Assembly: GCF_023015985.1 (NCBI RefSeq) | Contig: NZ_JALKAO010000002.1 | Span: forward strand, 124,001 to 188,000 | Origin: Marivita sp. S6314 | GTDB lineage: Bacteria; Pseudomonadota; Alphaproteobacteria; Rhodobacterales; Rhodobacteraceae | Length of the DNA stretch: 64,000 nucleotides | Reading direction: 5' to 3' | In this document: positions 1 through 64,000 of the stretch, piece after piece | How positions within the stretch are numbered: position 1 is the stretch's first letter | Layout of the letters: each line of letters begins with the position of its first letter | Notes under the pieces: model-generated | What the model was told of the DNA's origin: nothing | Seen by the model: the letters and a program-made list of their open reading frames with translations, nothing else | The model's database searches: none | Program-made: the position numbers and the translations under genes

Positions 1-1
1 T

Positions 2-388
2 GGCACAGGGCACGGCGTCGGTTCGTATCTGAGCGTACATGAAGGCCCACAGCGGCTGGCGCGCGCGGGCACCGTGCCGTTCATGCCGGGTATGATCCTG
101 TCCAATGAACCCGGCTTCTACAAAGAAGGCGCGTTCGGCATCCGGATTGAAAACCTGATCGTGGTCGAAGAAGCCCCCCGGCTCGACACCCAATCGGTTC
201 CCGAAATGCTGCGGTTTGAGACGATCACCTTTGCCCCGATCGACACGCGTCTGGTCGACGTTGCGCTTCTGACGCAGGACGAACGGACCTGGCTCAACGC
301 CTATCACGCGCAGGTTCTGGACCAGATCGGTCCGCTGGTTGACGGTGCCGTGCACCGCTGGCTGGAAAGCGCCTGTGCCCCGATCTGA
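2..388 (+). CDS. M24 aminopeptidase P family protein, C-terminal part
   Basis: The frame is open from base 2 and gives the last 128 residues of a metallopeptidase that removes N-terminal residues preceding proline. The fragment starts inside the catalytic pita-bread domain with GTGHGVGSYLSVHEGP, which holds the first metal-ligand histidine and the catalytic histidine. It continues through SNEPGFY and GIRIENL, which hold the two glutamate ligands of the dinuclear metal site. The remaining residues are the usual C-terminal helices (FAPIDTRLVD, WLNAYHAQV). The 5' end lies outside the window, so the domain number and total length cannot be judged. All active-site residues of the visible part are present. 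Confidence 0.93.
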   Translation, partial: GTGHGVGSYLSVHEGPQRLARAGTVPFMPGMILSNEPGFYKEGAFGIRIENLIVVEEAPRLDTQSVPEMLRFETITFAPIDTRLVDVALLTQDERTWLNAYHAQVLDQIGPLVDGAVHRWLESACAPI

Positions 389-450
389 TCACAACCGCTT
401 ACAATTGCTCTGTAACTCCGCTACATCGCACAGAAATAGGGGGTGGAACT

Positions 451-795
451 ATGCATAAACACATAACAATCAGACCAGCCGACGGCACATGGGTCGTGCG
501 CGCTGGCGGTGCCGTGATTGCAGAAAGCAAGAACGCCCTTGAACTGACCGAAGGCGACCGTCCCGGCGTCATCTACTTTCCGCGCGGGGATGTGGCGATG
601 GCGTTCCTCGACACTTCGGATCACAGCTCGGAATGCCCCCACAAGGGCACAGCCAGCTACTACGATATCGTCTCCAAAAGTTCGACCTACGAGAACGCCG
701 TCTGGAGTTACGAGTCCCCCAAGGACGACGTGTCAGAGATCAAGGGCCACCTTGCCTTTGCTCTGCAGGATGGGGTCGCCGTCGAACAGGTGTAG
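451..795 (+). CDS. DUF427 domain protein
   Basis: This 114-residue protein spans one DUF427 (NTP_transf_9) domain. Typical elements are the start ITIRPADGTWVVRAGG, the YFPRGDVAM segment and SECPHKGTASYYDI, which carries the conserved Cys-Pro-His-Lys-Gly turn, followed by a WSYESP motif. The fold is a compact beta barrel, and no biochemical role is established for the family that I can state safely. The start follows a purine-rich stretch (GGGGTGG). The gene stands alone between the M24 peptidase and the convergent chloride channel. Confidence 0.85.
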   Translation: MHKHITIRPADGTWVVRAGGAVIAESKNALELTEGDRPGVIYFPRGDVAMAFLDTSDHSSECPHKGTASYYDIVSKSSTYENAVWSYESPKDDVSEIKGHLAFALQDGVAVEQV

Positions 796-812
796 CGTCG
801 CGGCGTTGTTCC

Positions 813-2489
813 TTAGCTGTGTTCTTCCTCAGCGGTGGCTGCCAGCGCGCGGTTATAGGCCTTGAGCGCATCCACATGGAACAACGCCCCTTGCAGCACC
901 GGAGTGTCGTCGGGGCCTTCCAGCCGAACAACCGGCAGGAACGCGACCCCGGATTTGTCAAACAACGGCAAAGCGGTTTCCAGCGTTGCCTGCGCTTGCA
1001 CGTATAGTCCCTGTTCAATCATCGTGAGGCACGCTGCCTCGTCTGCGGCATGGGCATCGGTTGGCTTGCGCATCACCCCCTGCACCCGGAACATCGCCAA
1101 CAGATACGCCTGCGGTCCGGCGGCAAGATGGACGTTCCGCCGTTCCAGTTGCGTCAGAAAGAACGACCGATCCACCAGTCGCGCCGACACCGCTGTCGAC
1201 ATCGACACCGACACCATCACCGCAAGCCCGGTTTGCCAGTCACCTGTGAGTTCAAACACGATCAGCGTCGTGGATATCGGCGCACCCAGCACAGCGGCCG
1301 CCACAGCGCCCATGCCTGCCAATGCGTAAAGCGTCGATGCCCCCGAATTCTCCGGAAACAATCCTGTCGCAATCAGGCCAAAGGCCAGCCCGGTCAACGC
1401 GCCCAGCATCAGCGAGGGCGAAAACACCCCGCCACCCATGCGCCCGCCCAGCGTGATTGCCACAGCCACAACCTTGAGCATCGCAAACACAATCGCCTCG
1501 TGCCACAGCAGCGCGCCGGTCAGCGCGCGCGACGTCGTTTCATACCCGACGCCGATAATATGCGGGAACCAGATCGCCAAGGCGCCCAGCATCACACCCG
1601 CCACCGCCGGGCGCAGCAGATGCGGCAGATCAAGCCGGTGTTGCACCCGCGACCCCAGATCATCGGCAAGGAACACGGCGCGCATCATGGCAACCGCCAC
1701 CAATCCACAGACAAGGCCAAGGAGGAAAAATGCAGGCAGTTCCAGATAGAATTCCACCGTTGTTGTGCCCGGCAGGGTAAACTCGGTCACGTCTCCGAAA
1801 ATCAGCCGGTTGATCACTGTCCCGGCTGCACTGGCCACCACGATGGGCGCAAAGGCATGCACCGCAAAGTGCCGCAGCACCACCTCAAGCGCAAACAAGG
1901 CCCCGGCGATGGGCGCGTTGAAGCTGGCCGACACCGCCGCCGCCACGGCGCATCCCAGCAGATCGCGCCCGGTGATCCCATCCGCGCGGATCACGTTCGA
2001 CACCCACGATGACATCATCGCGGCGATATGAACAACCGGCCCTTCGCGCCCCGAACTGCCTCCCGTGGACAAGGTGATCCACGAACACACCGCAGAGGCA
2101 ATCCCGGCCCTCTTTTCCACGCGACCATCGTTCAGCGCGGCGCCCTCAATCACATCCGACACCGACCGCACCCGCCCGTCCGGCGTGAAATAATGCAGGA
2201 TCACACCAACCGTCAGCCCCCCAAGCGTTGGGATCACCAACAGCATCCACCACGGCAACGTGGCGGCATAGCTGTGGATCTCGGTCACGCTGGGTGTGCC
2301 GTAAGACGTGGTTTGCAGGAACGTAATCGCCAGACGGAATCCCGTCGCTGCAAGTCCCGCCGCGATCCCGATCAACAACGCGATCAACCAGAACTGAAAC
2401 TGCGACGGCCCCTTGTGCCGCAGCAAATCCCAGCCGCGCCCGCACTGTTTCTTCATTTCCTGCAATTGCGCTTTCAGCAGCGACGGCAT
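813..2489 (-). CDS. ClC family chloride channel / H+-Cl- antiporter
   Basis: The product (558 residues from the ATG at 2489) is a polytopic inner-membrane anion transporter. Family motifs are clear: GGSSGREGP at about residues 143-151, which includes the gating glutamate, SFNAPIAGALFALE, and GGRMGGGVFSPSL, which lines the selectivity filter. The C-terminal 100 residues look like a degenerate CBS-domain region. The open frame extends upstream to a TTG at 2543, but only the ATG at 2489 has a ribosome site (GAAAGGA nine bases upstream), so I chose it. Whether it is a channel or an exchanger cannot be told from these motifs. Confidence 0.9.
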   Translation of the reverse strand: MPSLLKAQLQEMKKQCGRGWDLLRHKGPSQFQFWLIALLIGIAAGLAATGFRLAITFLQTTSYGTPSVTEIHSYAATLPWWMLLVIPTLGGLTVGVILHYFTPDGRVRSVSDVIEGAALNDGRVEKRAGIASAVCSWITLSTGGSSGREGPVVHIAAMMSSWVSNVIRADGITGRDLLGCAVAAAVSASFNAPIAGALFALEVVLRHFAVHAFAPIVVASAAGTVINRLIFGDVTEFTLPGTTTVEFYLELPAFFLLGLVCGLVAVAMMRAVFLADDLGSRVQHRLDLPHLLRPAVAGVMLGALAIWFPHIIGVGYETTSRALTGALLWHEAIVFAMLKVVAVAITLGGRMGGGVFSPSLMLGALTGLAFGLIATGLFPENSGASTLYALAGMGAVAAAVLGAPISTTLIVFELTGDWQTGLAVMVSVSMSTAVSARLVDRSFFLTQLERRNVHLAAGPQAYLLAMFRVQGVMRKPTDAHAADEAACLTMIEQGLYVQAQATLETALPLFDKSGVAFLPVVRLEGPDDTPVLQGALFHVDALKAYNRALAATAEEEHS

Positions 2490-2583
2490 GCCGGGCGGTC
2501 CTTTCGACAGGCGCAGCGACGCCACGAACTCTGTGTTTTTCAACGCTTAGCCGAAGCGGTGTCTGGCTCCAACCCTTTGGCGA

Positions 2584-3204
2584 TCAAAGCTTGTGACCGT
2601 CAGTGTCAACACCCCCTACCAACGCGAGAAACCGGGCTTCGGCCTGTTTCGCGCGTTGCGTCACAGCATCCTTGGTCAACATTTCAAGCGCACCGGTCGC
2701 GCGCCGGATTTGCAGGTCCCCCAGAAGCAGATCGACATACAGACGGGCGTTTTCATTTGGCGTTCCCCTGACAACACCGTGGGCCTGCAAGAGTTCGAAA
2801 AGCTGCACGATCAACGGAAACACCCTCCCGCGCCCTTCTTGCGCCAGCACCTGTCCCAGCGCACCGGTCGCATCGGCGCAGGCGGCGCGGTTCAGGGCAA
2901 TGGCACGGTCGCTCAACAGCATCTCAAGCAGCAAAGGACCAAGGTTCGAGAGCGCCGCGCGCGGCGTTGCAGCCCCATCCAGATAGGTTTGCAATTCGAC
3001 CGCAACGCGCTCTGCATTTGAAATGATCAGCGCCTCAAACAAACCGGTTTTGTCCCCATACCACCGGTACAACGTTTCATTCGACGCCTTGGCTGCTTTC
3101 GCAACGGCCAGCATCGACATGTTCTGAAAGCCCTTGTCCGCCAGCACGCGATACGCCGCTGCTTCGATTTCCGCCTTGCGTGCCGTCCGTGCCGTGTCTC
3201 GCAA
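2584..3204 (-). CDS. TetR family transcriptional regulator
   Basis: The 206-residue protein has an N-terminal TetR helix-turn-helix (AAYRVLADKGFQNMSMLAVAKAAKASNETLYRWYGDK region, residues about 13-50) and a helical ligand-binding domain. The start is a TTG at 3204, supported by GGAG eight bases upstream; the nearby ATG at 3211 is in another frame. It is divergently transcribed from the small membrane protein at 3303. The 98-base gap holds an inverted repeat described separately, so it probably represses itself and that neighbour. The ligand is unknown. Confidence 0.88.
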   Translation of the reverse strand: MRDTARTARKAEIEAAAYRVLADKGFQNMSMLAVAKAAKASNETLYRWYGDKTGLFEALIISNAERVAVELQTYLDGAATPRAALSNLGPLLLEMLLSDRAIALNRAACADATGALGQVLAQEGRGRVFPLIVQLFELLQAHGVVRGTPNENARLYVDLLLGDLQIRRATGALEMLTKDAVTQRAKQAEARFLALVGGVDTDGHKL

Positions 3205-3233
3205 AACTCATTCTCCGTTTGAGGCTTGACAGC

Positions 3234-3285
3234 TATCCGTAATCAAATGTACGGATATGTAAAGGCGTACACTTAATTACGGATA
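3234..3285. promoter_or_regulatory. Probable operator of the TetR regulator
   Basis: TATCCGTA (3234-3241) and TACGGATA (3250-3257) form a perfect 8-bp inverted repeat with an 8-base spacer, and a third copy TACGGATA lies at 3278-3285. The sites fill the gap between the divergent TetR and DUF1772 genes, which is the usual position of a TetR operator. Assignment to this regulator is inferred from position. Confidence 0.7.
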
Positions 3286-3302
3286 TTGACAGGAGTTTGA
3301 AA

Positions 3303-3845
3303 ATGATGTCCCTGCCCTCGGCCTACGAGGCCCCACCCCGCAGTTTCGAACACGCAACGCAGTTTGCAGCGCGTTTTGCAGCGCTGTGTGCGCTTATCTC
3401 CAGCGGTGCGATCTTCGGGTTTTTCTATGCGTGGATCTGTTCAACGATGTGGGGACTGGACGCCGCCGATCCGCGTGTCGCCATTGAAGCGATGCAAGCG
3501 ATGAACGCCTCGGTCCGCAACGCTGTCTTTGCACCTGCGTTCTTCGGAACGCCGGTCTTCATGGCGATTGCAGCGATCTTCGCATGGCGCGTGAACACGG
3601 GCAGCGCCGCGCTGGCGTTTGGTTTGGGGGGACTGATCTATGCTGTGGGCGGTATCGTGCTGACCATGTCGATAAATGTCCCGATGAATGAAGCCCTCGC
3701 CGGCATCGTTGTGCCAACGGATGTGACCGCTGCGCAGGATATCTGGACCGCGTATTCGGGTGACTGGCAGATGTACAACATCATTCGAACGGTATTCAGC
3801 GGCATCACGCTTGCTCTGGCTGGCGTAGGATTGATGAAGCTCTAA
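3303..3845 (+). CDS. DUF1772 (anthrone-oxygenase-like) membrane protein
   Basis: This 180-residue protein has four predicted membrane segments and the C-terminal pattern W..YSGDWQMYNIIRTVFS seen in DUF1772 proteins. Members of the family include anthrone oxygenases, but most bacterial ones have no known reaction. The ATG at 3303 is chosen because AGGAG lies seven bases upstream; a TTG at 3297 also opens the frame. It is divergent from the TetR gene, and its promoter region contains that regulator's probable operator. Its last four bases overlap the end of recN on the other strand. Confidence 0.75.
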   Translation: MMSLPSAYEAPPRSFEHATQFAARFAALCALISSGAIFGFFYAWICSTMWGLDAADPRVAIEAMQAMNASVRNAVFAPAFFGTPVFMAIAAIFAWRVNTGSAALAFGLGGLIYAVGGIVLTMSINVPMNEALAGIVVPTDVTAAQDIWTAYSGDWQMYNIIRTVFSGITLALAGVGLMKL

Positions 3846-5494
3846 CCGGTCAAGAGCGCCCGCGCCGCCGCGCGGGCCTCTTCTGTGACCGTATCGCCCG
3901 ACAGCATCCGGGCGATTTCGCCCTCTCGGGCTGGCGCATCCAGCGGCACAACGGTTGACGTGGTCTGCGCCTCCGACACACGCTTTTCGACCCGCCAGTG
4001 ATACGCCCCCAAAGCCGCCACCTGCGGCGAATGCGTGACCACCAGAACCTGCCCGCCATCCGCCAAGGCCGCCAAACGCCGCCCGACCGCATCGGCCGTC
4101 GCGCCCCCAACCCCGCGATCAATCTCGTCAAAGATCATGGTCAGCCCCGCGTCGCGCTGTTCTGACAGGCAAACCTTCAATGCCAGCAAGAACCGGCTCA
4201 GTTCCCCGCCGGATGCGATCTTGCCAATCGGCCCGGCAGGTGCGCCCGGATTGGTCGCCACTGTGAATGCCACCGCTTCCGCGCCGTCGGGGCCGGGTGT
4301 GCCGTCCGAGATATCCGTGACAAACACCGCACGCTCCATCTTGAGCGGGGCGAGTTCAGCACAGACCGCCGCATCCAGCCGCGCTGCTGCCGCAACGCGG
4401 CTCTTGCGCAAGACCTCTGCCGCTTCGGCATAAGTCGCTTCGGCGTATGACAGCTCAGACCGAAGCGCAACCATGCGGTCTGCCCCCTGATCCAATGCCG
4501 CCAATCGTGTCCGCAGCGTTTCGGCAAGACCCGCCAATTCATCGGCGGCCACGTTGTGTTTGCGCGCCAAAGCCCGCAGCGCGAACAAGCGTTCCTCTGT
4601 GGACTCAAGCTCATAGGGATCGAAATCCAGCGCATTCAAACATTCCGACACACCCCGCGCCGCGTCGTCCAATTCGGCCATCGCCCGTGCCAGGGCCGCC
4701 AGCGGGTCATCCAAACGGCCCTCGGCAGCGTCGCTGACCCCTTCAAGCCACCGCAACGCATCCGACAAGGACCCTTCTGCCCCATCCTGCCCCATGACCT
4801 GCGCCGCGCGCGAGATATCGTCCCGAATCCGTTCTGCGGCCTGCATCATGCGCCGCTTCGCATCCAGGTCCGCATCCTCGCCCGCTTCAGGAGCCAGCTT
4901 GTCCAGTTCCTCAACCGAATGGCGCAGGAAATCCTCTTCCGCCTGTGCCGCCTCATACGCCGTTTCAGCCGCAGCCAAGGCCTTGCGCGCAGACGCCATC
5001 GCGATCCAGCTTGACTTGACCTTTGACAAAAGATCATCGTGACCCGCAAACTCATCCAGCAACGCGCGGTGTCCCTTGGGGTTCAGAAGACCGCGATCAT
5101 CGTGCTGGCCGTGCAATTCAACCAGCGTGTCCGACAGCGACCGCAACATTTCGCCGCTGACCCGGCGGTCATTGACCCAACCGGTTTTGCGTCCGTCCGC
5201 CGTGTTCACCCGCCGCAGGATCAGTTCATTGCTGTCTTCAAACCCGGCATCCGTCAGAACGCCCCGTGCCGGATGCGCCTGCGGCAGATCAAACACCGCC
5301 GTCACTTCGCCCTGCGACGCACCGCTGCGGACAAGCTCCGCCCGACCGCGCCATCCCAGCACAAAGCCAAGGCTGTCCAGAAGGATCGACTTGCCCGCGC
5401 CGGTTTCACCGGTCAGCACGTTCAGACCCGGCTGGAACTCAAGCTCCAGCCGGTCAATGATCAACATGTCTCTGATTTCAAGCGCGCGCAGCAT
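3842..5494 (-). CDS. recN: DNA repair ATPase RecN
   Basis: RecN is an SMC-like ATPase that acts on double-strand breaks in homologous repair. At 550 residues it is the normal size. Walker A (GETGAGKS) is at residues 29-36. A long alpha-helical coiled coil, rich in Ala, Glu and Arg, occupies the middle. The C-terminal half carries the ABC signature region (IASGGELSRFLLALK) and Walker B (MIFDEIDRGVGG). It is the last gene of the division-gene block here, 41 bases downstream of bamD, an order common in Alphaproteobacteria. Confidence 0.97.
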   Translation of the reverse strand: MLRALEIRDMLIIDRLELEFQPGLNVLTGETGAGKSILLDSLGFVLGWRGRAELVRSGASQGEVTAVFDLPQAHPARGVLTDAGFEDSNELILRRVNTADGRKTGWVNDRRVSGEMLRSLSDTLVELHGQHDDRGLLNPKGHRALLDEFAGHDDLLSKVKSSWIAMASARKALAAAETAYEAAQAEEDFLRHSVEELDKLAPEAGEDADLDAKRRMMQAAERIRDDISRAAQVMGQDGAEGSLSDALRWLEGVSDAAEGRLDDPLAALARAMAELDDAARGVSECLNALDFDPYELESTEERLFALRALARKHNVAADELAGLAETLRTRLAALDQGADRMVALRSELSYAEATYAEAAEVLRKSRVAAAARLDAAVCAELAPLKMERAVFVTDISDGTPGPDGAEAVAFTVATNPGAPAGPIGKIASGGELSRFLLALKVCLSEQRDAGLTMIFDEIDRGVGGATADAVGRRLAALADGGQVLVVTHSPQVAALGAYHWRVEKRVSEAQTTSTVVPLDAPAREGEIARMLSGDTVTEEARAAARALLTG

Positions 5495-5535
5495 TCTGTG
5501 CCGTCGGGTGCGGGATCACCCGCACCACTCTCCGA

Positions 5536-6390
5536 TCAAAGCCATTCGCCCTTGACCATCTGGCGATAGACCTGACGCAACCAGTTGTCGCCGGTCGCCT
5601 TCAGCTCAAGGCCCCGCCCGGTCAAAAGCTTGAAGCTGTCTTCGTACCAATCGGTCGACTGGTAGTTAAAGCCCAGAATCGCCCCCGCTGTCTGCGCCTC
5701 GTCGGTCAGACCAAGCGACAGATACGCCTCAACCAAACGGTGCAGCGCCTCTGCGGTATGGGTTGTCGTCTGGAAATCCTCAACCACAACACGGAACCGG
5801 TTGATCGCCGCTGGATAATGGTCGCGGCGCAAATAGTAGCGCCCGATTTCCATCTCTTTCGCAGCAAGGTGGTCAAAGGCCAGATCGAACTTGAGCACCG
5901 AAGACCGCGCATATTCACTCTCTGGGTACCGTTCAATCACCGTGCGCAAGGCTTGCAGCGCCTGGAAGGTCAGCCCCTGATCGCGCCCCACCTCTTCGAT
6001 CTGGTCATAGTAGCTCAGCGCCAACAGGTACTGGGCATAGGCCGCGTCTTCGTCAGTGGGGTAAAAATCAATATACCGCTGCGCCGCGCTGCGGCTGTTT
6101 TCGTAGTCTTTGTTCTGGTGATGCGCATAGGCCTGCATGATCACCGCACGTTTCGCCCATTCCGAATAGGGATACAGGCGTTCGACCTCGGAAAAGTAAA
6201 ACGCGGCATCCTCGGGATCGCTGCGATCCAGTTCGAATTCGGCGCGTTCAAAGATCTGTTCGGCAGTGAAATTCTCAATCGGTACGCCACCCGGCCCAAA
6301 GCCCGGACGTTCTCCATTGCTGCAAGCACTCAACGTCACCGCCAAGAGCCCCGCTCCGATCACAGCTCTTGCGTATCTGCCCGCTGCCAT
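5536..6390 (-). CDS. bamD: Outer-membrane assembly lipoprotein BamD
   Basis: BamD is the essential lipoprotein of the BAM complex that inserts beta-barrel proteins into the outer membrane. From the ATG at 6390 the protein is 284 residues, with a lipoprotein signal peptide ending in the lipobox LSAC (Cys at residue 23). TPR-like repeats follow (AEQIFERAEFELDRSDPEDA, YPYSEWAKRA, YPTDEDAAYAQY). The frame is open upstream to 6441, but that start would put 17 extra residues before the signal peptide. It lies between lpxC and recN on the same strand. Confidence 0.95.
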   Translation of the reverse strand: MAAGRYARAVIGAGLLAVTLSACSNGERPGFGPGGVPIENFTAEQIFERAEFELDRSDPEDAAFYFSEVERLYPYSEWAKRAVIMQAYAHHQNKDYENSRSAAQRYIDFYPTDEDAAYAQYLLALSYYDQIEEVGRDQGLTFQALQALRTVIERYPESEYARSSVLKFDLAFDHLAAKEMEIGRYYLRRDHYPAAINRFRVVVEDFQTTTHTAEALHRLVEAYLSLGLTDEAQTAGAILGFNYQSTDWYEDSFKLLTGRGLELKATGDNWLRQVYRQMVKGEWL

Positions 6391-6523
6391 GCCCGTCACC
6401 TTCGTAAAACCGCCGTGGCTATATGTGCCACTTGTCTGCATTTGGTCCTAGCACAGAAAATCCCAAGGCAAAACGCCTTTGGAGTGCAATAGTTTGAGAG
6501 CTTGGAATGCGTGGCGCAACTGC

Positions 6524-7444
6524 TCAGGCAACGGCGGGAATTTCGTGTGCCTCAACGCCCGCACCCGGCAAACGCGCCGCAAGAGATGCATCGGATTCGA
6601 CAATCCGGTAGCCATCCTTGGTTGCGAAGAGTTCCCGCAACAACATGTTGGTCAGCGTATGCCCGGCCTTGTGACCTTCGTAATGGCCAAGAATAGGAGC
6701 GCCCGCCAATGCCAAATCACCCAAAGCGTCCAGCATCTTGTGCCGCACAGCTTCGTCGGCATGGCGCAACCCACCGGGGCTCAGTACCGTGTCGCCATCC
6801 ACCACGACCGCATTGTCCATCGTCCCGCCAAGGGCCTTGCCCGCAGCGCGCATCGCTTCGACATCGGACGCGCGGCAGAACGTGCGGCTGTCGCACAATT
6901 CGCGCACAAAGGTTCCATTGGCGAGGTTCAAAGACTTGCTTTGTTTGCCAATCGCCTTGTCTGCAAAGTCGATATGGAAATCCATGGTCAGACCTGTGCC
7001 CGGACCAAGACGCGCCCAGCCTTGGGCAGTATGGACTTCAACGGTGTTCAGAACCTCGATCACACGGATCGGTGCAGACAATGGTTTCACGCCCGTTGCC
7101 ATGATCTTGCGTACAAACGGGGCCGCGCTGCCGTCAAGCACCGGCACCTCGGGTCCGTCGATCTTGATCAGCGCGTTGTGCACGCCACATCCGGCAAGCG
7201 CCGCCATGATGTGTTCGATTGTCGACACCGACACACCGGCATCATTCACGATCAATGTACACAGCGGGGATTGCTCTGCATGGTCAAACAGCGCCGGAAT
7301 GCGCGCGTTGCCAAGGCGGATATCGGTGCGCTGAAACACAATGCCGTGGTCCGCGGGTGCCGGACAAACAACCATCGACACGGGAAGGCCCGTGTGCAAA
7401 CCGGTTCCTTCGAACCGAACAAATGATTGAACCGTTGTTTGCAA
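6524..7444 (-). CDS. lpxC: UDP-3-O-acyl-N-acetylglucosamine deacetylase LpxC
   Basis: LpxC is the zinc hydrolase that commits UDP-acyl-GlcNAc to lipid A synthesis. Zinc and catalytic motifs are visible: STIEHIMAALAGCGVHN, HKMLDALGDLALAG and GHKAGHTLTN. I place the start at a TTG at 7444: it gives the normal N-terminus (MQTTVQSFVRFEGTGLHTG), a normal length of 306 residues, and GAGG five bases upstream. The open frame extends to 7552, but those 36 residues do not look like LpxC. A strong terminator of ftsZ at 7601-7636 separates it from ftsZ, so it probably has its own promoter in 7445-7600. Confidence 0.95.
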   Translation of the reverse strand: MQTTVQSFVRFEGTGLHTGLPVSMVVCPAPADHGIVFQRTDIRLGNARIPALFDHAEQSPLCTLIVNDAGVSVSTIEHIMAALAGCGVHNALIKIDGPEVPVLDGSAAPFVRKIMATGVKPLSAPIRVIEVLNTVEVHTAQGWARLGPGTGLTMDFHIDFADKAIGKQSKSLNLANGTFVRELCDSRTFCRASDVEAMRAAGKALGGTMDNAVVVDGDTVLSPGGLRHADEAVRHKMLDALGDLALAGAPILGHYEGHKAGHTLTNMLLRELFATKDGYRIVESDASLAARLPGAGVEAHEIPAVA

Positions 7445-7600
7445 GCTGACCTCAAGCGATAACGTGCGCACCCCCCAGTAGCGCACTTCGAGGACGGTAA
7501 TACAAACGGACCGGTTTGGCCTCAAATCAAAGATTGTAACGGGCTGAAACACGGCGCTTCTCAGGATCGGCGGAATCTCGCCATTACGTTTAAGCCCTTG

Positions 7601-7636
7601 AACAAAAACAAAAACGCCCCCGAAAACCGGAGGCGT
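7601..7636 (-). terminator. Rho-independent terminator of ftsZ
   Basis: On the minus strand a 9-bp stem (7614-7622 paired with 7628-7636, one T.G wobble) closes a five-base loop and is followed by a T-rich tract (TTTTTGTTTTTGT). It begins 24 bases after the ftsZ stop codon and would uncouple ftsZ from lpxC. Confidence 0.9.
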
Positions 7637-7659
7637 CCTGTACGCGGATTGTCGCGTTT

Positions 7660-9279
7660 TTAGTTGGCTTGTCTGCGAAGGAAGGCCGGTATTTCGATCC
7701 GTTCCTGATCCGCATCCGCCTCAGGTTCCGCCGCCGGAGCGGCTGCACCGCTCTGAACCGGGGGCTGGGCTGTCCGGCGAACCGGTGTTTCCTGACCGTG
7801 CCCGGTCATGCGATTGATCAGCGAATTGATCCCGAAACGCGGGCGTTCCGCATCGGCTGGCTCTGCCTCGGCCGGGGCCGAATGTGCAGAGGGACGCGCG
7901 CGCGATGCGGCGGCCTGCAACCGGGCCAAAGCCTCGGCGCTTGGTGTGCCGGGTGCCGGTGCGCGTGGCGCAACGAACTGCTCGGGGTCCGCTTCTATGC
8001 TGTCTTCGCTCGGGCTGAACTCGGCAACCTGCGGCCGGTAGGCTGGTGCGGGCAATCCGTCGTCATCCATAGCGTCGTCGGCCTGAGCGTCCTGAGTGTC
8101 GAAGATGGTTTCCATCTGCTCTTCGGCCGCTGCACGCTCTGCGTTCATGGACCCAAACAGCGATGGCTCTTCTGCAGCTTCTGCAACGCGCGCCGCAACA
8201 GGCTCTGGCATCGGCTCATCGCGCTCGGAGCGCGCATCTTCTTCCACCTGCGTGACCTGCGTCAGTGGTGTTGCCAGCGACCGGCGCGGGACCGGGATAT
8301 CTGTGTGCACCTCGGAGGCGTCGATGCCGGTTGCAACAACGCTCACCCGCATCATGCCCGCCATGCCGTCGTCCAATGTGGAGCCCACGATGATGTTGGC
8401 ATCCGAGTCGACCTCTTCGCGAATGCGGTTCGCCGCTTCGTCGAGTTCGAACAGCGTGAGGTCGTGACCACCTGTGATATTGATCAGAACGCCCTTCGCG
8501 CCGCGCAAGCTGATTTCGTCCAGCAGCGGGTTCGCGATGGCTTTCTCTGCCGCCTGAACCGCGCGATCTTCGCCCTCGGCCTCGCCGGTGCCCATCATGG
8601 CTTTGCCCATCTCGTCCATCACGGCGCGCACGTCCGCAAAGTCGAGGTTGATCAGACCGGGACGCACCATCAGATCGGTGACACCCTTTACGCCCTGGTA
8701 AAGAACATCGTCCGCCATCGAGAACGCTTCGGTGAAGGTTGTCTTTTCGTTGGCCAGACGGAACAGGTTCTGGTTCGGGATGATGATCAGCGTATCGACC
8801 ACCTTCTGCAGCGCCTCGACACCGTCTTCGGCCTGCTTCATCCGCTTGCCGCCTTCGAACTGGAATGGCTTGGTCACAACACCAACGGTCAGAACACCCA
8901 GTTCCCGTGCCGCCTGCGCGATGATCGGCGCGGCCCCCGTCCCGGTGCCGCCGCCCATACCAGCGGTAATAAAGCACATATGTGCGCCCGCCAGGTGATC
9001 CACGATCTGTTCAATGCTTTCTTCGGCCGCAGCGGCACCCACTGTCGCGCGCGCTCCGGCACCCAGACCTTCGGTGACTTTCACACCAAGCTGAATGCGG
9101 CTTTGCGACTGGCTTTGCTGAAGGGCCTGCGCATCGGTGTTTGCAACCACAAAGTCGACGCCTTCCAGCGCCTTGTCGATCATGTTGTTGACCGCGTTCC
9201 CACCAGCACCACCGACACCGAATACGGTGATGCGAGGTTTCAATTCTTCCTGTCCGGGCACCGAAAGGTTCAATGTCAT
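7660..9279 (-). CDS. ftsZ: Cell division protein FtsZ
   Basis: FtsZ is the tubulin-like GTPase that forms the division ring. The 539-residue protein has the glycine-rich phosphate loop GGGTGTG at 109-115 and the T7 synergy region ([20 protein letters not shown]). After the globular domain (to about residue 320) comes a linker of roughly 200 residues, rich in Ala, Glu and Pro. It ends with the conserved C-terminal peptide [10 protein letters not shown], which contacts FtsA and other partners. The long linker is typical of Alphaproteobacteria. It is downstream of ftsA with a 182-base gap that contains a DnaA-box match. Confidence 0.98.
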
Positions 9280-9380
9280 GTGTCTGTCCGCCTGCTACTA
9301 GCGCTCAATTCAGAGCTTTTTCTGCACCTATTGCGTAATTAATACCGGGCAACCGCCCGAAGGTCACGTAAAAACCTTTG

Positions 9381-9389
9381 TTATCCACA
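9381..9389 (+). promoter_or_regulatory. DnaA-box match between ftsA and ftsZ
   Basis: TTATCCACA is an exact match to the consensus DnaA box TTATNCACA. It is 102 bases upstream of the ftsZ start, within the gap that probably holds an ftsZ promoter. Function is inferred. Confidence 0.5.
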
Positions 9390-9461
9390 GTTTCGGCACA
9401 AAATCTGCTCATTCCCAAAAGGGACGAAACGGGATTTTGTCGAAACGTCAACATCTTGCGA

Positions 9462-10796
9462 TCACCAGTTATCACGGAACCATTTGACCGCCCGCTTGAG
9501 GGAACGCGCGGGATAGCGGTCTACGGGGATTTCAAAGTCCCACCATTCGTCCTGTGGATGGGCCGCAAACAGGCACAAACCAACCGCACTTGCGAATCCC
9601 GGTCCGGTTGCAGCCTGCGGCAGGCCATGCACCCGCATCGGACGGCCTAACCTCACCTGCTGGCCCAGAATTTTCGTCGCAAGGCCATCCAGTCCGGGGA
9701 TCTGGCTGGCCCCGCCTGTGAGGACAATTTGCTGGCTGGGAAGGTGTTCGAACCCGGCCGCATCCAACCGCGCGCGCACCTCTTCCAAGATCTCTTCGAC
9801 ACGGGGGCGCATGATGCCGATCAGCTCCGCGCGGCTGACCGAGCGTCGGTCATGATGCCAATCGCCGGTATCGCCACCGATTTCGATCATGTCGCGGTCA
9901 TCCATTCCGGTCGCGACAACCCCGCCATGAAACGTCTTGATCCGTTCGGCCACGGCCATCGGAACCTGAAGCCCCATGGAAATGTCGCTGGTCACATGAT
10001 CCCCACCCATGCGCACCGCATCGGCATAAATCATGTGCTTTTTCATAAAGATAGACAGGCCCGTTGATCCACCGCCCATATCCACACAGGCCGCACCAAG
10101 CTCTTGTTCGTCTTCCACTAGCGCCGAAACGCCGGACACGTAGGCCGAACTCGCAACGCCTGCGAGCTCCAGATCACACCGCTTCATGCAATGCGCAAGG
10201 TTCTGAACCGCCAGCGCATCCACCGTCAGCATGTGCATATCGGTTGCCAGTTCCTGGCCGATCTGTCCGCGCGGATCAATCAACCCGCTGCGGTGGTCCA
10301 GTGCAAAGTTGACTGGCTGCGCATGAAGCACTTCGCGCCCGTGTCCGAAATCCGGCACGTCACAGGCTGACAACACGCGGGCCACATCCTGTTCGTCCAC
10401 CGTGGTCCCTGCCACCTCGACTTTCCCGGCCAATCCATAGCTGCGCGGATCGGCCCCGGCGAAACAGGCGATGACGTGATCCACCCGGATCTGCGCCATT
10501 TTCTGGGCCGCCTGAACCGCCGTGCGGATCGCACGTTCGGTTTCGCCCATCGAATCGATCTCGCCAAAGCGGACGCCGCGCGATCGCGTGGTCGCTGCCC
10601 CGATGACTCGGAACCCGGACTGTCCGGCCAGAGACCCGATGGAATCGCTTTCCAACCCGCGATCCGTGCCATCGAACCGCAACACCAGACAGGCAATCTT
10701 GGAGCTGCCGATATCGAGGATCGCAATCACACCCCGCTGCATCGCCACCCGCCGGATGTTCCGCATGGCCCGTTGAGACTCGTATAGCTCGATCAT
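9462..10796 (-). CDS. ftsA: Cell division protein FtsA
   Basis: FtsA is the actin-like protein that tethers FtsZ to the membrane and recruits the divisome. The 444-residue product shows the actin-fold phosphate-1 motif (AILDIGSSKIACLVLRF), the inserted SHS2-like domain, the phosphate-2 motif (ACVDMGGGSTGLSIF) and the adenosine motif (IVLTGGASQIPGL). The C-terminus (ARSLKRAVKWFRDNW) is an amphipathic membrane-targeting helix. Its ATG overlaps the ftsQ stop by four bases (ATGA), which indicates coupling. Confidence 0.97.
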   Translation of the reverse strand: MIELYESQRAMRNIRRVAMQRGVIAILDIGSSKIACLVLRFDGTDRGLESDSIGSLAGQSGFRVIGAATTRSRGVRFGEIDSMGETERAIRTAVQAAQKMAQIRVDHVIACFAGADPRSYGLAGKVEVAGTTVDEQDVARVLSACDVPDFGHGREVLHAQPVNFALDHRSGLIDPRGQIGQELATDMHMLTVDALAVQNLAHCMKRCDLELAGVASSAYVSGVSALVEDEQELGAACVDMGGGSTGLSIFMKKHMIYADAVRMGGDHVTSDISMGLQVPMAVAERIKTFHGGVVATGMDDRDMIEIGGDTGDWHHDRRSVSRAELIGIMRPRVEEILEEVRARLDAAGFEHLPSQQIVLTGGASQIPGLDGLATKILGQQVRLGRPMRVHGLPQAATGPGFASAVGLCLFAAHPQDEWWDFEIPVDRYPARSLKRAVKWFRDNW

Positions 10797-11668
10797 TCTA
10801 CTGGTTCCCCTGCCTCAATCGCACGGATGCGCAGCAACTCGCGCACCGCTCCGTCTGTCATTCTAAGTGTCGGTCGGGCGGGCAGTCGCAGATCAATGCC
10901 CACGATATCCCGCTCCAGCATGTCGACCGCCTGATCCATCGCGATCACGCGCTCCAAAGCCTCGATAGCGCCGGTCTCGGGCAGCATGATCCGCTGATCC
11001 CGGTCCAGCACCACGTCCCACCGCCGTTCGCCCATCCGCACAAATCCGCGCAACCGGTCTGCCAAGGGTGCTGCCGCGTGCATCAAATCCAGCGCTTCTT
11101 CGACGCGTACATTCGCACCGTCGCCCACGATCAACGGCAATTCCGGCCAATCGGCCCGCAGAAACGCCGGACCCACAAGCACACCTTCGTCATCCAGAAG
11201 CTGCAACCCCCGGTCATTGCGCCACAGCACCACCGGCACCCGTTCCACGATATCAACCTGAAGCACATTGCCCTGCCGCACGTAAAGCCGCGCAGATTTC
11301 ACCGGGTCCAGAGACGCGACCGTTTCGCGCATGGCTTCGAGATCAAGATCGAAAGAACTGACCGGGAAATCGACCGGCAGCAATTCCCGCACACCTTCCG
11401 CAACCAGATCGCTGGCCCCGTCCACAGCCATCATGTTGACCATGAATTCCGGGCGGCTTTCCACGTCGGACCGCAATTCCGTGTAGGTGTCGACGATCAG
11501 CTGGCGATTGCCCTCCACCGACAGCCACCAGGTCGCCAGGCTGAAGGTCAGAAAGAAGGGCAACCCGAAGCGCAGCAGCAGCCGGAACAGCGGCGTCAGC
11601 ATGAGCCGCTCCATCCGGTACTTCAGGCGCGATGGCGCGGGATCGGGGCGGACGCTCATCTGTGACAT
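10793..11668 (-). CDS. ftsQ: Cell division protein FtsQ
   Basis: FtsQ is a bitopic membrane protein linking cytoplasmic and periplasmic parts of the divisome. From the ATG at 11668 it has 291 residues: a basic cytoplasmic tail, one membrane span ([20 protein letters not shown] region), then a POTRA domain and the FtsQ beta domain. GAGGA six bases upstream supports the start at 11668; an ATG at 11659 that overlaps the ddl stop as ATGA is the alternative. It is translated directly after ddl. Confidence 0.93.
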
Positions 11669-12576
11669 GACGCGTCCTCGATCATCCAGCGGCACAGCGC
11701 GCCAAAACTCATGCCCACATAAGCGGCCTGCTCGGGCGTCAGCGATGTGGGCGTCATGCCCGGTTGCGTATTGGTTTCGAGCAGGATCAGCCCCTCAAGG
11801 CCACGCGCCTCGTCCCAGCGGAAATCCGTGCGCGTCACCCCGCGACACCCCAACGCCCGATGTGCCCGGACCGCGTAGCCCAGGCAGGCTTCGGTGATCT
11901 CGGCCGGGATCTCGGCCGGCACCACGTGGCGCGACCCGCCCGTTTTGTATTTCGCGTCGTAATCGTACCAGCCGTCGGTCAGGATATCGGTGACGCACAA
12001 AGCCCGGTCACCCAGCACAGTCGTCGTCAATTCCCGCCCCGGCGCGAACGCTTCGACCATCACGGTGTCCGGCATGTCGTCCGACAGCACAGGTGGTGCA
12101 TTGGCGGCCTCGTGCACCAGATAGACGCCCACTGAAGACCCTTCATTGTTCGGCTTCACCACGTAGGGCGGCGCCATCACATGGGCGCGGGACACGTCTT
12201 TCTTGGCCGCCAGAACGCTGTCCACAACGGGCAACCCATGGCGGCGATACACGTCCTTGGACAACTCCTTGTCCATCGCCAGGGCCGAGGACAGCACACC
12301 CGAATGGGTATAGGGCAACCCCATCCATTCCAGCATGCCCTGCACGCACCCGTCCTCACCCCACCGACCGTGGAGCGCGTTGAAACACACATCCGGAGAA
12401 AGCGCTGTCAGGACATCTGCAAGATCACGGCCGGCATCGACCTCGTGAACCTCATACCCTTCACCCCGTAAAGCGGCGGCGCATTCGCGCCCCGATGACA
12501 GGGACACCTCGCGCTCAGCCGAGAGGCCACCCATCAATACTGCCACTTTCGGGCTTGTCCTGCTCGACATACCCAA
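11656..12576 (-). CDS. ddl: D-alanine--D-alanine ligase
   Basis: Ddl joins two D-alanines with ATP to make the dipeptide used by MurF. The 306-residue protein has the N-terminal signature [16 protein letters not shown], the substrate-binding [15 protein letters not shown]-grasp residues ([16 protein letters not shown]) and the C-terminal metal-binding [22 protein letters not shown]. Length and motifs are normal for DdlB. It lies between murB and ftsQ. MurE, MurF and MraY do not appear in this window, so the cluster continues elsewhere or is split. Confidence 0.97.
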
Positions 12577-12703
12577 AACCGCCTCAAATCAGGGGCGTGC
12601 CCCCGTTTCTGCCTGGGCCTTTGGCCCTTATGATTTTGTGCAACCTGCTCGCTGCACCGCCTCAATCCGCGAAGGTTTGTCCTTCGTCAGACGGCGTCGG
12701 ATA

Positions 12704-13624
12704 TCACGCTGGATCCCCGACACGTTTGATTTCCCATTGTAACTCTATTCCAGAGTGCAAGAAAACCTTTTTTCGCACTTCTTCGCCCAATCCTTCGAGG
12801 TCCGCCGCCGTGGCCCCGCCGGTATTGACCAGAAAGTTCGAATGCATGGGCGACATCTGCGCCCCGCCCCGCGTCGCCCCGCGCATCCCGGCGTCGTCAA
12901 TCACCTTCCACGCCTTGAAGTCATGCACGTCATCGGCTTTGCCGGTCGACGAAAACCCGGCTGGGTTTCGGAACGTGCTGCCCGCCGTGCGATCCTTGGT
13001 GGGTTGCGTCTCGTCGCGCTTTTTCAACTGCGCGGCCATCCGCGCATGCAGGGTTTCGGGATCGTCCAAAATGCCCTCAAATAGCGCCTCAACCACCACC
13101 GCCCCCTCGGGCAAGGCGCTGGAACGGTACGCCAGATGCAACTCTGCCGCGTCGAGGGTCACGATGTCACCAGTGCGCAGAACCACGCGCACGCTGATCA
13201 AATGATCGGCGACGTAAGACCCGTAGCATCCCGCATTCATGCACACCGCGCCCCCAATGGCGCCGGGGATGGTCCGCAGGAACGTCAGATCAACACCCGC
13301 GTCCGCCGCCTTGCGCGCAACATGCGCATCCAGCGCCGCCGCCCCTGCGGTCACCCGCGTGCCTTCAACGGAAATGCCGTTAAAGCCCCGCCCCATGCGG
13401 ATCACCACCGCCCGCAACCCGCCATCGCGCACGATCAAATTCGATCCCACACCCATCGGAAACACCGCGATATCGACAGGCAAATCGCGCAGAAAACTGC
13501 TCAGATCCTCAGCATCAGCAGGCTGAAACAGCCAGTCCGCAGGCCCGCCTACGCGCAACCATGTAAGGTCTGACAGGGGTTTATTGGGGATCAGAGTGCC
13601 CCGAACGTCTGGTAGCTGTGTCAT
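12704..13624 (-). CDS. murB: UDP-N-acetylenolpyruvoylglucosamine reductase MurB
   Basis: MurB is the FAD enzyme that reduces UDP-GlcNAc-enolpyruvate with NADPH to give UDP-MurNAc. The 306-residue protein shows the FAD-binding signature [12 protein letters not shown] and [15 protein letters not shown], the [15 protein letters not shown] loop, and the catalytic GSTFRNP serine region with [20 protein letters not shown] near the C-terminus. It is a type-II MurB by length. A short gap of 127 bases separates it from ddl, with a small hairpin (12616-12628) but no clear terminator. Confidence 0.97.
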
Positions 13625-13663
13625 GCCGCGCGTTGTGCCTCGACAAACGCGGTGCGTAAAGCC

Positions 13664-13921
13664 TCATTCCGCGCGCCGCGAGACCTGTCGCAGCACCCAC
13701 GCCAGCAGGTAACGCAGGGGCCATCGAAACACGCTGGTCGCCGCTGCCGTGATCAGAAGCCCGGCCAGAATACCGTTTTCGACGTAGACCCAGACCAGCA
13801 ATGGCGCACCCAACGCCATCAGGAAATACGCCCGCCGCCAGTGATTGTCATTGGACGGCAACGCCGCAAGGATTGCGGCAAGGATGATCCAGCAGCACGC
13901 GGCACTCATGGACATCGTCAT
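13664..13921 (-). CDS. DUF2484 family membrane protein, second copy
   Basis: Starting at the ATG at 13921 this gives 85 residues with two to three hydrophobic segments (MSAACCWIILAAILAALP, YFLMALGAPLLVWVYV, ILAGLLITAAATSVF) and a basic C-terminus. I recognise the pattern as DUF2484, a small membrane protein found beside murB in Rhodobacterales. Its start overlaps the stop of the other DUF2484 gene as ATGA. The frame is open further upstream, but there it overlaps the neighbour in a non-coding-like sequence. No function is known. Confidence 0.75.
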   Translation of the reverse strand: MTMSMSAACCWIILAAILAALPSNDNHWRRAYFLMALGAPLLVWVYVENGILAGLLITAAATSVFRWPLRYLLAWVLRQVSRRAE

Positions 13922-14166
13922 TGCGGAAGCTCCACCTGTTGTCCGGTCAGTTTTTTCCAGAAATATTTCAACGGATTGCGATACATCGACACAAAGGCCG
14001 CAAGCCCGGCAAGCGCAGGCCAGATGCCCACCGCCTGGCCAATCAGCCCGATCAGCACCGGCGCGGCCAGCAACAACGCCACGCCGGGCACGTATTGCCA
14101 CCGCATAGGCAGCATCGCGACGACCGTCGACGCGAATACCCAAAGAATGCAAAGCCACAACACCAC
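13918..14166 (-). CDS. DUF2484 family membrane protein, first copy
   Basis: This 82-residue protein has three hydrophobic segments (WLCILWVFASTVVAML, GVALLLAAPVLIGLIGQ, WPALAGLAAFVSMY) and a short polar tail (KYFWKKLTGQQVELPQ). It resembles the adjacent 85-residue protein in length, topology and the SMYRNPLKYFWKKL-like ending, so the pair looks like an old tandem duplication. It is the first of the two in the murC-to-murB stretch. Function is unknown; the position suggests a membrane role linked to wall synthesis, which is inference. Confidence 0.75.
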   Translation of the reverse strand: MVLWLCILWVFASTVVAMLPMRWQYVPGVALLLAAPVLIGLIGQAVGIWPALAGLAAFVSMYRNPLKYFWKKLTGQQVELPQ

Positions 14167-14248
14167 GCTGACCTGTCTCCAAATGCGTTGCTCGATCTGG
14201 AGCAGAGATTAACCGTCGCAATCTGGCCAATTCTGGGCGCGCGGATGA

Positions 14249-15436
14249 TTATCCTGCGACAAATCCAACGACCAGGGCAGCAGCGCTCAAGACCAGTCCA
14301 AGCACCGGAACGCCCATCGGAACCGAAAATCCCTGTTTCTCAAATCCGCGTCGTTTCGCAAAGATCAGCGCACCATTGACCAGAACAAACACGCCGAGGA
14401 GCACCGTCGACGTGACCTCGGCCAGGGTTGCCACCGGCAACAGCAACGCGCCGACAATAACACAGGCACCGACAAGCAATGTCGCCCGCACCGGTGTGCC
14501 AAAGCGGTGATGCGCGTGGTGAAAGCCCGCCAAAAGTGGTGTCCGTCGGCCGAGGCCAAACAGCACGCGCGCGGCCATCACGTTTTGCGCGAGCACGCCG
14601 TTCAACGCCGCGAACACCGCGATCACGGACAGAAATGCGCCTTCTGTGCCCCGCGCCGTCTGCCAGACCAACGCAAGCGGTTGCTCGGACTGCGACAGCG
14701 CGTCAACCGCCACGCCCCGGATCGCGGCAAAGGCAACCACCGCATAAATCACGCTTGTGACCAGCAGGGCAGAGACAATTGCAATCGGCAACGTGCGCGT
14801 CGGATTTTTCACCTCTTCCGCCATGTTCACGATGTCTTCGAAGCCGATAAAGGCGAAAAAGGCCAACACGGCCCCGGCCATGACCCCACCCCAGACCGGC
14901 GGTGGCGCAGCATCTAGAACCGGCAAGGCCGGGACAGAAAATCCAGCCCAGACCACCAGCGCGAGACCGATCAGTTCAATGGCCGTGAACACCGCCGCAA
15001 CGCTCAGACTCTCCAGCGCGCCCAGCACAGCAACGGCAACCAAGACGCCTCCAAGCAGGACGATCAATATGCTTGGCGATACAGGGACAATCGCGGCCAG
15101 ATATCCGACGCCGCCCCGCAAAACCGCGGCGGCTGACACCGTGCCCGCCACGACAATCGCAAGACCTACCAACGCCCCCAATGCCTCGCTGCCATACCCA
15201 TGGGCCACGTAGCGCGCCTCACCCGCAGAATCCGGGAAACGAGACGAGAATTCGGCATAGCTCAACGCCGTTGGCGCCGCGATGCATCCGGCGACAAAGA
15301 ACGACAGCGGGGCCCAGACACCCGCTTCGGCAGCGACCGCCCCGATCAGCACGTAGATGCCTGCGCCCACCATGACGCCGACCCCATAGGCCGTCAGCAA
15401 GGGCAACCCGATACGCCGCTTCAGTTCTTCCGCCAT
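14249..15436 (-). CDS. APC-family amino acid permease
   Basis: The 395-residue protein has about ten to eleven predicted membrane segments and the APC signatures near the N-terminus (GLPLLTAYGVGVMVGAGIYVLIGAV), SYAEFSSRFPDSAGEARYV, and FFAFIGFEDIVNMAEEVKNPTRTLPIAI. It should move an amino acid or amine across the inner membrane; the substrate cannot be predicted. It lies on the same strand between murC and the DUF2484 pair, but with gaps of 82 and 117 bases, so it may be transcribed separately. Confidence 0.9.
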   Translation of the reverse strand: MAEELKRRIGLPLLTAYGVGVMVGAGIYVLIGAVAAEAGVWAPLSFFVAGCIAAPTALSYAEFSSRFPDSAGEARYVAHGYGSEALGALVGLAIVVAGTVSAAAVLRGGVGYLAAIVPVSPSILIVLLGGVLVAVAVLGALESLSVAAVFTAIELIGLALVVWAGFSVPALPVLDAAPPPVWGGVMAGAVLAFFAFIGFEDIVNMAEEVKNPTRTLPIAIVSALLVTSVIYAVVAFAAIRGVAVDALSQSEQPLALVWQTARGTEGAFLSVIAVFAALNGVLAQNVMAARVLFGLGRRTPLLAGFHHAHHRFGTPVRATLLVGACVIVGALLLPVATLAEVTSTVLLGVFVLVNGALIFAKRRGFEKQGFSVPMGVPVLGLVLSAAALVVGFVAG

Positions 15437-15553
15437 ATGCCCCTCGCAGACGCCTCAGCTTCGGATCAAAGCCGAAATCCGCGCAACCGTCTTTGCGGTG
15501 CGTCAAGATGGGGAAATTTACAGTAAAGAAAGCGCGCCGCGCGATGGGCGGGC

Positions 15554-16951
15554 TTAACCGCCCAACCGCTCTGGCAGACCGTTGGCCCAGGCCGAAATGG
15601 TCCCGGCCCCAAGGCACACAACCATATCTCCGTCGCGGGCCTGTTCACGGACAAGCCGTTCCAGATCGTCCTCGTTCAGAATTGCGCGCGCGTGGCGGTG
15701 GCCGTGCCGGATCAATCCAGCAACAAGATCGTCCCGCGATGCGCCCTCGATGGGGTCTTCGCCCGCAGCGAAGACATCCGCAATCGCGACGACGTCGGCC
15801 TCGTTAAAGCAGGCACAGAAGTCTTCGAACAGATTGGACAGCCGCGAATACCGGTGCGGCTGATGAACCGCGATCACCCGACCCTCGGACGCCTGCCGCG
15901 CGGCCTTGAGCACAGCGGCAATCTCGACCGGGTGGTGGCCGTAATCATCAATGATGGTGACCCCGTTCCATTCCCCCACCTTGGTGAACCGCCGGTTCAC
16001 CCCGCCGAAGGCCGCAAGCGCCTCGCGGATTTCGGCCTTTTTCATTCCCAGATGCCGAGCCACCGCAACGGCGGACAGCGCGTTGGACACGTTGTGATCC
16101 CCCGGCATCGGCAAGGTGCAGCCTTCGATCACATCGTCTTCGGCCTGCAAGGCCACATCAAAATGCGCGATCCCTTTCTGATAGGTCAGGTTTACCGCCC
16201 GCACATCAGCCTGCGCGTTGAACCCATAGGTGACCACGCGCCGGTCCGTGACCTTGCCAACAAGCCTTTGTACCTCTTCATGGTCGGTGCAGCACACCGC
16301 CAGCCCATAAAACGGGATGTTCGATACAAAATCCTGAAACCCCTGCCGCAAGCGGTCGAAGTCGCCCCAATGCTCCATGTGTTCGGGGTCGATATTGGTG
16401 ACAACGCCAATGGTCGCCGGAAGCCGGTTGAACGACCCGTCGCTTTCATCCGCCTCGACCACCATCCATTCGCCCTGCCCCATCCGGGCATTGGACCCGT
16501 AAGCGTGGATGATCCCGCCATTGATCACTGTTGGATCAAACCCACCCGCCACCATCAATTCCGCCATCATCGTGGTGGTGGTGGTTTTCCCATGCGTTCC
16601 CGCGATCGCGATGTTCGACTTGAGCCGCATCAGTTCGGCCAGCATATCGGCGCGGCGCACAACGGGCAGGCCCCGCAAGCGAGCCTCGTCCAGTTCGGGG
16701 TTGCCGGGTTTGATCGCCGTAGAGACGACAACCACCTCGGCCCCATCCAGGTTCTCGGCACGTTGCCCTTCGAAAATGCGCGCGCCCAGCTTTGCCAGCC
16801 GGTTGGTGATTTTCGTGGCCTTCAGGTCCGACCCCTGCACGGTATATCCAAGGTTCACCAACACTTCCGCGATGCCGGACATGCCAATCCCACCGATCCC
16901 GACGAAATGGATGGCGCCGATATCGACGGGCAGTTTGGTGGCGGCGTTCAT
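15554..16951 (-). CDS. murC: UDP-N-acetylmuramate--L-alanine ligase MurC
   Basis: MurC adds L-alanine to UDP-MurNAc using ATP, the first peptide-forming step of the wall precursor. The 465-residue protein has an N-terminal Rossmann domain ([16 protein letters not shown]), the ATP loop [10 protein letters not shown] at residues 118-127, the [10 protein letters not shown] motif, and the C-terminal domain ([29 protein letters not shown]). It starts four bases inside the end of murG (ATGA), so the two are coupled. Confidence 0.98.
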
Positions 16952-18066
16952 GCGTCTGTTCCTTCTGGGTCGGGCCGGTCCATCCCGGCAAGCGTTTCGA
17001 CCATCGCCGCAAGGTCCTCGGCGGCGTCGGGTTTCGAATAGTGAATGGCAGCCTGCGTCATCTTCAGGGCAGCGTCAGGGTGCGTCAGCACAGCCGAAAT
17101 TTGTTCGCTCAGGCTGTCGACAGTCAGCTGGCTTTCCGGAATTCGGATCGCGGCACCGGCATCCACCAGACCTTGCGCGTTCGCGGTCTGGTGGTCTGCT
17201 GTCGCGGCGGCATAGGGCACAAGGATCGACGGGCGACCAATGACCGAAATGTCGGCAACGCTCGACGCCCCGGAGCGCGAAATCACAAGCTGTGCTTCGG
17301 TCATCCGGTTCGGGACATCGTTGAAGAACGATTGCACCTCGGCGTTGACGCCGTTTTCCGCGTAATAGGCCGCCACCCGGTCGCCATCCTCATCGCGCGC
17401 CTGATGGCTCACGCGCAGGTGCTTCAACGTCTCCAGCGGCAGCGCCGCAATCGCCGGGGGCACGACATCAGACAAGATCCGCGCGCCCTGCGACCCGCCA
17501 ATGACAAGGATCGACATCGGATAGTCGCCCGGAGCGATATAAGCCGCCCCGGCACGCTCCTTGATCGCCAACCGGACCGGGTTGCCCACGTGCACGGCCT
17601 CAACCCCGTCCGGCAAGGTTGTTGGCCACGTCCCGCAGGCGACCTGATCGACCCGCTTTGCAAATAGCGCATTCACGCGCCCCAGAACGCCGTTCTGTTC
17701 GTGGATCATCCTCGGGCGTCGCAACAACCAAGCCGCGCCCAGCGCAGGGATCGACGGGTAGCCGCCAAATCCCACAACCACATCCGGTTTGTCGCGCAGC
17801 ATGCGCAGGGCCATCGACAAAACGCCACATGCCACACGCACCGGCACCAGCGCCTTGGCGAAAATCCCGCCGCGCGCGAACGTCGCGCTGGTCACTTGTT
17901 CAATCTCGGTGGAATGAGGAAACCCGCCGGTATAGCGCGCGCCGCGCGCATCGGTGGACAGTTTGACCCTCCAACCGCGCCGCAGCATCACCTCTGCCAA
18001 AGCTTGCGCCGGGAACATGTGTCCGCCCGTGCCGCCTGCTGCAATGACCAGATATGGTTTGCTCAT
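16948..18066 (-). CDS. murG: Lipid II synthase MurG
   Basis: MurG is the peripheral GT-B enzyme that moves GlcNAc onto lipid I to make lipid II. From the ATG at 18066 it has 372 residues. The G-loop [15 protein letters not shown] is at the N-terminus, the second glycine loop [14 protein letters not shown] is in the middle, and the acceptor region ([23 protein letters not shown]) is near the C-terminus. The start is preceded by a G-rich stretch. The frame extends to 18093, but that adds residues not seen in MurG. Confidence 0.97.
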
Positions 18067-18152
18067 GATTGCCCCCATGGATGGGCTGACCAAGACCCTC
18101 TGACCGCTGATTTGTCAACAAAGCGCCGCGCGAAACACCCCAGATGATGTCC

Positions 18153-19319
18153 TTAGCGCAACCGACCTCGCAATATGTCGCCGATTTCACCCTGCGGTCG
18201 CGTGCGGGTAAAGGCCAAGAGCATGCCAACGGCGATGCCCCCCGCAATAAGGGACGACCCACCGTAGCTGACAAAGGGCAAGGTCATGCCTTTTGCGGGC
18301 AAAAGACGCACCGCAACCCCCATGTTGATCATGGCCTGAACGCCAAACATGCAGGCCAACCCGGTGCCCGCCAGGCGAATAAATGGATCGCGTTCGCGCA
18401 TCAGCCGCAACAGCGACCGGACCACGATCGTCGCGTAAAGCGCGATGATGATCAGGACCAGAACAAGCCCGTATTCCTCGGCCGCCACCGCAATGATGAA
18501 ATCCGTATGTGCATCCGGCAACGACCATTTCACCTGACCTTCCCCGACACCCACACCAAAGAACCCGCCTTCGCGGATCGCGTTGGTGGCATAGCCAAGC
18601 TGCGTTGTCGGATCGACTTCGGGGCTCAGAAAGCCATCAATCCGGCGGGCAAAGTGTTCGGAGTTCTGGTAGGCCACGGTTCCGGCAAAGATCACCAGAC
18701 CAGCCATTCCGATCAGCAGCAACATCGGTGCACCGGCGACGAAATACATCACCCCCCACCCGAACAGGACAAGGCACGCCTGCCCAAAGTCCGGTTGAAG
18801 CGCGAGCATCAGAACGATGCTGATCGTCAGCGCAAAGGACAAGGTTTTGCCAGGGGGTCCCCCCAATTCCTGGCTCGCCGCCAACAGCCACGCGGCCATA
18901 ATGACGAAAGTCGGCTTCAGGAATTCGGATGGCTGCAGGGATCCGAACCCCAGCGAATACCACCGCACCGCACCTTTCCCGAAATCGGTTCCGAAAAAAG
19001 GCAGCAAACACAATCCGATAAAGGCAAAGATAAACCCGATCACCGCAAAGCGGCGGACAACCACCGGGCTGAGCATCGAAGTGATGATCAACACGACCAA
19101 AGCCGCACCGCCAAAGAACGCCTGCCGCTGGACGTAGTGAAACGCGGCGAATCCATTGCGTTCCGCCAACGGCGGAGAGGCCGCAAGCCCCAGCAATATC
19201 CCGATCCCAAACAGGATCAGGATGCAGGACAATGACCACTTGTCGACCGTCCGCCACCACTTGGGCAAAACAGGTTCGCCCACACGCGTGGGGACTGCGC
19301 CATAGACCATCTCTGTCAT
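18153..19319 (-). CDS. ftsW: Septal peptidoglycan polymerase FtsW
   Basis: FtsW is the SEDS-family glycosyltransferase that polymerises lipid II at the septum with its partner FtsI. The 388-residue protein has about ten membrane segments, the FGTDFGKGAVRWYSLGFGSLQPSEFLK region with the conserved QPSE motif, LQPDFGQACLVL with the catalytic-site aspartate, and the C-terminal LPAKGMTLPFVSYGGSSL. It is the first gene of the block transcribed leftwards; its upstream gap faces the flavoprotein gene and holds two GATTC sites. Confidence 0.96.
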   Translation of the reverse strand: MTEMVYGAVPTRVGEPVLPKWWRTVDKWSLSCILILFGIGILLGLAASPPLAERNGFAAFHYVQRQAFFGGAALVVLIITSMLSPVVVRRFAVIGFIFAFIGLCLLPFFGTDFGKGAVRWYSLGFGSLQPSEFLKPTFVIMAAWLLAASQELGGPPGKTLSFALTISIVLMLALQPDFGQACLVLFGWGVMYFVAGAPMLLLIGMAGLVIFAGTVAYQNSEHFARRIDGFLSPEVDPTTQLGYATNAIREGGFFGVGVGEGQVKWSLPDAHTDFIIAVAAEEYGLVLVLIIIALYATIVVRSLLRLMRERDPFIRLAGTGLACMFGVQAMINMGVAVRLLPAKGMTLPFVSYGGSSLIAGGIAVGMLLAFTRTRPQGEIGDILRGRLR

Positions 19320-19386
19320 GGGTTCACCGCTACATCTGCCTCAATCGCCCAGGTTGTCCCGGGTCTATCCGGCCAGTCTAACGCAT

Positions 19387-19416
19387 ATGATTCGCCCAAT
19401 CCAGTGGAATGATTCG
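19387..19416. promoter_or_regulatory. Two GANTC sites in the ftsW / flavoprotein divergent region
   Basis: ATGATTCG occurs at 19387-19394 and again at 19409-19416, 22 bases apart, which is about two helical turns. Each contains GATTC, a GANTC site of the kind methylated by CcrM in Alphaproteobacteria. The region is shared by the divergent ftsW and 19465 promoters. A cell-cycle role is inferred. Confidence 0.4.
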
Positions 19417-19464
19417 GACGTCCTGTCACTTGCGCGTCACCCCGATCCGTGATGGGAGCATGTT

Positions 19465-20646
19465 ATGCAGGTAAACACGCTTATTCTTGGGGCCGGAGCC
19501 GCGGGCATGATGTGCGCCGCACAAGCCGGTCCGTCGACATTGGTGATCGACCACGCAAAGGCGCCGGGCGAAAAAATCCGGATCTCTGGCGGTGGCCGGT
19601 GCAACTTTACGAACATGCACACCGACCCCGCCCGTTTCCTGGGGGCCAATCCGCATTTCCAAAAATCGGCCCTCAAACGCTACACGCAATGGGATTTTCT
19701 GGATCTCGTGGACCGTTACAAAATTGCCTGGCACGAAAAGACGCTGGGTCAGTTGTTCTGCGACGACAAGGCGACCCAGATCATCGACATGCTGCGCGCC
19801 GAACTTACCAAGGCCGGGGCAGAGCTTTGGCTCAAGACATCGCTGGTCGATCTCGACCATGATGGCATGCAGTACAAAGCCACTCTCGACCGTGACGGCG
19901 CGCGCCACACCGTCACCGCGCGCAATCTGGTGCTGGCGACAGGCGGTAAGTCGATCCCCAAGATGGGCGCGACGGGCCTTGCCTATGACATCGCCAAACG
20001 CTTTGGGCATGCGCTGACGGACACGCGCCCTGCCCTTGTCCCGCTCACCTTCACCGACCAACGCTTTGCACCCTTGTCCGGCGTTGCCACACCCGTGGTC
20101 GCACAGGCCAATGGCACCGCGTTTGAAGAGGCCATGCTCTTCACCCATCGCGGCCTGAGCGGACCGGCGGTGCTGCAGATCTCAAGTTATTGGACCGAAG
20201 GCGACCCGATCACCATCGACCTGCTGCCCCACACAGACCTGCCCGGCGCGTTGAAGTCCGCACGCACAACCCACGGCAAACGCAACGTGACCACCGCGCT
20301 TGGCGATATCCTTCCCGAACGGCTTGTTGGCTTTCTGGCCGAGGACCTGCCACTTGGCGGCAATGTCGCCGACCTGTCCGACAAGCGCATCGAAGACATC
20401 GCCGCACGCCTCAAACACTGGTCCCTGACCCCCTCGGGCAGCGAAGGCTACCGGACAGCCGAGGTCACGCTGGGCGGCATTGCAACCGACCGCATCGACA
20501 GCAAAACCATGATGTCACGCGATGTCCCCGGGCTTTACATGATCGGCGAAGCGGTGGACGTCACCGGCTGGCTGGGGGGGTACAACTTTCAGTGGGCCTG
20601 GAGTTCCGGCGTCGCAGCAGGTCAGGCGATTGTTGCGTCATCTTGA
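19465..20646 (+). CDS. HI0933/BaiN-like NAD(P)/FAD-dependent oxidoreductase
   Basis: This 393-residue flavoprotein begins with the dinucleotide motif LILGAGAAGMMCAAQ and has the family motif EKIRISGGGRCNFTN, the LVLATGGKSIPKMGATG region, and the C-terminal FAD contact PGLYMIGEAVDVTGWLGGYNFQWAWSSG. This is the HI0933 family (TIGR00275), whose physiological substrate is generally unknown; BaiN in gut bacteria acts on bile acids but that role should not be assumed here. It is read divergently from ftsW and starts a three-gene plus-strand run that separates ftsW from murD. Confidence 0.93.
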   Translation: MQVNTLILGAGAAGMMCAAQAGPSTLVIDHAKAPGEKIRISGGGRCNFTNMHTDPARFLGANPHFQKSALKRYTQWDFLDLVDRYKIAWHEKTLGQLFCDDKATQIIDMLRAELTKAGAELWLKTSLVDLDHDGMQYKATLDRDGARHTVTARNLVLATGGKSIPKMGATGLAYDIAKRFGHALTDTRPALVPLTFTDQRFAPLSGVATPVVAQANGTAFEEAMLFTHRGLSGPAVLQISSYWTEGDPITIDLLPHTDLPGALKSARTTHGKRNVTTALGDILPERLVGFLAEDLPLGGNVADLSDKRIEDIAARLKHWSLTPSGSEGYRTAEVTLGGIATDRIDSKTMMSRDVPGLYMIGEAVDVTGWLGGYNFQWAWSSGVAAGQAIVASS

Positions 20647-20679
20647 ATCCCCCCGCAATGTGTTTCACATCTGCCTCCC

Positions 20680-21333
20680 ATGCCGAGCGCGTCTATGACA
20701 GCACCCAAAGCCCCGACCCCGATCCTGCGCGGAGCGTTGCGGGACCTTGCGAACCAGTTGGGCCAAGGCAGCGCTGCGCCGAAGTCACAGGAACGGATCT
20801 GGATCGACCCGTCGCGCCTGACCCGCATCTATACCCGCAATCCGGCAGAAACCCCCGATTTCAAGCGGCGGCATTCGGGCATGGTGATCGACGGCGATTG
20901 GGATTTGAAGGTTGAACCGATTGACCAGTCATGGAAAATCGCCGCCTGCCTTGCCCATTTCCGTGACCAAGCGCCCTGGTCCGACACCGGCGTCTATGAC
21001 CACATGACAGCGATGATTGCAGAGCGGGGACAGTTCGACAGCTGCCGAACCATGGAAGACATCCTCACCCGCTACGCGCAAATCGACCTCCTGTTCGACG
21101 CGATCCGCACTGACGGTTTCCGCGACGACACCGTCATCAAACGCGGCACACCGCGCCTGCCCGAAGGGGTGTTCATTCATATCGACCGCACCGGCGATCC
21201 AATCTTCGGTGCCATCGGCAACCACCGCATCGGCATCGCCCGCGCCCTGCGCCTGACCCGCATCCCGGCGCAATTGGGTGTCGTGCATCCCGAAGGTGCG
21301 CCGCATCTTGCCCGCTACAGGGACGCCGCATGA
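20680..21333 (+). CDS. Unknown protein, ParB/sulfiredoxin-like C-terminal half (copy 1)
   Basis: I cannot assign a function. The 217-residue soluble protein shares a series of blocks with the next gene: RRHSGMV (63-69), GDWD (72-75), PWSDT (99-103), GQFDSC (117-122), IDRTGDPIF (168-176), GNHRIGIARALRL (180-192) and IPAQLGVVHPEG (195-206). The order of a short strand with Asp/Arg-Gly, a glycine turn followed by His-Arg and a helix, then a hydrophobic strand, resembles the ParB/sulfiredoxin nucleotide-binding fold (G.HR motif). That resemblance is by eye. The start may instead be the ATG at 20695; neither has a clear ribosome site. Its stop overlaps the next start as ATGA. Confidence 0.7.
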   Translation: MPSASMTAPKAPTPILRGALRDLANQLGQGSAAPKSQERIWIDPSRLTRIYTRNPAETPDFKRRHSGMVIDGDWDLKVEPIDQSWKIAACLAHFRDQAPWSDTGVYDHMTAMIAERGQFDSCRTMEDILTRYAQIDLLFDAIRTDGFRDDTVIKRGTPRLPEGVFIHIDRTGDPIFGAIGNHRIGIARALRLTRIPAQLGVVHPEGAPHLARYRDAA

Positions 21334-21986
21334 CCCATCTCAAGAACGCGATCCGCGCAGGCGTGCATGTCAAGATCCTGCGCGACATCACCAACCGCCT
21401 GCGTTATGGCCCCGACGCCCCGCAAAGCGATGAACTGATCTGGGTCCATCCCCGCGATGTGGTCAACTGGTACAAGCCCGACCCTCAAAACGGCGCACCC
21501 CGCTTTCGCAGACGGCATTCCGGCATGGTGGCCCCCGGCGATTGGGACCGCTCGACCAAACCGTTCGGCAGCCACCTGAAGCTCAACAGCATTCGCCAGC
21601 ATTTCGAAGAAGGTGTGCCGTGGGAGGACACCAACCTCTTTGCCTGGATGCTGAAAGAGATCGACACCCACGGGCGGATCGATGGCTGCTACACCCGCGA
21701 GGATCTCATCGCGCGCTACGAACGGCTTGACCGGATTTTCGAGGAAACCAAGCGCACCCGCCGTCTGCGCCCGCACGGGTCAGTCAACGACACGCGGCGC
21801 GAACATGGCGGTATTCTGGTGCACATCGCGCGCGACGGCACACCGTTGCGGGATGGCGGCGGCATGCACCGCTTTGCGATTGCCTATATCCTCGACCTTG
21901 AAAAGGTCCCGGCGCAACTGGGCGTGATCCATCCCGACGCAGTCGCCTCGGGTGTTCTGAAAGAACTGCGCAAACCGCCCGGTTAA
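21330..21986 (+). CDS. Unknown protein, ParB/sulfiredoxin-like C-terminal half (copy 2)
   Basis: The 218-residue product is a diverged paralogue of the preceding gene: RRHSGMV (61-67), GDWD (70-73), PWEDT (97-101), [10 protein letters not shown] (116-125), IARDGTPL (166-173), [10 protein letters not shown] (176-185) and [12 protein letters not shown] (193-204). Copy 2 lacks the first 20 residues of copy 1 and has an extra basic stretch (RTRRLRPHG, 142-150). Invariant Asp, Trp, His and Arg residues in both copies suggest a catalytic or nucleotide-binding role, but this is inference. Translation is coupled to copy 1. The 3' end overlaps the end of murD on the other strand. Confidence 0.72.
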
Positions 21987-23389
21987 GCGTTTTCAAGCGT
22001 GGCTTGCACCTGCGCCACGAAATCGTCACCGCGCTTTTCGAAACTGTCATACTGGTCAAAACTGGCCGCTGCAGGGGCAAGCAACACAACATCGCCCGCT
22101 TCCGCCTCAGCCAAGGCGCGCTGCACGGCGATCTCCATCGTTCCACAGGCTTCGGTTTCAAGACCTGTCAACTGCACCGCGAAACTGTCCGCCTCGCGCC
22201 CGATGACATACGCCTTGCGCACGTGGTCAAAGCCCGTGGCAAGCCCGTCAAGGCCACCCTCTTTCTGCAAACCGCCGCAAATCCAGCGGATATTCTTGAA
22301 AGCCAACAATGCCTTCAACGCCGAATCCACATTCGTCGCCTTGCTGTCGTTAACAAACGTGACGCCACCCGCTTCGGCCACGATCTGACTGCGATGGGGC
22401 AATCCGCCGAACGTGCCCAGCGCGGCCTCGATCTGGCGCGGTGCCACACCCAGCGCGCGCACAGCGGCATAAGCGGCACAAGCGTTCTGGTGGTTGTGCG
22501 CCCCCGGCAATCCTTTGATGGGCCGCAAGTCAATCGACGCCACCTGCCGCCCCTTGCGCCATTCCGCCAGAAAGCCCTTCTTGGCAAACACCGACCAGCC
22601 CGGACCTGACAGCTTGGTGCCAGACGACACCCGGATCACCCGATCATCCCCGGCCCCTTCGGACAATTGGTTGGCGATGTACCGACCTTCGTTTTCGTCC
22701 ACACCAATCACCGCACGATCCGGCCCGCCTTCGGCAAAGAGCCGACGCTTGGCCGCGAAATAGCCACCAAAGCCCGCGTGTCGGTCCAGATGATCCGGCG
22801 ACAGGTTGGTGAACACGGCAATATCGGGCGTCAACGCGCGGGCCAGATCGGTCTGGTAGCTGGACAATTCCAAAACCACGACACCGCCATCGTTCGGCGG
22901 ATCAATGTCCAGCACGCCGCGCCCGATATTGCCCGCCAACTGGCTGTTGAAGCCCGTTTCTTCAAGGATGTGATGGATCAGGGCCGAGGTCGTTGATTTC
23001 CCGTTCGACCCGGTCACCGTGATCACACGGGGCGACGTGTCGAATTGGTCCCAATCGCGGGTCGCCAGCGACCGGAAGAACAGGCCAATGTCGTTGTCCA
23101 CCGGCACGCCAGCGTCCCACGCTTTGGCGATCACCGGGTTCGGAGTGGGATACAAATGCGGAATGCCGGGGCTGACGATCAGGCTGGCAAGATGATCAAA
23201 CGCGCCATCCCGCGACAGGTCTCGTGTCTCGAACCCTTCCGCCTCTGCCGCCTCCCGCGCCTTGGGATTGTCGTCCCAACAGATCGGCACCGCTCCGCCC
23301 TCGCGCAAAGCCCGCGCGGCCGAAAGACCAGAGCGGCCCAACCCAAGGACAGCAACCTCTTGCCCGTCAACCCCCTGAACCGGAATCAT
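21983..23389 (-). CDS. murD: UDP-N-acetylmuramoylalanine--D-glutamate ligase MurD
   Basis: MurD adds D-glutamate to UDP-MurNAc-L-Ala. The 468-residue protein has the N-terminal Rossmann domain ([18 protein letters not shown]), the ATP loop [10 protein letters not shown] at 126-135, [10 protein letters not shown], the LSPDHLDRH motif and the C-terminal [18 protein letters not shown] region. It starts with an ATGA overlap on the hisD stop, so its expression is tied to hisD and murA rather than to the murG-murC block from which the plus-strand genes separate it. Confidence 0.97.
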
Positions 23390-24687
23390 GCGTTCAACTT
23401 TCTCAAACGTGCAGTGACCGACAACCCATGCGCCTCAAGCGATTCCGAGGTCGCCAGCGTTTCCGCCGCCGGTCCAATCGCGCGCAAGGCATCGGGCGAC
23501 ATCTTGGCCAAGGTGGTGCGCTTCAGGAAATCCAGCACCGACAGCCCGGATGAGAACCGCGCAGACCGCGCTGTGGGCAGCACGTGGTTCGGCCCACCGA
23601 CGTAGTCTCCGATGGCCTCTGGCGTCCACTGCCCAAGGAAAATCGCGCCCGCATGTGTGATCCTCTCGGACAACGCATCGGGGTCCGCAACGCATAACTC
23701 CAAGTGTTCCGGCGCAATGCGGTCGCACAATTGGGCCGCCTCCTCCAGATCACGCACAGTGATAATCGCCCCGAAATCACGCCAGCTTGCCCCTGCAATC
23801 GCGCGACGCTCAAGCGTTTCCAGCCGCTTTTCCACCGCCTCCGCGACCGCCCGCCCAAACGCGGCATCGGTGCTGATCAACAGCGATTGCGCGCTTTCGT
23901 CATGTTCGGCCTGGCTCATCAGATCAAGCGCGATCCAGTCTGGGTCATTGTCCGCGTCCGCGATCACCAAAATCTCGGACGGACCCGCGATCATGTCGAT
24001 GCCGACCTTGCCGAACACTCGCCGTTTCGCCGCAGCAACAAAGGCGTTGCCCGGCCCGGTGATCTTGTCCACCGGCGCAATGGTCTGCGTGCCATAGGCC
24101 AATGCCGCCACCGCCTGCGCGCCGCCGATGCGGTAGACCTCGTCCACCCCGGCAATGCGCGCAGCCATCATCACCAAAGGGTTCACAACGCCGTCGGGCG
24201 TCGGCACAACCATCGCCAGACGGCCCACACCCGCCACCTTGGCAGGCACCGCGTTCATCAGGACCGAGGACGGATAGCTTGCCAATCCCCCCGGCACGTA
24301 AAGCCCCGCCGCCGACACGGGCGTCCAGCGCCACCCCAGCGTTGCCCCCTGCGCGTCGGTCCACATCTCATCGCTCGGAATTTGCCGTTCGTGATAGGCC
24401 CGAATACGCGCCGCCGCGGTTTCCAGTGCGATGCGCTCCGCTTCGGGCACCTTGGCGATCTCGGCGTCAATCTCGGCCTCGGACACGCGCAACCGGTCTG
24501 CTGTCAATTCCAGCCGATCAAACTTGGCCGTCAGGTCAAGCACCGCCGCATCACCACGGGCGCGCACATCGGCAATGATGCCTGCGACCACGTCATCCAC
24601 ATCCGGGCTGTCCTCACGCTTGGCCCCAAGCACCGCCTGAAAGCACGCTTCGAAATCCGCGTCTGTGGTGGATAGAAACTGAGGCAT
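23386..24687 (-). CDS. hisD: Histidinol dehydrogenase HisD
   Basis: HisD is the zinc enzyme that carries out the last two oxidations of histidine synthesis with NAD. From the ATG at 24687 it has 433 residues. Recognisable parts are [21 protein letters not shown] split by the dinucleotide-binding turn, [30 protein letters not shown], the zinc-site [10 protein letters not shown], and GPNHVLPT with [13 protein letters not shown] seven bases before 24687 supports this start over 24717. It lies between a GNAT gene and murD, an order seen in Rhodobacterales. Confidence 0.96.
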
Positions 24688-24739
24688 GGACCGCTCCGAT
24701 ACTGGCTGGCCCGACACTTAGACCGCAGCGCGCCAACCC

Positions 24740-25258
24740 TCAAGCATTGCGCGTCAAATCAGCCCCATCCAGCGCCTTGATCATCAGGAAATCGTCGCGC
24801 GGCACGCTGTCGATCAGCACCGACCGGGGGCGGCGTCCGAAAACATGGAAGCCCAGCCTTTCGTACAAATCGCGCGCACGGGTGTTTTCCACATCGACAC
24901 ACAGCTCGGCCTGCGCGATCCCGACTTTGACCAATTCATCCAAAACCGCCTGCATCAACGCGCCGCCAACGCCCTGCCCTTCGGCATCCGGCCTGACATA
25001 AAGCGGGCCAACATCCGCCATGTGGCGCATGCGCTTTGGCCCACCGCGCCGGGCCGAGATGAACCCGACCAGCCGGTTGCTGTCATTGTAAGCTCCAAGC
25101 GTCAGCGTCGTCTCAAGCATCCGCGAGACATCCGCATTGGGCATCGCCCGCACCTCTTCGGCCCCGAACAGGAACGCGGACGGCACCCGCATCAGGCCTT
25201 CCGCCCAAAGCGCCCGAAAGGCCGACAGCTCTTTCGGTGTCAGCCGTTCGATCCTCAT
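24740..25258 (-). CDS. GNAT family N-acetyltransferase
   Basis: The 172-residue protein is a single GNAT domain: the acetyl-CoA pyrophosphate loop is in VRPDAEGQGVGGALMQAVLDEL and the C-terminal strand in ARDLYERLGFHVFGRRP. The acceptor is unknown. It is the middle gene of the minus-strand run murA-DUF2948-GNAT-hisD-murD, with eight bases to the upstream DUF2948 stop and 52 bases to the hisD start. Confidence 0.88.
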   Translation of the reverse strand: MRIERLTPKELSAFRALWAEGLMRVPSAFLFGAEEVRAMPNADVSRMLETTLTLGAYNDSNRLVGFISARRGGPKRMRHMADVGPLYVRPDAEGQGVGGALMQAVLDELVKVGIAQAELCVDVENTRARDLYERLGFHVFGRRPRSVLIDSVPRDDFLMIKALDGADLTRNA

Positions 25259-25265
25259 CGCGGCG

Positions 25266-25730
25266 TCACTCGGGATGACCCGGCACCTTGCCCGACACCG
25301 CCGTATAAGGGCGGGTCACATCGCGCAACGCGACCTCCAGATCGTCAACCTGCAACCGGATCGCGCCGTCGCCCGCAAGGGTCAGCAACACCGCGTCATC
25401 CTCAACCGTCACCGAAAGCAGCGACAGGATCGTATCGCCATCAGTCCGGTCCACACCCTGGCTGGCCACGCGCGACACGTTCTCGACCGACAACACACAC
25501 TGCACCCGTTCGGGCTTGCGATGGGCGCGATCCGCCTTGGGGACATCCTCCCAGCGGAATCGGTTGAGCAACATCCCGAACCGCTTCTGCTTGGGCTGCC
25601 ACTGCATTTCAGTCGCGGGAAACACCGCGTCCTGACACAGCGCAGACAGCACCTGCACGTCCTCCGCATCCATCGCGACAAGCCGCAGCGGTTTTTCCGC
25701 GCCGTCCTCGAATGTGGCGTCCGTACTCAC
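25266..25730 (-). CDS. DUF2948 family protein
   Basis: This 154-residue soluble protein has the DUF2948 pattern: [21 protein letters not shown] near the start, [15 protein letters not shown] in the first third, then [10 protein letters not shown] and a beta-rich C-terminal half ([32 protein letters not shown]). The family is confined mainly to Alphaproteobacteria and usually lies directly after murA, as here, with an ATGA-type overlap at 25727-25730. No function is known. Confidence 0.85.
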
Positions 25731-26998
25731 TGTTCTTTCACCCGTTCGATCTTGGCCCCCACGCTCGACAGTTTGCGCACCACATGCTCATACCCTCGGT
25801 CAAGGTGGTACACCCGGCTGACAATGGTTTCACCCTCCGCCGCCAGACCTGCAAGGATCAATGACACAGACGCCCGCAAATCCGTCGCCATCACCGGCGC
25901 GCCGCGCAGTCGGTCAACACCTGTCACCGTCGCGTGTCCGCCATGCACATCAATCTGCGCCCCCATGCGAATGAGTTCTGGCGCGTGCATGAAACGGTTT
26001 TCGAAAATCTTCTCTTCCAACACGCTGGTCCCGTCCGCCGTACACAGCAAAGCCATCATCTGCGCCTGCAGATCGGTCGGAAAGCCCGGGAACGGTTCGG
26101 TTGTCACATCCACTGCGGACACCCGCCCATTCCTGCGCGCCACTTTCAGCCCGTTCGGCGTCTCTTCCACACTGATCCCGGCCGCATCCAGCTTCTCACA
26201 GAACGCGGCCAGCAGGTTGATCGTGCCGCCAAGACACTCCACTTCGCCACCGCAGATCGCCGGGGCCAACATATAGGTGCCCAGCTCAATCCGGTCGGTG
26301 ACAACCCGGTGCGTGGCCCCGCCAAGACGGTCGACACCCTGAATGGTGATTTCCGACGTGCCTTCGCCCGAAATCTGCGCCCCCATCTTTTGCAAACAAC
26401 GCGCCAGATCAACAATCTCCGGCTCTCGCGCGGCGTTCTTCAGAACGGTTGTTCCTTTCGCCAAGGTCGCCGCCATCAAGGCGTTTTCCGTCGCACCGAC
26501 CGACACGAACGGGAACTCCACAATCCCGCCGCGCAATCCGCCGCTTGGCGCCTTGGCGTGCACATAACCATCGCGCAGGTCCAACTCGGCCCCCATCGCC
26601 TCGAACGCCTTGAGGTGCAAATCCACCGGTCGCGCGCCGATGGCACATCCGCCGGGCAAGGACACTTCGGCATGTCCAAACCGCGCAAGCAACGGCCCCA
26701 GCACCAGAATCGACGCCCGCATCTTGCGCACGATGTCGTATTCCGCCCGCTGCGAGGTCAGATCATGGCTCGACATCGCCAGCACCTGACCGTCCTGAAG
26801 CGCCTGAACCTCGGCCCCCAGGGACTGGAGCAACGTGGTCATCGTGCGAATGTCGCTCAACCGCGGCGCGTTGGTCAGCGTCAGGGGATCTTCGCTCAGC
26901 AAGGTGGCCGGCATCAGCGTCAGGCAGGCGTTCTTGGCGCCCGCAATGGGAATCTGGCCGTTCAGCGGCCCGTTCCCTGTCACAATAATCTGGTCCAT
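25727..26998 (-). CDS. murA: UDP-N-acetylglucosamine 1-carboxyvinyltransferase MurA
   Basis: MurA transfers enolpyruvate from PEP to UDP-GlcNAc, the first committed step of peptidoglycan synthesis. The 423-residue protein has the two-domain EPSP-synthase-like fold: [16 protein letters not shown] at 19-34, the active-site loop [11 protein letters not shown] with Cys118, and [25 protein letters not shown] and [19 protein letters not shown] towards the end. Cys118 implies normal sensitivity to fosfomycin at this site. Only five bases separate the start from the stop of the 57-residue gene upstream. Confidence 0.98.
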
Positions 26999-27003
26999 AC
27001 TGG

Positions 27004-27177
27004 TTAACTGCCCTCGCTCGATGCTTTGTTATTGGTGCCTGTGGTCTTTGTCGTGCCATCCGTCGACCGCGCACGCGCCTGCGCTTTGCGCCGCGCCAGA
27101 TTCGCCTTAAGCGCTGCTTTCAGCCTGTCTTCGCGCGCGTCGGCTTTGGATTTTCCGGATGAAGATTTCTGTGTCAT
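27004..27177 (-). CDS. Small basic protein upstream of murA
   Basis: A 57-codon frame starting at the ATG at 27177 encodes a highly charged protein: [17 protein letters not shown], then [20 protein letters not shown] (18-37), then a Ser/Thr/Gly/Asn-rich tail. The central segment would form an amphipathic basic helix. GGAAGG lies a few bases before the ATG, and the stop is five bases before murA, so it is a real operon member in my view. I recall similar short proteins in front of murA in Rhodobacterales, but no function. It could bind nucleic acid or membrane; that is a guess. Confidence 0.7.
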
Positions 27178-27276
27178 GCCGCCTTCCTATCGCAGAGGCG
27201 AAAAAGGGTCCAGATTGCCCTTGCACCGTTTCAGTTTTGCGTCTACTCACCCGCCACGCAAATCACCGCGTCCGGC

Positions 27277-27351
<75 letters not shown>

Positions 27352-27405
27352 TGAAAACCCTAATAAACACAGATAGTTGCGCTAAATCAGCGCCTTACAC
27401 TTGCC

Positions 27406-27431
27406 GACTCCTACACAGGAGTCCTACACAG
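27406..27431 (+). repeat. Integrase arm-type repeats, left end
   Basis: GACTCCTACACAG at 27406-27418 recurs exactly at 34250-34262, and TCCTACACAG is repeated at 27422-27431. The copies lie 54 bases inside attL and 58 bases inside attR in the same orientation, as expected for arm sites of a tyrosine integrase. They overlap the integrase ribosome site, so binding could also limit its translation or transcription. Confidence 0.55.
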
Positions 27432-28954
27432 TGTCCCTAAATATGCCCCACCCCGTCAAAGACCCAAAGAGCGGAATCTACTACATCCGCGTCCGCGTCC
27501 CGGCTGACCTCAAGGCCTCCTTCGGGCGCACCGAGGTGTCGAAATCGCTGCGGACGCGCGAACCTTCCGAAGCCAAGGAACGTTTTGCGGTTGAGTATGC
27601 GGCCATCCAACGTCGCTGGACTGCGCTACGGGCCACCCCCGCACCGCTGCCCCTCAAACAGATCGTCAGCTTGGCGGGACGTGTCTATCACCGCTTGATG
27701 GCAACCCTCGAAGTTGAACCCGGCGAGTCGTTAATTTGGGAACACGTTGCCCGACTGAACAAAGAGGCCACGCGCGACGAAAGCACATTAGAACAATGGT
27801 ATGGACCAACTGTTGACGAAATCCTAATCGAAGAGGGCATCGCCATTGATCAGGCGACCCGAAAGCGGTTGATCACGGAAACCAAGCGCGCTTGGGAGCA
27901 AGCGACCGAACAACAGCACAAGCGGTCACAGGGCGATTTTTCACCTGACCCGAATGCCAATCGGTTCCCGGAATGGACACCGCAAGGGAAACCGTCGGCA
28001 TCCGCTGGACCGATACTTTCAGACCTGTTCAACCGTTGGAAAAAAGATCACCTCGCCAACGGGAAATCAGAACGCACCGTCAAGGATTTCGCGCAGAAGT
28101 TCGACGCGCTCAAAGAGTATCTGGGTCATGAAGATGTTGAACACATTTCACCGCGTGAAATCTCCGAATGGACCGACCACCTTCGGCATGAACTAGGCCT
28201 GACACCTAAGACTGTCAGTGGAAAATATCTAGCTGCGGTCAAGACTGTCTTCCGACTGGCCCGCTCCAAGTTCTTGATCGAAAGTGACCCTACGAAAAGC
28301 GTCAGCGTGAAGATTCCCGCAAAGGTGAAGTCACGGTCTTCCGGCTTCACCGAAACGGAGGCCAAGCTTGTCTTGTCTGCGTCGAACAAAGTCTTCGACC
28401 AGCACTCCAACATGGCACACCACAACAAACTGGCTTGCCGCTCGGTGCCTTGGATTTGTGCCTACACGGGAGCGCGGGCTGGCGAGATTACCCAACTTCG
28501 CAAGGAAGACTTGACTGTCTTGAACGGCATTCCGCAAATCACCATCACGCCAGAGGCCGGGAGCGTCAAAGCCGGTATATATCGGGATGTCCCCGTGCAC
28601 CCTCATCTGCAAGAGATTGGTCTTCTCGACTTCATCAGAAGCGCAAAAAGCGGGTATCTTTTCCACACAGGCAGTTCCACACCGGCGGAAGCCTTGAAAC
28701 GCTCAGGCAACGCCAGAGACAAGATTGCAGTCTGGGTCAGGGAAAGCGCCGGTATCACTGATGAACGCTTACAGCCAAACCACGCATGGCGGCATAGGTT
28801 CAGAACCTTGGCTCTCAACGCAAGTATTGCGCCGGAATACATTCGAGCCATCCAAGGACACGCAGGAGGCACAGCAGCAGAAAGCTACGGTGAATACACG
28901 GCTGAGACTCTATACCGCGAAGTCTGCAAATTGCCCCGTATCGAAGTCCAATGA
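27431..28954 (+). CDS. Tyrosine-type site-specific integrase
   Basis: From the GTG at 27431 (AGGAG nine bases upstream) the protein has 507 residues. The N-terminus (MPHPVKDPKSGIYYIRVRVP) is of the DUF6538 type found in island integrases, followed by an arm/core-binding helical region and a catalytic domain. Catalytic residues are present: Arg349 (TGARAGE), His451 and Arg454 (HAWR), His477 (GHAGG) and Tyr486. An ATG at 27443 is the alternative start. It should cut and join attL/attR or the circular form. It is adjacent to its tRNA-Thr site. Confidence 0.93.
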   Translation: MSLNMPHPVKDPKSGIYYIRVRVPADLKASFGRTEVSKSLRTREPSEAKERFAVEYAAIQRRWTALRATPAPLPLKQIVSLAGRVYHRLMATLEVEPGESLIWEHVARLNKEATRDESTLEQWYGPTVDEILIEEGIAIDQATRKRLITETKRAWEQATEQQHKRSQGDFSPDPNANRFPEWTPQGKPSASAGPILSDLFNRWKKDHLANGKSERTVKDFAQKFDALKEYLGHEDVEHISPREISEWTDHLRHELGLTPKTVSGKYLAAVKTVFRLARSKFLIESDPTKSVSVKIPAKVKSRSSGFTETEAKLVLSASNKVFDQHSNMAHHNKLACRSVPWICAYTGARAGEITQLRKEDLTVLNGIPQITITPEAGSVKAGIYRDVPVHPHLQEIGLLDFIRSAKSGYLFHTGSSTPAEALKRSGNARDKIAVWVRESAGITDERLQPNHAWRHRFRTLALNASIAPEYIRAIQGHAGGTAAESYGEYTAETLYREVCKLPRIEVQ

Positions 28955-29049
28955 CAATTCACGCTCACGCCAAAAGGAGCAAGCCTTAAGGTTGACCTTG
29001 GGGCGCGCCAGACGTCTATTGGGTGGGCGTGCAACAGCTAGGACCATCC

Positions 29050-32004
29050 ATGACGCCTCAAGATTTCATCACCAAATGGCGTAACACCGAACTCAAGGAA
29101 CGGTCCGCATCCCAGTCGCACTTCAACGACCTGTGCCGCTTGCTGGAACTGGACGACCCGACGACCGCAGACGGTAAAGGCGAATGGTTCACGTTCGAGA
29201 AAGGCGCGTCCAAGACCAGTGGCGGCGAAGGCTGGGCGGATGTGTGGCGCAAGGATTGCTTTGCGTGGGAATACAAGGGCAAGCGCGCCAATCTGGACAA
29301 GGCGTTTGACCAGCTACTGCAATACGCCATCGCGCTGGAAAACCCGCCCCTGTTGATCGTGTCCGACATGGACGTGATACGCATTCACACCAACTGGACC
29401 AACACCGTTCAACAGGTCCACACGCTGCATCTGGACGACCTCAAGGACGCTGCCAACCGCGACAAGCTGCGCAACGCCTTCCTCAACCCAGAGACGTTCA
29501 AACCCACCAAAACCCGGCAACTGGTCACCGAACAGGCCGCACAGAACTTTGCCAATCTCGCCCAGCGCCTTCGGGAACGCGGTCACGAACCCCAACAGGT
29601 TGCGCATTTCGTAAACCGTCTGGTCTTCTGCATGTTTGCCGAGGATGTGGAATTGCTACCGAACAAGATGTTCGAGCGAATGATCAAGGCCGCGCGGCCC
29701 AAACCGGACACCTTTGCGATGCACGCCAAGGCGCTCTTTGGGGCGATGAAAGACGGCGGCATGGTGGGCTTTGAGTCGGTTGATTGGTTCAACGGCGGGC
29801 TGTTCGACAACGACGATGTGTTGCCGCTGGAATGGGAAGACCTCGACGACCTCATTCGCGCCGCACATCTGGATTGGTCCGACATTGACCCGTCCATCCT
29901 TGGCACCCTGTTCGAACGTGGTCTGGACCCGGCCAAGCGTAGCCAGTTGGGCGCGCATTATACCGACCGTGACAAGATCATGCAGATCGTGAACCCGGTG
30001 ATTGTGGAACCGCTCTTGGCCGAGTGGGCCGAGGTGAAAGCCCAGATCGAAGCGCAACTGGACAAAGCCCCCAAAGCCACAAAGGACAAGCTGCTCACGT
30101 CCCGCCAAAAGGCGACCGCGACCCGTGCGCTGGACAAGGCCGAGGCGTTGCACCTTGGATTTATCGAACGGCTCAAGGCGTTCCGCGTGCTGGACCCGGC
30201 GTGCGGTTCTGGCAACTTCCTCTACATCGCGCTTCTGGAACTCAAGAACATCGAACACCGGGTGAACCTTGAGGCCGAAGCGCTGGGCCTGCCCCGAGGG
30301 TTTCCGCAGATTGGCCCGGAGGTGGTGCTGGGCATCGAACTCAGCGCTTATGCGGCAGAACTCGCCCGCGTGTCGGTCTGGATTGGCGAAATCCAGTGGA
30401 TGCGCCGCAACGGGTTCGAAGCGGCAAAGAACCCAATCTTGCGGTCCCTCAAGACGATTGAAAACCGGGACGCGGTGTTGAACCCGGACGGGACGCGGGC
30501 GGACTGGCCGAAAACGGATGTGATTGTGGGCAACCCGCCGTTTTTAGGTGACCGCAAAATGATAGCTGAGTTGGGTGAAGACTATACTTTTGCCCTGCGA
30601 GACGCGTATGCGAAACTGGTCCCCGGAGGCGCAGACCTAGTTTGTTATTGGTTTTCGAAGGCTTGGGAGCAAATCAAATGTGGTAATGCCAAGTTGGCGG
30701 GTCTCGTCGCGACTAATTCCATTCGGGGCGGTGCAAATCGAAAAGTCGTCAAGGAAATCGTGAAAGAAGGATGTATTTTTTCTGCCTACTCGGACGAAGC
30801 TTGGACTGTCGATGGCGCATCAGTCAGGGTCTCGCTTCTATGCTTTGGAGGAGGGCGTTTCGAGAAAGTCGAACTAAACGGAAAGCCAGTCGATGTCATA
30901 CACTCCGATTTGACTTCGAACCTGTTGGATTTCGATCTGACTGACTGCAAGAGAATAAAAGAAAATGCGGAAACCTGCTTCATAGGCACAATGAAGAATG
31001 GGGCATTCAACATTGCTTACGAAACGGCACAGGACTGGCTGAACTGCGCAATCAATCCAAATGGACGCCCAAATTCTGATGTTTTGTTCCCATGGACAAA
31101 CGGAATGGACATCACGCGGCGCTCATCAAATCAATGGATTATCGCATTCAAGGAAGGTTCTTCCGTTGAGGACGCCGCGCTTTACGAAGTGCCTTTCGAG
31201 CACGTTCTGCGGGAAGTTAAGCCCAAAAGAGATGTGCTTCGCCGCAAGAAGTATCGGGAAATATGGTGGGAGTTCCAAGAGCCACAGTGGAAAATGAGAA
31301 GACTGGCATCGCGAGGGGACCGATACATCATCACGCCACGTGTTTCAAAATATAGACTATTTGTGTGGCGGCATTCGAAAGTTGTGGCAGATTCCGCAGT
31401 TGCGGCGATTACCCGTGATGACGATACCTCTTTTGGCATTGTTCATTCGCTCATGCACGAAATTTGGTCTCTAAGGATGGGAACATTTCTCGGAGTAGGA
31501 AACGACCCCCGCTACACCCCCTCCACCACTTTCGAAACCTTCCCCTTCCCCGAAGGTCTCACCCCCAACATCCCTGCCGCCGATTACGCCGATGACCCCC
31601 GCGCTATCAAAATCGCCGCCGCCGCCCAGCGCCTGAACGAGTTGCGGGAAAACTGGCTCAACCCCGCCGATCTGGTGGACCGCGTGCCAGAGGTCGTTCC
31701 CGGCTACCCCGACCGCATCCTTCCCAAGAACGACGCCGCCGCCAAGGAACTCAAGAAACGCACCCTGACGAACCTCTACAACGCCCGCCCCGCATGGCTC
31801 GACCACGCCCACAAGGCGTTAGACGAAGCGGTGGCCGAGGCTTACGGCTGGGGCGAACTCTGGCGTGCGGGCGTGCTGACCGAAGACGAAATCCTGGCCC
31901 GCCTGTTCAAGCTGAACCAAAAGCGCGCCAAGGCCGAGGCGAAGGCCGCCAAACCCAAAGCAAAGCCAGCCCGAAAGAAGCCCGCCAGCACGGCAAAGGC
32001 GTAG
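29050..32004 (+). CDS. MmeI-like (type IIL) single-chain restriction-modification enzyme
   Basis: The 984-residue protein combines a nuclease, an adenine methyltransferase and a specificity domain. Residues 1-150 hold a nuclease motif D64-X9-E74-X-K76, the spacing described for MmeI. A helical spacer follows. The methyltransferase has motif I DPACGSGNF (382-390) and motif IV NPPF (495-498), typical of N6-adenine enzymes. About 600-850 is the target-recognition region, and the tail is Lys/Ala-rich. AGGA seven bases upstream supports the ATG at 29050. One protein should both cut and mark DNA, protecting the host against foreign DNA. The segment 30541-31500 is markedly poorer in G+C than the rest. 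Confidence 0.9.
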   Translation: MTPQDFITKWRNTELKERSASQSHFNDLCRLLELDDPTTADGKGEWFTFEKGASKTSGGEGWADVWRKDCFAWEYKGKRANLDKAFDQLLQYAIALENPPLLIVSDMDVIRIHTNWTNTVQQVHTLHLDDLKDAANRDKLRNAFLNPETFKPTKTRQLVTEQAAQNFANLAQRLRERGHEPQQVAHFVNRLVFCMFAEDVELLPNKMFERMIKAARPKPDTFAMHAKALFGAMKDGGMVGFESVDWFNGGLFDNDDVLPLEWEDLDDLIRAAHLDWSDIDPSILGTLFERGLDPAKRSQLGAHYTDRDKIMQIVNPVIVEPLLAEWAEVKAQIEAQLDKAPKATKDKLLTSRQKATATRALDKAEALHLGFIERLKAFRVLDPACGSGNFLYIALLELKNIEHRVNLEAEALGLPRGFPQIGPEVVLGIELSAYAAELARVSVWIGEIQWMRRNGFEAAKNPILRSLKTIENRDAVLNPDGTRADWPKTDVIVGNPPFLGDRKMIAELGEDYTFALRDAYAKLVPGGADLVCYWFSKAWEQIKCGNAKLAGLVATNSIRGGANRKVVKEIVKEGCIFSAYSDEAWTVDGASVRVSLLCFGGGRFEKVELNGKPVDVIHSDLTSNLLDFDLTDCKRIKENAETCFIGTMKNGAFNIAYETAQDWLNCAINPNGRPNSDVLFPWTNGMDITRRSSNQWIIAFKEGSSVEDAALYEVPFEHVLREVKPKRDVLRRKKYREIWWEFQEPQWKMRRLASRGDRYIITPRVSKYRLFVWRHSKVVADSAVAAITRDDDTSFGIVHSLMHEIWSLRMGTFLGVGNDPRYTPSTTFETFPFPEGLTPNIPAADYADDPRAIKIAAAAQRLNELRENWLNPADLVDRVPEVVPGYPDRILPKNDAAAKELKKRTLTNLYNARPAWLDHAHKALDEAVAEAYGWGELWRAGVLTEDEILARLFKLNQKRAKAEAKAAKPKAKPARKKPASTAKA

Positions 32005-32397
32005 CCATCCAATCGGCTTCCCGCAAAGGACTGTTCAAGTGCCACCCAGCGGGAAACCGTTACCGCACCAAGAGCGGGCCATAAAATTTCACCACAAATT
32101 TCTGTCTGCCAAAGATAGATAGTGCTGTGCGCGCATTCCCCCGGTGGGGGGGGCGGAATGTTGTTGAACAGACTTCCGACTAAACGTCCGAAATCTAAAG
32201 CATGACAATGATCGAAGGCATCCGACACCCGGCAACACGCAGTCGCCCAGCGCGGCCCAAGCGTTCGACGCTTACCGGGATGATCGCCCGCCCTGCCCCA
32301 AGCTGTTTGCATTCAGTTTGTAACATCCACAACCATCGTTGACATTTGAAACACTCCTTCATATCTACCTGAAAGACGATGTTGAGGGAGCAGTCAG
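32005..32397 (+). other. Intergenic region with possible recombinase promoter
   Basis: This 393-base gap carries no convincing frame. It has a C/G-run hairpin (CCCCC-GGTGG-GGGGG type, near 32139-32153) and a consensus -35 hexamer TTGACA at 32339-32344. A weak -10 candidate, TATCTA at 32362-32367, follows after 17 bases, just before the serine recombinase gene. No terminator with a T-run follows the restriction enzyme gene. Confidence 0.45.
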
Positions 32398-33063
32398 ATG
32401 CAACAGTATGTGATCTATCGGCGGGTCAGCACAGCCGACCAAGGCAAGTCAGGACACGGCCTAGCCGCACAGGACCGCGACATTCGGCTGTTTCTCGAAA
32501 GCTATTCGGGCGGCGACTATGTCGTGATAGACGAGTTCGAGGACCATCTCAGCGGCAAGAATGACGACAGGCCGGAACTTGCGCTGGCGCTCGAACTGGT
32601 GCGCAAGACCGGGGCGGAATTGCTGGTGTCCAAACTCGACCGCCTGAGCCGCAAGGTGTCCTTCATCGCGACCCTCATGGATGACCCGAAGGTGAAACTG
32701 CGGGTAGCGTCCATGCCGCAAGCGTGCAAGTTCCAACTCCATGTCTATGCCGCGCTTGCCGAACAGGAACGCGAGTTCATATCCGCCAGAACCAAAGCCG
32801 CACTGGCAGAGGCGAAGGCGAACGGCAGCAAGCTGGGCGGTCTACGGGACGCCACCATGAAACGGAACAAGGCGGTCCAAGCCAACGCCACGGCACGCGC
32901 CAACAAGGTTGCCAAAACGGTGCTGCCCTTGAGGGCCAGCGGGGCCAGCCTCAGGGACATTGCCGAAGCGCTCAATTCATCCGGTGTGCCGACCGCACGT
33001 GGCGGGCTATGGCAACCCGCACAGGTCAAGCGCGTGCTGGACAGGCTAGCAGCGGCGGCATGA
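32398..33063 (+). CDS. Serine recombinase (resolvase/invertase family)
   Basis: This 221-residue protein starts with the resolvase signature YVIYRRVSTADQ, which puts the catalytic serine at residue 11. LVSKLDRLSRKVSF and EREFISARTKAALAEAKANG complete the catalytic domain. The C-terminal part (LRASGASLRDIAEALNSSGVPTARGG) is a Hin-type helix-turn-helix. The ATG has GGGAG upstream. It could resolve dimers of an excised circle, invert a segment, or be cargo; no inverted repeats that look like paired crossover sites were found around it. Size and layout fit a small resolvase rather than a large serine integrase. Confidence 0.9.
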   Translation: MQQYVIYRRVSTADQGKSGHGLAAQDRDIRLFLESYSGGDYVVIDEFEDHLSGKNDDRPELALALELVRKTGAELLVSKLDRLSRKVSFIATLMDDPKVKLRVASMPQACKFQLHVYAALAEQEREFISARTKAALAEAKANGSKLGGLRDATMKRNKAVQANATARANKVAKTVLPLRASGASLRDIAEALNSSGVPTARGGLWQPAQVKRVLDRLAAAA

Positions 33064-33248
33064 AAAGCGGGCAGTATTCCGCTTGAAAACAGCGATATAC
33101 GCAGGGTCAGACTGGCCTTTCACGGCGATCTGATGCACCCACACCATAGCACATAACAGCAAAAACTGAGCGCGTCCGAGCCTAAGGGTGTGATCAGTGT
33201 TATTCGGTCGCGACTACGGCCAACAGCTTCTCTAACGGAAACAGAACC

Positions 33249-34085
33249 ATGGCAAATCAATCGTCAAAAACCCTCACAACAATCGACCATCGCCAAGTCG
33301 AACTCGATCACAATTTCCGGTTCCGCTCCGAACGCGACAGCGAAACCCATCTGGCATCCCTCAGGAAGACTCTGAGGAACACCGGAAAGCTGGACCCGAT
33401 CATGGTTTGGCAAGAGGTTGATGCCAACGCAAAACCAACCGGACGTCTGGTGTTGATCGACGGTCACTACCGGTTCGGCGCATACCGTGCGGAACATGGA
33501 AAAGGAACGGTGAACGCCGAAAGCATCCCCGCGTTCATCCTCAAATGCGACGCGATGGACGCCGCTTTGACTGCCCTAGCGGCGAACTCAAAGGATGTCC
33601 TGCCATTGTCAGCCCAAGAGCGCGCAAACGCCGCTTGGCTATTGGTTCGTCGACACCGAATGAAAATCTCTAAATCACGGCTTTCCCGCGCTTCCGGGGT
33701 TGCAGAACGAACCATCGCATACATGCGGGCGCAACTACGGAAGTTCGACGAGCTTGAAGCGGCCCCAAGCGGCAACTGGTCAACAGACAGGAGATTTCCA
33801 GATAAGAACGATTGGGAAGAACCGACCGACGAACAACGTCAGATCATCGTCGATGCGATTGCGACGGGGATAAAGAATGCGATCAGGGAAAACCGCACCA
33901 GTGACGATAGCATCATCGCAGATGCCCTCTCACAAGCGCTGGGGCAACGACAACTTAGAGCCGTTGCCGATTATATATTTGACTTGGATGGCGATGGTGA
34001 AATTGAACTGCAAATGACACCGGACGAGTTCGAGCGGCCCATGACCGCCGAGGACGAGAAACGCATCGCAGAACAGCATTGGTGA
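33249..34085 (+). CDS. ParB-like nuclease-domain protein
   Basis: The 278-residue protein has an N-terminal ParB/sulfiredoxin-like domain: residues 10-80 include LTTIDHRQVELDHNFRFRS and VLIDGHYRFGAYR (68-80), the G.YR variant of the G.HR nucleotide-binding motif. A helix-turn-helix follows (SKSRLSRASGVAERTIAYMR, about 137-156). The C-terminal third is acidic. No ParA partner is on the island, so it is more likely a DNA-binding regulator or a stability factor of the excised form than part of a full partition system. It is the last gene before attR. Confidence 0.78.
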   Translation: MANQSSKTLTTIDHRQVELDHNFRFRSERDSETHLASLRKTLRNTGKLDPIMVWQEVDANAKPTGRLVLIDGHYRFGAYRAEHGKGTVNAESIPAFILKCDAMDAALTALAANSKDVLPLSAQERANAAWLLVRRHRMKISKSRLSRASGVAERTIAYMRAQLRKFDELEAAPSGNWSTDRRFPDKNDWEEPTDEQRQIIVDAIATGIKNAIRENRTSDDSIIADALSQALGQRQLRAVADYIFDLDGDGEIELQMTPDEFERPMTAEDEKRIAEQHW

Positions 34086-34249
34086 GGCTTCATCTTGCCA
34101 CCGCTATGCACACCTTGACAGTGCAATTTGCATAGGTAGCGGACGCCAGAACGCCTTTGATATTTGCACCCCGGTGAGAGTCCGGGGTCGCAAGGAACAA
34201 CACGAGGAAGAACTCAAAACGCGCATCGCGCCAGCGCTAGTCACCACAA

Positions 34250-34262
34250 GACTCCTACACAG
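34250..34262 (+). repeat. Integrase arm-type repeat, right end
   Basis: GACTCCTACACAG is identical to 27406-27418 and lies 57 bases before attR. It probably binds the integrase. Confidence 0.55.
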
Positions 34263-34319
34263 CGCTTGCAATAAATACGTTTTTATCTATATATAACAAC
34301 ATACTAAAAGATAGAAACT

Positions 34320-34347
34320 AGAGTTCAATTCTCTCCAGCAGCACCAT
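34320..34347 (+). repeat. attR: partial tRNA-Thr duplicate
   Basis: This is a perfect 28-base copy of the 3' end of tRNA-Thr (27325-27352). Only the T-arm half and the acceptor strand are present, so it is a recombination scar, not a tRNA gene. Confidence 0.92.
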
Positions 34348-34495
34348 TTCCACATAAATCGTCGTACCATCCTGCCCGGCCCGACCCGGATCAGTCGCGC
34401 GTGGGACATCAAGTGCGCCACCCCGCGTAAAATGCTGGATTTGTTCAAATCCGCGCCGCATGATCGGGGCAGGTTATTTTGGACACGCAATTTCA

Positions 34496-35767
34496 ATGCA
34501 AACGACATCCCTTGAAGCCACGGAAGCCAGCGCAGCGGAACAGGAACTGGAACGGGCGCGCACGCTGCTCAAAGACGGCGACAAAGCCGCAGCCGCCAAA
34601 ATTTGCGAGACATACATCAAACAGGACCTGTCCGTCAGCGAAGCCTGTGTTCTGTCTGTATTGCTGCGCGAACTTGGCCAGACCGACGCCGCTGACACCG
34701 TGCGCAACACGCTGATCAACGCCGTGCAAACTCAGGCGCAAACCGACCCGGACCTGCCCAACACCTTTGTCGCGGGCGCAGAAATCCTGGTGGCGCTAGA
34801 AGCGTTCGACGAGGCGGTGGCCCTTTGCAAACTGGCCTACGACCGTGCGCCGGATGTTGAAGAGGTGATGAACACCTACGTGTCACTGCTGATTAATCTG
34901 GAACGGCTGACCGACGCGCAGCAAGTGGTGACCGATTACTGCAATCGCAATGGCGATAAATTCAACGTTCTTCTGCACATGGCCACGATCTTTTCCCATC
35001 TGGGCGAACGGGACTACGCGCTGGAATTGCTGAAACGTGCCGAAACGCAATGCAAGGACAAGACCGAAAAAGCCAAGATCGACTATCTTCGCGCGGCCAA
35101 TGGTGTCCGTGTGCCCGGGCTTGATCAGCATGGCATGGCGGTCAGCATTTTTGATGGATTTGCCGACAGCTATGACGAAAAGCTCGAAGTGCTGGAAAAC
35201 AATGGCCCGGCCATGGTGTTTGCCGCGCTTCAGGAACTGAAACTGCCCGAGAAAAAGACACGCCGTATTCTGGATGCGGGATGCGGCACCGGGCTGTGCG
35301 CCGGATTTCTGCGCCGGTATGCCAAACACCTGATGGGCGTCGATATCTCGGTTGCGATGCTTGAAAAATCGCGCGCCCGAAAGGTCTACGACCTGCTTGC
35401 GCGGACCGATCTGTCGATCCGCGCAACCTATCCCGAAGGCCGGTACGATATGGTGGTCTGCGCGGATGTCCTCGTCTATTTCGGCGCGCTCGACACGGTT
35501 TTTACGAATTTTTTCGACATCCTGACTCCGGGCGGCTGGCTGGTGTTCACAGTTGAAGACGAAAGCGACACCGCGTTCCGAACCGGGTTCAAGCTTTATC
35601 CATCGGGCCGGCACAAGCATTCGGAACCCTATTTGCTGGAAACCCTGTCCCGCGTCGGCTTTCCCAAACCCAAACTGCTGCGCCGCGCGCGTCTTCGGAA
35701 CGAGATGCAGAAACCGGTCATGGGCACCGTGGTGGCCGTTCAGAAACCGGCGCTGTCTTTCGGGTGA
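34496..35767 (+). CDS. TPR-containing SAM-dependent methyltransferase
   Basis: From the ATG at 34496 the protein has 423 residues. The N-terminal 190 residues are TPR-like helices (ERARTLLKDGDKAAAAKICETYI, NVLLHMATIFSHLGERDYALELLKRAE). The C-terminal half is a class I methyltransferase with motif I RILDAGCGTGLCAGFL and GRYDMVVCADVLVYFGAL. The substrate is unknown; TPR-methyltransferases of this kind often act on surface or lipid-linked sugars, which fits the glycosyltransferase and Kdo transferase downstream, but this is inference. An ATG at 34460 is in frame; neither start has a strong ribosome site. It is the first chromosomal gene after the island. Confidence 0.85.
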   Translation: MQTTSLEATEASAAEQELERARTLLKDGDKAAAAKICETYIKQDLSVSEACVLSVLLRELGQTDAADTVRNTLINAVQTQAQTDPDLPNTFVAGAEILVALEAFDEAVALCKLAYDRAPDVEEVMNTYVSLLINLERLTDAQQVVTDYCNRNGDKFNVLLHMATIFSHLGERDYALELLKRAETQCKDKTEKAKIDYLRAANGVRVPGLDQHGMAVSIFDGFADSYDEKLEVLENNGPAMVFAALQELKLPEKKTRRILDAGCGTGLCAGFLRRYAKHLMGVDISVAMLEKSRARKVYDLLARTDLSIRATYPEGRYDMVVCADVLVYFGALDTVFTNFFDILTPGGWLVFTVEDESDTAFRTGFKLYPSGRHKHSEPYLLETLSRVGFPKPKLLRRARLRNEMQKPVMGTVVAVQKPALSFG

Positions 35768-35837
35768 ACCACACCTGACCAAACGTCCCGCGCAAGCAGC
35801 GGCCTTGCTGGCACCACGCTGCGCTGTTACCTACGGC

Positions 35838-37010
35838 GTGTTGTTGATCGGACCCTTTTTCATGCGCGCAGCGATTGCGACCGGCGAATACCATCTTGGC
35901 GGTGAAACTTTCATCAACCGCCACATCGAGCATCTGTTCGGTGGCAATACGGTTGTCGTCTGTGGCCGCTTTCACGGCGACAACCCCTACGGCAAATCCT
36001 ATTTCGTGCGCCGCGACCGGTTATCAGGCCGCGATGTGCTGGTGGCCCCATGGTGGCTGCTGCGCAACCGCATGCAACACGGCACATCTCGCCTGCCCTT
36101 CGGAGAGGCCAAGGACGCGCTGACGAAATTCCTTCGGGACGAACAGGTCGAGGTCATTCTGGCCGAGTTTGGCACACAGGCGCTGGCACTGGCACCGCTG
36201 GCCAACAGCCTTGGCATTCCGATCTTTACCTATTTCCGGGGCACCGATGCGTCCAAGGCCATCCGTACCGAACGCATGCGCGCGGCCTATCGCAAGATGA
36301 TGCCGCGGCTGGCGGGGGTGTTTTCGGTCTCGCGGTTCCTGCTCGACAACCTGCACCGGCACGGCATTTCGCACCCCAACAGCAACGTCATCCCGTCCGG
36401 CGTCGACGTGCGCAAATTCGCACCAGAGGCCAAGATCCCGCTCAGCTTTCTTGCCGTCGGCCGCTTTGTCGAAAAGAAAGCACCGCACATCACGCTACGT
36501 GCCTTTGCCGACGCCACAACCGCCTACCCCGATGCGCGTCTGGATTTCATCGGCGACGGCCCGCTGCTTGAAGCCACCCGCGCGCTTGCGACGGAATTGG
36601 GGGTCGAGGACAAGCTGCGCTTTCACGGCGCGCAACCGCACAATACCGTGCGGGACACGCTAAAGCGGACACAGTTTTTCCTGCAACACTCCGTCACCGC
36701 GCGCGATGGCAACACCGAAGGCTTGCCCACCGCCATACAGGAAGCGATGGCCTGTGGGTGCATTACCGTTTCGACGCGCCATGCCGGTATCCCCGAAGCG
36801 ATTAACGAAGGCGAAACCGGGTTTCTGGTCGAAGAACACGACCAGACCGGGTTTTCAGATGCCATCGCCAAGGCCATCGCGGTCAAGGATCCCGGCGCAA
36901 TGTCACAACGCGCGCGGCAAACCGCCGAAGACCGCTTCGACAATGAGGTGCTGCTCGGGATCCTGGAACAGCGGATCCGCGACACGCTGTCCGCGTCCTC
37001 TGCGGCATGA
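35838..37010 (+). CDS. Glycosyltransferase family 4 protein
   Basis: The product is a GT-B glycosyltransferase. The C-terminal domain has AVGRFVEKKAPHI, DFIGDGPLLEATRAL and EGLPTAIQEAMACG, the E-x7-E nucleotide-sugar site. The frame is open far upstream inside the preceding gene, but family-like sequence begins at VLLIGPFFMRAAIATGEY. I therefore start at the GTG at 35838 (390 residues); TTG codons at 35841 and 35844 and the ATG at 35859 are alternatives, and none has a good ribosome site. Acting with the neighbouring Kdo transferase, it may build lipopolysaccharide or another surface glycan. Confidence 0.87.
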   Translation: MLLIGPFFMRAAIATGEYHLGGETFINRHIEHLFGGNTVVVCGRFHGDNPYGKSYFVRRDRLSGRDVLVAPWWLLRNRMQHGTSRLPFGEAKDALTKFLRDEQVEVILAEFGTQALALAPLANSLGIPIFTYFRGTDASKAIRTERMRAAYRKMMPRLAGVFSVSRFLLDNLHRHGISHPNSNVIPSGVDVRKFAPEAKIPLSFLAVGRFVEKKAPHITLRAFADATTAYPDARLDFIGDGPLLEATRALATELGVEDKLRFHGAQPHNTVRDTLKRTQFFLQHSVTARDGNTEGLPTAIQEAMACGCITVSTRHAGIPEAINEGETGFLVEEHDQTGFSDAIAKAIAVKDPGAMSQRARQTAEDRFDNEVLLGILEQRIRDTLSASSAA

Positions 37011-37034
37011 TCTCGGCGTGATGCGAGGCGTCTG

Positions 37035-38249
37035 ATGCTGCTCTACCGCCTTGTTGTTGGCCTGCTGGCATGCGGGATCGTGGTCAAACTCTGCCTCCGG
37101 CGGGACTGGGCCACGCTATCGGATCGGCTGGCCCGAACCGGTCCAACGGATCCCGGCGCGCGGGTGTGGATGCACGCGGCCTCGAACGGGGAACTAACCT
37201 CGGTAAAGCCGGTTCTGTCGGCGCTGCTGGATCGTGGGGTGCGGCTGCTGATCACCGTCAACACGCAAAGCGCCCGCGACATGGCAGAGGGCTGGTCGCT
37301 GCCCAACACCGACATCCGCCTTGCCCCGCTTGACCTGTCCCACGTCACCCGGCGCATGATGCGGCAGTGGTCTGTCACCGGCTATATCACGGTCGAATCC
37401 GATATCTGGCCACATCGCTTTCTCAACTGCCCCGGTCCGGTCCTGTTGATCGGTGCCCGCCTGACGGAGCGCACGGCGCGGGGGTGGGCCAGATTTCCGC
37501 GATTTGCCAAACGCGTTCTGAGCCGGGTGTCATATCTATCGGCACAGGACAGCCGGTCACTGGCCCGCTTCCGCGATATTGGACTGCCACACACCGCCGT
37601 TGGCCCGGTGTTCGACCTCAAGGCGCTCTACACCCCGCCCACCCTGCCCGTCCCGGCAGAGCTGGCGCAGCACTTCGACCGGACAACGACGTGGCTGGCT
37701 GCCTCCACGCATGGCGGGGAGGACGCGCTGCTTCTTGATGCCCACAAACGGGCACAGGCCGACATCCCCGACCTCAAGCTGATCCTCGCCCCGCGCCATC
37801 CGAAACGCGCCGACGCGATCATCGCAAACCTGCAAGCGCGCGGTTTATCCTTTGCCCGCCGCAGCCGGGGCGAGACGCCGGACGGTGTCGACGTTTACCT
37901 GGTCGACACGTTGGGAGAAATGCCGCTGTGGTATCAGTTGGCCGGCACCACCTTCGTGGCCGGATCACTGACCGACCGCGGCGGTCATACGCCCTATGAA
38001 CCCGCTGCGTTCGACTCCGCGATCATCCACGGGTCGGACACCGGCAATTTCAGCGCCGCCTACCAGCGTCTGGGGGATGCAAAGGCCGCGATCGAGGCGG
38101 CCAATGCGGTCGAGATCGCAACTGCAGTTACAGACCTGACCAACCCCGCGCGCCAAAAGGAATTCGCCGCAGCCGCACGGCGCGCGCTGCATCAGGACAC
38201 CAATCTGGATGCGCTGATGCGCGACATTTGCTCCCGACTTGGCGCTTGA
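37035..38249 (+). CDS. waaA: 3-deoxy-D-manno-octulosonic acid (Kdo) transferase
   Basis: WaaA transfers Kdo from CMP-Kdo to lipid A precursor at the inner membrane. The 404-residue protein has an N-terminal membrane anchor (YRLVVGLLACGIVVKLCL), the N-terminal GT-B motif VWMHAASNGELTSVKPVL with the catalytic-type glutamate, ESDIWPHRFLNC, and the C-terminal CMP-Kdo site (WLAASTHGGEDALLL, LAPRHPKRADAI, GSLTDRGGHTPYEPAAF). The start has GAGG six bases upstream. It is shorter than E. coli WaaA but matches many alphaproteobacterial forms. Confidence 0.92.
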   Translation: MLLYRLVVGLLACGIVVKLCLRRDWATLSDRLARTGPTDPGARVWMHAASNGELTSVKPVLSALLDRGVRLLITVNTQSARDMAEGWSLPNTDIRLAPLDLSHVTRRMMRQWSVTGYITVESDIWPHRFLNCPGPVLLIGARLTERTARGWARFPRFAKRVLSRVSYLSAQDSRSLARFRDIGLPHTAVGPVFDLKALYTPPTLPVPAELAQHFDRTTTWLAASTHGGEDALLLDAHKRAQADIPDLKLILAPRHPKRADAIIANLQARGLSFARRSRGETPDGVDVYLVDTLGEMPLWYQLAGTTFVAGSLTDRGGHTPYEPAAFDSAIIHGSDTGNFSAAYQRLGDAKAAIEAANAVEIATAVTDLTNPARQKEFAAAARRALHQDTNLDALMRDICSRLGA

Positions 38250-38322
38250 TGTCCGCGCGAAGGAGCTTATCCTTGTTAGGTCACGAAAATAATCAGGCCG
38301 GGCTTACGACAGAGACACGGAT

Positions 38323-38757
38323 ATGATCCAGTTCACACTGAAATGCGACAAAGACCATCGGTTCGACAGCTGGTTCCAGTCCAGCGATGCATTCGACAAA
38401 TTGTTGTCTGCGGGCATGGTCACCTGCGCGGTGTGCGGATCTTCGGATGTGGCCAAGGCCATGATGGCCCCCCGCGTCAGCACCAAGGACAGCGACGCGC
38501 CCGTTCCGGCCAAACCAAAACTGTCCGAACCCGCCAGCCCCGCCGAACAGGCCTTGGCAGAGTTGAAAAAGCACGTCGAAAAGAACTCGGACTACGTCGG
38601 AAAGAACTTCGCGTCCGAGGCACGCGCGATCCATTCCGGCGATGCGCCCGAACGCCCGATCTGGGGTGAAGCACGCGGCGATGAGGCCAAAAAGCTGATC
38701 GAAGACGGCGTTCCCGTCGCACCGCTTCCTTTCACGCCCACACGAAAGTCCAACTGA
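38323..38757 (+). CDS. DUF1178 family protein
   Basis: The 144-residue protein begins with MIQFTLKCDKDHRFDSWFQS and CAVCGSSDVAKAMMAPRV, giving a CX(n)CxxC zinc-ribbon-like pattern typical of DUF1178. A charged linker and a conserved C-terminal motif (IHSGDAPERPIWGEA) follow. No function is established. Its stop overlaps the start of the next gene by one base (TGATG), so both are likely co-translated. Confidence 0.88.
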   Translation: MIQFTLKCDKDHRFDSWFQSSDAFDKLLSAGMVTCAVCGSSDVAKAMMAPRVSTKDSDAPVPAKPKLSEPASPAEQALAELKKHVEKNSDYVGKNFASEARAIHSGDAPERPIWGEARGDEAKKLIEDGVPVAPLPFTPTRKSN

Positions 38758-39407
38758 TGAACATCCTGATCACCGGTGCCAATCGCGGCATCGGCGCGGC
38801 CCTTGTCTCCGAAGCCGAAGCGAGGGGGCATTCGGTGTACGGCACCACGCGCGCAAGCAACGATCCCAAGCTTCTGCCGCTGGACGTGCGCGATCCAAAG
38901 AGCGCCAGCGCCCTTGCCGCGCAGCTCAAGGACACGCCCATCGACCTTCTGGTCTGCAACGCCGGTGTGTATCTTGAAAAGGGCCTGCCAGTGACCGGGC
39001 TGACCGACACGCAGCTGTGGGCCGACACCTTTGCGACCAACGTGACCGGCGTTTACCTCACGGCGATGGCGTTCCTGCCCAACCTGGCGCTGTCGCAAAC
39101 CCCCAAGATCGCGATCATCTCGTCCCAGATGGGATCCAGCGAACGCGCCGGGGGACAAGCCTACATCTATCGCGCCTCCAAGGCCGCCGCGCTTAATCTG
39201 GGGCGCAACCTTGCCGTCGATCTGAAACCCAAGAACATCGCAGTTGGCATCTACCATCCCGGCTGGGTGCGCACCGACATGGGTTCAAGCGCCGCCGCCA
39301 TCGGCACTGAAGACTCTGCGCCCGGCTTGCTGGACCGGTTCGATCACCTGTCCCTGAAAACCACCGGTTGCTTCGAGATGTGGAACGGCGACCCGATGCC
39401 GTTTTGA
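38757..39407 (+). CDS. Short-chain dehydrogenase/reductase
   Basis: The 216-residue SDR has the cofactor motif ILITGANRGIGAALVSEA, the LLVCNAGVYLE strand, catalytic Ser in IAIISSQMGS, and the YIYRASKAAALNLG motif with catalytic Tyr and Lys. The lack of an acidic residue after the second strand and the Arg in NRGIG suggest NADPH use. The substrate is unknown. It is translated with DUF1178 and probably with the SnoaL-like gene that follows. Confidence 0.9.
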   Translation: MNILITGANRGIGAALVSEAEARGHSVYGTTRASNDPKLLPLDVRDPKSASALAAQLKDTPIDLLVCNAGVYLEKGLPVTGLTDTQLWADTFATNVTGVYLTAMAFLPNLALSQTPKIAIISSQMGSSERAGGQAYIYRASKAAALNLGRNLAVDLKPKNIAVGIYHPGWVRTDMGSSAAAIGTEDSAPGLLDRFDHLSLKTTGCFEMWNGDPMPF

Positions 39408-39853
39408 CCGTCGCAACACCTGCCGATTTCCCGCATGCCTTTGCAAAAGCGTGGCACACCCGCAACGGCGCGGCGATTGCCGCCCTGTTTGCCGCCGACG
39501 CCGATTTCGTCAATGTCACCGGTCTGTGGTGGCGCAACCGCAATGCCATTGCCAAAGCCCATGACTACGCGCTGAAATCGTTCTTCGCGCAAACAACACT
39601 CACCCCCGGCGTCATCACCACCCGCATGCTGGGTGCAGAGCACGCGGTTGTTCACTGCCGCTTTCATCTGGCCGGGCAAACGGCTCCCGATGGGTCGCCC
39701 GCAAAAGATCGCAGCACGATCCTTGTATTCGTGCTTGAACACACGCCTTCAGGCTGGGTGGCGGTCACGGCGCAAAACACCGATGTGGTGCCCGGCAAGG
39801 AAACCCTTCTGAACGCCGAGACCTTCCAGCCGGTGGACTACCGCCCGCGCTGA
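39404..39853 (+). CDS. SnoaL-like / DUF4440 family protein
   Basis: The product is a single NTF2-like domain (FAKAWHTRNGAAIAALFAADADFVNVTGLWWRNRNAI), the kind named SgcJ/EcaC family. It could be a small-molecule isomerase or hydrolase, or a non-enzymatic binding protein. I place the start at a TTG at 39404 that overlaps the SDR stop as TTGA (149 residues). The frame is also open from TTG 39368 and GTG 39380 inside the SDR gene. No ribosome site decides between them. Confidence 0.75.
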   Translation: MTVATPADFPHAFAKAWHTRNGAAIAALFAADADFVNVTGLWWRNRNAIAKAHDYALKSFFAQTTLTPGVITTRMLGAEHAVVHCRFHLAGQTAPDGSPAKDRSTILVFVLEHTPSGWVAVTAQNTDVVPGKETLLNAETFQPVDYRPR

Positions 39854-39935
39854 AACCGCTTCGCGGCACACGCCCCTTGCACCCTCACGCTCCCACACGT
39901 AAAGGACCGGCAAGTTTGACCCCGGGGAGGCCACA

Positions 39936-41174
39936 ATGCCCATTCTCGTGATGAAATTCGGCGGAACATCTGTCGCGACGCTTGACCGGATCAAGCGCGT
40001 GGCCAAACGCGTCGGCGTTGAAGTGTCCAAGGGCTATGACGTCATCGTCATCGTCTCGGCCATGTCGGGTGAGACGAACAAACTGGTCGGCTATGTCAAC
40101 GAAACATCGCCACTGTTCGACGCCCGCGAATACGACGCGGTTGTGTCCTCGGGCGAAAACGTCACCGCGGGCCTGATGGCGCTGACCTTGCAGGAAATGG
40201 ACGTGCCCGCACGCTCCTGGCAGGGCTGGCAGGTGCCGGTGAAAACCACCGATGCCCACGCCGCCGCGCGGATCGAAGATATCCCACCAGCCAACATCCT
40301 GCAGAAGTTCAGCGAAGGCATGAAAGTCGCTGTTGTCGCTGGTTTTCAGGGCATTGGCCCGGATGGCCGCATCACCACGCTGGGGCGCGGTGGGTCCGAC
40401 ACCACTGCCGTCGCTTTTGCTGCCGCTTTCAACGCGGAGCGCTGCGACATCTACACCGACGTGGACGGCGTCTACACCACCGATCCGCGCATCTGCGACA
40501 AGGCCCGCAAGCTGGACAAGATCGCGTTCGAGGAAATGCTTGAACTTGCGTCGCTGGGTGCAAAAGTGCTGCAGACCCGCTCGGTCGAACTCGCAATGCG
40601 CTACAAGGTGAAACTGCGCGTGCTCAGCAGTTTCGAGGAACAATCAGACGACGCAGGCACATTGGTCTGCGACGAGGAGGACATCATGGAAAGCAATGTA
40701 GTCGCAGGCGTGGCCTATTCCCGCGATGAGGCAAAGATGACGCTGGTGTCAGTCGCCGACCGCCCTGGCATCGCAGCCGCCATCTTCACCCCGCTCTCCG
40801 AGGCGGGCGTCAATGTGGACATGATCGTGCAGAACATCTCGGAAGACGGCCGCACCGACATGACCTTCTCCTGCCCGACCGATCAGGTGAAACGCGCCGA
40901 GAAATCCATGATCGACGCGAAAGAGCGCGGAGACATCAACTTCCACGACATCGTTGCCGACACCGCCGTCGCCAAGATCTCGGTGGTGGGCATCGGCATG
41001 CGAAGCCACACAGGCGTCGCGGCCAAAATGTTCGAGGTACTCTCGCGTGAGGGGATCAACATCAAGGTCATCACAACCTCCGAGATAAAAATATCCGTTC
41101 TGATCGACCGGAAATACATGGAACTTGCGGTGCAAGCGCTGCATGATGCCTTTGAACTGGAAAAAGCCGCCTAA
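39936..41174 (+). CDS. lysC: Aspartate kinase
   Basis: LysC phosphorylates aspartate, the first step to lysine, methionine, threonine and diaminopimelate for the wall. The 412-residue protein has the start VMKFGGTSVA, GRGGSDTTAVAFAAAF, and CDIYTDVDGVYTTDPRI. Two ACT domains follow (TLVSVADRPGIAAAIFTPLSEAGVNVDM and ISVVGIGMRSHTGVAAKMF), which implies feedback control by lysine and/or threonine. GGAGG upstream of the ATG is a strong ribosome site. It is monofunctional. Confidence 0.97.
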   Translation: MPILVMKFGGTSVATLDRIKRVAKRVGVEVSKGYDVIVIVSAMSGETNKLVGYVNETSPLFDAREYDAVVSSGENVTAGLMALTLQEMDVPARSWQGWQVPVKTTDAHAAARIEDIPPANILQKFSEGMKVAVVAGFQGIGPDGRITTLGRGGSDTTAVAFAAAFNAERCDIYTDVDGVYTTDPRICDKARKLDKIAFEEMLELASLGAKVLQTRSVELAMRYKVKLRVLSSFEEQSDDAGTLVCDEEDIMESNVVAGVAYSRDEAKMTLVSVADRPGIAAAIFTPLSEAGVNVDMIVQNISEDGRTDMTFSCPTDQVKRAEKSMIDAKERGDINFHDIVADTAVAKISVVGIGMRSHTGVAAKMFEVLSREGINIKVITTSEIKISVLIDRKYMELAVQALHDAFELEKAA

Positions 41175-41221
41175 GCTCGTGACGGACACCGTCACCCGGG
41201 GCGGTGCTTGAGGGGCAGACT

Positions 41222-43462
41222 ATGGTTGAGCGCGCGGAAAGTGAAAGCCGCAAGCTGCTGGGGCGCTTGCGCGACACGATGGCAAGCGAAGCCGCGGGTC
41301 AGGAACGGCTCGACCAGATCACTCATCTGACCGCGGATTCGATGGGCACCGAAGTGTGCTCGATCTACCTGTTCCGCGACGACGAAACCCTTGAGCTTTG
41401 CGCCACGCAGGGTCTGAACGCCGAAGCGGTGCACCAGACCCGGATGAAGCTGGGCGAAGGCCTTGTGGGTCGGGTCGCGCGCACCGGGCGGATCGTCAAC
41501 ACCGCCGATGCGCCGTCTGCCCACGGTTTCCGCTATATGCCGGAAACCGGCGAAGAGATTTACTCCAGCTTCCTTGGCGTGCCGATCCAGCGGCTTGGCG
41601 AAAAGCTTGGCGTGTTGGTGATGCAATCGAAAGAGGCCCGCCAATTCAGCGCTGACGAGGTTTACGCGCTTGAAGTTGTTGCGATGGTCCTTGCCGAAAT
41701 GACGGAACTTGGCGCGTTCGTTGGCGAAGGCGCCGCCCTGCGCGCCCGTCACACCGAATCCGTCCTGTTGCGCGGCTCAACCGCGCAGGAAGGCACGGCC
41801 GAAGGCTACGTCTGGCTGCATGAACCGCGCGTCATCGTGACCAACCTTGTCGGGGACGATCCGCAAACCGAACGCAAACGGCTGCTGGACGCCATCGAAA
41901 ACCTGCGCATCAGCGTCGATCAGCTTCTGGCCGGCGCGGTCGAAGATGCCGAACAGGTTCAGGTGCTCGAAGCCTACCGGATGTTTGCCAACTCCAAGGG
42001 CTGGCTCCGGCGCATGGAGGAAAACATCGATCGCGGCCTGAGCGCCGAAGCCGCAGTCGAAAAAGAACAATCCGATGTGCGCGCCCGCATGTCCCAGGCC
42101 AATGATGCCTATCTGCGCGAACGCCTGCAGGATCTGGACGACCTGTCCAACCGCCTGCTGCGCATTCTGACCGGGCAAGGCGTTCAAACCGGCGCGGAAC
42201 TGCCCGAAAACCCCATTCTCGTCGCGCGGAACATCGGCCCCGGCGAACTGCTTGAATACGGTCGTAAACTGCGCGGGATCATTCTTGAGGAAGGCTCGGT
42301 CGGCAGCCATGCCGCCATCATTGCCCGCGCGCTTGCCATTCCATTGGTCATCAACACCAAGCGCATCCAGAACGAAGCGCTGAATGGCGATCACGTCATG
42401 GTCGATGGGGATCAGGGGATCGTGCATCTTCGCCCGGATGACACCGTCGTCGCCGCCTTCCGCGACAAGATGGCGATGCAGGCCAAGGCGCAGGAACGCT
42501 ATGCGTCGATCCGCGACAAACCGGCCACCACCCTGTGTGGCAAAACCATCCGGATGGACATGAACGCAGGGTTGATGGCGGATTTGCCATCGCTGGAAAG
42601 CTCGGGGGCCGAAGGTGTCGGGCTGTTCCGGACGGAATTGCAGTTCCTTGTCCGCAACCAGATGCCGCGTCGCACCGAACTGGCCGAACTCTATGCCCGC
42701 GTCCTTGACGCCGCCAAGGGCAAGCGCGTGGTCTTCCGCACGCTCGACATCGGGTCGGACAAGGTTCTGCCCTACATGAAACCGCAGGACGAACCGAACC
42801 CGGCCCTGGGCTGGCGCGCGATCCGCGTCGGGCTGGACAAACCGGGTGTGATGCGGATGCAGTTGCAGGCCCTCCTGCGCGCGGCGAACGGTCGTCCGAT
42901 GACGCTGATGTTCCCCTTCATCGCGCAATACGACGAATACCGCCTGGCCCGCGCCGAGGTCGACAAGGCCATTGCCCGGGAACTGAAACTGGGCCACCGG
43001 ATCCCGGAAACCTTGGAAATCGGCGCGATGCTGGAAACCCCGTCGCTCGCCTTTGCCTGCAAGAAGTTCTACGAAGAGGTCGATTTCCTGTCGATTGGCG
43101 GCAACGATCTCAAGCAGTTTTTCTTTGCCGCAGACCGCGAAAACGAACGCGTGCGCCGCCGCTATGACACGCTGAACATCAGCTTCCTGACTTTTCTCGA
43201 AGACATCATCACCCGCTGCGCCGCCACCAACACGCCCTTGTCGTTCTGTGGCGAAGATGCGGGACGTCCGGTCGAAGCCTTGTGTATGACCGCACTCGGC
43301 CTCAACGCGCTGTCCATGCGCCCGGCCTCTATCGGTCCGGTCAAACACCTGTTACGCCGCTGCAATCTCGACGATGTGCGCGCCGTCATCCATGCCAGCC
43401 GGGATGCAGGCGATCAAAGCGCGCGCCCGGCCGTGATGGAATACCTGCGCAGTCTGACCTGA
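41222..43462 (+). CDS. ptsP: PEP-protein phosphotransferase of the nitrogen PTS (EI-Ntr)
   Basis: EI-Ntr takes phosphate from PEP and passes it to NPr, a regulatory chain tied to nitrogen and potassium status. The 746-residue protein has an N-terminal GAF domain (ITHLTADSMGTEVCSIYLF to about residue 150), the NPr-binding helical region, the swivelling domain with His363 (GSVGSHAAIIARALAIPL), and the PEP barrel (GVGLFRTELQFL, GAMLETPSLAF, SFCGEDAG with Cys676). The start at 41222 has GAGGGG six bases upstream; the open frame begins at a GTG at 41204. It follows lysC by 47 bases. Confidence 0.96.
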   Translation: MVERAESESRKLLGRLRDTMASEAAGQERLDQITHLTADSMGTEVCSIYLFRDDETLELCATQGLNAEAVHQTRMKLGEGLVGRVARTGRIVNTADAPSAHGFRYMPETGEEIYSSFLGVPIQRLGEKLGVLVMQSKEARQFSADEVYALEVVAMVLAEMTELGAFVGEGAALRARHTESVLLRGSTAQEGTAEGYVWLHEPRVIVTNLVGDDPQTERKRLLDAIENLRISVDQLLAGAVEDAEQVQVLEAYRMFANSKGWLRRMEENIDRGLSAEAAVEKEQSDVRARMSQANDAYLRERLQDLDDLSNRLLRILTGQGVQTGAELPENPILVARNIGPGELLEYGRKLRGIILEEGSVGSHAAIIARALAIPLVINTKRIQNEALNGDHVMVDGDQGIVHLRPDDTVVAAFRDKMAMQAKAQERYASIRDKPATTLCGKTIRMDMNAGLMADLPSLESSGAEGVGLFRTELQFLVRNQMPRRTELAELYARVLDAAKGKRVVFRTLDIGSDKVLPYMKPQDEPNPALGWRAIRVGLDKPGVMRMQLQALLRAANGRPMTLMFPFIAQYDEYRLARAEVDKAIARELKLGHRIPETLEIGAMLETPSLAFACKKFYEEVDFLSIGGNDLKQFFFAADRENERVRRRYDTLNISFLTFLEDIITRCAATNTPLSFCGEDAGRPVEALCMTALGLNALSMRPASIGPVKHLLRRCNLDDVRAVIHASRDAGDQSARPAVMEYLRSLT

Positions 43463-43752
43463 TCCCCGGAACCGCTTTGGCGCAAACGGCCTGACCACCA
43501 CGTTTTGCGCTGGTCAGGACCGTCATTTCGCTACGGGCATGGCGTCTGGCCGTTCTGGCCACATTCGGTCCGGATTGTCCGGTGCCCGACCCGCATTGGC
43601 GTTGCACAGACGGGAACAAGGCGTTCCGTGCCGGATCAATAATTGGTCCGCCCTGCCCCCGTCCGGTCACGTTTCGGCGCGATATCCGAAACACCGACAA
43701 ATTGACCGGTTAACCTTAAGAAGAGGTGAAGAGATCGGACGATTTACGCGGT

Positions 43753-44502
43753 CTACACGTTTTTGATCGCGCGCTTGAGGTCTTCCACCAACAATGTCTC
43801 TGATTGGCCGGAATCGATGGCCAGACGCCGCAGCCCGAAATGCACATGCGCCATTTCCTGATAGTAGCTGGTAAACGCATAATTCGTTGCAGCCCCTGCC
43901 GCAGCCCCAAGGATCGGCACGGTCTGCGCCGCCAGTTTCTGGCCTAACACGGTGGCAAGCCGGGGGGCCACCGATTTCAGGATCCCATGCACCGCCGCCC
44001 CTGTCAGGGTCACCCGCGTGCTGAAAAACGCCGTGTTCGCGCCGTCATCCTCTGCCAGCGGACCCGCGCTGGCAAACACCGTCAGGCAATCGCCAAGAAC
44101 GTCCGGATCATTCGGATCAAACCCGTGTTCCGCGGCGATCCCCTGCACCGCGCGCAACAGCACCGTGGTGGTCACGGGCAACTCGGCCAGCGCAGTGGGC
44201 AGACCGCCCGCCCCTCCGACCGCGCCCATGGTTGTGGTCAGCGCGGTGTTCAGCCATCCTTTCTGGTCCGGCACCACGCCGCGCGAATGTTTCGCAGCGT
44301 ACAGCGCCACTTTCAGCGCCCGTTCGGTTGCGCCTTCCAAGCCCAGTTTCACGGGATCAGGCAGGCGTTCCAACAGGTTTTCGGCACGTCCGCCAACCAT
44401 GTTCAGGACTTGCATCCCCACACCCCCCGCCGCCTTGTGACGGCGCGCGAGGTTGGCAATGGCGGTTTGGGTGTCCATCGGGACAAGATCACTTCCGGTC
44501 AT
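43753..44502 (-). CDS. EcsC family protein
   Basis: The 249-residue protein has the EcsC-family pattern: GLEGATERALKVALYAAKHS, a glycine-rich hydrophobic stretch (TTTMGAVGGAGGLPTALAELPVTTTVLLRAVQGIAAEHG) and LGQKLAAQTVPILGAAAGAATNYAFTSYYQEMAHVHFGLRRL at the end. The family is named after a B. subtilis gene next to an ABC exporter, but the biochemical role is unknown. The start is uncertain: TTG 44523, ATG 44502 and ATG 44478 are in frame without a clear ribosome site. The gene stands alone and is convergent with ptsP. Confidence 0.82.
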   Translation of the reverse strand: MTGSDLVPMDTQTAIANLARRHKAAGGVGMQVLNMVGGRAENLLERLPDPVKLGLEGATERALKVALYAAKHSRGVVPDQKGWLNTALTTTMGAVGGAGGLPTALAELPVTTTVLLRAVQGIAAEHGFDPNDPDVLGDCLTVFASAGPLAEDDGANTAFFSTRVTLTGAAVHGILKSVAPRLATVLGQKLAAQTVPILGAAAGAATNYAFTSYYQEMAHVHFGLRRLAIDSGQSETLLVEDLKRAIKNV

Positions 44503-44533
44503 ATCAGTAAGATTGGGATTCAAACGCCGCTCT

Positions 44534-45019
44534 TCAAGCGTCGCGCGTCACGTCGCCCCGAACCCCGCGCCATGCGCCGGGGCGCAGTTCCAGCCCCAGC
44601 ACCCGCGCCGGGTTGGTCGGAGGCGGCATGTTCACATCGGTCAACAGCGCGAATCCAAACCGCGCGTAATAGGGCGCATCCCCCACCAGCAGCACCCGCG
44701 CCCAGTTCTCCTGACGCGCCTGTTCAAGACTGTCACGGATCAACGCGCCGCCCAAACCTTCGCCTTGCGCCGTCGGGTGCACCGCCACCGGGCCCAGCAA
44801 CAGGGTTTGTGCGCCGCCCACCAGAACCGGCCAGTAGCGAATGGCCCCGCCCAGAATGCCTTGCTCGTCCCGTGCCACCCGCGACAGGGCCGCAACCGGC
44901 GCAACCCCGTCGCGCAGCCGGTAAGACGACAGGGCCTCCCGACCCGGTGCAAAACACAGGTCATAGAGGGCTTCCACCTCCCACCAGTCGTCTTGGGTTT
45001 CCGCGCTTAGGGTGAACAT
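44534..45019 (-). CDS. GNAT family N-acetyltransferase
   Basis: From the ATG at 45019 the protein has 161 residues and begins MFTLSAETQDDWWEVEALYDLCF. The acetyl-CoA site is VAVHPTAQGEGLGGALIRDSLEQAR and the C-terminal strand is APYYARFGFALL, the layout of YhbS-like acetyltransferases. The frame is open upstream to 45157, but the extra residues overlap the divergent flavin reductase and are unlike the family. The acceptor is unknown. Confidence 0.88.
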   Translation of the reverse strand: MFTLSAETQDDWWEVEALYDLCFAPGREALSSYRLRDGVAPVAALSRVARDEQGILGGAIRYWPVLVGGAQTLLLGPVAVHPTAQGEGLGGALIRDSLEQARQENWARVLLVGDAPYYARFGFALLTDVNMPPPTNPARVLGLELRPGAWRGVRGDVTRDA

Positions 45020-45118
45020 CTCGCTGCTCTTTGTTGACGCGTGCGCACCCCCGTGCATTCCGCTTCGAAACGGCCTATCACGCGAACAATTCCACGGCAA
45101 ACACGGAACCGACACCTC

Positions 45119-45724
45119 ATGTTCTATCGTCCCGAAGACGGCCACGGCCTGCCCCACAACCCATTCAACGCCATCGTTACGCCCCGCCCCATTGGCTGGA
45201 TTTCAACACGCGGCGCGGATGGGCAGGACAACCTTGCGCCTTACTCGTTTTTCAACGCGGTCGCCTACGTGCCGCCGCAGGTCATGTTCGCATCGACCTC
45301 GGCCAAGGAAGACAGGGGCGACACGAAAGACAGCGTCGCGCAGATCCGGGACACGGGTGTGTTCGCGGTGAACATCGTGGAATACGCCATGCGGGACGTG
45401 ATGAACCAGTCGTCCGGCCCATGGGACAAGGATGTGGATGAATTCGAACTGGCCGGGATCGAAAAGGCGGAATGCGACACAATCAATTGCCCCCGCGTGG
45501 CGCAGGCGCCTGCGACGCTGGAATGCAAGCTGACGCAGATCGTGAAACTACCCGGTGACGCGAATTTCGCGGTCTTTGGTGAAGTCACCGGTGTGCATAT
45601 GCGTGATGACTGCATCAAGGACGGGATCTTTGATGTGCTGAGCTTTAATCCCCTGACCCGCATGGGCTACCGCGATTATTCGGTGATCCGCGAGAAATTC
45701 AGCCTCAAACGGCCCGGAGAATAG
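45119..45724 (+). CDS. Flavin reductase family protein
   Basis: The 201-residue product starts MFYRPEDGHGLPHNPFNAIVTPRPIGW and shows the FMN-binding split-barrel pattern: RPIGWISTRGADGQDNLAPYSFFNAV, DTGVFAVNIV and ARE-like FNPLTRMGYRDY at the end. Members reduce flavin or bind FMN for a partner; the partner is not visible here. The frame opens at 45041, but family sequence begins at 45119. It is divergent from the GNAT gene with a 99-base gap. Confidence 0.88.
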   Translation: MFYRPEDGHGLPHNPFNAIVTPRPIGWISTRGADGQDNLAPYSFFNAVAYVPPQVMFASTSAKEDRGDTKDSVAQIRDTGVFAVNIVEYAMRDVMNQSSGPWDKDVDEFELAGIEKAECDTINCPRVAQAPATLECKLTQIVKLPGDANFAVFGEVTGVHMRDDCIKDGIFDVLSFNPLTRMGYRDYSVIREKFSLKRPGE

Positions 45725-45870
45725 GTCAGCATGCATTCCCAAGGCTCCGCTCGTTCTCACCTCAAAGCATCCCCCGGATGGTTTGTGTGCGAGCGGCACA
45801 ACCGGTTCGAAATGTTTCGCGCGCGAAACATTGGGTCCGATCCGGTCCTTTAAGAGAAGGTTAATACGAC

Positions 45871-46221
45871 ATGGCACTCAAACGACTTCTGACCGAATTC
45901 GGCATGGGATCATCGCTGCGGCGGCAGGACTATACCGAAGCGGCCTCGCGCGCGGTCCGGGATGCACTTTGGCACAATTCGATCAATCTGGCCGAGCTTT
46001 ACGGCAAGGACAAATCCGAGATGCAGATCACGGTTGAGGTGGGCGTGCAGCAGCCTGACCAGGTCGACACCGGTACGATCCGTACGCTGTTCCCGTACGG
46101 TCAGGTCACCGTGGTGCCCCGCATAGGTGGTCTGGACGTGCCGCGCTCAGATGGCGGCAAACCGACGGTCATTGCAAACGTCGCGATCTCGGTCGCTTTG
46201 GATGTGGAGGGCGCGGCATGA
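45871..46221 (+). CDS. Lin0512 family protein, first copy
   Basis: The 116-residue protein has the Lin0512-type pattern: EFGMGSSLRRQDYTEAASRAVRDALWHNSI near the start, VEVGVQQPDQVDTGTIRTLFPYGQVTV in the middle, and VIANVAISVALD at the end. The family forms short ring-type oligomers like other small alpha-beta proteins, and no function is established. It is followed by a paralogue whose start overlaps its stop as ATGA, so the two probably make a hetero-oligomer. Confidence 0.85.
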   Translation: MALKRLLTEFGMGSSLRRQDYTEAASRAVRDALWHNSINLAELYGKDKSEMQITVEVGVQQPDQVDTGTIRTLFPYGQVTVVPRIGGLDVPRSDGGKPTVIANVAISVALDVEGAA

Positions 46222-46574
46222 GCGACCAGCGCTTTATCATCGAAATGGGGATGGGCAACGATCAGTACGGGATGGACTATACCAAAGCCGCCGCCCGCGC
46301 GATCGAGGACGCGATCCGGCATTCGTCCATCCCGCTGTTCGAGGCCACCAGCGTGCCACATGACCAGATGCGGGTGCAGGTGACAGTGGGGGTGGCTGAT
46401 CCATCGCAAGTCGACTGCGCGGCCCTGGCAGAAAACCTGCCGCGCGGCCGGGCCAGTGTGCAGGCGGTCGAGGGCGGATTAAATGTGACCAACCCGGACA
46501 CCGGCAAAACGCTTGTGATTGCGACGGCTGCGGTTGAGGCGTTTTTGCCCAGTCAAACGGCCGCTGACGCCTGA
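46218..46574 (+). CDS. Lin0512 family protein, second copy
   Basis: This 118-residue paralogue of the preceding gene has EMGMGNDQYGMDYTKAAARAIEDAIRHSSIPLFE, VGVADPSQVDCAALAENLPRG and NPDTGKTLVIATAAVEAFL. Spacing of the motifs is the same in both copies. Coupled translation supports a shared complex. No function is known. Confidence 0.85.
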   Translation: MSDQRFIIEMGMGNDQYGMDYTKAAARAIEDAIRHSSIPLFEATSVPHDQMRVQVTVGVADPSQVDCAALAENLPRGRASVQAVEGGLNVTNPDTGKTLVIATAAVEAFLPSQTAADA

Positions 46575-46764
46575 TCGGTTGCGATTTAGGGGCCTTGGCC
46601 ACCGGCACTCAACCCAAAACACAGGTTTGCGCCACAAGCCTTGTGCAACAGCCACGTCTTGACCCGAGACACGCGTTCATGGTTCGCTTGACGTAAGGTC
46701 AATATCGGCAGGCACTCCCTTTGCCGAATGATCGGTCACCGAAAGCCCAGGGAAGGACGTCACG

Positions 46765-47352
46765 ATGCCATACGCGAGAAAGAACTGGCAACTCCACGAA
46801 GTTTCAATTGCCTTGTCAAACCCGGTGCACTCCGCTGCCGGACCGCATGCGCATTCGTCAAAACACGCCACCGCCGGAGAGCTTGCCAACCACCCGTTGT
46901 TTCAACGGGCGCGAGTGACCGCCACGGTGCATACCGACAACGCCAAGGATTCCAACGCGTCTTTTCACACCAAGGAAAGCGATGGCAGTTGGACAAACAA
47001 CAGCAAGACCCGTCATGCCAATCCGCTGCCAAAGGCGGAGGTTGGAACGCATTCAACGCTGGACGTGCAAGACATGGCACCGGCGCTTGTCAATGCCTTG
47101 AACAGCGACCCGATGCAGGCGCATCTCGCGACATTGGATGGTGGTGGCGACATGAAGGTCCATGTCAATTTTTCAGCCAGCATCGGCACCGGCAACGTGC
47201 ATCGCGCAGCAGGCAGTCACGCAGCCGCGATGAACTGCCTGTTTGTCTATTGCAAACCCAACCCGAACAACAAAGACGTGCCGATTTTTCAGACGGTGGT
47301 CCCGTCTGATACTCATAAGGCGGGGGGCAAAGACCCGATCATCACCGTCTGA
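46765..47352 (+). CDS. Unrecognised His/Asn-rich protein
   Basis: I do not recognise this 195-residue protein. It has no signal peptide and no membrane segment. The first half is rich in His, Ser, Asn and Thr (AAGPHAHSSKHATAGE, HTDNAKDSNASFHTKESDGS, SKTRHANPLPKAE). The second half looks more folded, with LDVQDMAPALVNALNSDP, MKVHVNFSASIGTG and AMNCLFVYCKPNPNNKDVPIF. It has a good ribosome site (GGAAGGA) and its own terminator at the stop codon, which argues for a real, separately expressed gene. Many histidines suggest metal binding, which is a guess. Confidence 0.75.
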   Translation: MPYARKNWQLHEVSIALSNPVHSAAGPHAHSSKHATAGELANHPLFQRARVTATVHTDNAKDSNASFHTKESDGSWTNNSKTRHANPLPKAEVGTHSTLDVQDMAPALVNALNSDPMQAHLATLDGGGDMKVHVNFSASIGTGNVHRAAGSHAAAMNCLFVYCKPNPNNKDVPIFQTVVPSDTHKAGGKDPIITV

Positions 47353-47378
47353 CAGGCCTGTGCTGGCCTGTCCCTTTT
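47351..47378 (+). terminator. Terminator of the 46765 gene
   Basis: GACAGGCC (47351-47358) and GGCCTGTC (47365-47372) form a perfect 8-bp stem with a six-base loop, followed by CCTTTT. It overlaps the stop codon of the 195-residue gene and lies directly beyond the end of the convergent sulP-type gene, so it may serve both strands. Confidence 0.75.
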
Positions 47379-47380
47379 CG

Positions 47381-49015
47381 TCAGTGATCGCCCAGAATTC
47401 CGGTTTTGACACCGTAATCCACTGCCAGCGCGTAGTCGGGATCGTCGTCGTTTTCGACAACAAGGTGGCCCGCCTTGGACAGCAGTTTGTGGCAATCGCG
47501 GCTCAGGTGGCGGAGCTGGAGTTGTTTGCCAGCGGCTTCGTATTTGCCGGCCACGGCCTCGATCGCTTGAAGCGCCGATTGGTCCACGACGCGGCTTTGC
47601 GCGAAATCGGCGATCACGAGGTCGGGATCACCCGCCACGTCAAAGAGTTCGGTAAATCCATCAGATGAGCCAAAGAACAGAGGCCCCTGAATTTCGTAGA
47701 CTTTTGCGCCTGTTTCCGTCCGGCTTTCGCGGGTGATAGCGTGGATGCGGCGGGCGTTGTTCCAGGCATAGGCCAGCGCCGAGACGATCACGCCGACAAC
47801 CACCGCCACGGCGAGGTCTTCGAGCACGGTCACAACGGTGACGAGCAGGATCACGAAAGCGTCGGTCAGCGGCACTTTGCGCAGGATGGTGAGCGAGTTC
47901 CACGCAAACGTGCCGATCACCACCATGAACATCACGCCAACCAGCGCGGCGAGCGGGATCAGTTCGATCAGGGGTGCCGCAAACATGATGAAGATGAGCA
48001 GAAACAGCGCGGCGGCAATGCCTGCAACGCGGGTGCGCCCGCCCGATTTCACGTTGATCATCGACTGTCCGATCATCGCACAGCCCCCCATGCCGCCGAA
48101 AAAGCCGGTCACGGTGTTGGCGATGCCCTGGGCGATACATTCCTGAGACGCGCCGCCCCGTTCGCCGGTAATCTCACCCACAAGGTTCAGGGTCAGCAGG
48201 GATTCGATGAGGCCGATGGCGGCCAAGATCACCGCGTAGGGCAGGATGATCTGGAACGTCTCCCATGTGAGCGGGACAGTGGGGATGTGGAAGCTCGGCA
48301 AGCCGCCCTGGATGGAGGCCAGGTCGCCGACGCGTGGCACGTCGAGGTTGAAGCCGATCACCAATGCCGCGACAACCGCGATCCCGACAAGCGGCGCAGG
48401 GACGACACGGCTGATGCGGGGCATGACCCAGATGATCGCCATTGTGAGCACCGTGAGGCCCAGCATCAGGTAAAGCGGCATGCCCGACAGCCATTCGCCG
48501 CCACCAACGCCGTGGCCGGTGTTTTCCATTGTCCCAGGCACTTTGAATTGGCCCAGCTGGGCGAGGAAAATCACGATCGCCAGACCGTTCACAAAGCCCA
48601 GCATCACCGGGTGCGGCACAAGGCGAATGAACTTGCCCCATCGCAGCGCACCCGCGGTGATTTGCAGGATGCCCATCAGCACCACCGTGGCAAAGAGGTA
48701 TTCGACCCCGTGCTGGGCAACGAGAGCCACCATGACAACCGCCAGCGCCCCGGTCGCGCCCGAGATCATGCCGGGGCGGCCACCGATCAGCGCGGTGATC
48801 AGGCCGACGAGGAAGGCAGCATACAGCCCCACCAACGGGTGCACACCGGCGACGAAGGCAAAGGCCACCGCCTCGGGCACCAGCGCAAGCGCGACGGTCA
48901 GACCGGACAGCAGTTCGATGCGGATACGTGCCGGGGTCAGGCGCTCTTTGGGCATCAGGCTGAGGTCAGGAATGGCAAGACGGTTGGCAAAGGAGGCCAG
49001 CAAACCTTTGGGCAT
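47381..49015 (-). CDS. SulP family anion transporter with STAS domain
   Basis: The 544-residue protein has about ten to twelve membrane segments with the SulP signature ([33 protein letters not shown]) and a conserved [21 protein letters not shown] segment, then a cytosolic STAS domain ([22 protein letters not shown] ... [21 protein letters not shown]). It probably exchanges or symports sulfate, bicarbonate or an organic anion; the substrate cannot be told. It is divergent from the MTA phosphorylase gene, with two short palindromes in the 161-base gap. Confidence 0.92.
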
Positions 49016-49064
49016 ACGCTCTCTCGGGGGCTTTGGGATCAGAGGGGTCGGATAATCGGTTCGC

Positions 49065-49117
49065 GGTCAAATGACCATTGCCCCATTTGCGCAACCGACA
49101 TGCGTTGCCTGCATGTC
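49065..49117. promoter_or_regulatory. Two palindromes in the sulP-type / mtnP divergent region
   Basis: GGTCA-AA-TGACC lies at 49065-49076. GACATGC and GCATGTC form a perfect 7-bp inverted repeat with a seven-base spacer at 49097-49117. They are between two divergent start codons (49015 and 49177) and could be operators. Confidence 0.4.
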
Positions 49118-49176
49118 ACGGTTGATGTGGGGCGGGCGCACTGCAAAACTGGCGTCACCTTTGGGAAGGGCAGGAT

Positions 49177-50064
49177 ATGGTTCAGCGCAAACTTGGGGTG
49201 ATCGGGGGGTCCGGTCTGTATTCCGTCGCTGGGTTGGCGGACGCGGAGTGGATCACGGTCGACACGCCTTGGGGGGCACCGTCGGACGCGCTGTTTTGTG
49301 GGCGGCTGGACGGCTTGGAGGTGGTGTTCCTGCCCCGGCACGGGCGCGGCCACGTGCACAGCCCGTCCGATGTGCCCTACCGCGCGAATGTCGATGCTTT
49401 GAAGCGGCTGGGGGTGACGGATGTGGTGAGTGTCAGCGCCTGCGGGTCGTTTCGGGACGACATGGCACCGGGGGATTTTGTGATCGTGGATCAGTTCATC
49501 GACCGCACGGTGGCGCGGGACAAGAGCTTTTTCGGCACCGGCTGCGTGGCGCATGTGTCGATGGCGCATCCGGTCTGTGGTGGATTGGGGGCAATCTGTG
49601 CCACAGCAGCGCGGGGCGCGAGGGTGACTGTCCACGACGGCGGGACCTATCTGGCGATGGAGGGGCCACAGTTTTCGACCATGGCGGAATCGCAATTTTA
49701 TCGTGACCAGTGGGGATGCGCGGTGATCGGCATGACCAATATGCCCGAAGCCAAGCTCGCCCGGGAGGCCGAGCTGTGCTACGCGAGTGTGGCGATGGTG
49801 ACGGATTACGATTGTTGGCATCCGCGCCACGACGCCGTGCAGGTGACTGATATCATTCGAGTTTTACACGGAAACGCCGAAAAGGCCCGGGCGATGATCG
49901 CGGCGCTTCCGGCGCTGTTGGGGACGGAGCACGCGCCCTGCCCGCACGGCTGTGACACCGCGCTGGAACATGCGCTGATCACCGCCCCCGAGGCCCGCGA
50001 CCCAAGGATGCTCAAAAAGCTGGACGCGGTGGCGGGGCGCGTGCTTTCTGGGACGGCTGACTGA
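49177..50064 (+). CDS. mtnP: S-methyl-5'-thioadenosine phosphorylase
   Basis: MtnP splits methylthioadenosine with phosphate into adenine and methylthioribose-1-phosphate. The 295-residue protein shows LGVIGGSGLYSVAGL, VVFLPRHGRGHVHSPSDVPYRANV, SVSACGSFRDDMAPGDFVIVDQFIDRT, YLAMEGPQFST and VIGMTNMPEAKLAREAELCY, all standard for the family. Adenine phosphoribosyltransferase two genes downstream would salvage the adenine released, so this run works as an MTA/adenine recycling unit. Confidence 0.96.
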   Translation: MVQRKLGVIGGSGLYSVAGLADAEWITVDTPWGAPSDALFCGRLDGLEVVFLPRHGRGHVHSPSDVPYRANVDALKRLGVTDVVSVSACGSFRDDMAPGDFVIVDQFIDRTVARDKSFFGTGCVAHVSMAHPVCGGLGAICATAARGARVTVHDGGTYLAMEGPQFSTMAESQFYRDQWGCAVIGMTNMPEAKLAREAELCYASVAMVTDYDCWHPRHDAVQVTDIIRVLHGNAEKARAMIAALPALLGTEHAPCPHGCDTALEHALITAPEARDPRMLKKLDAVAGRVLSGTAD

Positions 50065-50078
50065 CCGGAGACACCTTT

Positions 50079-50702
50079 ATGCCGTTTGACCTTTGGCTGA
50101 CCTTTGTGGCGGCATCAACCGCGTTGCTGTTGATCCCGGGACCCACCGTGCTGCTGGTGCTCTCCTACGCGCTGAGCCAGGGGCGACGGGTGGCCGTGGC
50201 GTCGGCCAGCGGCGTGGCGCTGGGGGATCTGATCGCGATGAGCCTGTCATTGGCGGGTCTGGGGGCGCTGGTGATGGCGTCGGCCATGTTGTTTACCGTT
50301 CTGAAATGGGTTGGGGCGGTGTATCTGGTGTGGCTTGGGATCAAGCTGATCCGGTCGGCCCCTGCCGCCGGTCTGCCGGATACCGCGCAGGCGTCCCATG
50401 CGCGCCACGTTTTTTCCCATGCGGCCCTGGTCACGGCGCTGAACCCGAAATCCATCGCGTTCTTTATTGCCTTCGTGCCGCAATTCATCACACCCGACGC
50501 GCCGCTTGGGCCGCAGTTTGCCATCCTGATCGCCACCTTTGTCGGTCTCGCCGCGCTTAATGCCTTTGCCTATGCGCTGGCCGCGGACCGGTTGCGGGGC
50601 TGGATCGGCAAGACCTCTGTCATCACCTGGCTGACCCGCGCAGGCGGGGCCACCCTGATTGCCATGGGCGCGCTGACCGCCATGGCGCGTCGCAGCACCT
50701 GA
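50079..50702 (+). CDS. LysE/RhtB family exporter
   Basis: The 207-residue protein has six predicted membrane segments and the N-terminal signature [41 protein letters not shown]. The family exports amino acids such as lysine, homoserine or threonine. It sits between mtnP and apt with gaps of 14 and 7 bases, so it is in the same operon. A link to purine or methionine salvage is possible but not shown. Confidence 0.92.
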
Positions 50703-50709
50703 GGATTTT

Positions 50710-51249
50710 ATGACCCCGACCAAGACCGTCAAAGACTACATCCGCACCATTGTCGATTTTCCGCATGAAGGGATCATGTTCCGCGACGTGACCACGCTTT
50801 TCGCGGATCCGCGCGGGTTTCGCATGGCGATTGACCAGTTGCTGCACCCCTATGCCGGTGTGCGGTTCGACAAGGTGGTCGGACTGGAGGCGCGCGGGTT
50901 TATCCTTGGCGGCGCGATTGCGCACCAGTTGTCCGTGGGCTTCGTGCCGATCCGCAAGAAAGGCAAACTGCCCGGCGCGGTGATTTCGGAAGAATATTCA
51001 CTGGAATATGGCGAAGCCATCATGGAGGTGCATGACGACGCCATTCAGGCCGGTGAGAAGATCCTGCTGGTGGATGACCTTCTGGCGACGGGCGGCACCG
51101 CCGAGGCCGGTCTGAAACTGATCGAACGGCTGGGTGGCGAGACCATTGGCTGCGCGTTCGTGATCGACCTGCCGGAACTGGGCGGGCGCGCCAAGCTGGA
51201 AGCGATGGGCATGGATGTGCACGCGCTTTGCGCGTTTGAGGGGCTTTGA
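50710..51249 (+). CDS. apt: Adenine phosphoribosyltransferase
   Basis: Apt condenses adenine with PRPP to AMP. The 179-residue protein is the normal length and has the [19 protein letters not shown]-terminus, [17 protein letters not shown], and the PRPP loop [13 protein letters not shown] at 119-131. GAGG precedes the ATG. It ends the mtnP-lysE-apt run and would use adenine made by MtnP. Confidence 0.97.
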
Positions 51250-51597
51250 TCCTAATCAGGACGCCAAAACCAAACGCTGTGTAGCAATCGTCAGAGCATT
51301 TGGCCTTGGCGACTGAATGACCGTCTTGCTGGGCGGATCGGACCTTGAGCACAAGCTGCGCATTGACGACGCGCGCGGTGGCGATACGACCTTAGAGATG
51401 AGCGCTTAATGCTTGCCAAATCCGTGTGACCTCAAGGCATTGCGCTGACGACACCCAATCGCCGCCGCGTGGGGGCGCGTCGGCGATGCGCGGCGGCCTG
51501 CGGCCTTGAACCCGCGCATTTAAGGAAGAATTACGTGCGTTATGTTTGTGGGGGCGCACGCTGAGGCAGACCGCCCAACTGGCACCGTGTCGACGCG
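51250..51597. other. Intergenic region downstream of apt
   Basis: No gene is supported in these 348 bases. A 31-codon frame at 51317-51412 has no ribosome site. GCCGCCGCG (51461-51469) and CGCGGCGGC (51489-51497) form a perfect 9-bp stem with a 19-base loop, but no T-run follows, so it is at best a weak terminator for apt. Confidence 0.5.
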
Positions 51598-51888
51598 TCA
51601 GACGTTAAACGCGTCGGCCCAGTCCGGGTGTTTGCGGCGCTGTGCGTTCACAAACGGGCAGAGCGGAACGATCCTGAAGCCCTCGGCACGGGCGTCCGCG
51701 ACCATCCGTGTGACCAGCGCCACCCCGGCCCCGGTCCCGCGAAAGGCATCCGGGACACCCGTGTGATCCGCAATCCGCATCTTGGGGGATGCGATCGAAT
51801 AGGTCAGTTCCGCCTCTGCCCCGTCGAGTTGAATGACGTATCGGCCCTTGGCGCCGTCCTCTTCCCGGGTGATGTCGAACTCAGACAA
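51598..51888 (-). CDS. Small GNAT-like N-acetyltransferase (YjdJ/NATD1 type)
   Basis: The 96-residue protein is a short acetyltransferase-fold domain: [45 protein letters not shown], with the CoA-binding turn RGTGAG, and the ending [16 protein letters not shown] characteristic of this small family. Its start lies eight bases inside the end of scoB, so it is the last gene of the CoA-transferase operon. No acceptor is known. Confidence 0.87.
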
Positions 51889-52507
51889 GTGTGGCCTGCG
51901 TCGCGGCGCGCAGTTCGTCTTCGGTCACGCCGTCTGCGGTCTCAACGATTTTCAAACCGCCGTCCACCACATCCAGCACACCCAGATTGGTGATGATCCG
52001 GTCCACCACGCCCTTGCCGGTCAGGGGCAGCGTGCATTCCTTGAGCACCTTGCTGTCGCCATGCTTGTTGGTGTGGTCCATCACAACCACCACGCGGCCC
52101 ACACCGGCGACAAGGTCCATTGCGCCGCCCATGCCTTTGACGAGCTTGCCGGGAATCATCCAGTTTGCCAGATCGCCGTTTTCCGCGACTTCCATCGCAC
52201 CGAGGATCGCCATGGCAATCTTGCCGCCGCGGATCATGCCAAAGCTGGTCGCGCTGTCGAAATACGAGGTCTGCGGCAATTCCGTGATGGTCTGCTTGCC
52301 CGCGTTGATCAGGTCCGGGTCTTCTTCACCTTCATAGGGAAACGGACCCATGCCCAACATGCCGTTTTCGGATTGAAGGGTCACCTCAACACCATCCGGA
52401 ATGTGGTTGGACACCAGCGTCGGAATCCCGATGCCGAGGTTCACATACCAACCGTCCTGCAGTTCCTGGGCGGCGCGTGCGGCCATTTGATTGCGGTCCC
52501 ATGCCAT
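51881..52507 (-). CDS. scoB: 3-oxoacid CoA-transferase subunit B
   Basis: The beta subunit carries the active-site glutamate of a class I CoA-transferase that moves CoA from succinyl- or acetyl-CoA to a 3-oxoacid such as acetoacetate. The 208-residue protein has [18 protein letters not shown], the catalytic [13 protein letters not shown], and [18 protein letters not shown] with [22 protein letters not shown]. It is separated from its partner subunit gene scoA by the LOV kinase gene, which is unusual. Confidence 0.95.
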
Positions 52508-52552
52508 GATTGGTCGTCCCTTCGTTTGTCTTCAGCGCACAGATGTGCGGCG

Positions 52553-53623
52553 TTAATCTTTGATATCGGTAAAGCCGACGGGCACGTCGACCATAATCAC
52601 GGTTCCGGCAGCCCCGCGCGCCACGTTCAGCGTCGCGTCCAGACCGTCGAGAAGCGATGTCACCAGCAGTCCTCCGACAGATGTCTTGGAGGGATACGCG
52701 TGTTTTGATGGAATGCCCACACCGTCATCGGCAATCGTCATCCGCAGACCGCCCGCCGCCAGCCGGTTGACGCGCAGTTCGAGATAGCCCTGATCCAACC
52801 CGTCAAACGCATGCTGAAACGCGTTCGACACCAGTTCGAAGGTCATCAGCGCCACGCGGATCGCGGTTTCCAGGTTCACCTCAAGCGGTTCGACCAGAGA
52901 CACGAAGCGCACGCCGGGGCGGCCTTCGTTATGGGCGATGGTGTGCGAGATCCGCGACAGGAGCGACCCGAGGTCGATGCCGTCGCGATTCCACTGTTCA
53001 TCGGCAAGCTGCATTTCTTCGTAGACGAATTGCAGGCATTCCAGACGGCGCGGCAACACATCAAGGGCGCGCAGCAGCCGAACCCGGTCTTCTTCGGATT
53101 TGGGCATCGTGCGGTCGCGGTTGTCGACCAGCGAACTGACAATCAGGCCCAGATCCTTGCTGACCCGTGAACAGACCGAATCAAGATGCAGACGCGCAGC
53201 GTCATTGGCCTGATCCTGCTCTTCGTCGCGCAGCTCTTTCTGGATGCCGAGGAAATAGACCGGCTTGCCCTGCGCATCCAGAATCGGTGCCATCAGCAGG
53301 CGGTTCACAAACGGCTCACCATTGGCGCGGTAGTTCAGGATATCGACGCTTATGTCTTCCAGCGCCTCGATTGCGGAACGCATCCGGCGCACGGTGTCGG
53401 GGTCGGTATCCGGCCCCTGCAGGAACCGGCAATTGCGGCCGATGACCGAGGATCGCTGATAGCCGGTTGTGCGTTCGAACGCGTCGTTGATGTAGACGAT
53501 CGGGTTGTCGCGGGAGTTCGGGTTCGTGATGACCATAGAGACATCGAGTCGGGAAAACCCGGCCAGGGCCTGACTGTCGTCAAGCACAGATGTCAGCTTA
53601 CGCTTCTCCGCAACGCGTTCCAC
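52553..53623 (-). CDS. LOV-domain blue-light sensor kinase-like protein
   Basis: The 356-residue protein has an N-terminal LOV photosensor (about 20-130) with the flavin-adduct motif GRNCRFLQG, Cys65 being the photoactive cysteine, plus NYRANGEPFVNRLLMAPI and the flavin-contact Gln128. The HisKA_2-like helix reads CSRVSKDLGLIVSSL (151-165), where Ser152 stands at the usual phospho-histidine. An HATPase domain follows: N-box ELVSNAFQHAF (263-273), DDGVG (299-303), GGLLVTSLL. It lies 20 bases after scoA and 45 before scoB, so it is co-transcribed with both. No response regulator is next to it. Confidence 0.9.
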   Translation of the reverse strand: MERVAEKRKLTSVLDDSQALAGFSRLDVSMVITNPNSRDNPIVYINDAFERTTGYQRSSVIGRNCRFLQGPDTDPDTVRRMRSAIEALEDISVDILNYRANGEPFVNRLLMAPILDAQGKPVYFLGIQKELRDEEQDQANDAARLHLDSVCSRVSKDLGLIVSSLVDNRDRTMPKSEEDRVRLLRALDVLPRRLECLQFVYEEMQLADEQWNRDGIDLGSLLSRISHTIAHNEGRPGVRFVSLVEPLEVNLETAIRVALMTFELVSNAFQHAFDGLDQGYLELRVNRLAAGGLRMTIADDGVGIPSKHAYPSKTSVGGLLVTSLLDGLDATLNVARGAAGTVIMVDVPVGFTDIKD

Positions 53624-53643
53624 GGGTTCGATCTAAATCCTTG

Positions 53644-54354
53644 TTACGCCGCCGGACGCGGACGGGTGGTGCGCTGTTCAATGCGCTTTTCATGGTCACC
53701 CTGAATGATCCGGTGCACGTAGATACCCGGCAGATGAATGTGATCCGGGTCCAGTTCGCCCGGTTGCACGATCTCTTCGACCTCCATGATGCAGACCTTG
53801 CCGCACATCGCCGCCGGCGGATTGAAGTTGCGCGCGGTCTTGCGGAAAATCGCGTTGCCGGTTGTGTCGGCTTTCCAGGCTTTGACGATGGACAGGTCGG
53901 CAAAGATGCCTTCTTCCATGATGTAGGTTTCGCCGTTGAAGTCGCGGTGGTCCTTGCCTTCGGCAATCACCGTGCCAACACCGGTTTTGGTGTAAAAGCC
54001 CGGGATCCCGGCCCCACCGGCGCGCATGCGTTCGGCCAGCGTGCCTTGCGGATTGAATTCCAGCTCCAGCTCTCCGGACAGGTACTGACGCATGAATTCC
54101 GCGTTTTCCCCCACGTAAGAGCTGATCATCTTTTTGACCTGGCGGGTCTGCAACAGGATCCCGATGCCAAAATCGTCCACACCCGCGTTGTTGGAGGCAA
54201 AGGTCAGATCCTTAGCCCCACTGTCGCGGATGGCATTCAAAAGCAGTTCCGGAATGCCGCTGAGACCGAATCCGCCTGCTGCGATCAGCATCCCGTCCGT
54301 CAGGACCCCATCCAGTGCCTCGGCCGCCGATCCGTAGACCTTTTTCATCGACAT
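53644..54354 (-). CDS. scoA: 3-oxoacid CoA-transferase subunit A
   Basis: The alpha subunit binds CoA. The 236-residue protein starts MKKVYGSAAEALDGVL after removal of the first Met-Ser, and has LIAAGGFGLSGIPELLLNAIRDSG, the KDLTFASNNAGVDDFGIGILLQTRQVKKMISSYVGENAEF block split over two strands, and LAERMRAGGAGIPGFYTKTGVGT. It is the first gene of the operon scoA-LOV kinase-scoB-GNAT. The 286 bases upstream carry four GTCAAC elements. Confidence 0.95.
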   Translation of the reverse strand: MSMKKVYGSAAEALDGVLTDGMLIAAGGFGLSGIPELLLNAIRDSGAKDLTFASNNAGVDDFGIGILLQTRQVKKMISSYVGENAEFMRQYLSGELELEFNPQGTLAERMRAGGAGIPGFYTKTGVGTVIAEGKDHRDFNGETYIMEEGIFADLSIVKAWKADTTGNAIFRKTARNFNPPAAMCGKVCIMEVEEIVQPGELDPDHIHLPGIYVHRIIQGDHEKRIEQRTTRPRPAA

Positions 54355-54403
54355 TCCCCTTATCGTCCTAATCGCACTGCTTGTGGCGTGTCGGACCGAT
54401 TAA

Positions 54404-54490
54404 GTCAACGGCTGCGCGTGCGCTTCCCGCGACTGTCAACTTGTCACGACATTGAAAAGGTTGACACTTTCAGGCGGGTGATTGGTCAAC
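54404..54490. promoter_or_regulatory. Cluster of four GTCAAC elements upstream of scoA
   Basis: GTCAAC or its complement GTTGAC occurs at 54404-54409, 54435-54440, 54460-54465 (reverse) and 54485-54490. The last three start exactly 25 bases apart, and TGTCAAC/GTTGACA at 54434-54466 form a 7-bp inverted repeat. They lie 50-136 bases upstream of the scoA start and look like a multi-site operator. The rest of 54355-54640 holds an 8-bp hairpin (54544-54564) 77 bases past topA, without a T-run. Confidence 0.5.
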
Positions 54491-54640
54491 ATCTGCCTAT
54501 TAATTGTGCGTTTTATGTCTGAGGGGGCTGCGTTTGGGACGGTGACCCACCGCAGTGGTGGGTCGTGCAGCATGGCACGCGTGGCGTGATGGTTCGCGCG
54601 GCGTCCGGATGGGGCCGCGCGGTGCTGTGCGATTTGCCCG

Positions 54641-57241
54641 TCAGGACGCGGATTTCTTGGCGGCCGGTTTCTTGGCGGCTGGTTTTTTCGCGGCTGATTT
54701 CTTGGCCGCGGGCTTTTTTGCTGCCGCTTTTTTCGCAGGTTTCTTCTTGGTGGTCTTCTTGGCAGCTTTTTCGGCGATCAACGCCAGCGCCATGTCCATT
54801 GTGACGGCGTCCGGCTCTACGTCTTTGGGCAAGGTCGCATTGACCTTTTCCCATTTTACATACGGCCCATAGCGGCCGTCCATCACCGCGATCATTCCGC
54901 CATCTTCGGGATGTTCGCCCAGCTCTTTCAATGGCTTGGCCGCAGCCCCGCGTCCGCGACCCGGATTGGCGCGTTTTTCGGCCAGCAGTTCCACCGCGCG
55001 GTTCATCCCGATCTCGAACACATCGGTGGGATCCTTGAGGTTGGCATAGACCGGTTTCGCGTCCTCCGGTCCCTTGTGCATGATATACGGGCCAAACCGT
55101 CCGAAATTGGCGCTGATCGCGCCGCCTTCGGGGTGTTCACCAACCACCCGCGGCAGGCTGAGCAAGGTGAGTGCCTTTTCCAGCGTCATCTCATCGGCCT
55201 GCCAGCCCTTGGGCAGGCTGGCGCGCTTGGGCTTCTTGTTGTCCTCGGTCACTTCACCGCGCTGCACATAGGGGCCAAACCGCCCCGAGCGCAGGGAAAT
55301 TTCGTCGCCTTGGTCTTCGCCCAGCACGCGGTCGCCGGTTTCGGCCGCATCGCCGCCAATGGGGCGGGTGTAGCGACATTCGGGATAGCGACCGCAGCCC
55401 ACGAACCCGCCGGTGCGCGAGGTCTTGAGATGCAGCTGCCCTTCGCCACACAGCGGACAGGTGCGCGGATCGCTTCCGTCTTCGCGTGGCGGATACAGTT
55501 GCGGGGCCAAGGCATCATCCAGCACGTCGAGCACCTCGGTAATGCGCAGTTCCGAGGTTTCGCCAATCGCTGCCGAGAAGTCGCGCCAGAAGCGGTCGAG
55601 CAGGACCTTGTAGTCCTTCTCTCCGGCGCTGACATCGTCCAGTTCGGCTTCAAGCGCGGCGGTGAAATCGTATTCCACGTAGCGTTTGAAGAAATTGAGC
55701 AGGAAGATCGTAACGATCCGGCCCTTGTCTTCGGGGATCAGGCGGTTCTGATCCTTGCGGACATATTCGCGGTCCTGGATCGTGGTGATGATGCTGGCAT
55801 AGGTCGAGGGGCGACCGATGCCCAGTTCTTCCATCCGCTTGACCAGCGTTGCCTCGGTATAGCGGGGCGGTGGCTGGGTGAAATGCTGGTCAGGCGTGAT
55901 GCTGCGCTTTTGGGCCGGTTCGCCCTGGGCGATCTGAGGCAGGCGCTTGTCATCGTCATCGACCACGGCGTCATCGCGGCCCTCTTCGTAGACCCGCAGG
56001 AACCCGTCGAACAGCACGACCTGACCGGTGGCCCGCAGCACAACCTGACCGTCGTCACTACCTACATCCACGGTGGTGCGCTCAAGACGCGCCGATTCCA
56101 TCTGGCAGGCGAGCGTCCGCTTCCAGATCAGATCGTACAGCTTGCGCTGGTCCGGTTCGCTGATTTTCAGGCTGGCGGCATCCTTGGACATATCCGTTGG
56201 GCGGATACATTCGTGCGCTTCCTGTGCGTTCTTGGCCTTGTTTTTATAGATCCGCGGGCTTTTGGGCACGTAGGAGTCGCCATAGCGATCCTTGATTGCG
56301 GCGCGGGCTTCTTCCACGGCTTCGGGGGCCATGTCGATCCCGTCGGTCCGCATATAGGTGATGTGCCCGGCCTCGTAGAGGCGCTGCGCGGCGTTCATTG
56401 TTTGGCGCGCACCCATGCCGAATTTGCGGCTGGCTTCCTGCTGCAGCGTCGAGGTCATGAAGGGGGCCGACGGGTTGCGGGAGCCCGGCTTAGCCTCGAC
56501 CGATTTCACGGTCAAATCGCGACTGCTGATCGCCTGAACGGCCAGTTCCGCCTGGGTTTCGTTCTCGAGATCGTAGCGGTCGAGCTTATTGCCCGCGAGC
56601 ACCGTCAACCGAGCTTCGTATTCCTGCCCGCGCGGTGTTGCCAGCAGCGCCTTGACGGACCAGTATTCGCGCGCCTTGAAGGCTTCGATCTCCATCTCAC
56701 GTTCGACAATCAGGCGCAGGCAGACCGATTGCACACGACCCGCGCTGCGCGCGCCGGGAAGTTTGCGCCAGAGCACCGGGCTCAGGTTGAAACCCACAAG
56801 GTAATCAAGCGCGCGGCGGGCCAGATACGCATCCACCAGCGGCACATCAATATCGCGCGGATTGGCCATCGCTTCGGTCACGGCGGCCTTGGTGATGGCG
56901 TTGAAGGTGACGCGTTTGACATCGGTGGATTTCTTGATCGCCCGGCGCTTGGTCAACGCTTCTTTCAGGTGCCAGGAAATCGCTTCGCCTTCGCGGTCGG
57001 GGTCAGTCGCAAGAATGATGGCGTCGTCGTTTTTCAACGCATCGGCGATGGCCGCGACATGTTTGCGGGAATCAGCGCCGACTTCCCATTTCATCTCGAA
57101 TTCGTTGTCCGTATCGACCGATCCGTCTTTAGGCGGCAGGTCCCGCACATGCCCGTAAGACGCCAGAACAGTGTAATCGGACCCCAGATATTTGTTGATC
57201 GTTTTGGCTTTGGCCGGAGATTCGACAACAACTACTGGCAT
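54641..57241 (-). CDS. topA: DNA topoisomerase I
   Basis: TopA relaxes negative supercoils by passing one strand through a transient break. The 866-residue protein has the Toprim domain (Glu8 in VVVESPAKA, acidic triad in DPDREGE at 80-86), catalytic Tyr296 (ITYMRTD), one four-cysteine zinc ribbon (CPLCGEGQLH ... CGRYPECRY) and several repeats of the Toprim C-terminal type (RFGPYVQRG, RFGPYIMHK, RYGPYVKWE). The last 40 residues are almost only Lys, Ala and Pro in KKPAA-like repeats. It has no close same-strand neighbour on its 5' side apart from dprA, 213 bases away. Confidence 0.97.
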   Translation of the reverse strand: MPVVVVESPAKAKTINKYLGSDYTVLASYGHVRDLPPKDGSVDTDNEFEMKWEVGADSRKHVAAIADALKNDDAIILATDPDREGEAISWHLKEALTKRRAIKKSTDVKRVTFNAITKAAVTEAMANPRDIDVPLVDAYLARRALDYLVGFNLSPVLWRKLPGARSAGRVQSVCLRLIVEREMEIEAFKAREYWSVKALLATPRGQEYEARLTVLAGNKLDRYDLENETQAELAVQAISSRDLTVKSVEAKPGSRNPSAPFMTSTLQQEASRKFGMGARQTMNAAQRLYEAGHITYMRTDGIDMAPEAVEEARAAIKDRYGDSYVPKSPRIYKNKAKNAQEAHECIRPTDMSKDAASLKISEPDQRKLYDLIWKRTLACQMESARLERTTVDVGSDDGQVVLRATGQVVLFDGFLRVYEEGRDDAVVDDDDKRLPQIAQGEPAQKRSITPDQHFTQPPPRYTEATLVKRMEELGIGRPSTYASIITTIQDREYVRKDQNRLIPEDKGRIVTIFLLNFFKRYVEYDFTAALEAELDDVSAGEKDYKVLLDRFWRDFSAAIGETSELRITEVLDVLDDALAPQLYPPREDGSDPRTCPLCGEGQLHLKTSRTGGFVGCGRYPECRYTRPIGGDAAETGDRVLGEDQGDEISLRSGRFGPYVQRGEVTEDNKKPKRASLPKGWQADEMTLEKALTLLSLPRVVGEHPEGGAISANFGRFGPYIMHKGPEDAKPVYANLKDPTDVFEIGMNRAVELLAEKRANPGRGRGAAAKPLKELGEHPEDGGMIAVMDGRYGPYVKWEKVNATLPKDVEPDAVTMDMALALIAEKAAKKTTKKKPAKKAAAKKPAAKKSAAKKPAAKKPAAKKSAS

Positions 57242-57454
57242 TGCGCGCTACCCTTTTTATACAGCCCGGAAGCGGCCCGGGTGGACCGCATATGGCGGCG
57301 CAAGATGTGGTGTGCAAGCGCGAATTGTCAATCGGTCGCAGAGCGTGACGCCGCTTATGTGCCGGGACGCGTCAAAAGCGGCAGCACGGGGGGAAACGGT
57401 GTCTCATGCGCGCTCTCTGCACTGATAAAACGTTTTTTACCATGGGCTTACAAC

Positions 57455-58588
57455 CTAGCTGACGCGCGAAACGAGCCCCCCCGGATGGCGATGCACCCGC
57501 CCTTCCATTTCCAGGTCCGTCAGGGCCGGAGACACCGCACGTGATGTCGCACCCAGATCGCGGATCAACTGGTCCTCCCCCACGGGGGATGGGCCAAGCC
57601 GGTTCAGGATATCCTGATGCAACCGGGCCGTTTGCGCCAGGCTGCGCGGTTGCGGCGGCGGTGCAAGCGGCAATTCCGGAGCGGGTTCGGCAATCGGGGC
57701 AAGGGCTTCGATCACGTCCTCGGCGTTGCGCACAAGGCGCGCGCCGTCCCGCAAGAGCATATTGCATCCCCCTGCCCGCGCATCGAACGGATGGCCGGGT
57801 ACAGCCATCACATCGCGCCCCTGATCCAATGCGGCGCGCGCGGTGATGAGAGACCCGGATTTTGCCGCCGCTTCGACCACGACAACGGCTTTGGCCAGCC
57901 CCGAAATGATGCGATTGCGGGCCGGAAAGTGCCGCGCCTGCGGGTGCAGGCCCATGGGTTGTTCACTCAGCCGGACACCGCCCTTGGTCACGATGTCCTG
58001 CGCCAATGCCGTGTTTTCGGCTGGGTAAATCACGTCGACACCGCCGCCCAGAACCGCGACGGTTGCCGCGTCGAGTGCCGCCAGATGCGCCGCCGTATCG
58101 ACGCCTCGCGCCATGCCGGAGACGATTACAAAGCCAGCCTCGGCCAATCCGCCTGCCAGTGATCGCGCCATGCGGGTGCCCAGAGACGACGCGTTGCGCG
58201 CACCGACAAGGGCGATCATTGGCTTGGTCAGAGTTTCGACGGCACCGATGGCCCAGAGCAAGGGCGGCGCATCGTCAAGTTCCGCCAGAGACGCGGGATA
58301 GTTGTCATCGCCGCGACAGAGCAGTTGCGCACTGTGCTGGCGGGCCGCGGTGAGTTCGGCTTGAACGACGCCTTCGGGGCAAACCGCGTAGTTTTCGACC
58401 CCGGCTGCGCGGGCAATTTCGGGCAGATGATCCAGCGCTGTTGCGGCAGAGCCGTATTCGCCCATCAGGCGGTAAAACGTGCTGATCCCGACACGTCGGG
58501 AGCGCAAGAGACGGAGCCAGTCGACCTTTTGGTCTTCCGTGGTGGGTGGGATTAGGGGGTGAGTGGAAGAGTTGTGTTCCAATGGCAT
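57455..58588 (-). CDS. dprA: DNA processing protein DprA
   Basis: DprA protects incoming single-stranded DNA and loads RecA during natural transformation. The 377-residue protein has an N-terminal helical region (VDWLRLLRSRRVGISTFYRLM), the Rossmann domain (ALVGARNASSLGTRMARSLAGGLAEAG, IVSGMARGVDTAAHLAAL, AVLGGGVDVIYPAEN, RNRIISGLAKAVVVVEA) and a C-terminal winged-helix domain (DILNRLGPSPVGEDQLIRDLG). All segments are normal. It lies between tldD and topA on the minus strand. Confidence 0.96.
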   Translation of the reverse strand: MPLEHNSSTHPLIPPTTEDQKVDWLRLLRSRRVGISTFYRLMGEYGSAATALDHLPEIARAAGVENYAVCPEGVVQAELTAARQHSAQLLCRGDDNYPASLAELDDAPPLLWAIGAVETLTKPMIALVGARNASSLGTRMARSLAGGLAEAGFVIVSGMARGVDTAAHLAALDAATVAVLGGGVDVIYPAENTALAQDIVTKGGVRLSEQPMGLHPQARHFPARNRIISGLAKAVVVVEAAAKSGSLITARAALDQGRDVMAVPGHPFDARAGGCNMLLRDGARLVRNAEDVIEALAPIAEPAPELPLAPPPQPRSLAQTARLHQDILNRLGPSPVGEDQLIRDLGATSRAVSPALTDLEMEGRVHRHPGGLVSRVS

Positions 58589-58715
58589 CCTGTCCCCGTC
58601 TGCTTGCAGGAACAGGAATAGCCATTCACTGGTTAATCAGGCGTAAACCCAATCGAGATTCGTGCGACAAATCGGCAGCGCGCGCCATATACCATTGTTT
58701 TCGAATGGAAAATTT

Positions 58716-60137
58716 TTACGCCTGAGCCCCGCCGACGGTCAAACCTCCGATCATCACGGTGGGCTGACCAACGCCAACCGGCACCCATTGACCCTGTTTG
58801 CCGCAATTCCCCATGCCGGGATCAAGCGACATGTCGTTGCCCAGCGCGCGAATCTGTTTCAGGGCGGTGGCCCCGTCGCCGATCAATGTGGCGCCTTTGA
58901 CCGGGGCGCCGACCTTGCCGTCTTTGACGCGGTAGGCTTCGGTACATGAAAACACGAACTTGCCGTTGGTGATATCGACCTGGCCACCGCCAAAGCCAAC
59001 CGCCCAGATGCCGTCCTTCAGATCCGCAACGATTTCACCCGGATCGGCATCACCGCCCAACATATAGGTGTTGGTCATGCGCGGCATCGGGATGTGGGCG
59101 TAGCTTTCACGCCGCCCGTTGCCGGTTGGGGCCACTCCCATCAAGCGCGCGTTCTGGCGGTCCTGCATGAAGCCGACCAGTTTGCCGTCTTCGATCAGCA
59201 CGTTCTTGCCCGACGGTGTGCCCTCGTCATCTACGGTGATCGACCCGCGGCGATCGGGGATCGTGCCGTCATCCAGCACCGTCACCCCCTTGGAGGCCAC
59301 CTGCTGGCCCATCAACCCGGCAAAGGCCGAGCTGCCTTTGCGGTTGAAATCGCCCTCCAGCCCGTGCCCGACAGCTTCGTGCAACAGGATCCCGGGCCAG
59401 CCGGGGCCAAGCACGATGTCCATCACCCCGGCCGGGGCGGGCACGGCGTCAAGGTTGACCAGCGCAATGCGCAACGCTTCGCGGGCCTTGTCCTGCCAGT
59501 CGGACGGATCGAGCAATCCATCCAGCATCACGCGCCCGCCACCGCCTGCCGTTCCCGATTCGCGGCGGCCGTTCTGTTCGACGATCACGCTGACATTCAC
59601 CCGGGTCATCGGGCGGGTGTCGGACACCAATGTGCCTTCGGGGCGCAGGATGGCGACCTCTTGCAAGGACGCCGCGATGGTCGCGCTGACCTGAACCACC
59701 CGCGCGTCCAAATCGCGGGCAAAGGCGTCGATCTCGCGCAGGGTGTCGACTTTGACGGGAAAACTGTGCCCGGCAATCGGATCGGCATCGGTATAGAGCT
59801 TTGTGTTTGTGCCAGATGGCCGGTCGGCCAGGGTGCCGCCCCCCTCGCCCACAGCCAGCCGGGCAGTTTCCGTGGCCCGTTTGATCGCCGCTTCGGAGAT
59901 ATCGGTGGAATGCGCGTATCCCGCGACCTCGCCGCGCACAGCCCTGAGGCCAAACCCTTCGGAAGCGTCATAGCTGGCCGTCTTGACACGCCCGTCATCG
60001 AACACCAGCACCTCGGACCGGCGACGTTCCAGGAACAACTCCCCATCCTCGGCCCCGGCCACGGCCTCTTTGAGCAGCGAAAGCGCTCTGTCCTGATCCA
60101 AATGCGTCTCAAACGGCTGGAATGACGACTCTGACAT
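58716..60137 (-). CDS. tldD: Metalloprotease TldD
   Basis: TldD works with TldE (PmbA) as a zinc protease that trims unfolded peptides, including antitoxins and microcin precursors. The 473-residue protein has the zinc motif HEAVGH with His253, Glu254 and His258, flanked by VLGPGWPGILL and GLEGDFNRKGSSAFAG. The C-terminal part (GNCGKQGQWVPVGVGQPTVMIGGLTVGGA) is typical. TldE is not in this window. The gene is divergent from coxB, and a perfect FnrL-type box lies just 21 bases upstream of its start codon. Confidence 0.96.
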   Translation of the reverse strand: MSESSFQPFETHLDQDRALSLLKEAVAGAEDGELFLERRRSEVLVFDDGRVKTASYDASEGFGLRAVRGEVAGYAHSTDISEAAIKRATETARLAVGEGGGTLADRPSGTNTKLYTDADPIAGHSFPVKVDTLREIDAFARDLDARVVQVSATIAASLQEVAILRPEGTLVSDTRPMTRVNVSVIVEQNGRRESGTAGGGGRVMLDGLLDPSDWQDKAREALRIALVNLDAVPAPAGVMDIVLGPGWPGILLHEAVGHGLEGDFNRKGSSAFAGLMGQQVASKGVTVLDDGTIPDRRGSITVDDEGTPSGKNVLIEDGKLVGFMQDRQNARLMGVAPTGNGRRESYAHIPMPRMTNTYMLGGDADPGEIVADLKDGIWAVGFGGGQVDITNGKFVFSCTEAYRVKDGKVGAPVKGATLIGDGATALKQIRALGNDMSLDPGMGNCGKQGQWVPVGVGQPTVMIGGLTVGGAQA

Positions 60138-60157
60138 GAAACCTCCGGGGGGCTTTG

Positions 60158-60171
60158 TTGATCTAGATCAA
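60158..60171. promoter_or_regulatory. Perfect FNR/FnrL-type box between tldD and coxB
   Basis: TTGATCTAGATCAA matches the consensus TTGAT-N4-ATCAA in all ten fixed positions and is fully palindromic. It is 20 bases upstream of the tldD start codon and 154 bases upstream of the coxB start codon. By position it could repress tldD and act on the oxidase operon when oxygen is low; this is inferred. Confidence 0.65.
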
Positions 60172-60325
60172 AGAAAGTGCGGTTTTGCCGCAAGCAAGCT
60201 GCTTTTCCTGATGCACAGAATATGGTTTTAACCGTCGCCAAGACAACGGGGCGTGCAGACTCGCGGGATGCGAGGTGACTGTTTTCCCCGAACTCGAACA
60301 AACTCGCAACCGATCAGGGTAAGAC

Positions 60326-61204
60326 ATGCAACTCAAATCATTGCTCCTGGGCTTGACCGCCGCTCTTGGTGCCGCACCCGCGTTTGCACAGCAGACACTG
60401 GAAACAATTGGCCGTCCGGTCGATTCGGGCACCGGCTTTCAGCCTGCCGTAACCGAACTCGCGCGGGACCTTCAGTGGCTGGACGGCCTGATCCTCGTGA
60501 TCATCACCGTCATCGTGCTTTTTGTGACGGCGCTGCTGGCCTATTGCGTCGTACGGTACAACCGCAAAGCCAACCCAACGCCATCCACCTTCACCCATAA
60601 CAGCCCGATCGAGATTGCATGGACCGTGGGTCCCATTCTTGTTCTGGTGTTCATTGGTGCATTTTCGCTGCCCGTTCTGTTCAAGCAGCAGGAAATCCCC
60701 GAAGGCGACCTGACCATCAAGGTCACCGGATACCAGTGGTACTGGGGCTACGAATATGTCGGTGAAGACGTGGCCTATGATTCCTACATGATCGGATCGC
60801 CCTTCACCGGTGGCGAAAACCGCATGTCCCCTGAAGTTGAAGGCCAGCTGATCGAGGCAGGCTTCACGAAGGAAGACTTCCTTCTGGCGACAGACACATC
60901 CGTGATTGTTCCGGTTGGCAAAACCGTCGTGATGCAGGTCACTGCCGCGGACGTGATCCATTCCTGGACCATCCCGGCGTTCGGCGTGAAGCAGGACGCG
61001 GTTCCCGGCCGTCTGGCGGAACTGTGGTTCAACGCGGAGCAGGAAGGCATCTATTTCGGCCAGTGTTCGGAACTCTGCGGTCTTGCACATGCGTACATGC
61101 CGATCACCGTCAAAGTGGTGAGCCAGGATGCCTATGATGCCTGGTTGGCTGCCTCCAAGGACGCCGGCGAATATGTCGACGTTCGGACTGTTCTGACCAA
61201 CTGA
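60326..61204 (+). CDS. coxB: Cytochrome c oxidase subunit II
   Basis: Subunit II accepts electrons from cytochrome c at its CuA centre. The 292-residue precursor has a signal peptide ([16 protein letters not shown]), two membrane helices, the [10 protein letters not shown] motif, and the CuA ligands Cys247, Cys251, His255 and Met258 in [13 protein letters not shown], with the first histidine in VIHSWTIP. It is the first gene of the oxidase operon. The heme subunit I is not in this window. Confidence 0.97.
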
Positions 61205-61283
61205 ACCTGACACAGGCGCGCGGGATCGACCGCGCGCCGTGATCCCTGCACGGCCCCCCTGCCCCAACTTTGTTGAGACACTC

Positions 61284-62225
61284 GTGACCGATACAAGCAT
61301 CAACACCCAAGCACACAGCCACGACACCGAAGCGCAGTTCAGCGACTACTTTGCGTTGCTCAAACCGCGCGTGATGACGTTGGTTGTTTTCACAGCGTTT
61401 GTCGGTCTGTTGGCCGCACCGACACCGGTACACCCGTTCATCGGCTTCTGTGCGATCCTGTTTATTGCCATCGGTGGCGGCGCGTCTGGTGCGCTGAATA
61501 TGTGGTGGGATGCCGATATTGATGCGGTGATGAAGCGCACGCAGCGCCGTCCGATTCCTGCGGGCAAGGTCACCGGTGATGAGGCATTTGCCATCGGTAT
61601 TGCACTGTCGGCCTTTTCGGTTGTGTTCCTTGGGCTGGCTTCAAACTGGGTGGCTGCAGGGCTTCTGGCCTTTACCATTTTCTTTTACGTCGTGATCTAC
61701 ACGATGTGGCTCAAGCGCTGGACACCGCAGAACATCGTGATCGGTGGCGCGGCAGGCGCGTTCCCTCCGATGATCGGCTGGGCGGTGGCAACCGGCGGGA
61801 TCAGCGTTGAATCGGTGCTGATGTTCTGCCTGACATTCATGTGGACGCCGCCGCATTTCTGGGCGCTGGCGCTGTTCATGCGCAAGGATTATGACAACGC
61901 GGATGTTCCGATGCTGACGGTCACACATGGCCGTCGCTCCACCCGCATTCACATTCTGGTCTACACTGTGCTGCTGGCCGTTCTGGCCATTGGAGCCGGG
62001 TTCACCTCTATCGGCGGGCCGATCTACCTGACGGTTGCCGTGGTTCTGAACGTATTGTTCCTGCGGGGCGCGGTGCAGATCTGGAAGCGCGACGAGGATA
62101 TGTCGGAAGAGGACAATTTCCTTGTCGAGCGCAAATTCTTCAAACTGTCGTTGCTTTACCTCTTCGCCCATTTCGGTGCGATCCTGGTGGAAGCCGGTTT
62201 CGACAAGTTCGGAGTGTGGGCATGA
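61284..62225 (+). CDS. ctaB: Protoheme IX farnesyltransferase (heme O synthase)
   Basis: CtaB adds a farnesyl group to heme b to give heme O, the precursor of heme a for the oxidase. From the GTG at 61284 the protein has 313 residues with about nine membrane segments. Prenyltransferase motifs are [26 protein letters not shown] and [22 protein letters not shown], and a third conserved segment is [26 protein letters not shown]-like. The frame is open from 61239, and that ATG would add 15 residues. Its stop overlaps the next start as ATGA. Confidence 0.95.
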
Positions 62226-62386
62226 GCCTGTCAAAACAACACGAGCTTCACACGCGCCGATACAGCCGCAACGTGGGTGTCGGACTGGTTCTGGTTGGTG
62301 TGATCGCAATCGTTTTTGGACTAACCGTCGTGAAAGTCACGCGCGGAGACTATGAACCTGCCTCGACACAAACGGTGACACAATGA
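62222..62386 (+). CDS. Small single-span membrane protein of the oxidase operon
   Basis: A 54-residue protein starts at the ATG at 62222, four bases inside the end of ctaB, and ends four bases inside ctaG. It has a basic N-terminus ([13 protein letters not shown]), one hydrophobic segment ([20 protein letters not shown], about 20-39) and a short polar tail. Double ATGA overlaps mark it as a genuine operon member. Small proteins at this position are sometimes called CoxF in Alphaproteobacteria and are thought to aid oxidase assembly; I cannot confirm the family from so short a sequence. Confidence 0.85.
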
Positions 62387-62970
62387 AGACACTTGATCCG
62401 AAGACCAAGACGGCTCTCCAGGGGTTTGGCGTTGTTCTCTTCATGGGGGCGATGGCCTGGGCGTCGGTGCCACTTTATGACTGGTTTTGCCGCGTGACCG
62501 GCTATGGCGGCTCTACGAATGTTGCCGAAGCGGGCAGCACGGAAATTCTGGACCGGACCATCAAGGTGCGGTTCGACGCGTCGCTTGAACGCGGCATGCC
62601 GTGGGAATTCAAGCCCATGCAGCTTGAGGTGGAACTGCGCCTAGGCGAAGAAGGTCTGGCCTTTTACGAGGCCTACAACCCGACCGACAAGCCGATCGCA
62701 GGCTCGGCCAGCTACAATGTCGCGCCGTTTGGCGCGGGGCTCTACTTTTCGAAAATCGCGTGTTTCTGCTTTGAAGAGCAGATCCTGATGCCCGGTGAAC
62801 GGGTTGAGATGCCCGTCAGCTTCTTCGTTGATCCTGACATCATCAACGACGCTGACGCAAAACACGCAAAACACATCACCCTGTCTTATACGTTCCACGA
62901 GATCGAGATGTCTGAAGAAATGCAGGCCATGCTCGACGTTGACGCATCTGACAGCGGTTCTTTGAACTAA
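62383..62970 (+). CDS. ctaG: Cytochrome c oxidase assembly protein CtaG (Cox11)
   Basis: CtaG delivers copper to the CuB site of subunit I. The 195-residue protein has one N-terminal membrane helix ([29 protein letters not shown]) and a periplasmic immunoglobulin-like domain with the copper-binding CFCFEEQ motif, [14 protein letters not shown] and [12 protein letters not shown]. All features of Cox11 are present. It is coupled to the genes on either side. Confidence 0.97.
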
Positions 62971-62993
62971 CGCATAGCCACGAGGGACTACAC

Positions 62994-63794
62994 ATGGCGC
63001 ACGCAAAAGATCATGATTATCACATTCTGAACCCCTCAGTCTGGCCATTTATCGGCGCAGTCGCAGGGTTCGTGATGCTCTTCGGGGCCGTACTTTGGAT
63101 GCACGGCAGTGGCCCGTGGATGTTCCTTATCGGCTTGGTTGGCGTTCTTTACGTCATGTTCGGCTGGTGGGCAGACGTTGTCACGGAAAGCCACGTTGGC
63201 GATCACACGCCGGTGGTGCGGATCGGTCTGAAATACGGGTTCATCCTGTTCATCATGTCCGAAGTGATGTTCTTTGCCGCGTGGTTCTGGAGCTTCTTCA
63301 AGCACGCGATGTACCCGATGGGCCCCGACAGCCCGGCGATTGACGGTGTCTGGCCTCCGGCAGGTATCGAGACGTTCGATCCGTGGCACCTGCCCCTGAT
63401 CAACACGCTGATCCTGCTGTGCTCGGGTGCGGCCGCCACATGGGCCCACCACGCGCTGGTCCATGAGGACAATCGCGAAGACATGAAGTGGGGCCTGATC
63501 ATCGCGATTGGTCTGGGTGTGATCTTCACAGGCCTGCAGGCTTATGAATACACGCATGCGGGCTTTGGCTTTGCTGGCAACATTTATGGCGCCAACTTCT
63601 TCATGGCGACCGGTTTCCACGGCGCGCACGTGATCATCGGCACGATCTTCCTGTTTGTCTGCTACCTGCGCCTGCGTCGTGGGCACTTTACCCAGGACAA
63701 GCATATCGGGTTCGAAGCGGCTGCGTGGTACTGGCACTTTGTTGACGTGGTCTGGCTGTTCCTGTTCGCCGCGATCTATGTCTGGGGTCAGTAA
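62994..63794 (+). CDS. coxC: Cytochrome c oxidase subunit III
   Basis: Subunit III stabilises the aa3 oxidase and its proton uptake path. The 266-residue protein has seven membrane segments and the family motifs [34 protein letters not shown] with its conserved glutamate, and the C-terminal [19 protein letters not shown] and [22 protein letters not shown] segments split over two helices. GAGGG lies seven bases before the ATG. A terminator follows at 63846. Confidence 0.97.
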
Positions 63795-63845
63795 GACCGG
63801 CACGTCGGTTCCGGCTTGAACCGGGCCGACCACCAAGGATAAAGC

Positions 63846-63871
63846 AAGGCGCGCCCCACCGGCGCGCCTTT
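63846..63871 (+). terminator. Terminator between coxC and surf1
   Basis: AAGGCGCGCC (63846-63855) and GGCGCGCCTT (63861-63870) make a perfect 10-bp stem with a five-base loop, followed by a single extra T and then GTC. It is 51 bases after coxC and would lower transcription into the surf1 gene. The short T-run makes it partly effective at best. Confidence 0.65.
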
Positions 63872-63891
63872 GTCATGTACCGGAGCCCGAA

Positions 63892-64000
63892 TTGTCCCGA
63901 CATATCGTCCCATTGCTGTTTGGTCTGATCGGGACCGCGATCCTGCTGTGGCTGGGCACATGGCAGATGCAGCGGCTTGAGTGGAAGCGCGGTGTTCTGG
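63892..64000 (+). CDS. SURF1 family oxidase assembly protein, N-terminal part
   Basis: The window ends 36 codons into this gene. It starts at a TTG at 63892 with GGAG six bases upstream. The hydrophobic segment (HIVPLLFGLIGTAILLWLG) is followed by TWQMQRLEWK, the conserved Gly-x-Trp-Gln-x2-Arg pattern of SURF1, which helps insert heme a into subunit I. Its position after coxC agrees with the family. Confidence 0.88.
   Translation, partial: MSRHIVPLLFGLIGTAILLWLGTWQMQRLEWKRGVL

Follow-up and report, generated by a model that had tools for sequence, protein, structure and literature searches.

A LOV protein of Marivita with serine at the phospho-acceptor position is very probably an ortholog of the PpsR antirepressor LdaP

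The LOV protein encoded at positions 52,553–53,623 of a 64,000-nucleotide stretch of the Marivita sp. S6314 genome, hereafter the window, is very probably an ortholog of LdaP, which counters the repressor PpsR in a light-dependent manner, and its missing phospho-acceptor histidine is the mark of this already described regulator. A single described case, LdaP of Dinoroseobacter shibae, becomes a clade of 18 genera among 394 genomes of the family, and the origin of this clade can be traced: a LOV kinase, found at a fixed locus in many relatives, lost its acceptor and now occurs alongside the photosynthesis repressor. New here are the clade itself and its position within a set of His-bearing kinases, some of which occupy the same locus; the drift of the acceptor position; the co-occurrence with PpsR and pufLM, including a single case of joint loss; and the conservation of the ATP motifs.

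Domain build and comparison with LdaP

The gene lies on the minus strand, frame 1 of the plus strand being interrupted by stops over the same stretch, and its GTG start is 20 bases past the scoA stop codon (Table 1). The earlier note had described a textbook photosensor half and an ATPase half with its N-box and DDGVG motif retained, and the motifs GRNCRFLQG with Cys65, ELVSNAFQHAF, and DDGVG are all present. In the Pfam search, PAS_9 and HATPase_c scored above the cut-off, and neither HisKA_2 nor HWE_HK was listed for the protein at E ≤ 1. The closest solved protein is EL346 of Erythrobacter litoralis (4r3a; E 3.7e-68 over residues 22–350), which has the same domain order and is also the top PDB match of the AlphaFold2 model (TM 0.69 by query and 0.77 by target). 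The model, based on 21 related sequences, has a mean pLDDT of 76.7 and a pTM of 0.70; it places helices at residues 141–166 and 190–209 in the DHp-like region, where confidence is low (56–75 in the blocks of residues 131–220).

Table 1. Features of the LOV gene and its neighbors, in window coordinates
Feature	Position	Strand	Evidence
Probable ldaP ortholog (356 aa, GTG start): LOV + kinase-like protein without acceptor His	52553..53623	-	52% identity to L052 LdaP-like protein
LOV (PAS) domain, about residues 24-131	53231..53554	-	Pfam PAS_9 28-131; EL346 and DsLOV matches
Cys65 codon, flavin-adduct cysteine by homology	53429..53431	-	GRNCRFLQ motif; LdaP Cys61 counterpart
Dimerisation/phosphotransfer-like helices, about residues 141-212	52988..53203	-	AlphaFold2 model, EL346 alignment
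Ser152 codon (TCA), phospho-acceptor position	53168..53170	-	EL346 alignment, MAFFT, Marivita orthologs
His146 codon (CAT), among His-less genera invariant in Marivita only	53186..53188	-	Alignment columns
ATPase (CA) domain, about residues 213-350	52574..52987	-	Pfam HATPase_c 255-309; AlphaFold2 model
N-box E263-F273	52805..52837	-	Motif in alignment
G1 motif D299-P305 (DDGVGIP)	52709..52729	-	Motif in alignment
scoA, 3-oxoacid CoA-transferase subunit A, upstream neighbor	53644..54354	-	TIGR02429; conserved neighbor
scoB, 3-oxoacid CoA-transferase subunit B, downstream neighbor	51881..52507	-	TIGR02428; conserved neighbor
topA, upstream of scoA, conserved neighbor	54641..57241	-	TIGR01051

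LdaP (Dshi_1135) is described as a blue-light-controlled antirepressor of PpsR of 338 aa, with Cys61 and Arg148, and was compared with EL346 by its authors (PMC10890935). According to that paper, it undergoes an FMN photocycle for which Cys61 is required and interacts with itself in a two-hybrid assay, autophosphorylation was undetected by 32P or Phos-tag, and the D. shibae ldaP mutant is colorless, with photosynthesis genes down in the dark. Contact with PpsR was reported from co-purification and from the two-hybrid assay, where the signal came from one fusion pair only, and antirepression was seen in E. coli. Seven PpsR peptides were recovered with LdaP in white light, seven in blue light, and one in the dark; the authors' case for binding in the dark is that the bait was ~10-fold less abundant there, plus a Western blot (PMC10890935). 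Neither Marivita nor a CoA transferase turned up in a term search of the paper's main text, and in the open-licence literature we found one review mentioning LdaP and no further paper devoted to it.

Among the proteins compared, L052 (genome G075) is 338 aa long, carries GRNCRFLQ at residues 58–65 with Cys61, and has Arg148 in the acceptor position; these are published features of Dshi_1135/LdaP, and we equate the two on this basis. The window protein aligns with it over 338 residues (identity 64% in the LOV domain, 38% in DHp, and 51% in CA), and the two belong to one His-less group. Both combine a LOV domain with a kinase-like module, lack the acceptor His, carry the ATP motifs, lie between scoA and scoB, and come from genomes with ppsR and pufLM. 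They differ at the acceptor site, with Arg in LdaP and Ser in the Marivita protein, and by some 9 residues inserted behind the first helix of the DHp region.

We infer that the Marivita protein acts likewise on its own PpsR. In the LOV domain, blue light would form a flavin–cysteine adduct; under the model for D. shibae, binding of PpsR by the dark form would lift the repression of the photosynthesis gene cluster, and the light form would leave PpsR free to repress. The kinase-like half would no longer pass phosphate on and would serve as a switchable protein-binding body. AppA of Cereibacter sphaeroides is likewise a blue-light antirepressor of PpsR, but it has a BLUF/FAD sensor in place of LOV and is reported as missing from D. 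shibae (PMC10890935).

A clade with a vacated acceptor position

At E ≤ 1e-30, matches were found in 45 of the 394 genomes of the family, and the kinase helix was His-less in 19 of these (18 genera) and had the His in 23, the match being to the LOV part only in three. The His-type set of 23 consists of 14 strong relatives, all with His, and nine weaker genomes; G098, which carries both types, was counted as His-less, and the three LOV-only genomes (G403, G190, and G275) were excluded from both sets, the locus being read for G403 alone. Within the genus, orthologs with 80–86% identity occur in 13 of 17 Marivita genomes, the window's own included. At another locus, a paralog with 43–45% identity and the textbook sequence IQHRVKNHL is present in ten other Marivita genomes (L031–L040, L014, L102, and L103); the window's genome gave no second LOV-kinase match at E ≤ 0.001.

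All 30 His-less rows fall on one side of a branch in the tree built without outgroup sequences (support 91/96; recovered in 92% of 200 bootstrap trees). When His-bearing LOV kinases of other families were included, 26 His-less rows, among them three pairs of identical rows, formed one group (81/94) nested among His-bearing sequences. The His-bearing sisters at the same locus, among them those of G194, G372, and G228, whose genomes carry PpsR, would allow a before-and-after comparison of the transition from kinase to protein-binding switch. Outside this group, a LOV kinase from a Hellea sp. MAG (L127:1170-2108) has lost the acceptor His as well as the N-box and sits on a long branch; no PpsR scored over the cut-off in that genome and no sco genes lie on the stretch examined, and its loss of the His is apparently separate from that of the LdaP clade.

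The earlier note had claimed a non-histidine residue at the acceptor position, and both alignments bear this out. The acceptor His of an HRVKN-type H-box is absent from the window protein, the sequence there being SRVSKD, and in the alignment with EL346 svcsRVskdL is paired with evqHRVknhL, so that Ser152 occupies the position of the acceptor; MAFFT gave the same register. EL346 differs in retaining this residue, its phospho-His142, and is an active kinase (PMC10890935). Ser152 is invariant in the Marivita orthologs (13/13) and therefore no sequencing slip. Across the 17 other His-less genera the column holds N in nine, S in two, R in two, and G, A, D, and E in one each, which indicates that the position was vacated, not reassigned. 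The Lys and Asn of the H-box are no longer conserved in the 22 His-less rows, and the second His of KNH has become Asp157 in 20 of them.

That the protein is still a kinase, with an intact ATP site supplying phosphate to Ser152, His146, another residue, or a Ser/Thr in a partner protein (PpsR, for example), is very unlikely. The retained ATP-site residues and the invariance of Ser152 and His146 in Marivita would suit such an activity; the variability of column 152 in the other genera and the lack of detected LdaP autophosphorylation (PMC10890935) speak against it, and we rejected Ser152 as a new acceptor on the former ground. A histidine at residue 146 conserved in close homologs, which the earlier note had named as evidence against its own claim, is found throughout the Marivita orthologs (13/13) but fails in the 17 other His-less genera, where the column reads Q in eight, R in three, E in two, and I, L, N, and A once each. 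In 2 of 14 His-bearing rows this column does hold His, alongside the normal acceptor. As it is not conserved beyond Marivita among the His-less rows, His146 was rejected both as an off-register acceptor and as an alternative H-box. Among the readings that the note had offered, namely control of ATP binding, of dimerisation, or of a partner, or use of another residue, that of another phospho-residue is weakened, because the acceptor site drifts and His146 is not kept beyond the genus, and control of a partner gains from LdaP, with its Arg at the site, undetected autophosphorylation, and contact with PpsR. By this analogy, a partner role outside phosphotransfer is supported for the window protein.

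A histidine-kinase fold that acts by binding has a precedent in DivL of Caulobacter, in which Tyr550 replaces the acceptor and which is described as binding DivK~P with no kinase or phosphatase activity (PMC4211667). Like DivL, the window protein could be a pseudokinase that, with no transfer of phosphate, modulates a bound partner, either a response regulator (for example of the PhyR/NepR stress pathway) or another HWE kinase, and its genome carries NepR and two HWE_HK matches. We consider this very unlikely: the co-purification with LdaP is reported to have given no cognate response regulator (PMC10890935), and the association with PpsR and pufLM would be left unexplained. DivL also differs in having no LOV domain, in having a response regulator as its partner, and in its reportedly weak ATP binding (PMC4211667). 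Outside the window, a NepR match near an HWE_HK kinase match (G000:C22:278441-280434) points to a general stress response locus. PhyP/PhyT of Sphingomonas resemble the window protein as an alphaproteobacterial kinase-like protein put to other use but are the reverse case, the His of HRxxN being kept and the ATPase degenerate (PMC5898713), whereas the window protein has lost the His and kept the ATPase motifs; PhyP was for this reason rejected as a His-less precedent.

The sco locus and the co-occurrence with PpsR

Neighboring genes, assigned by tblastn, place the LOV gene between scoA and scoB not only in the window but also at three additional Marivita loci and in 16 of the 17 other His-less genera, the exception being G227, where the LOV gene adjoins topA. 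In the 14 strong His-type relatives, the gene is flanked by both sco genes in 8, by scoA and then the contig end in 1, lies by topA without sco in 2, and is elsewhere in 3; the weaker His-type genome G034 also has both sco genes. As many His-type relatives share the locus, a LOV kinase was probably there before the His was lost. The same arrangement might suggest that the protein regulates ScoAB, its operon neighbors, by direct contact or co-translation and so links light to ketoacid use. We regard this as extremely improbable, since the LOV gene remains by topA where scoA has moved (G227 and G217) or is unmatched (G351), one Marivita genome (G003) retains both sco genes but not ldaP, and ScoA and ScoB are absent from the LdaP interaction table (PMC10890935). 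On the minus strand, a 96-aa ORF at 51598-51888 overlaps the end of scoB; it had no NCBIfam match at E ≤ 1e-10, and its homology cluster is present at 11 of 29 loci.

Action on PpsR, the reading that we prefer, is consistent with the gene content of the genomes. The window's own genome has a PpsR over the cut-off, and no more than 20 kb away lie pufL, pufM, bchY, bchG, bchP, idi, and dxs. Overall, PpsR was found in 167 and pufLM (PF00124) in 166 of the 394 genomes. PpsR is present in 18 of 19 His-less genomes vs. 149 of 375 others (P = 1.3e-6, Fisher test) and pufLM in 19 of 19 vs. 147 of 375 (P = 3.9e-8); the counts are by genome, and the P values overstate independence, because the His-less clade has one origin. 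The His-type genomes carry PpsR in 13 and pufLM in 11 of 23 cases (P = 0.006 and 0.0001, respectively, against the His-less). The one genome among these 19 that lacks a PpsR match is G304, which is 77% complete.

Within Marivita, 12 of the 13 genomes with ldaP have both PpsR and pufLM, and the thirteenth (G013, 87% complete) has a match to neither. The link is not absolute, as G007 and G010 have PpsR and pufLM without ldaP. G003 is without matches to PpsR and pufLM, and between its scoA and scoB (L199, G003:C105) blastn found ldaP remnants of <140 of about 1065 bases, two short ends left by an internal deletion of about 930 bases. This deletion is a separate event, but one only.

A PpsR-type TGT-N12-ACA site lies upstream of scoA at 54434-54451. 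The window holds 9 such sites, no more than expected by chance (mean 10.15). In up to ~350 bases ahead of scoA, or ahead of the LOV gene at loci lacking sco, a site was present at 4 of 21 loci of the His-less type and 1 of 13 of the His type. The site is therefore not conserved, and a PpsR box upstream of the operon was rejected.

Conservation of the ATP site

The N-box and G1 motifs are intact in the window protein and in all 13 Marivita orthologs, and at each of 11 positions counted in and next to the ATP motifs the residue is retained by at least 21 of the 22 His-less rows. With the H-box eroded and Asp157 nearly fixed, this pattern raises the tentative and rather doubtful possibility of a two-input switch, in which the LdaP clade would have shed phosphotransfer once and retained the ATP pocket as a functional nucleotide sensor, PpsR binding being set by light and by ATP/ADP. 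If true, such a switch would tie photosynthesis gene expression to the energy state. The conservation could also be purely structural, and against a nucleotide sensor stands the decayed ATP site of one row, L064, in a genome with PpsR and pufLM. All departures from the conserved residues (positions 267, 271, 303, and 317) are found in this row. In L064/L087 (G270), the Asn and His of the N-box and two Gly are lost, and the sco locus is intact.
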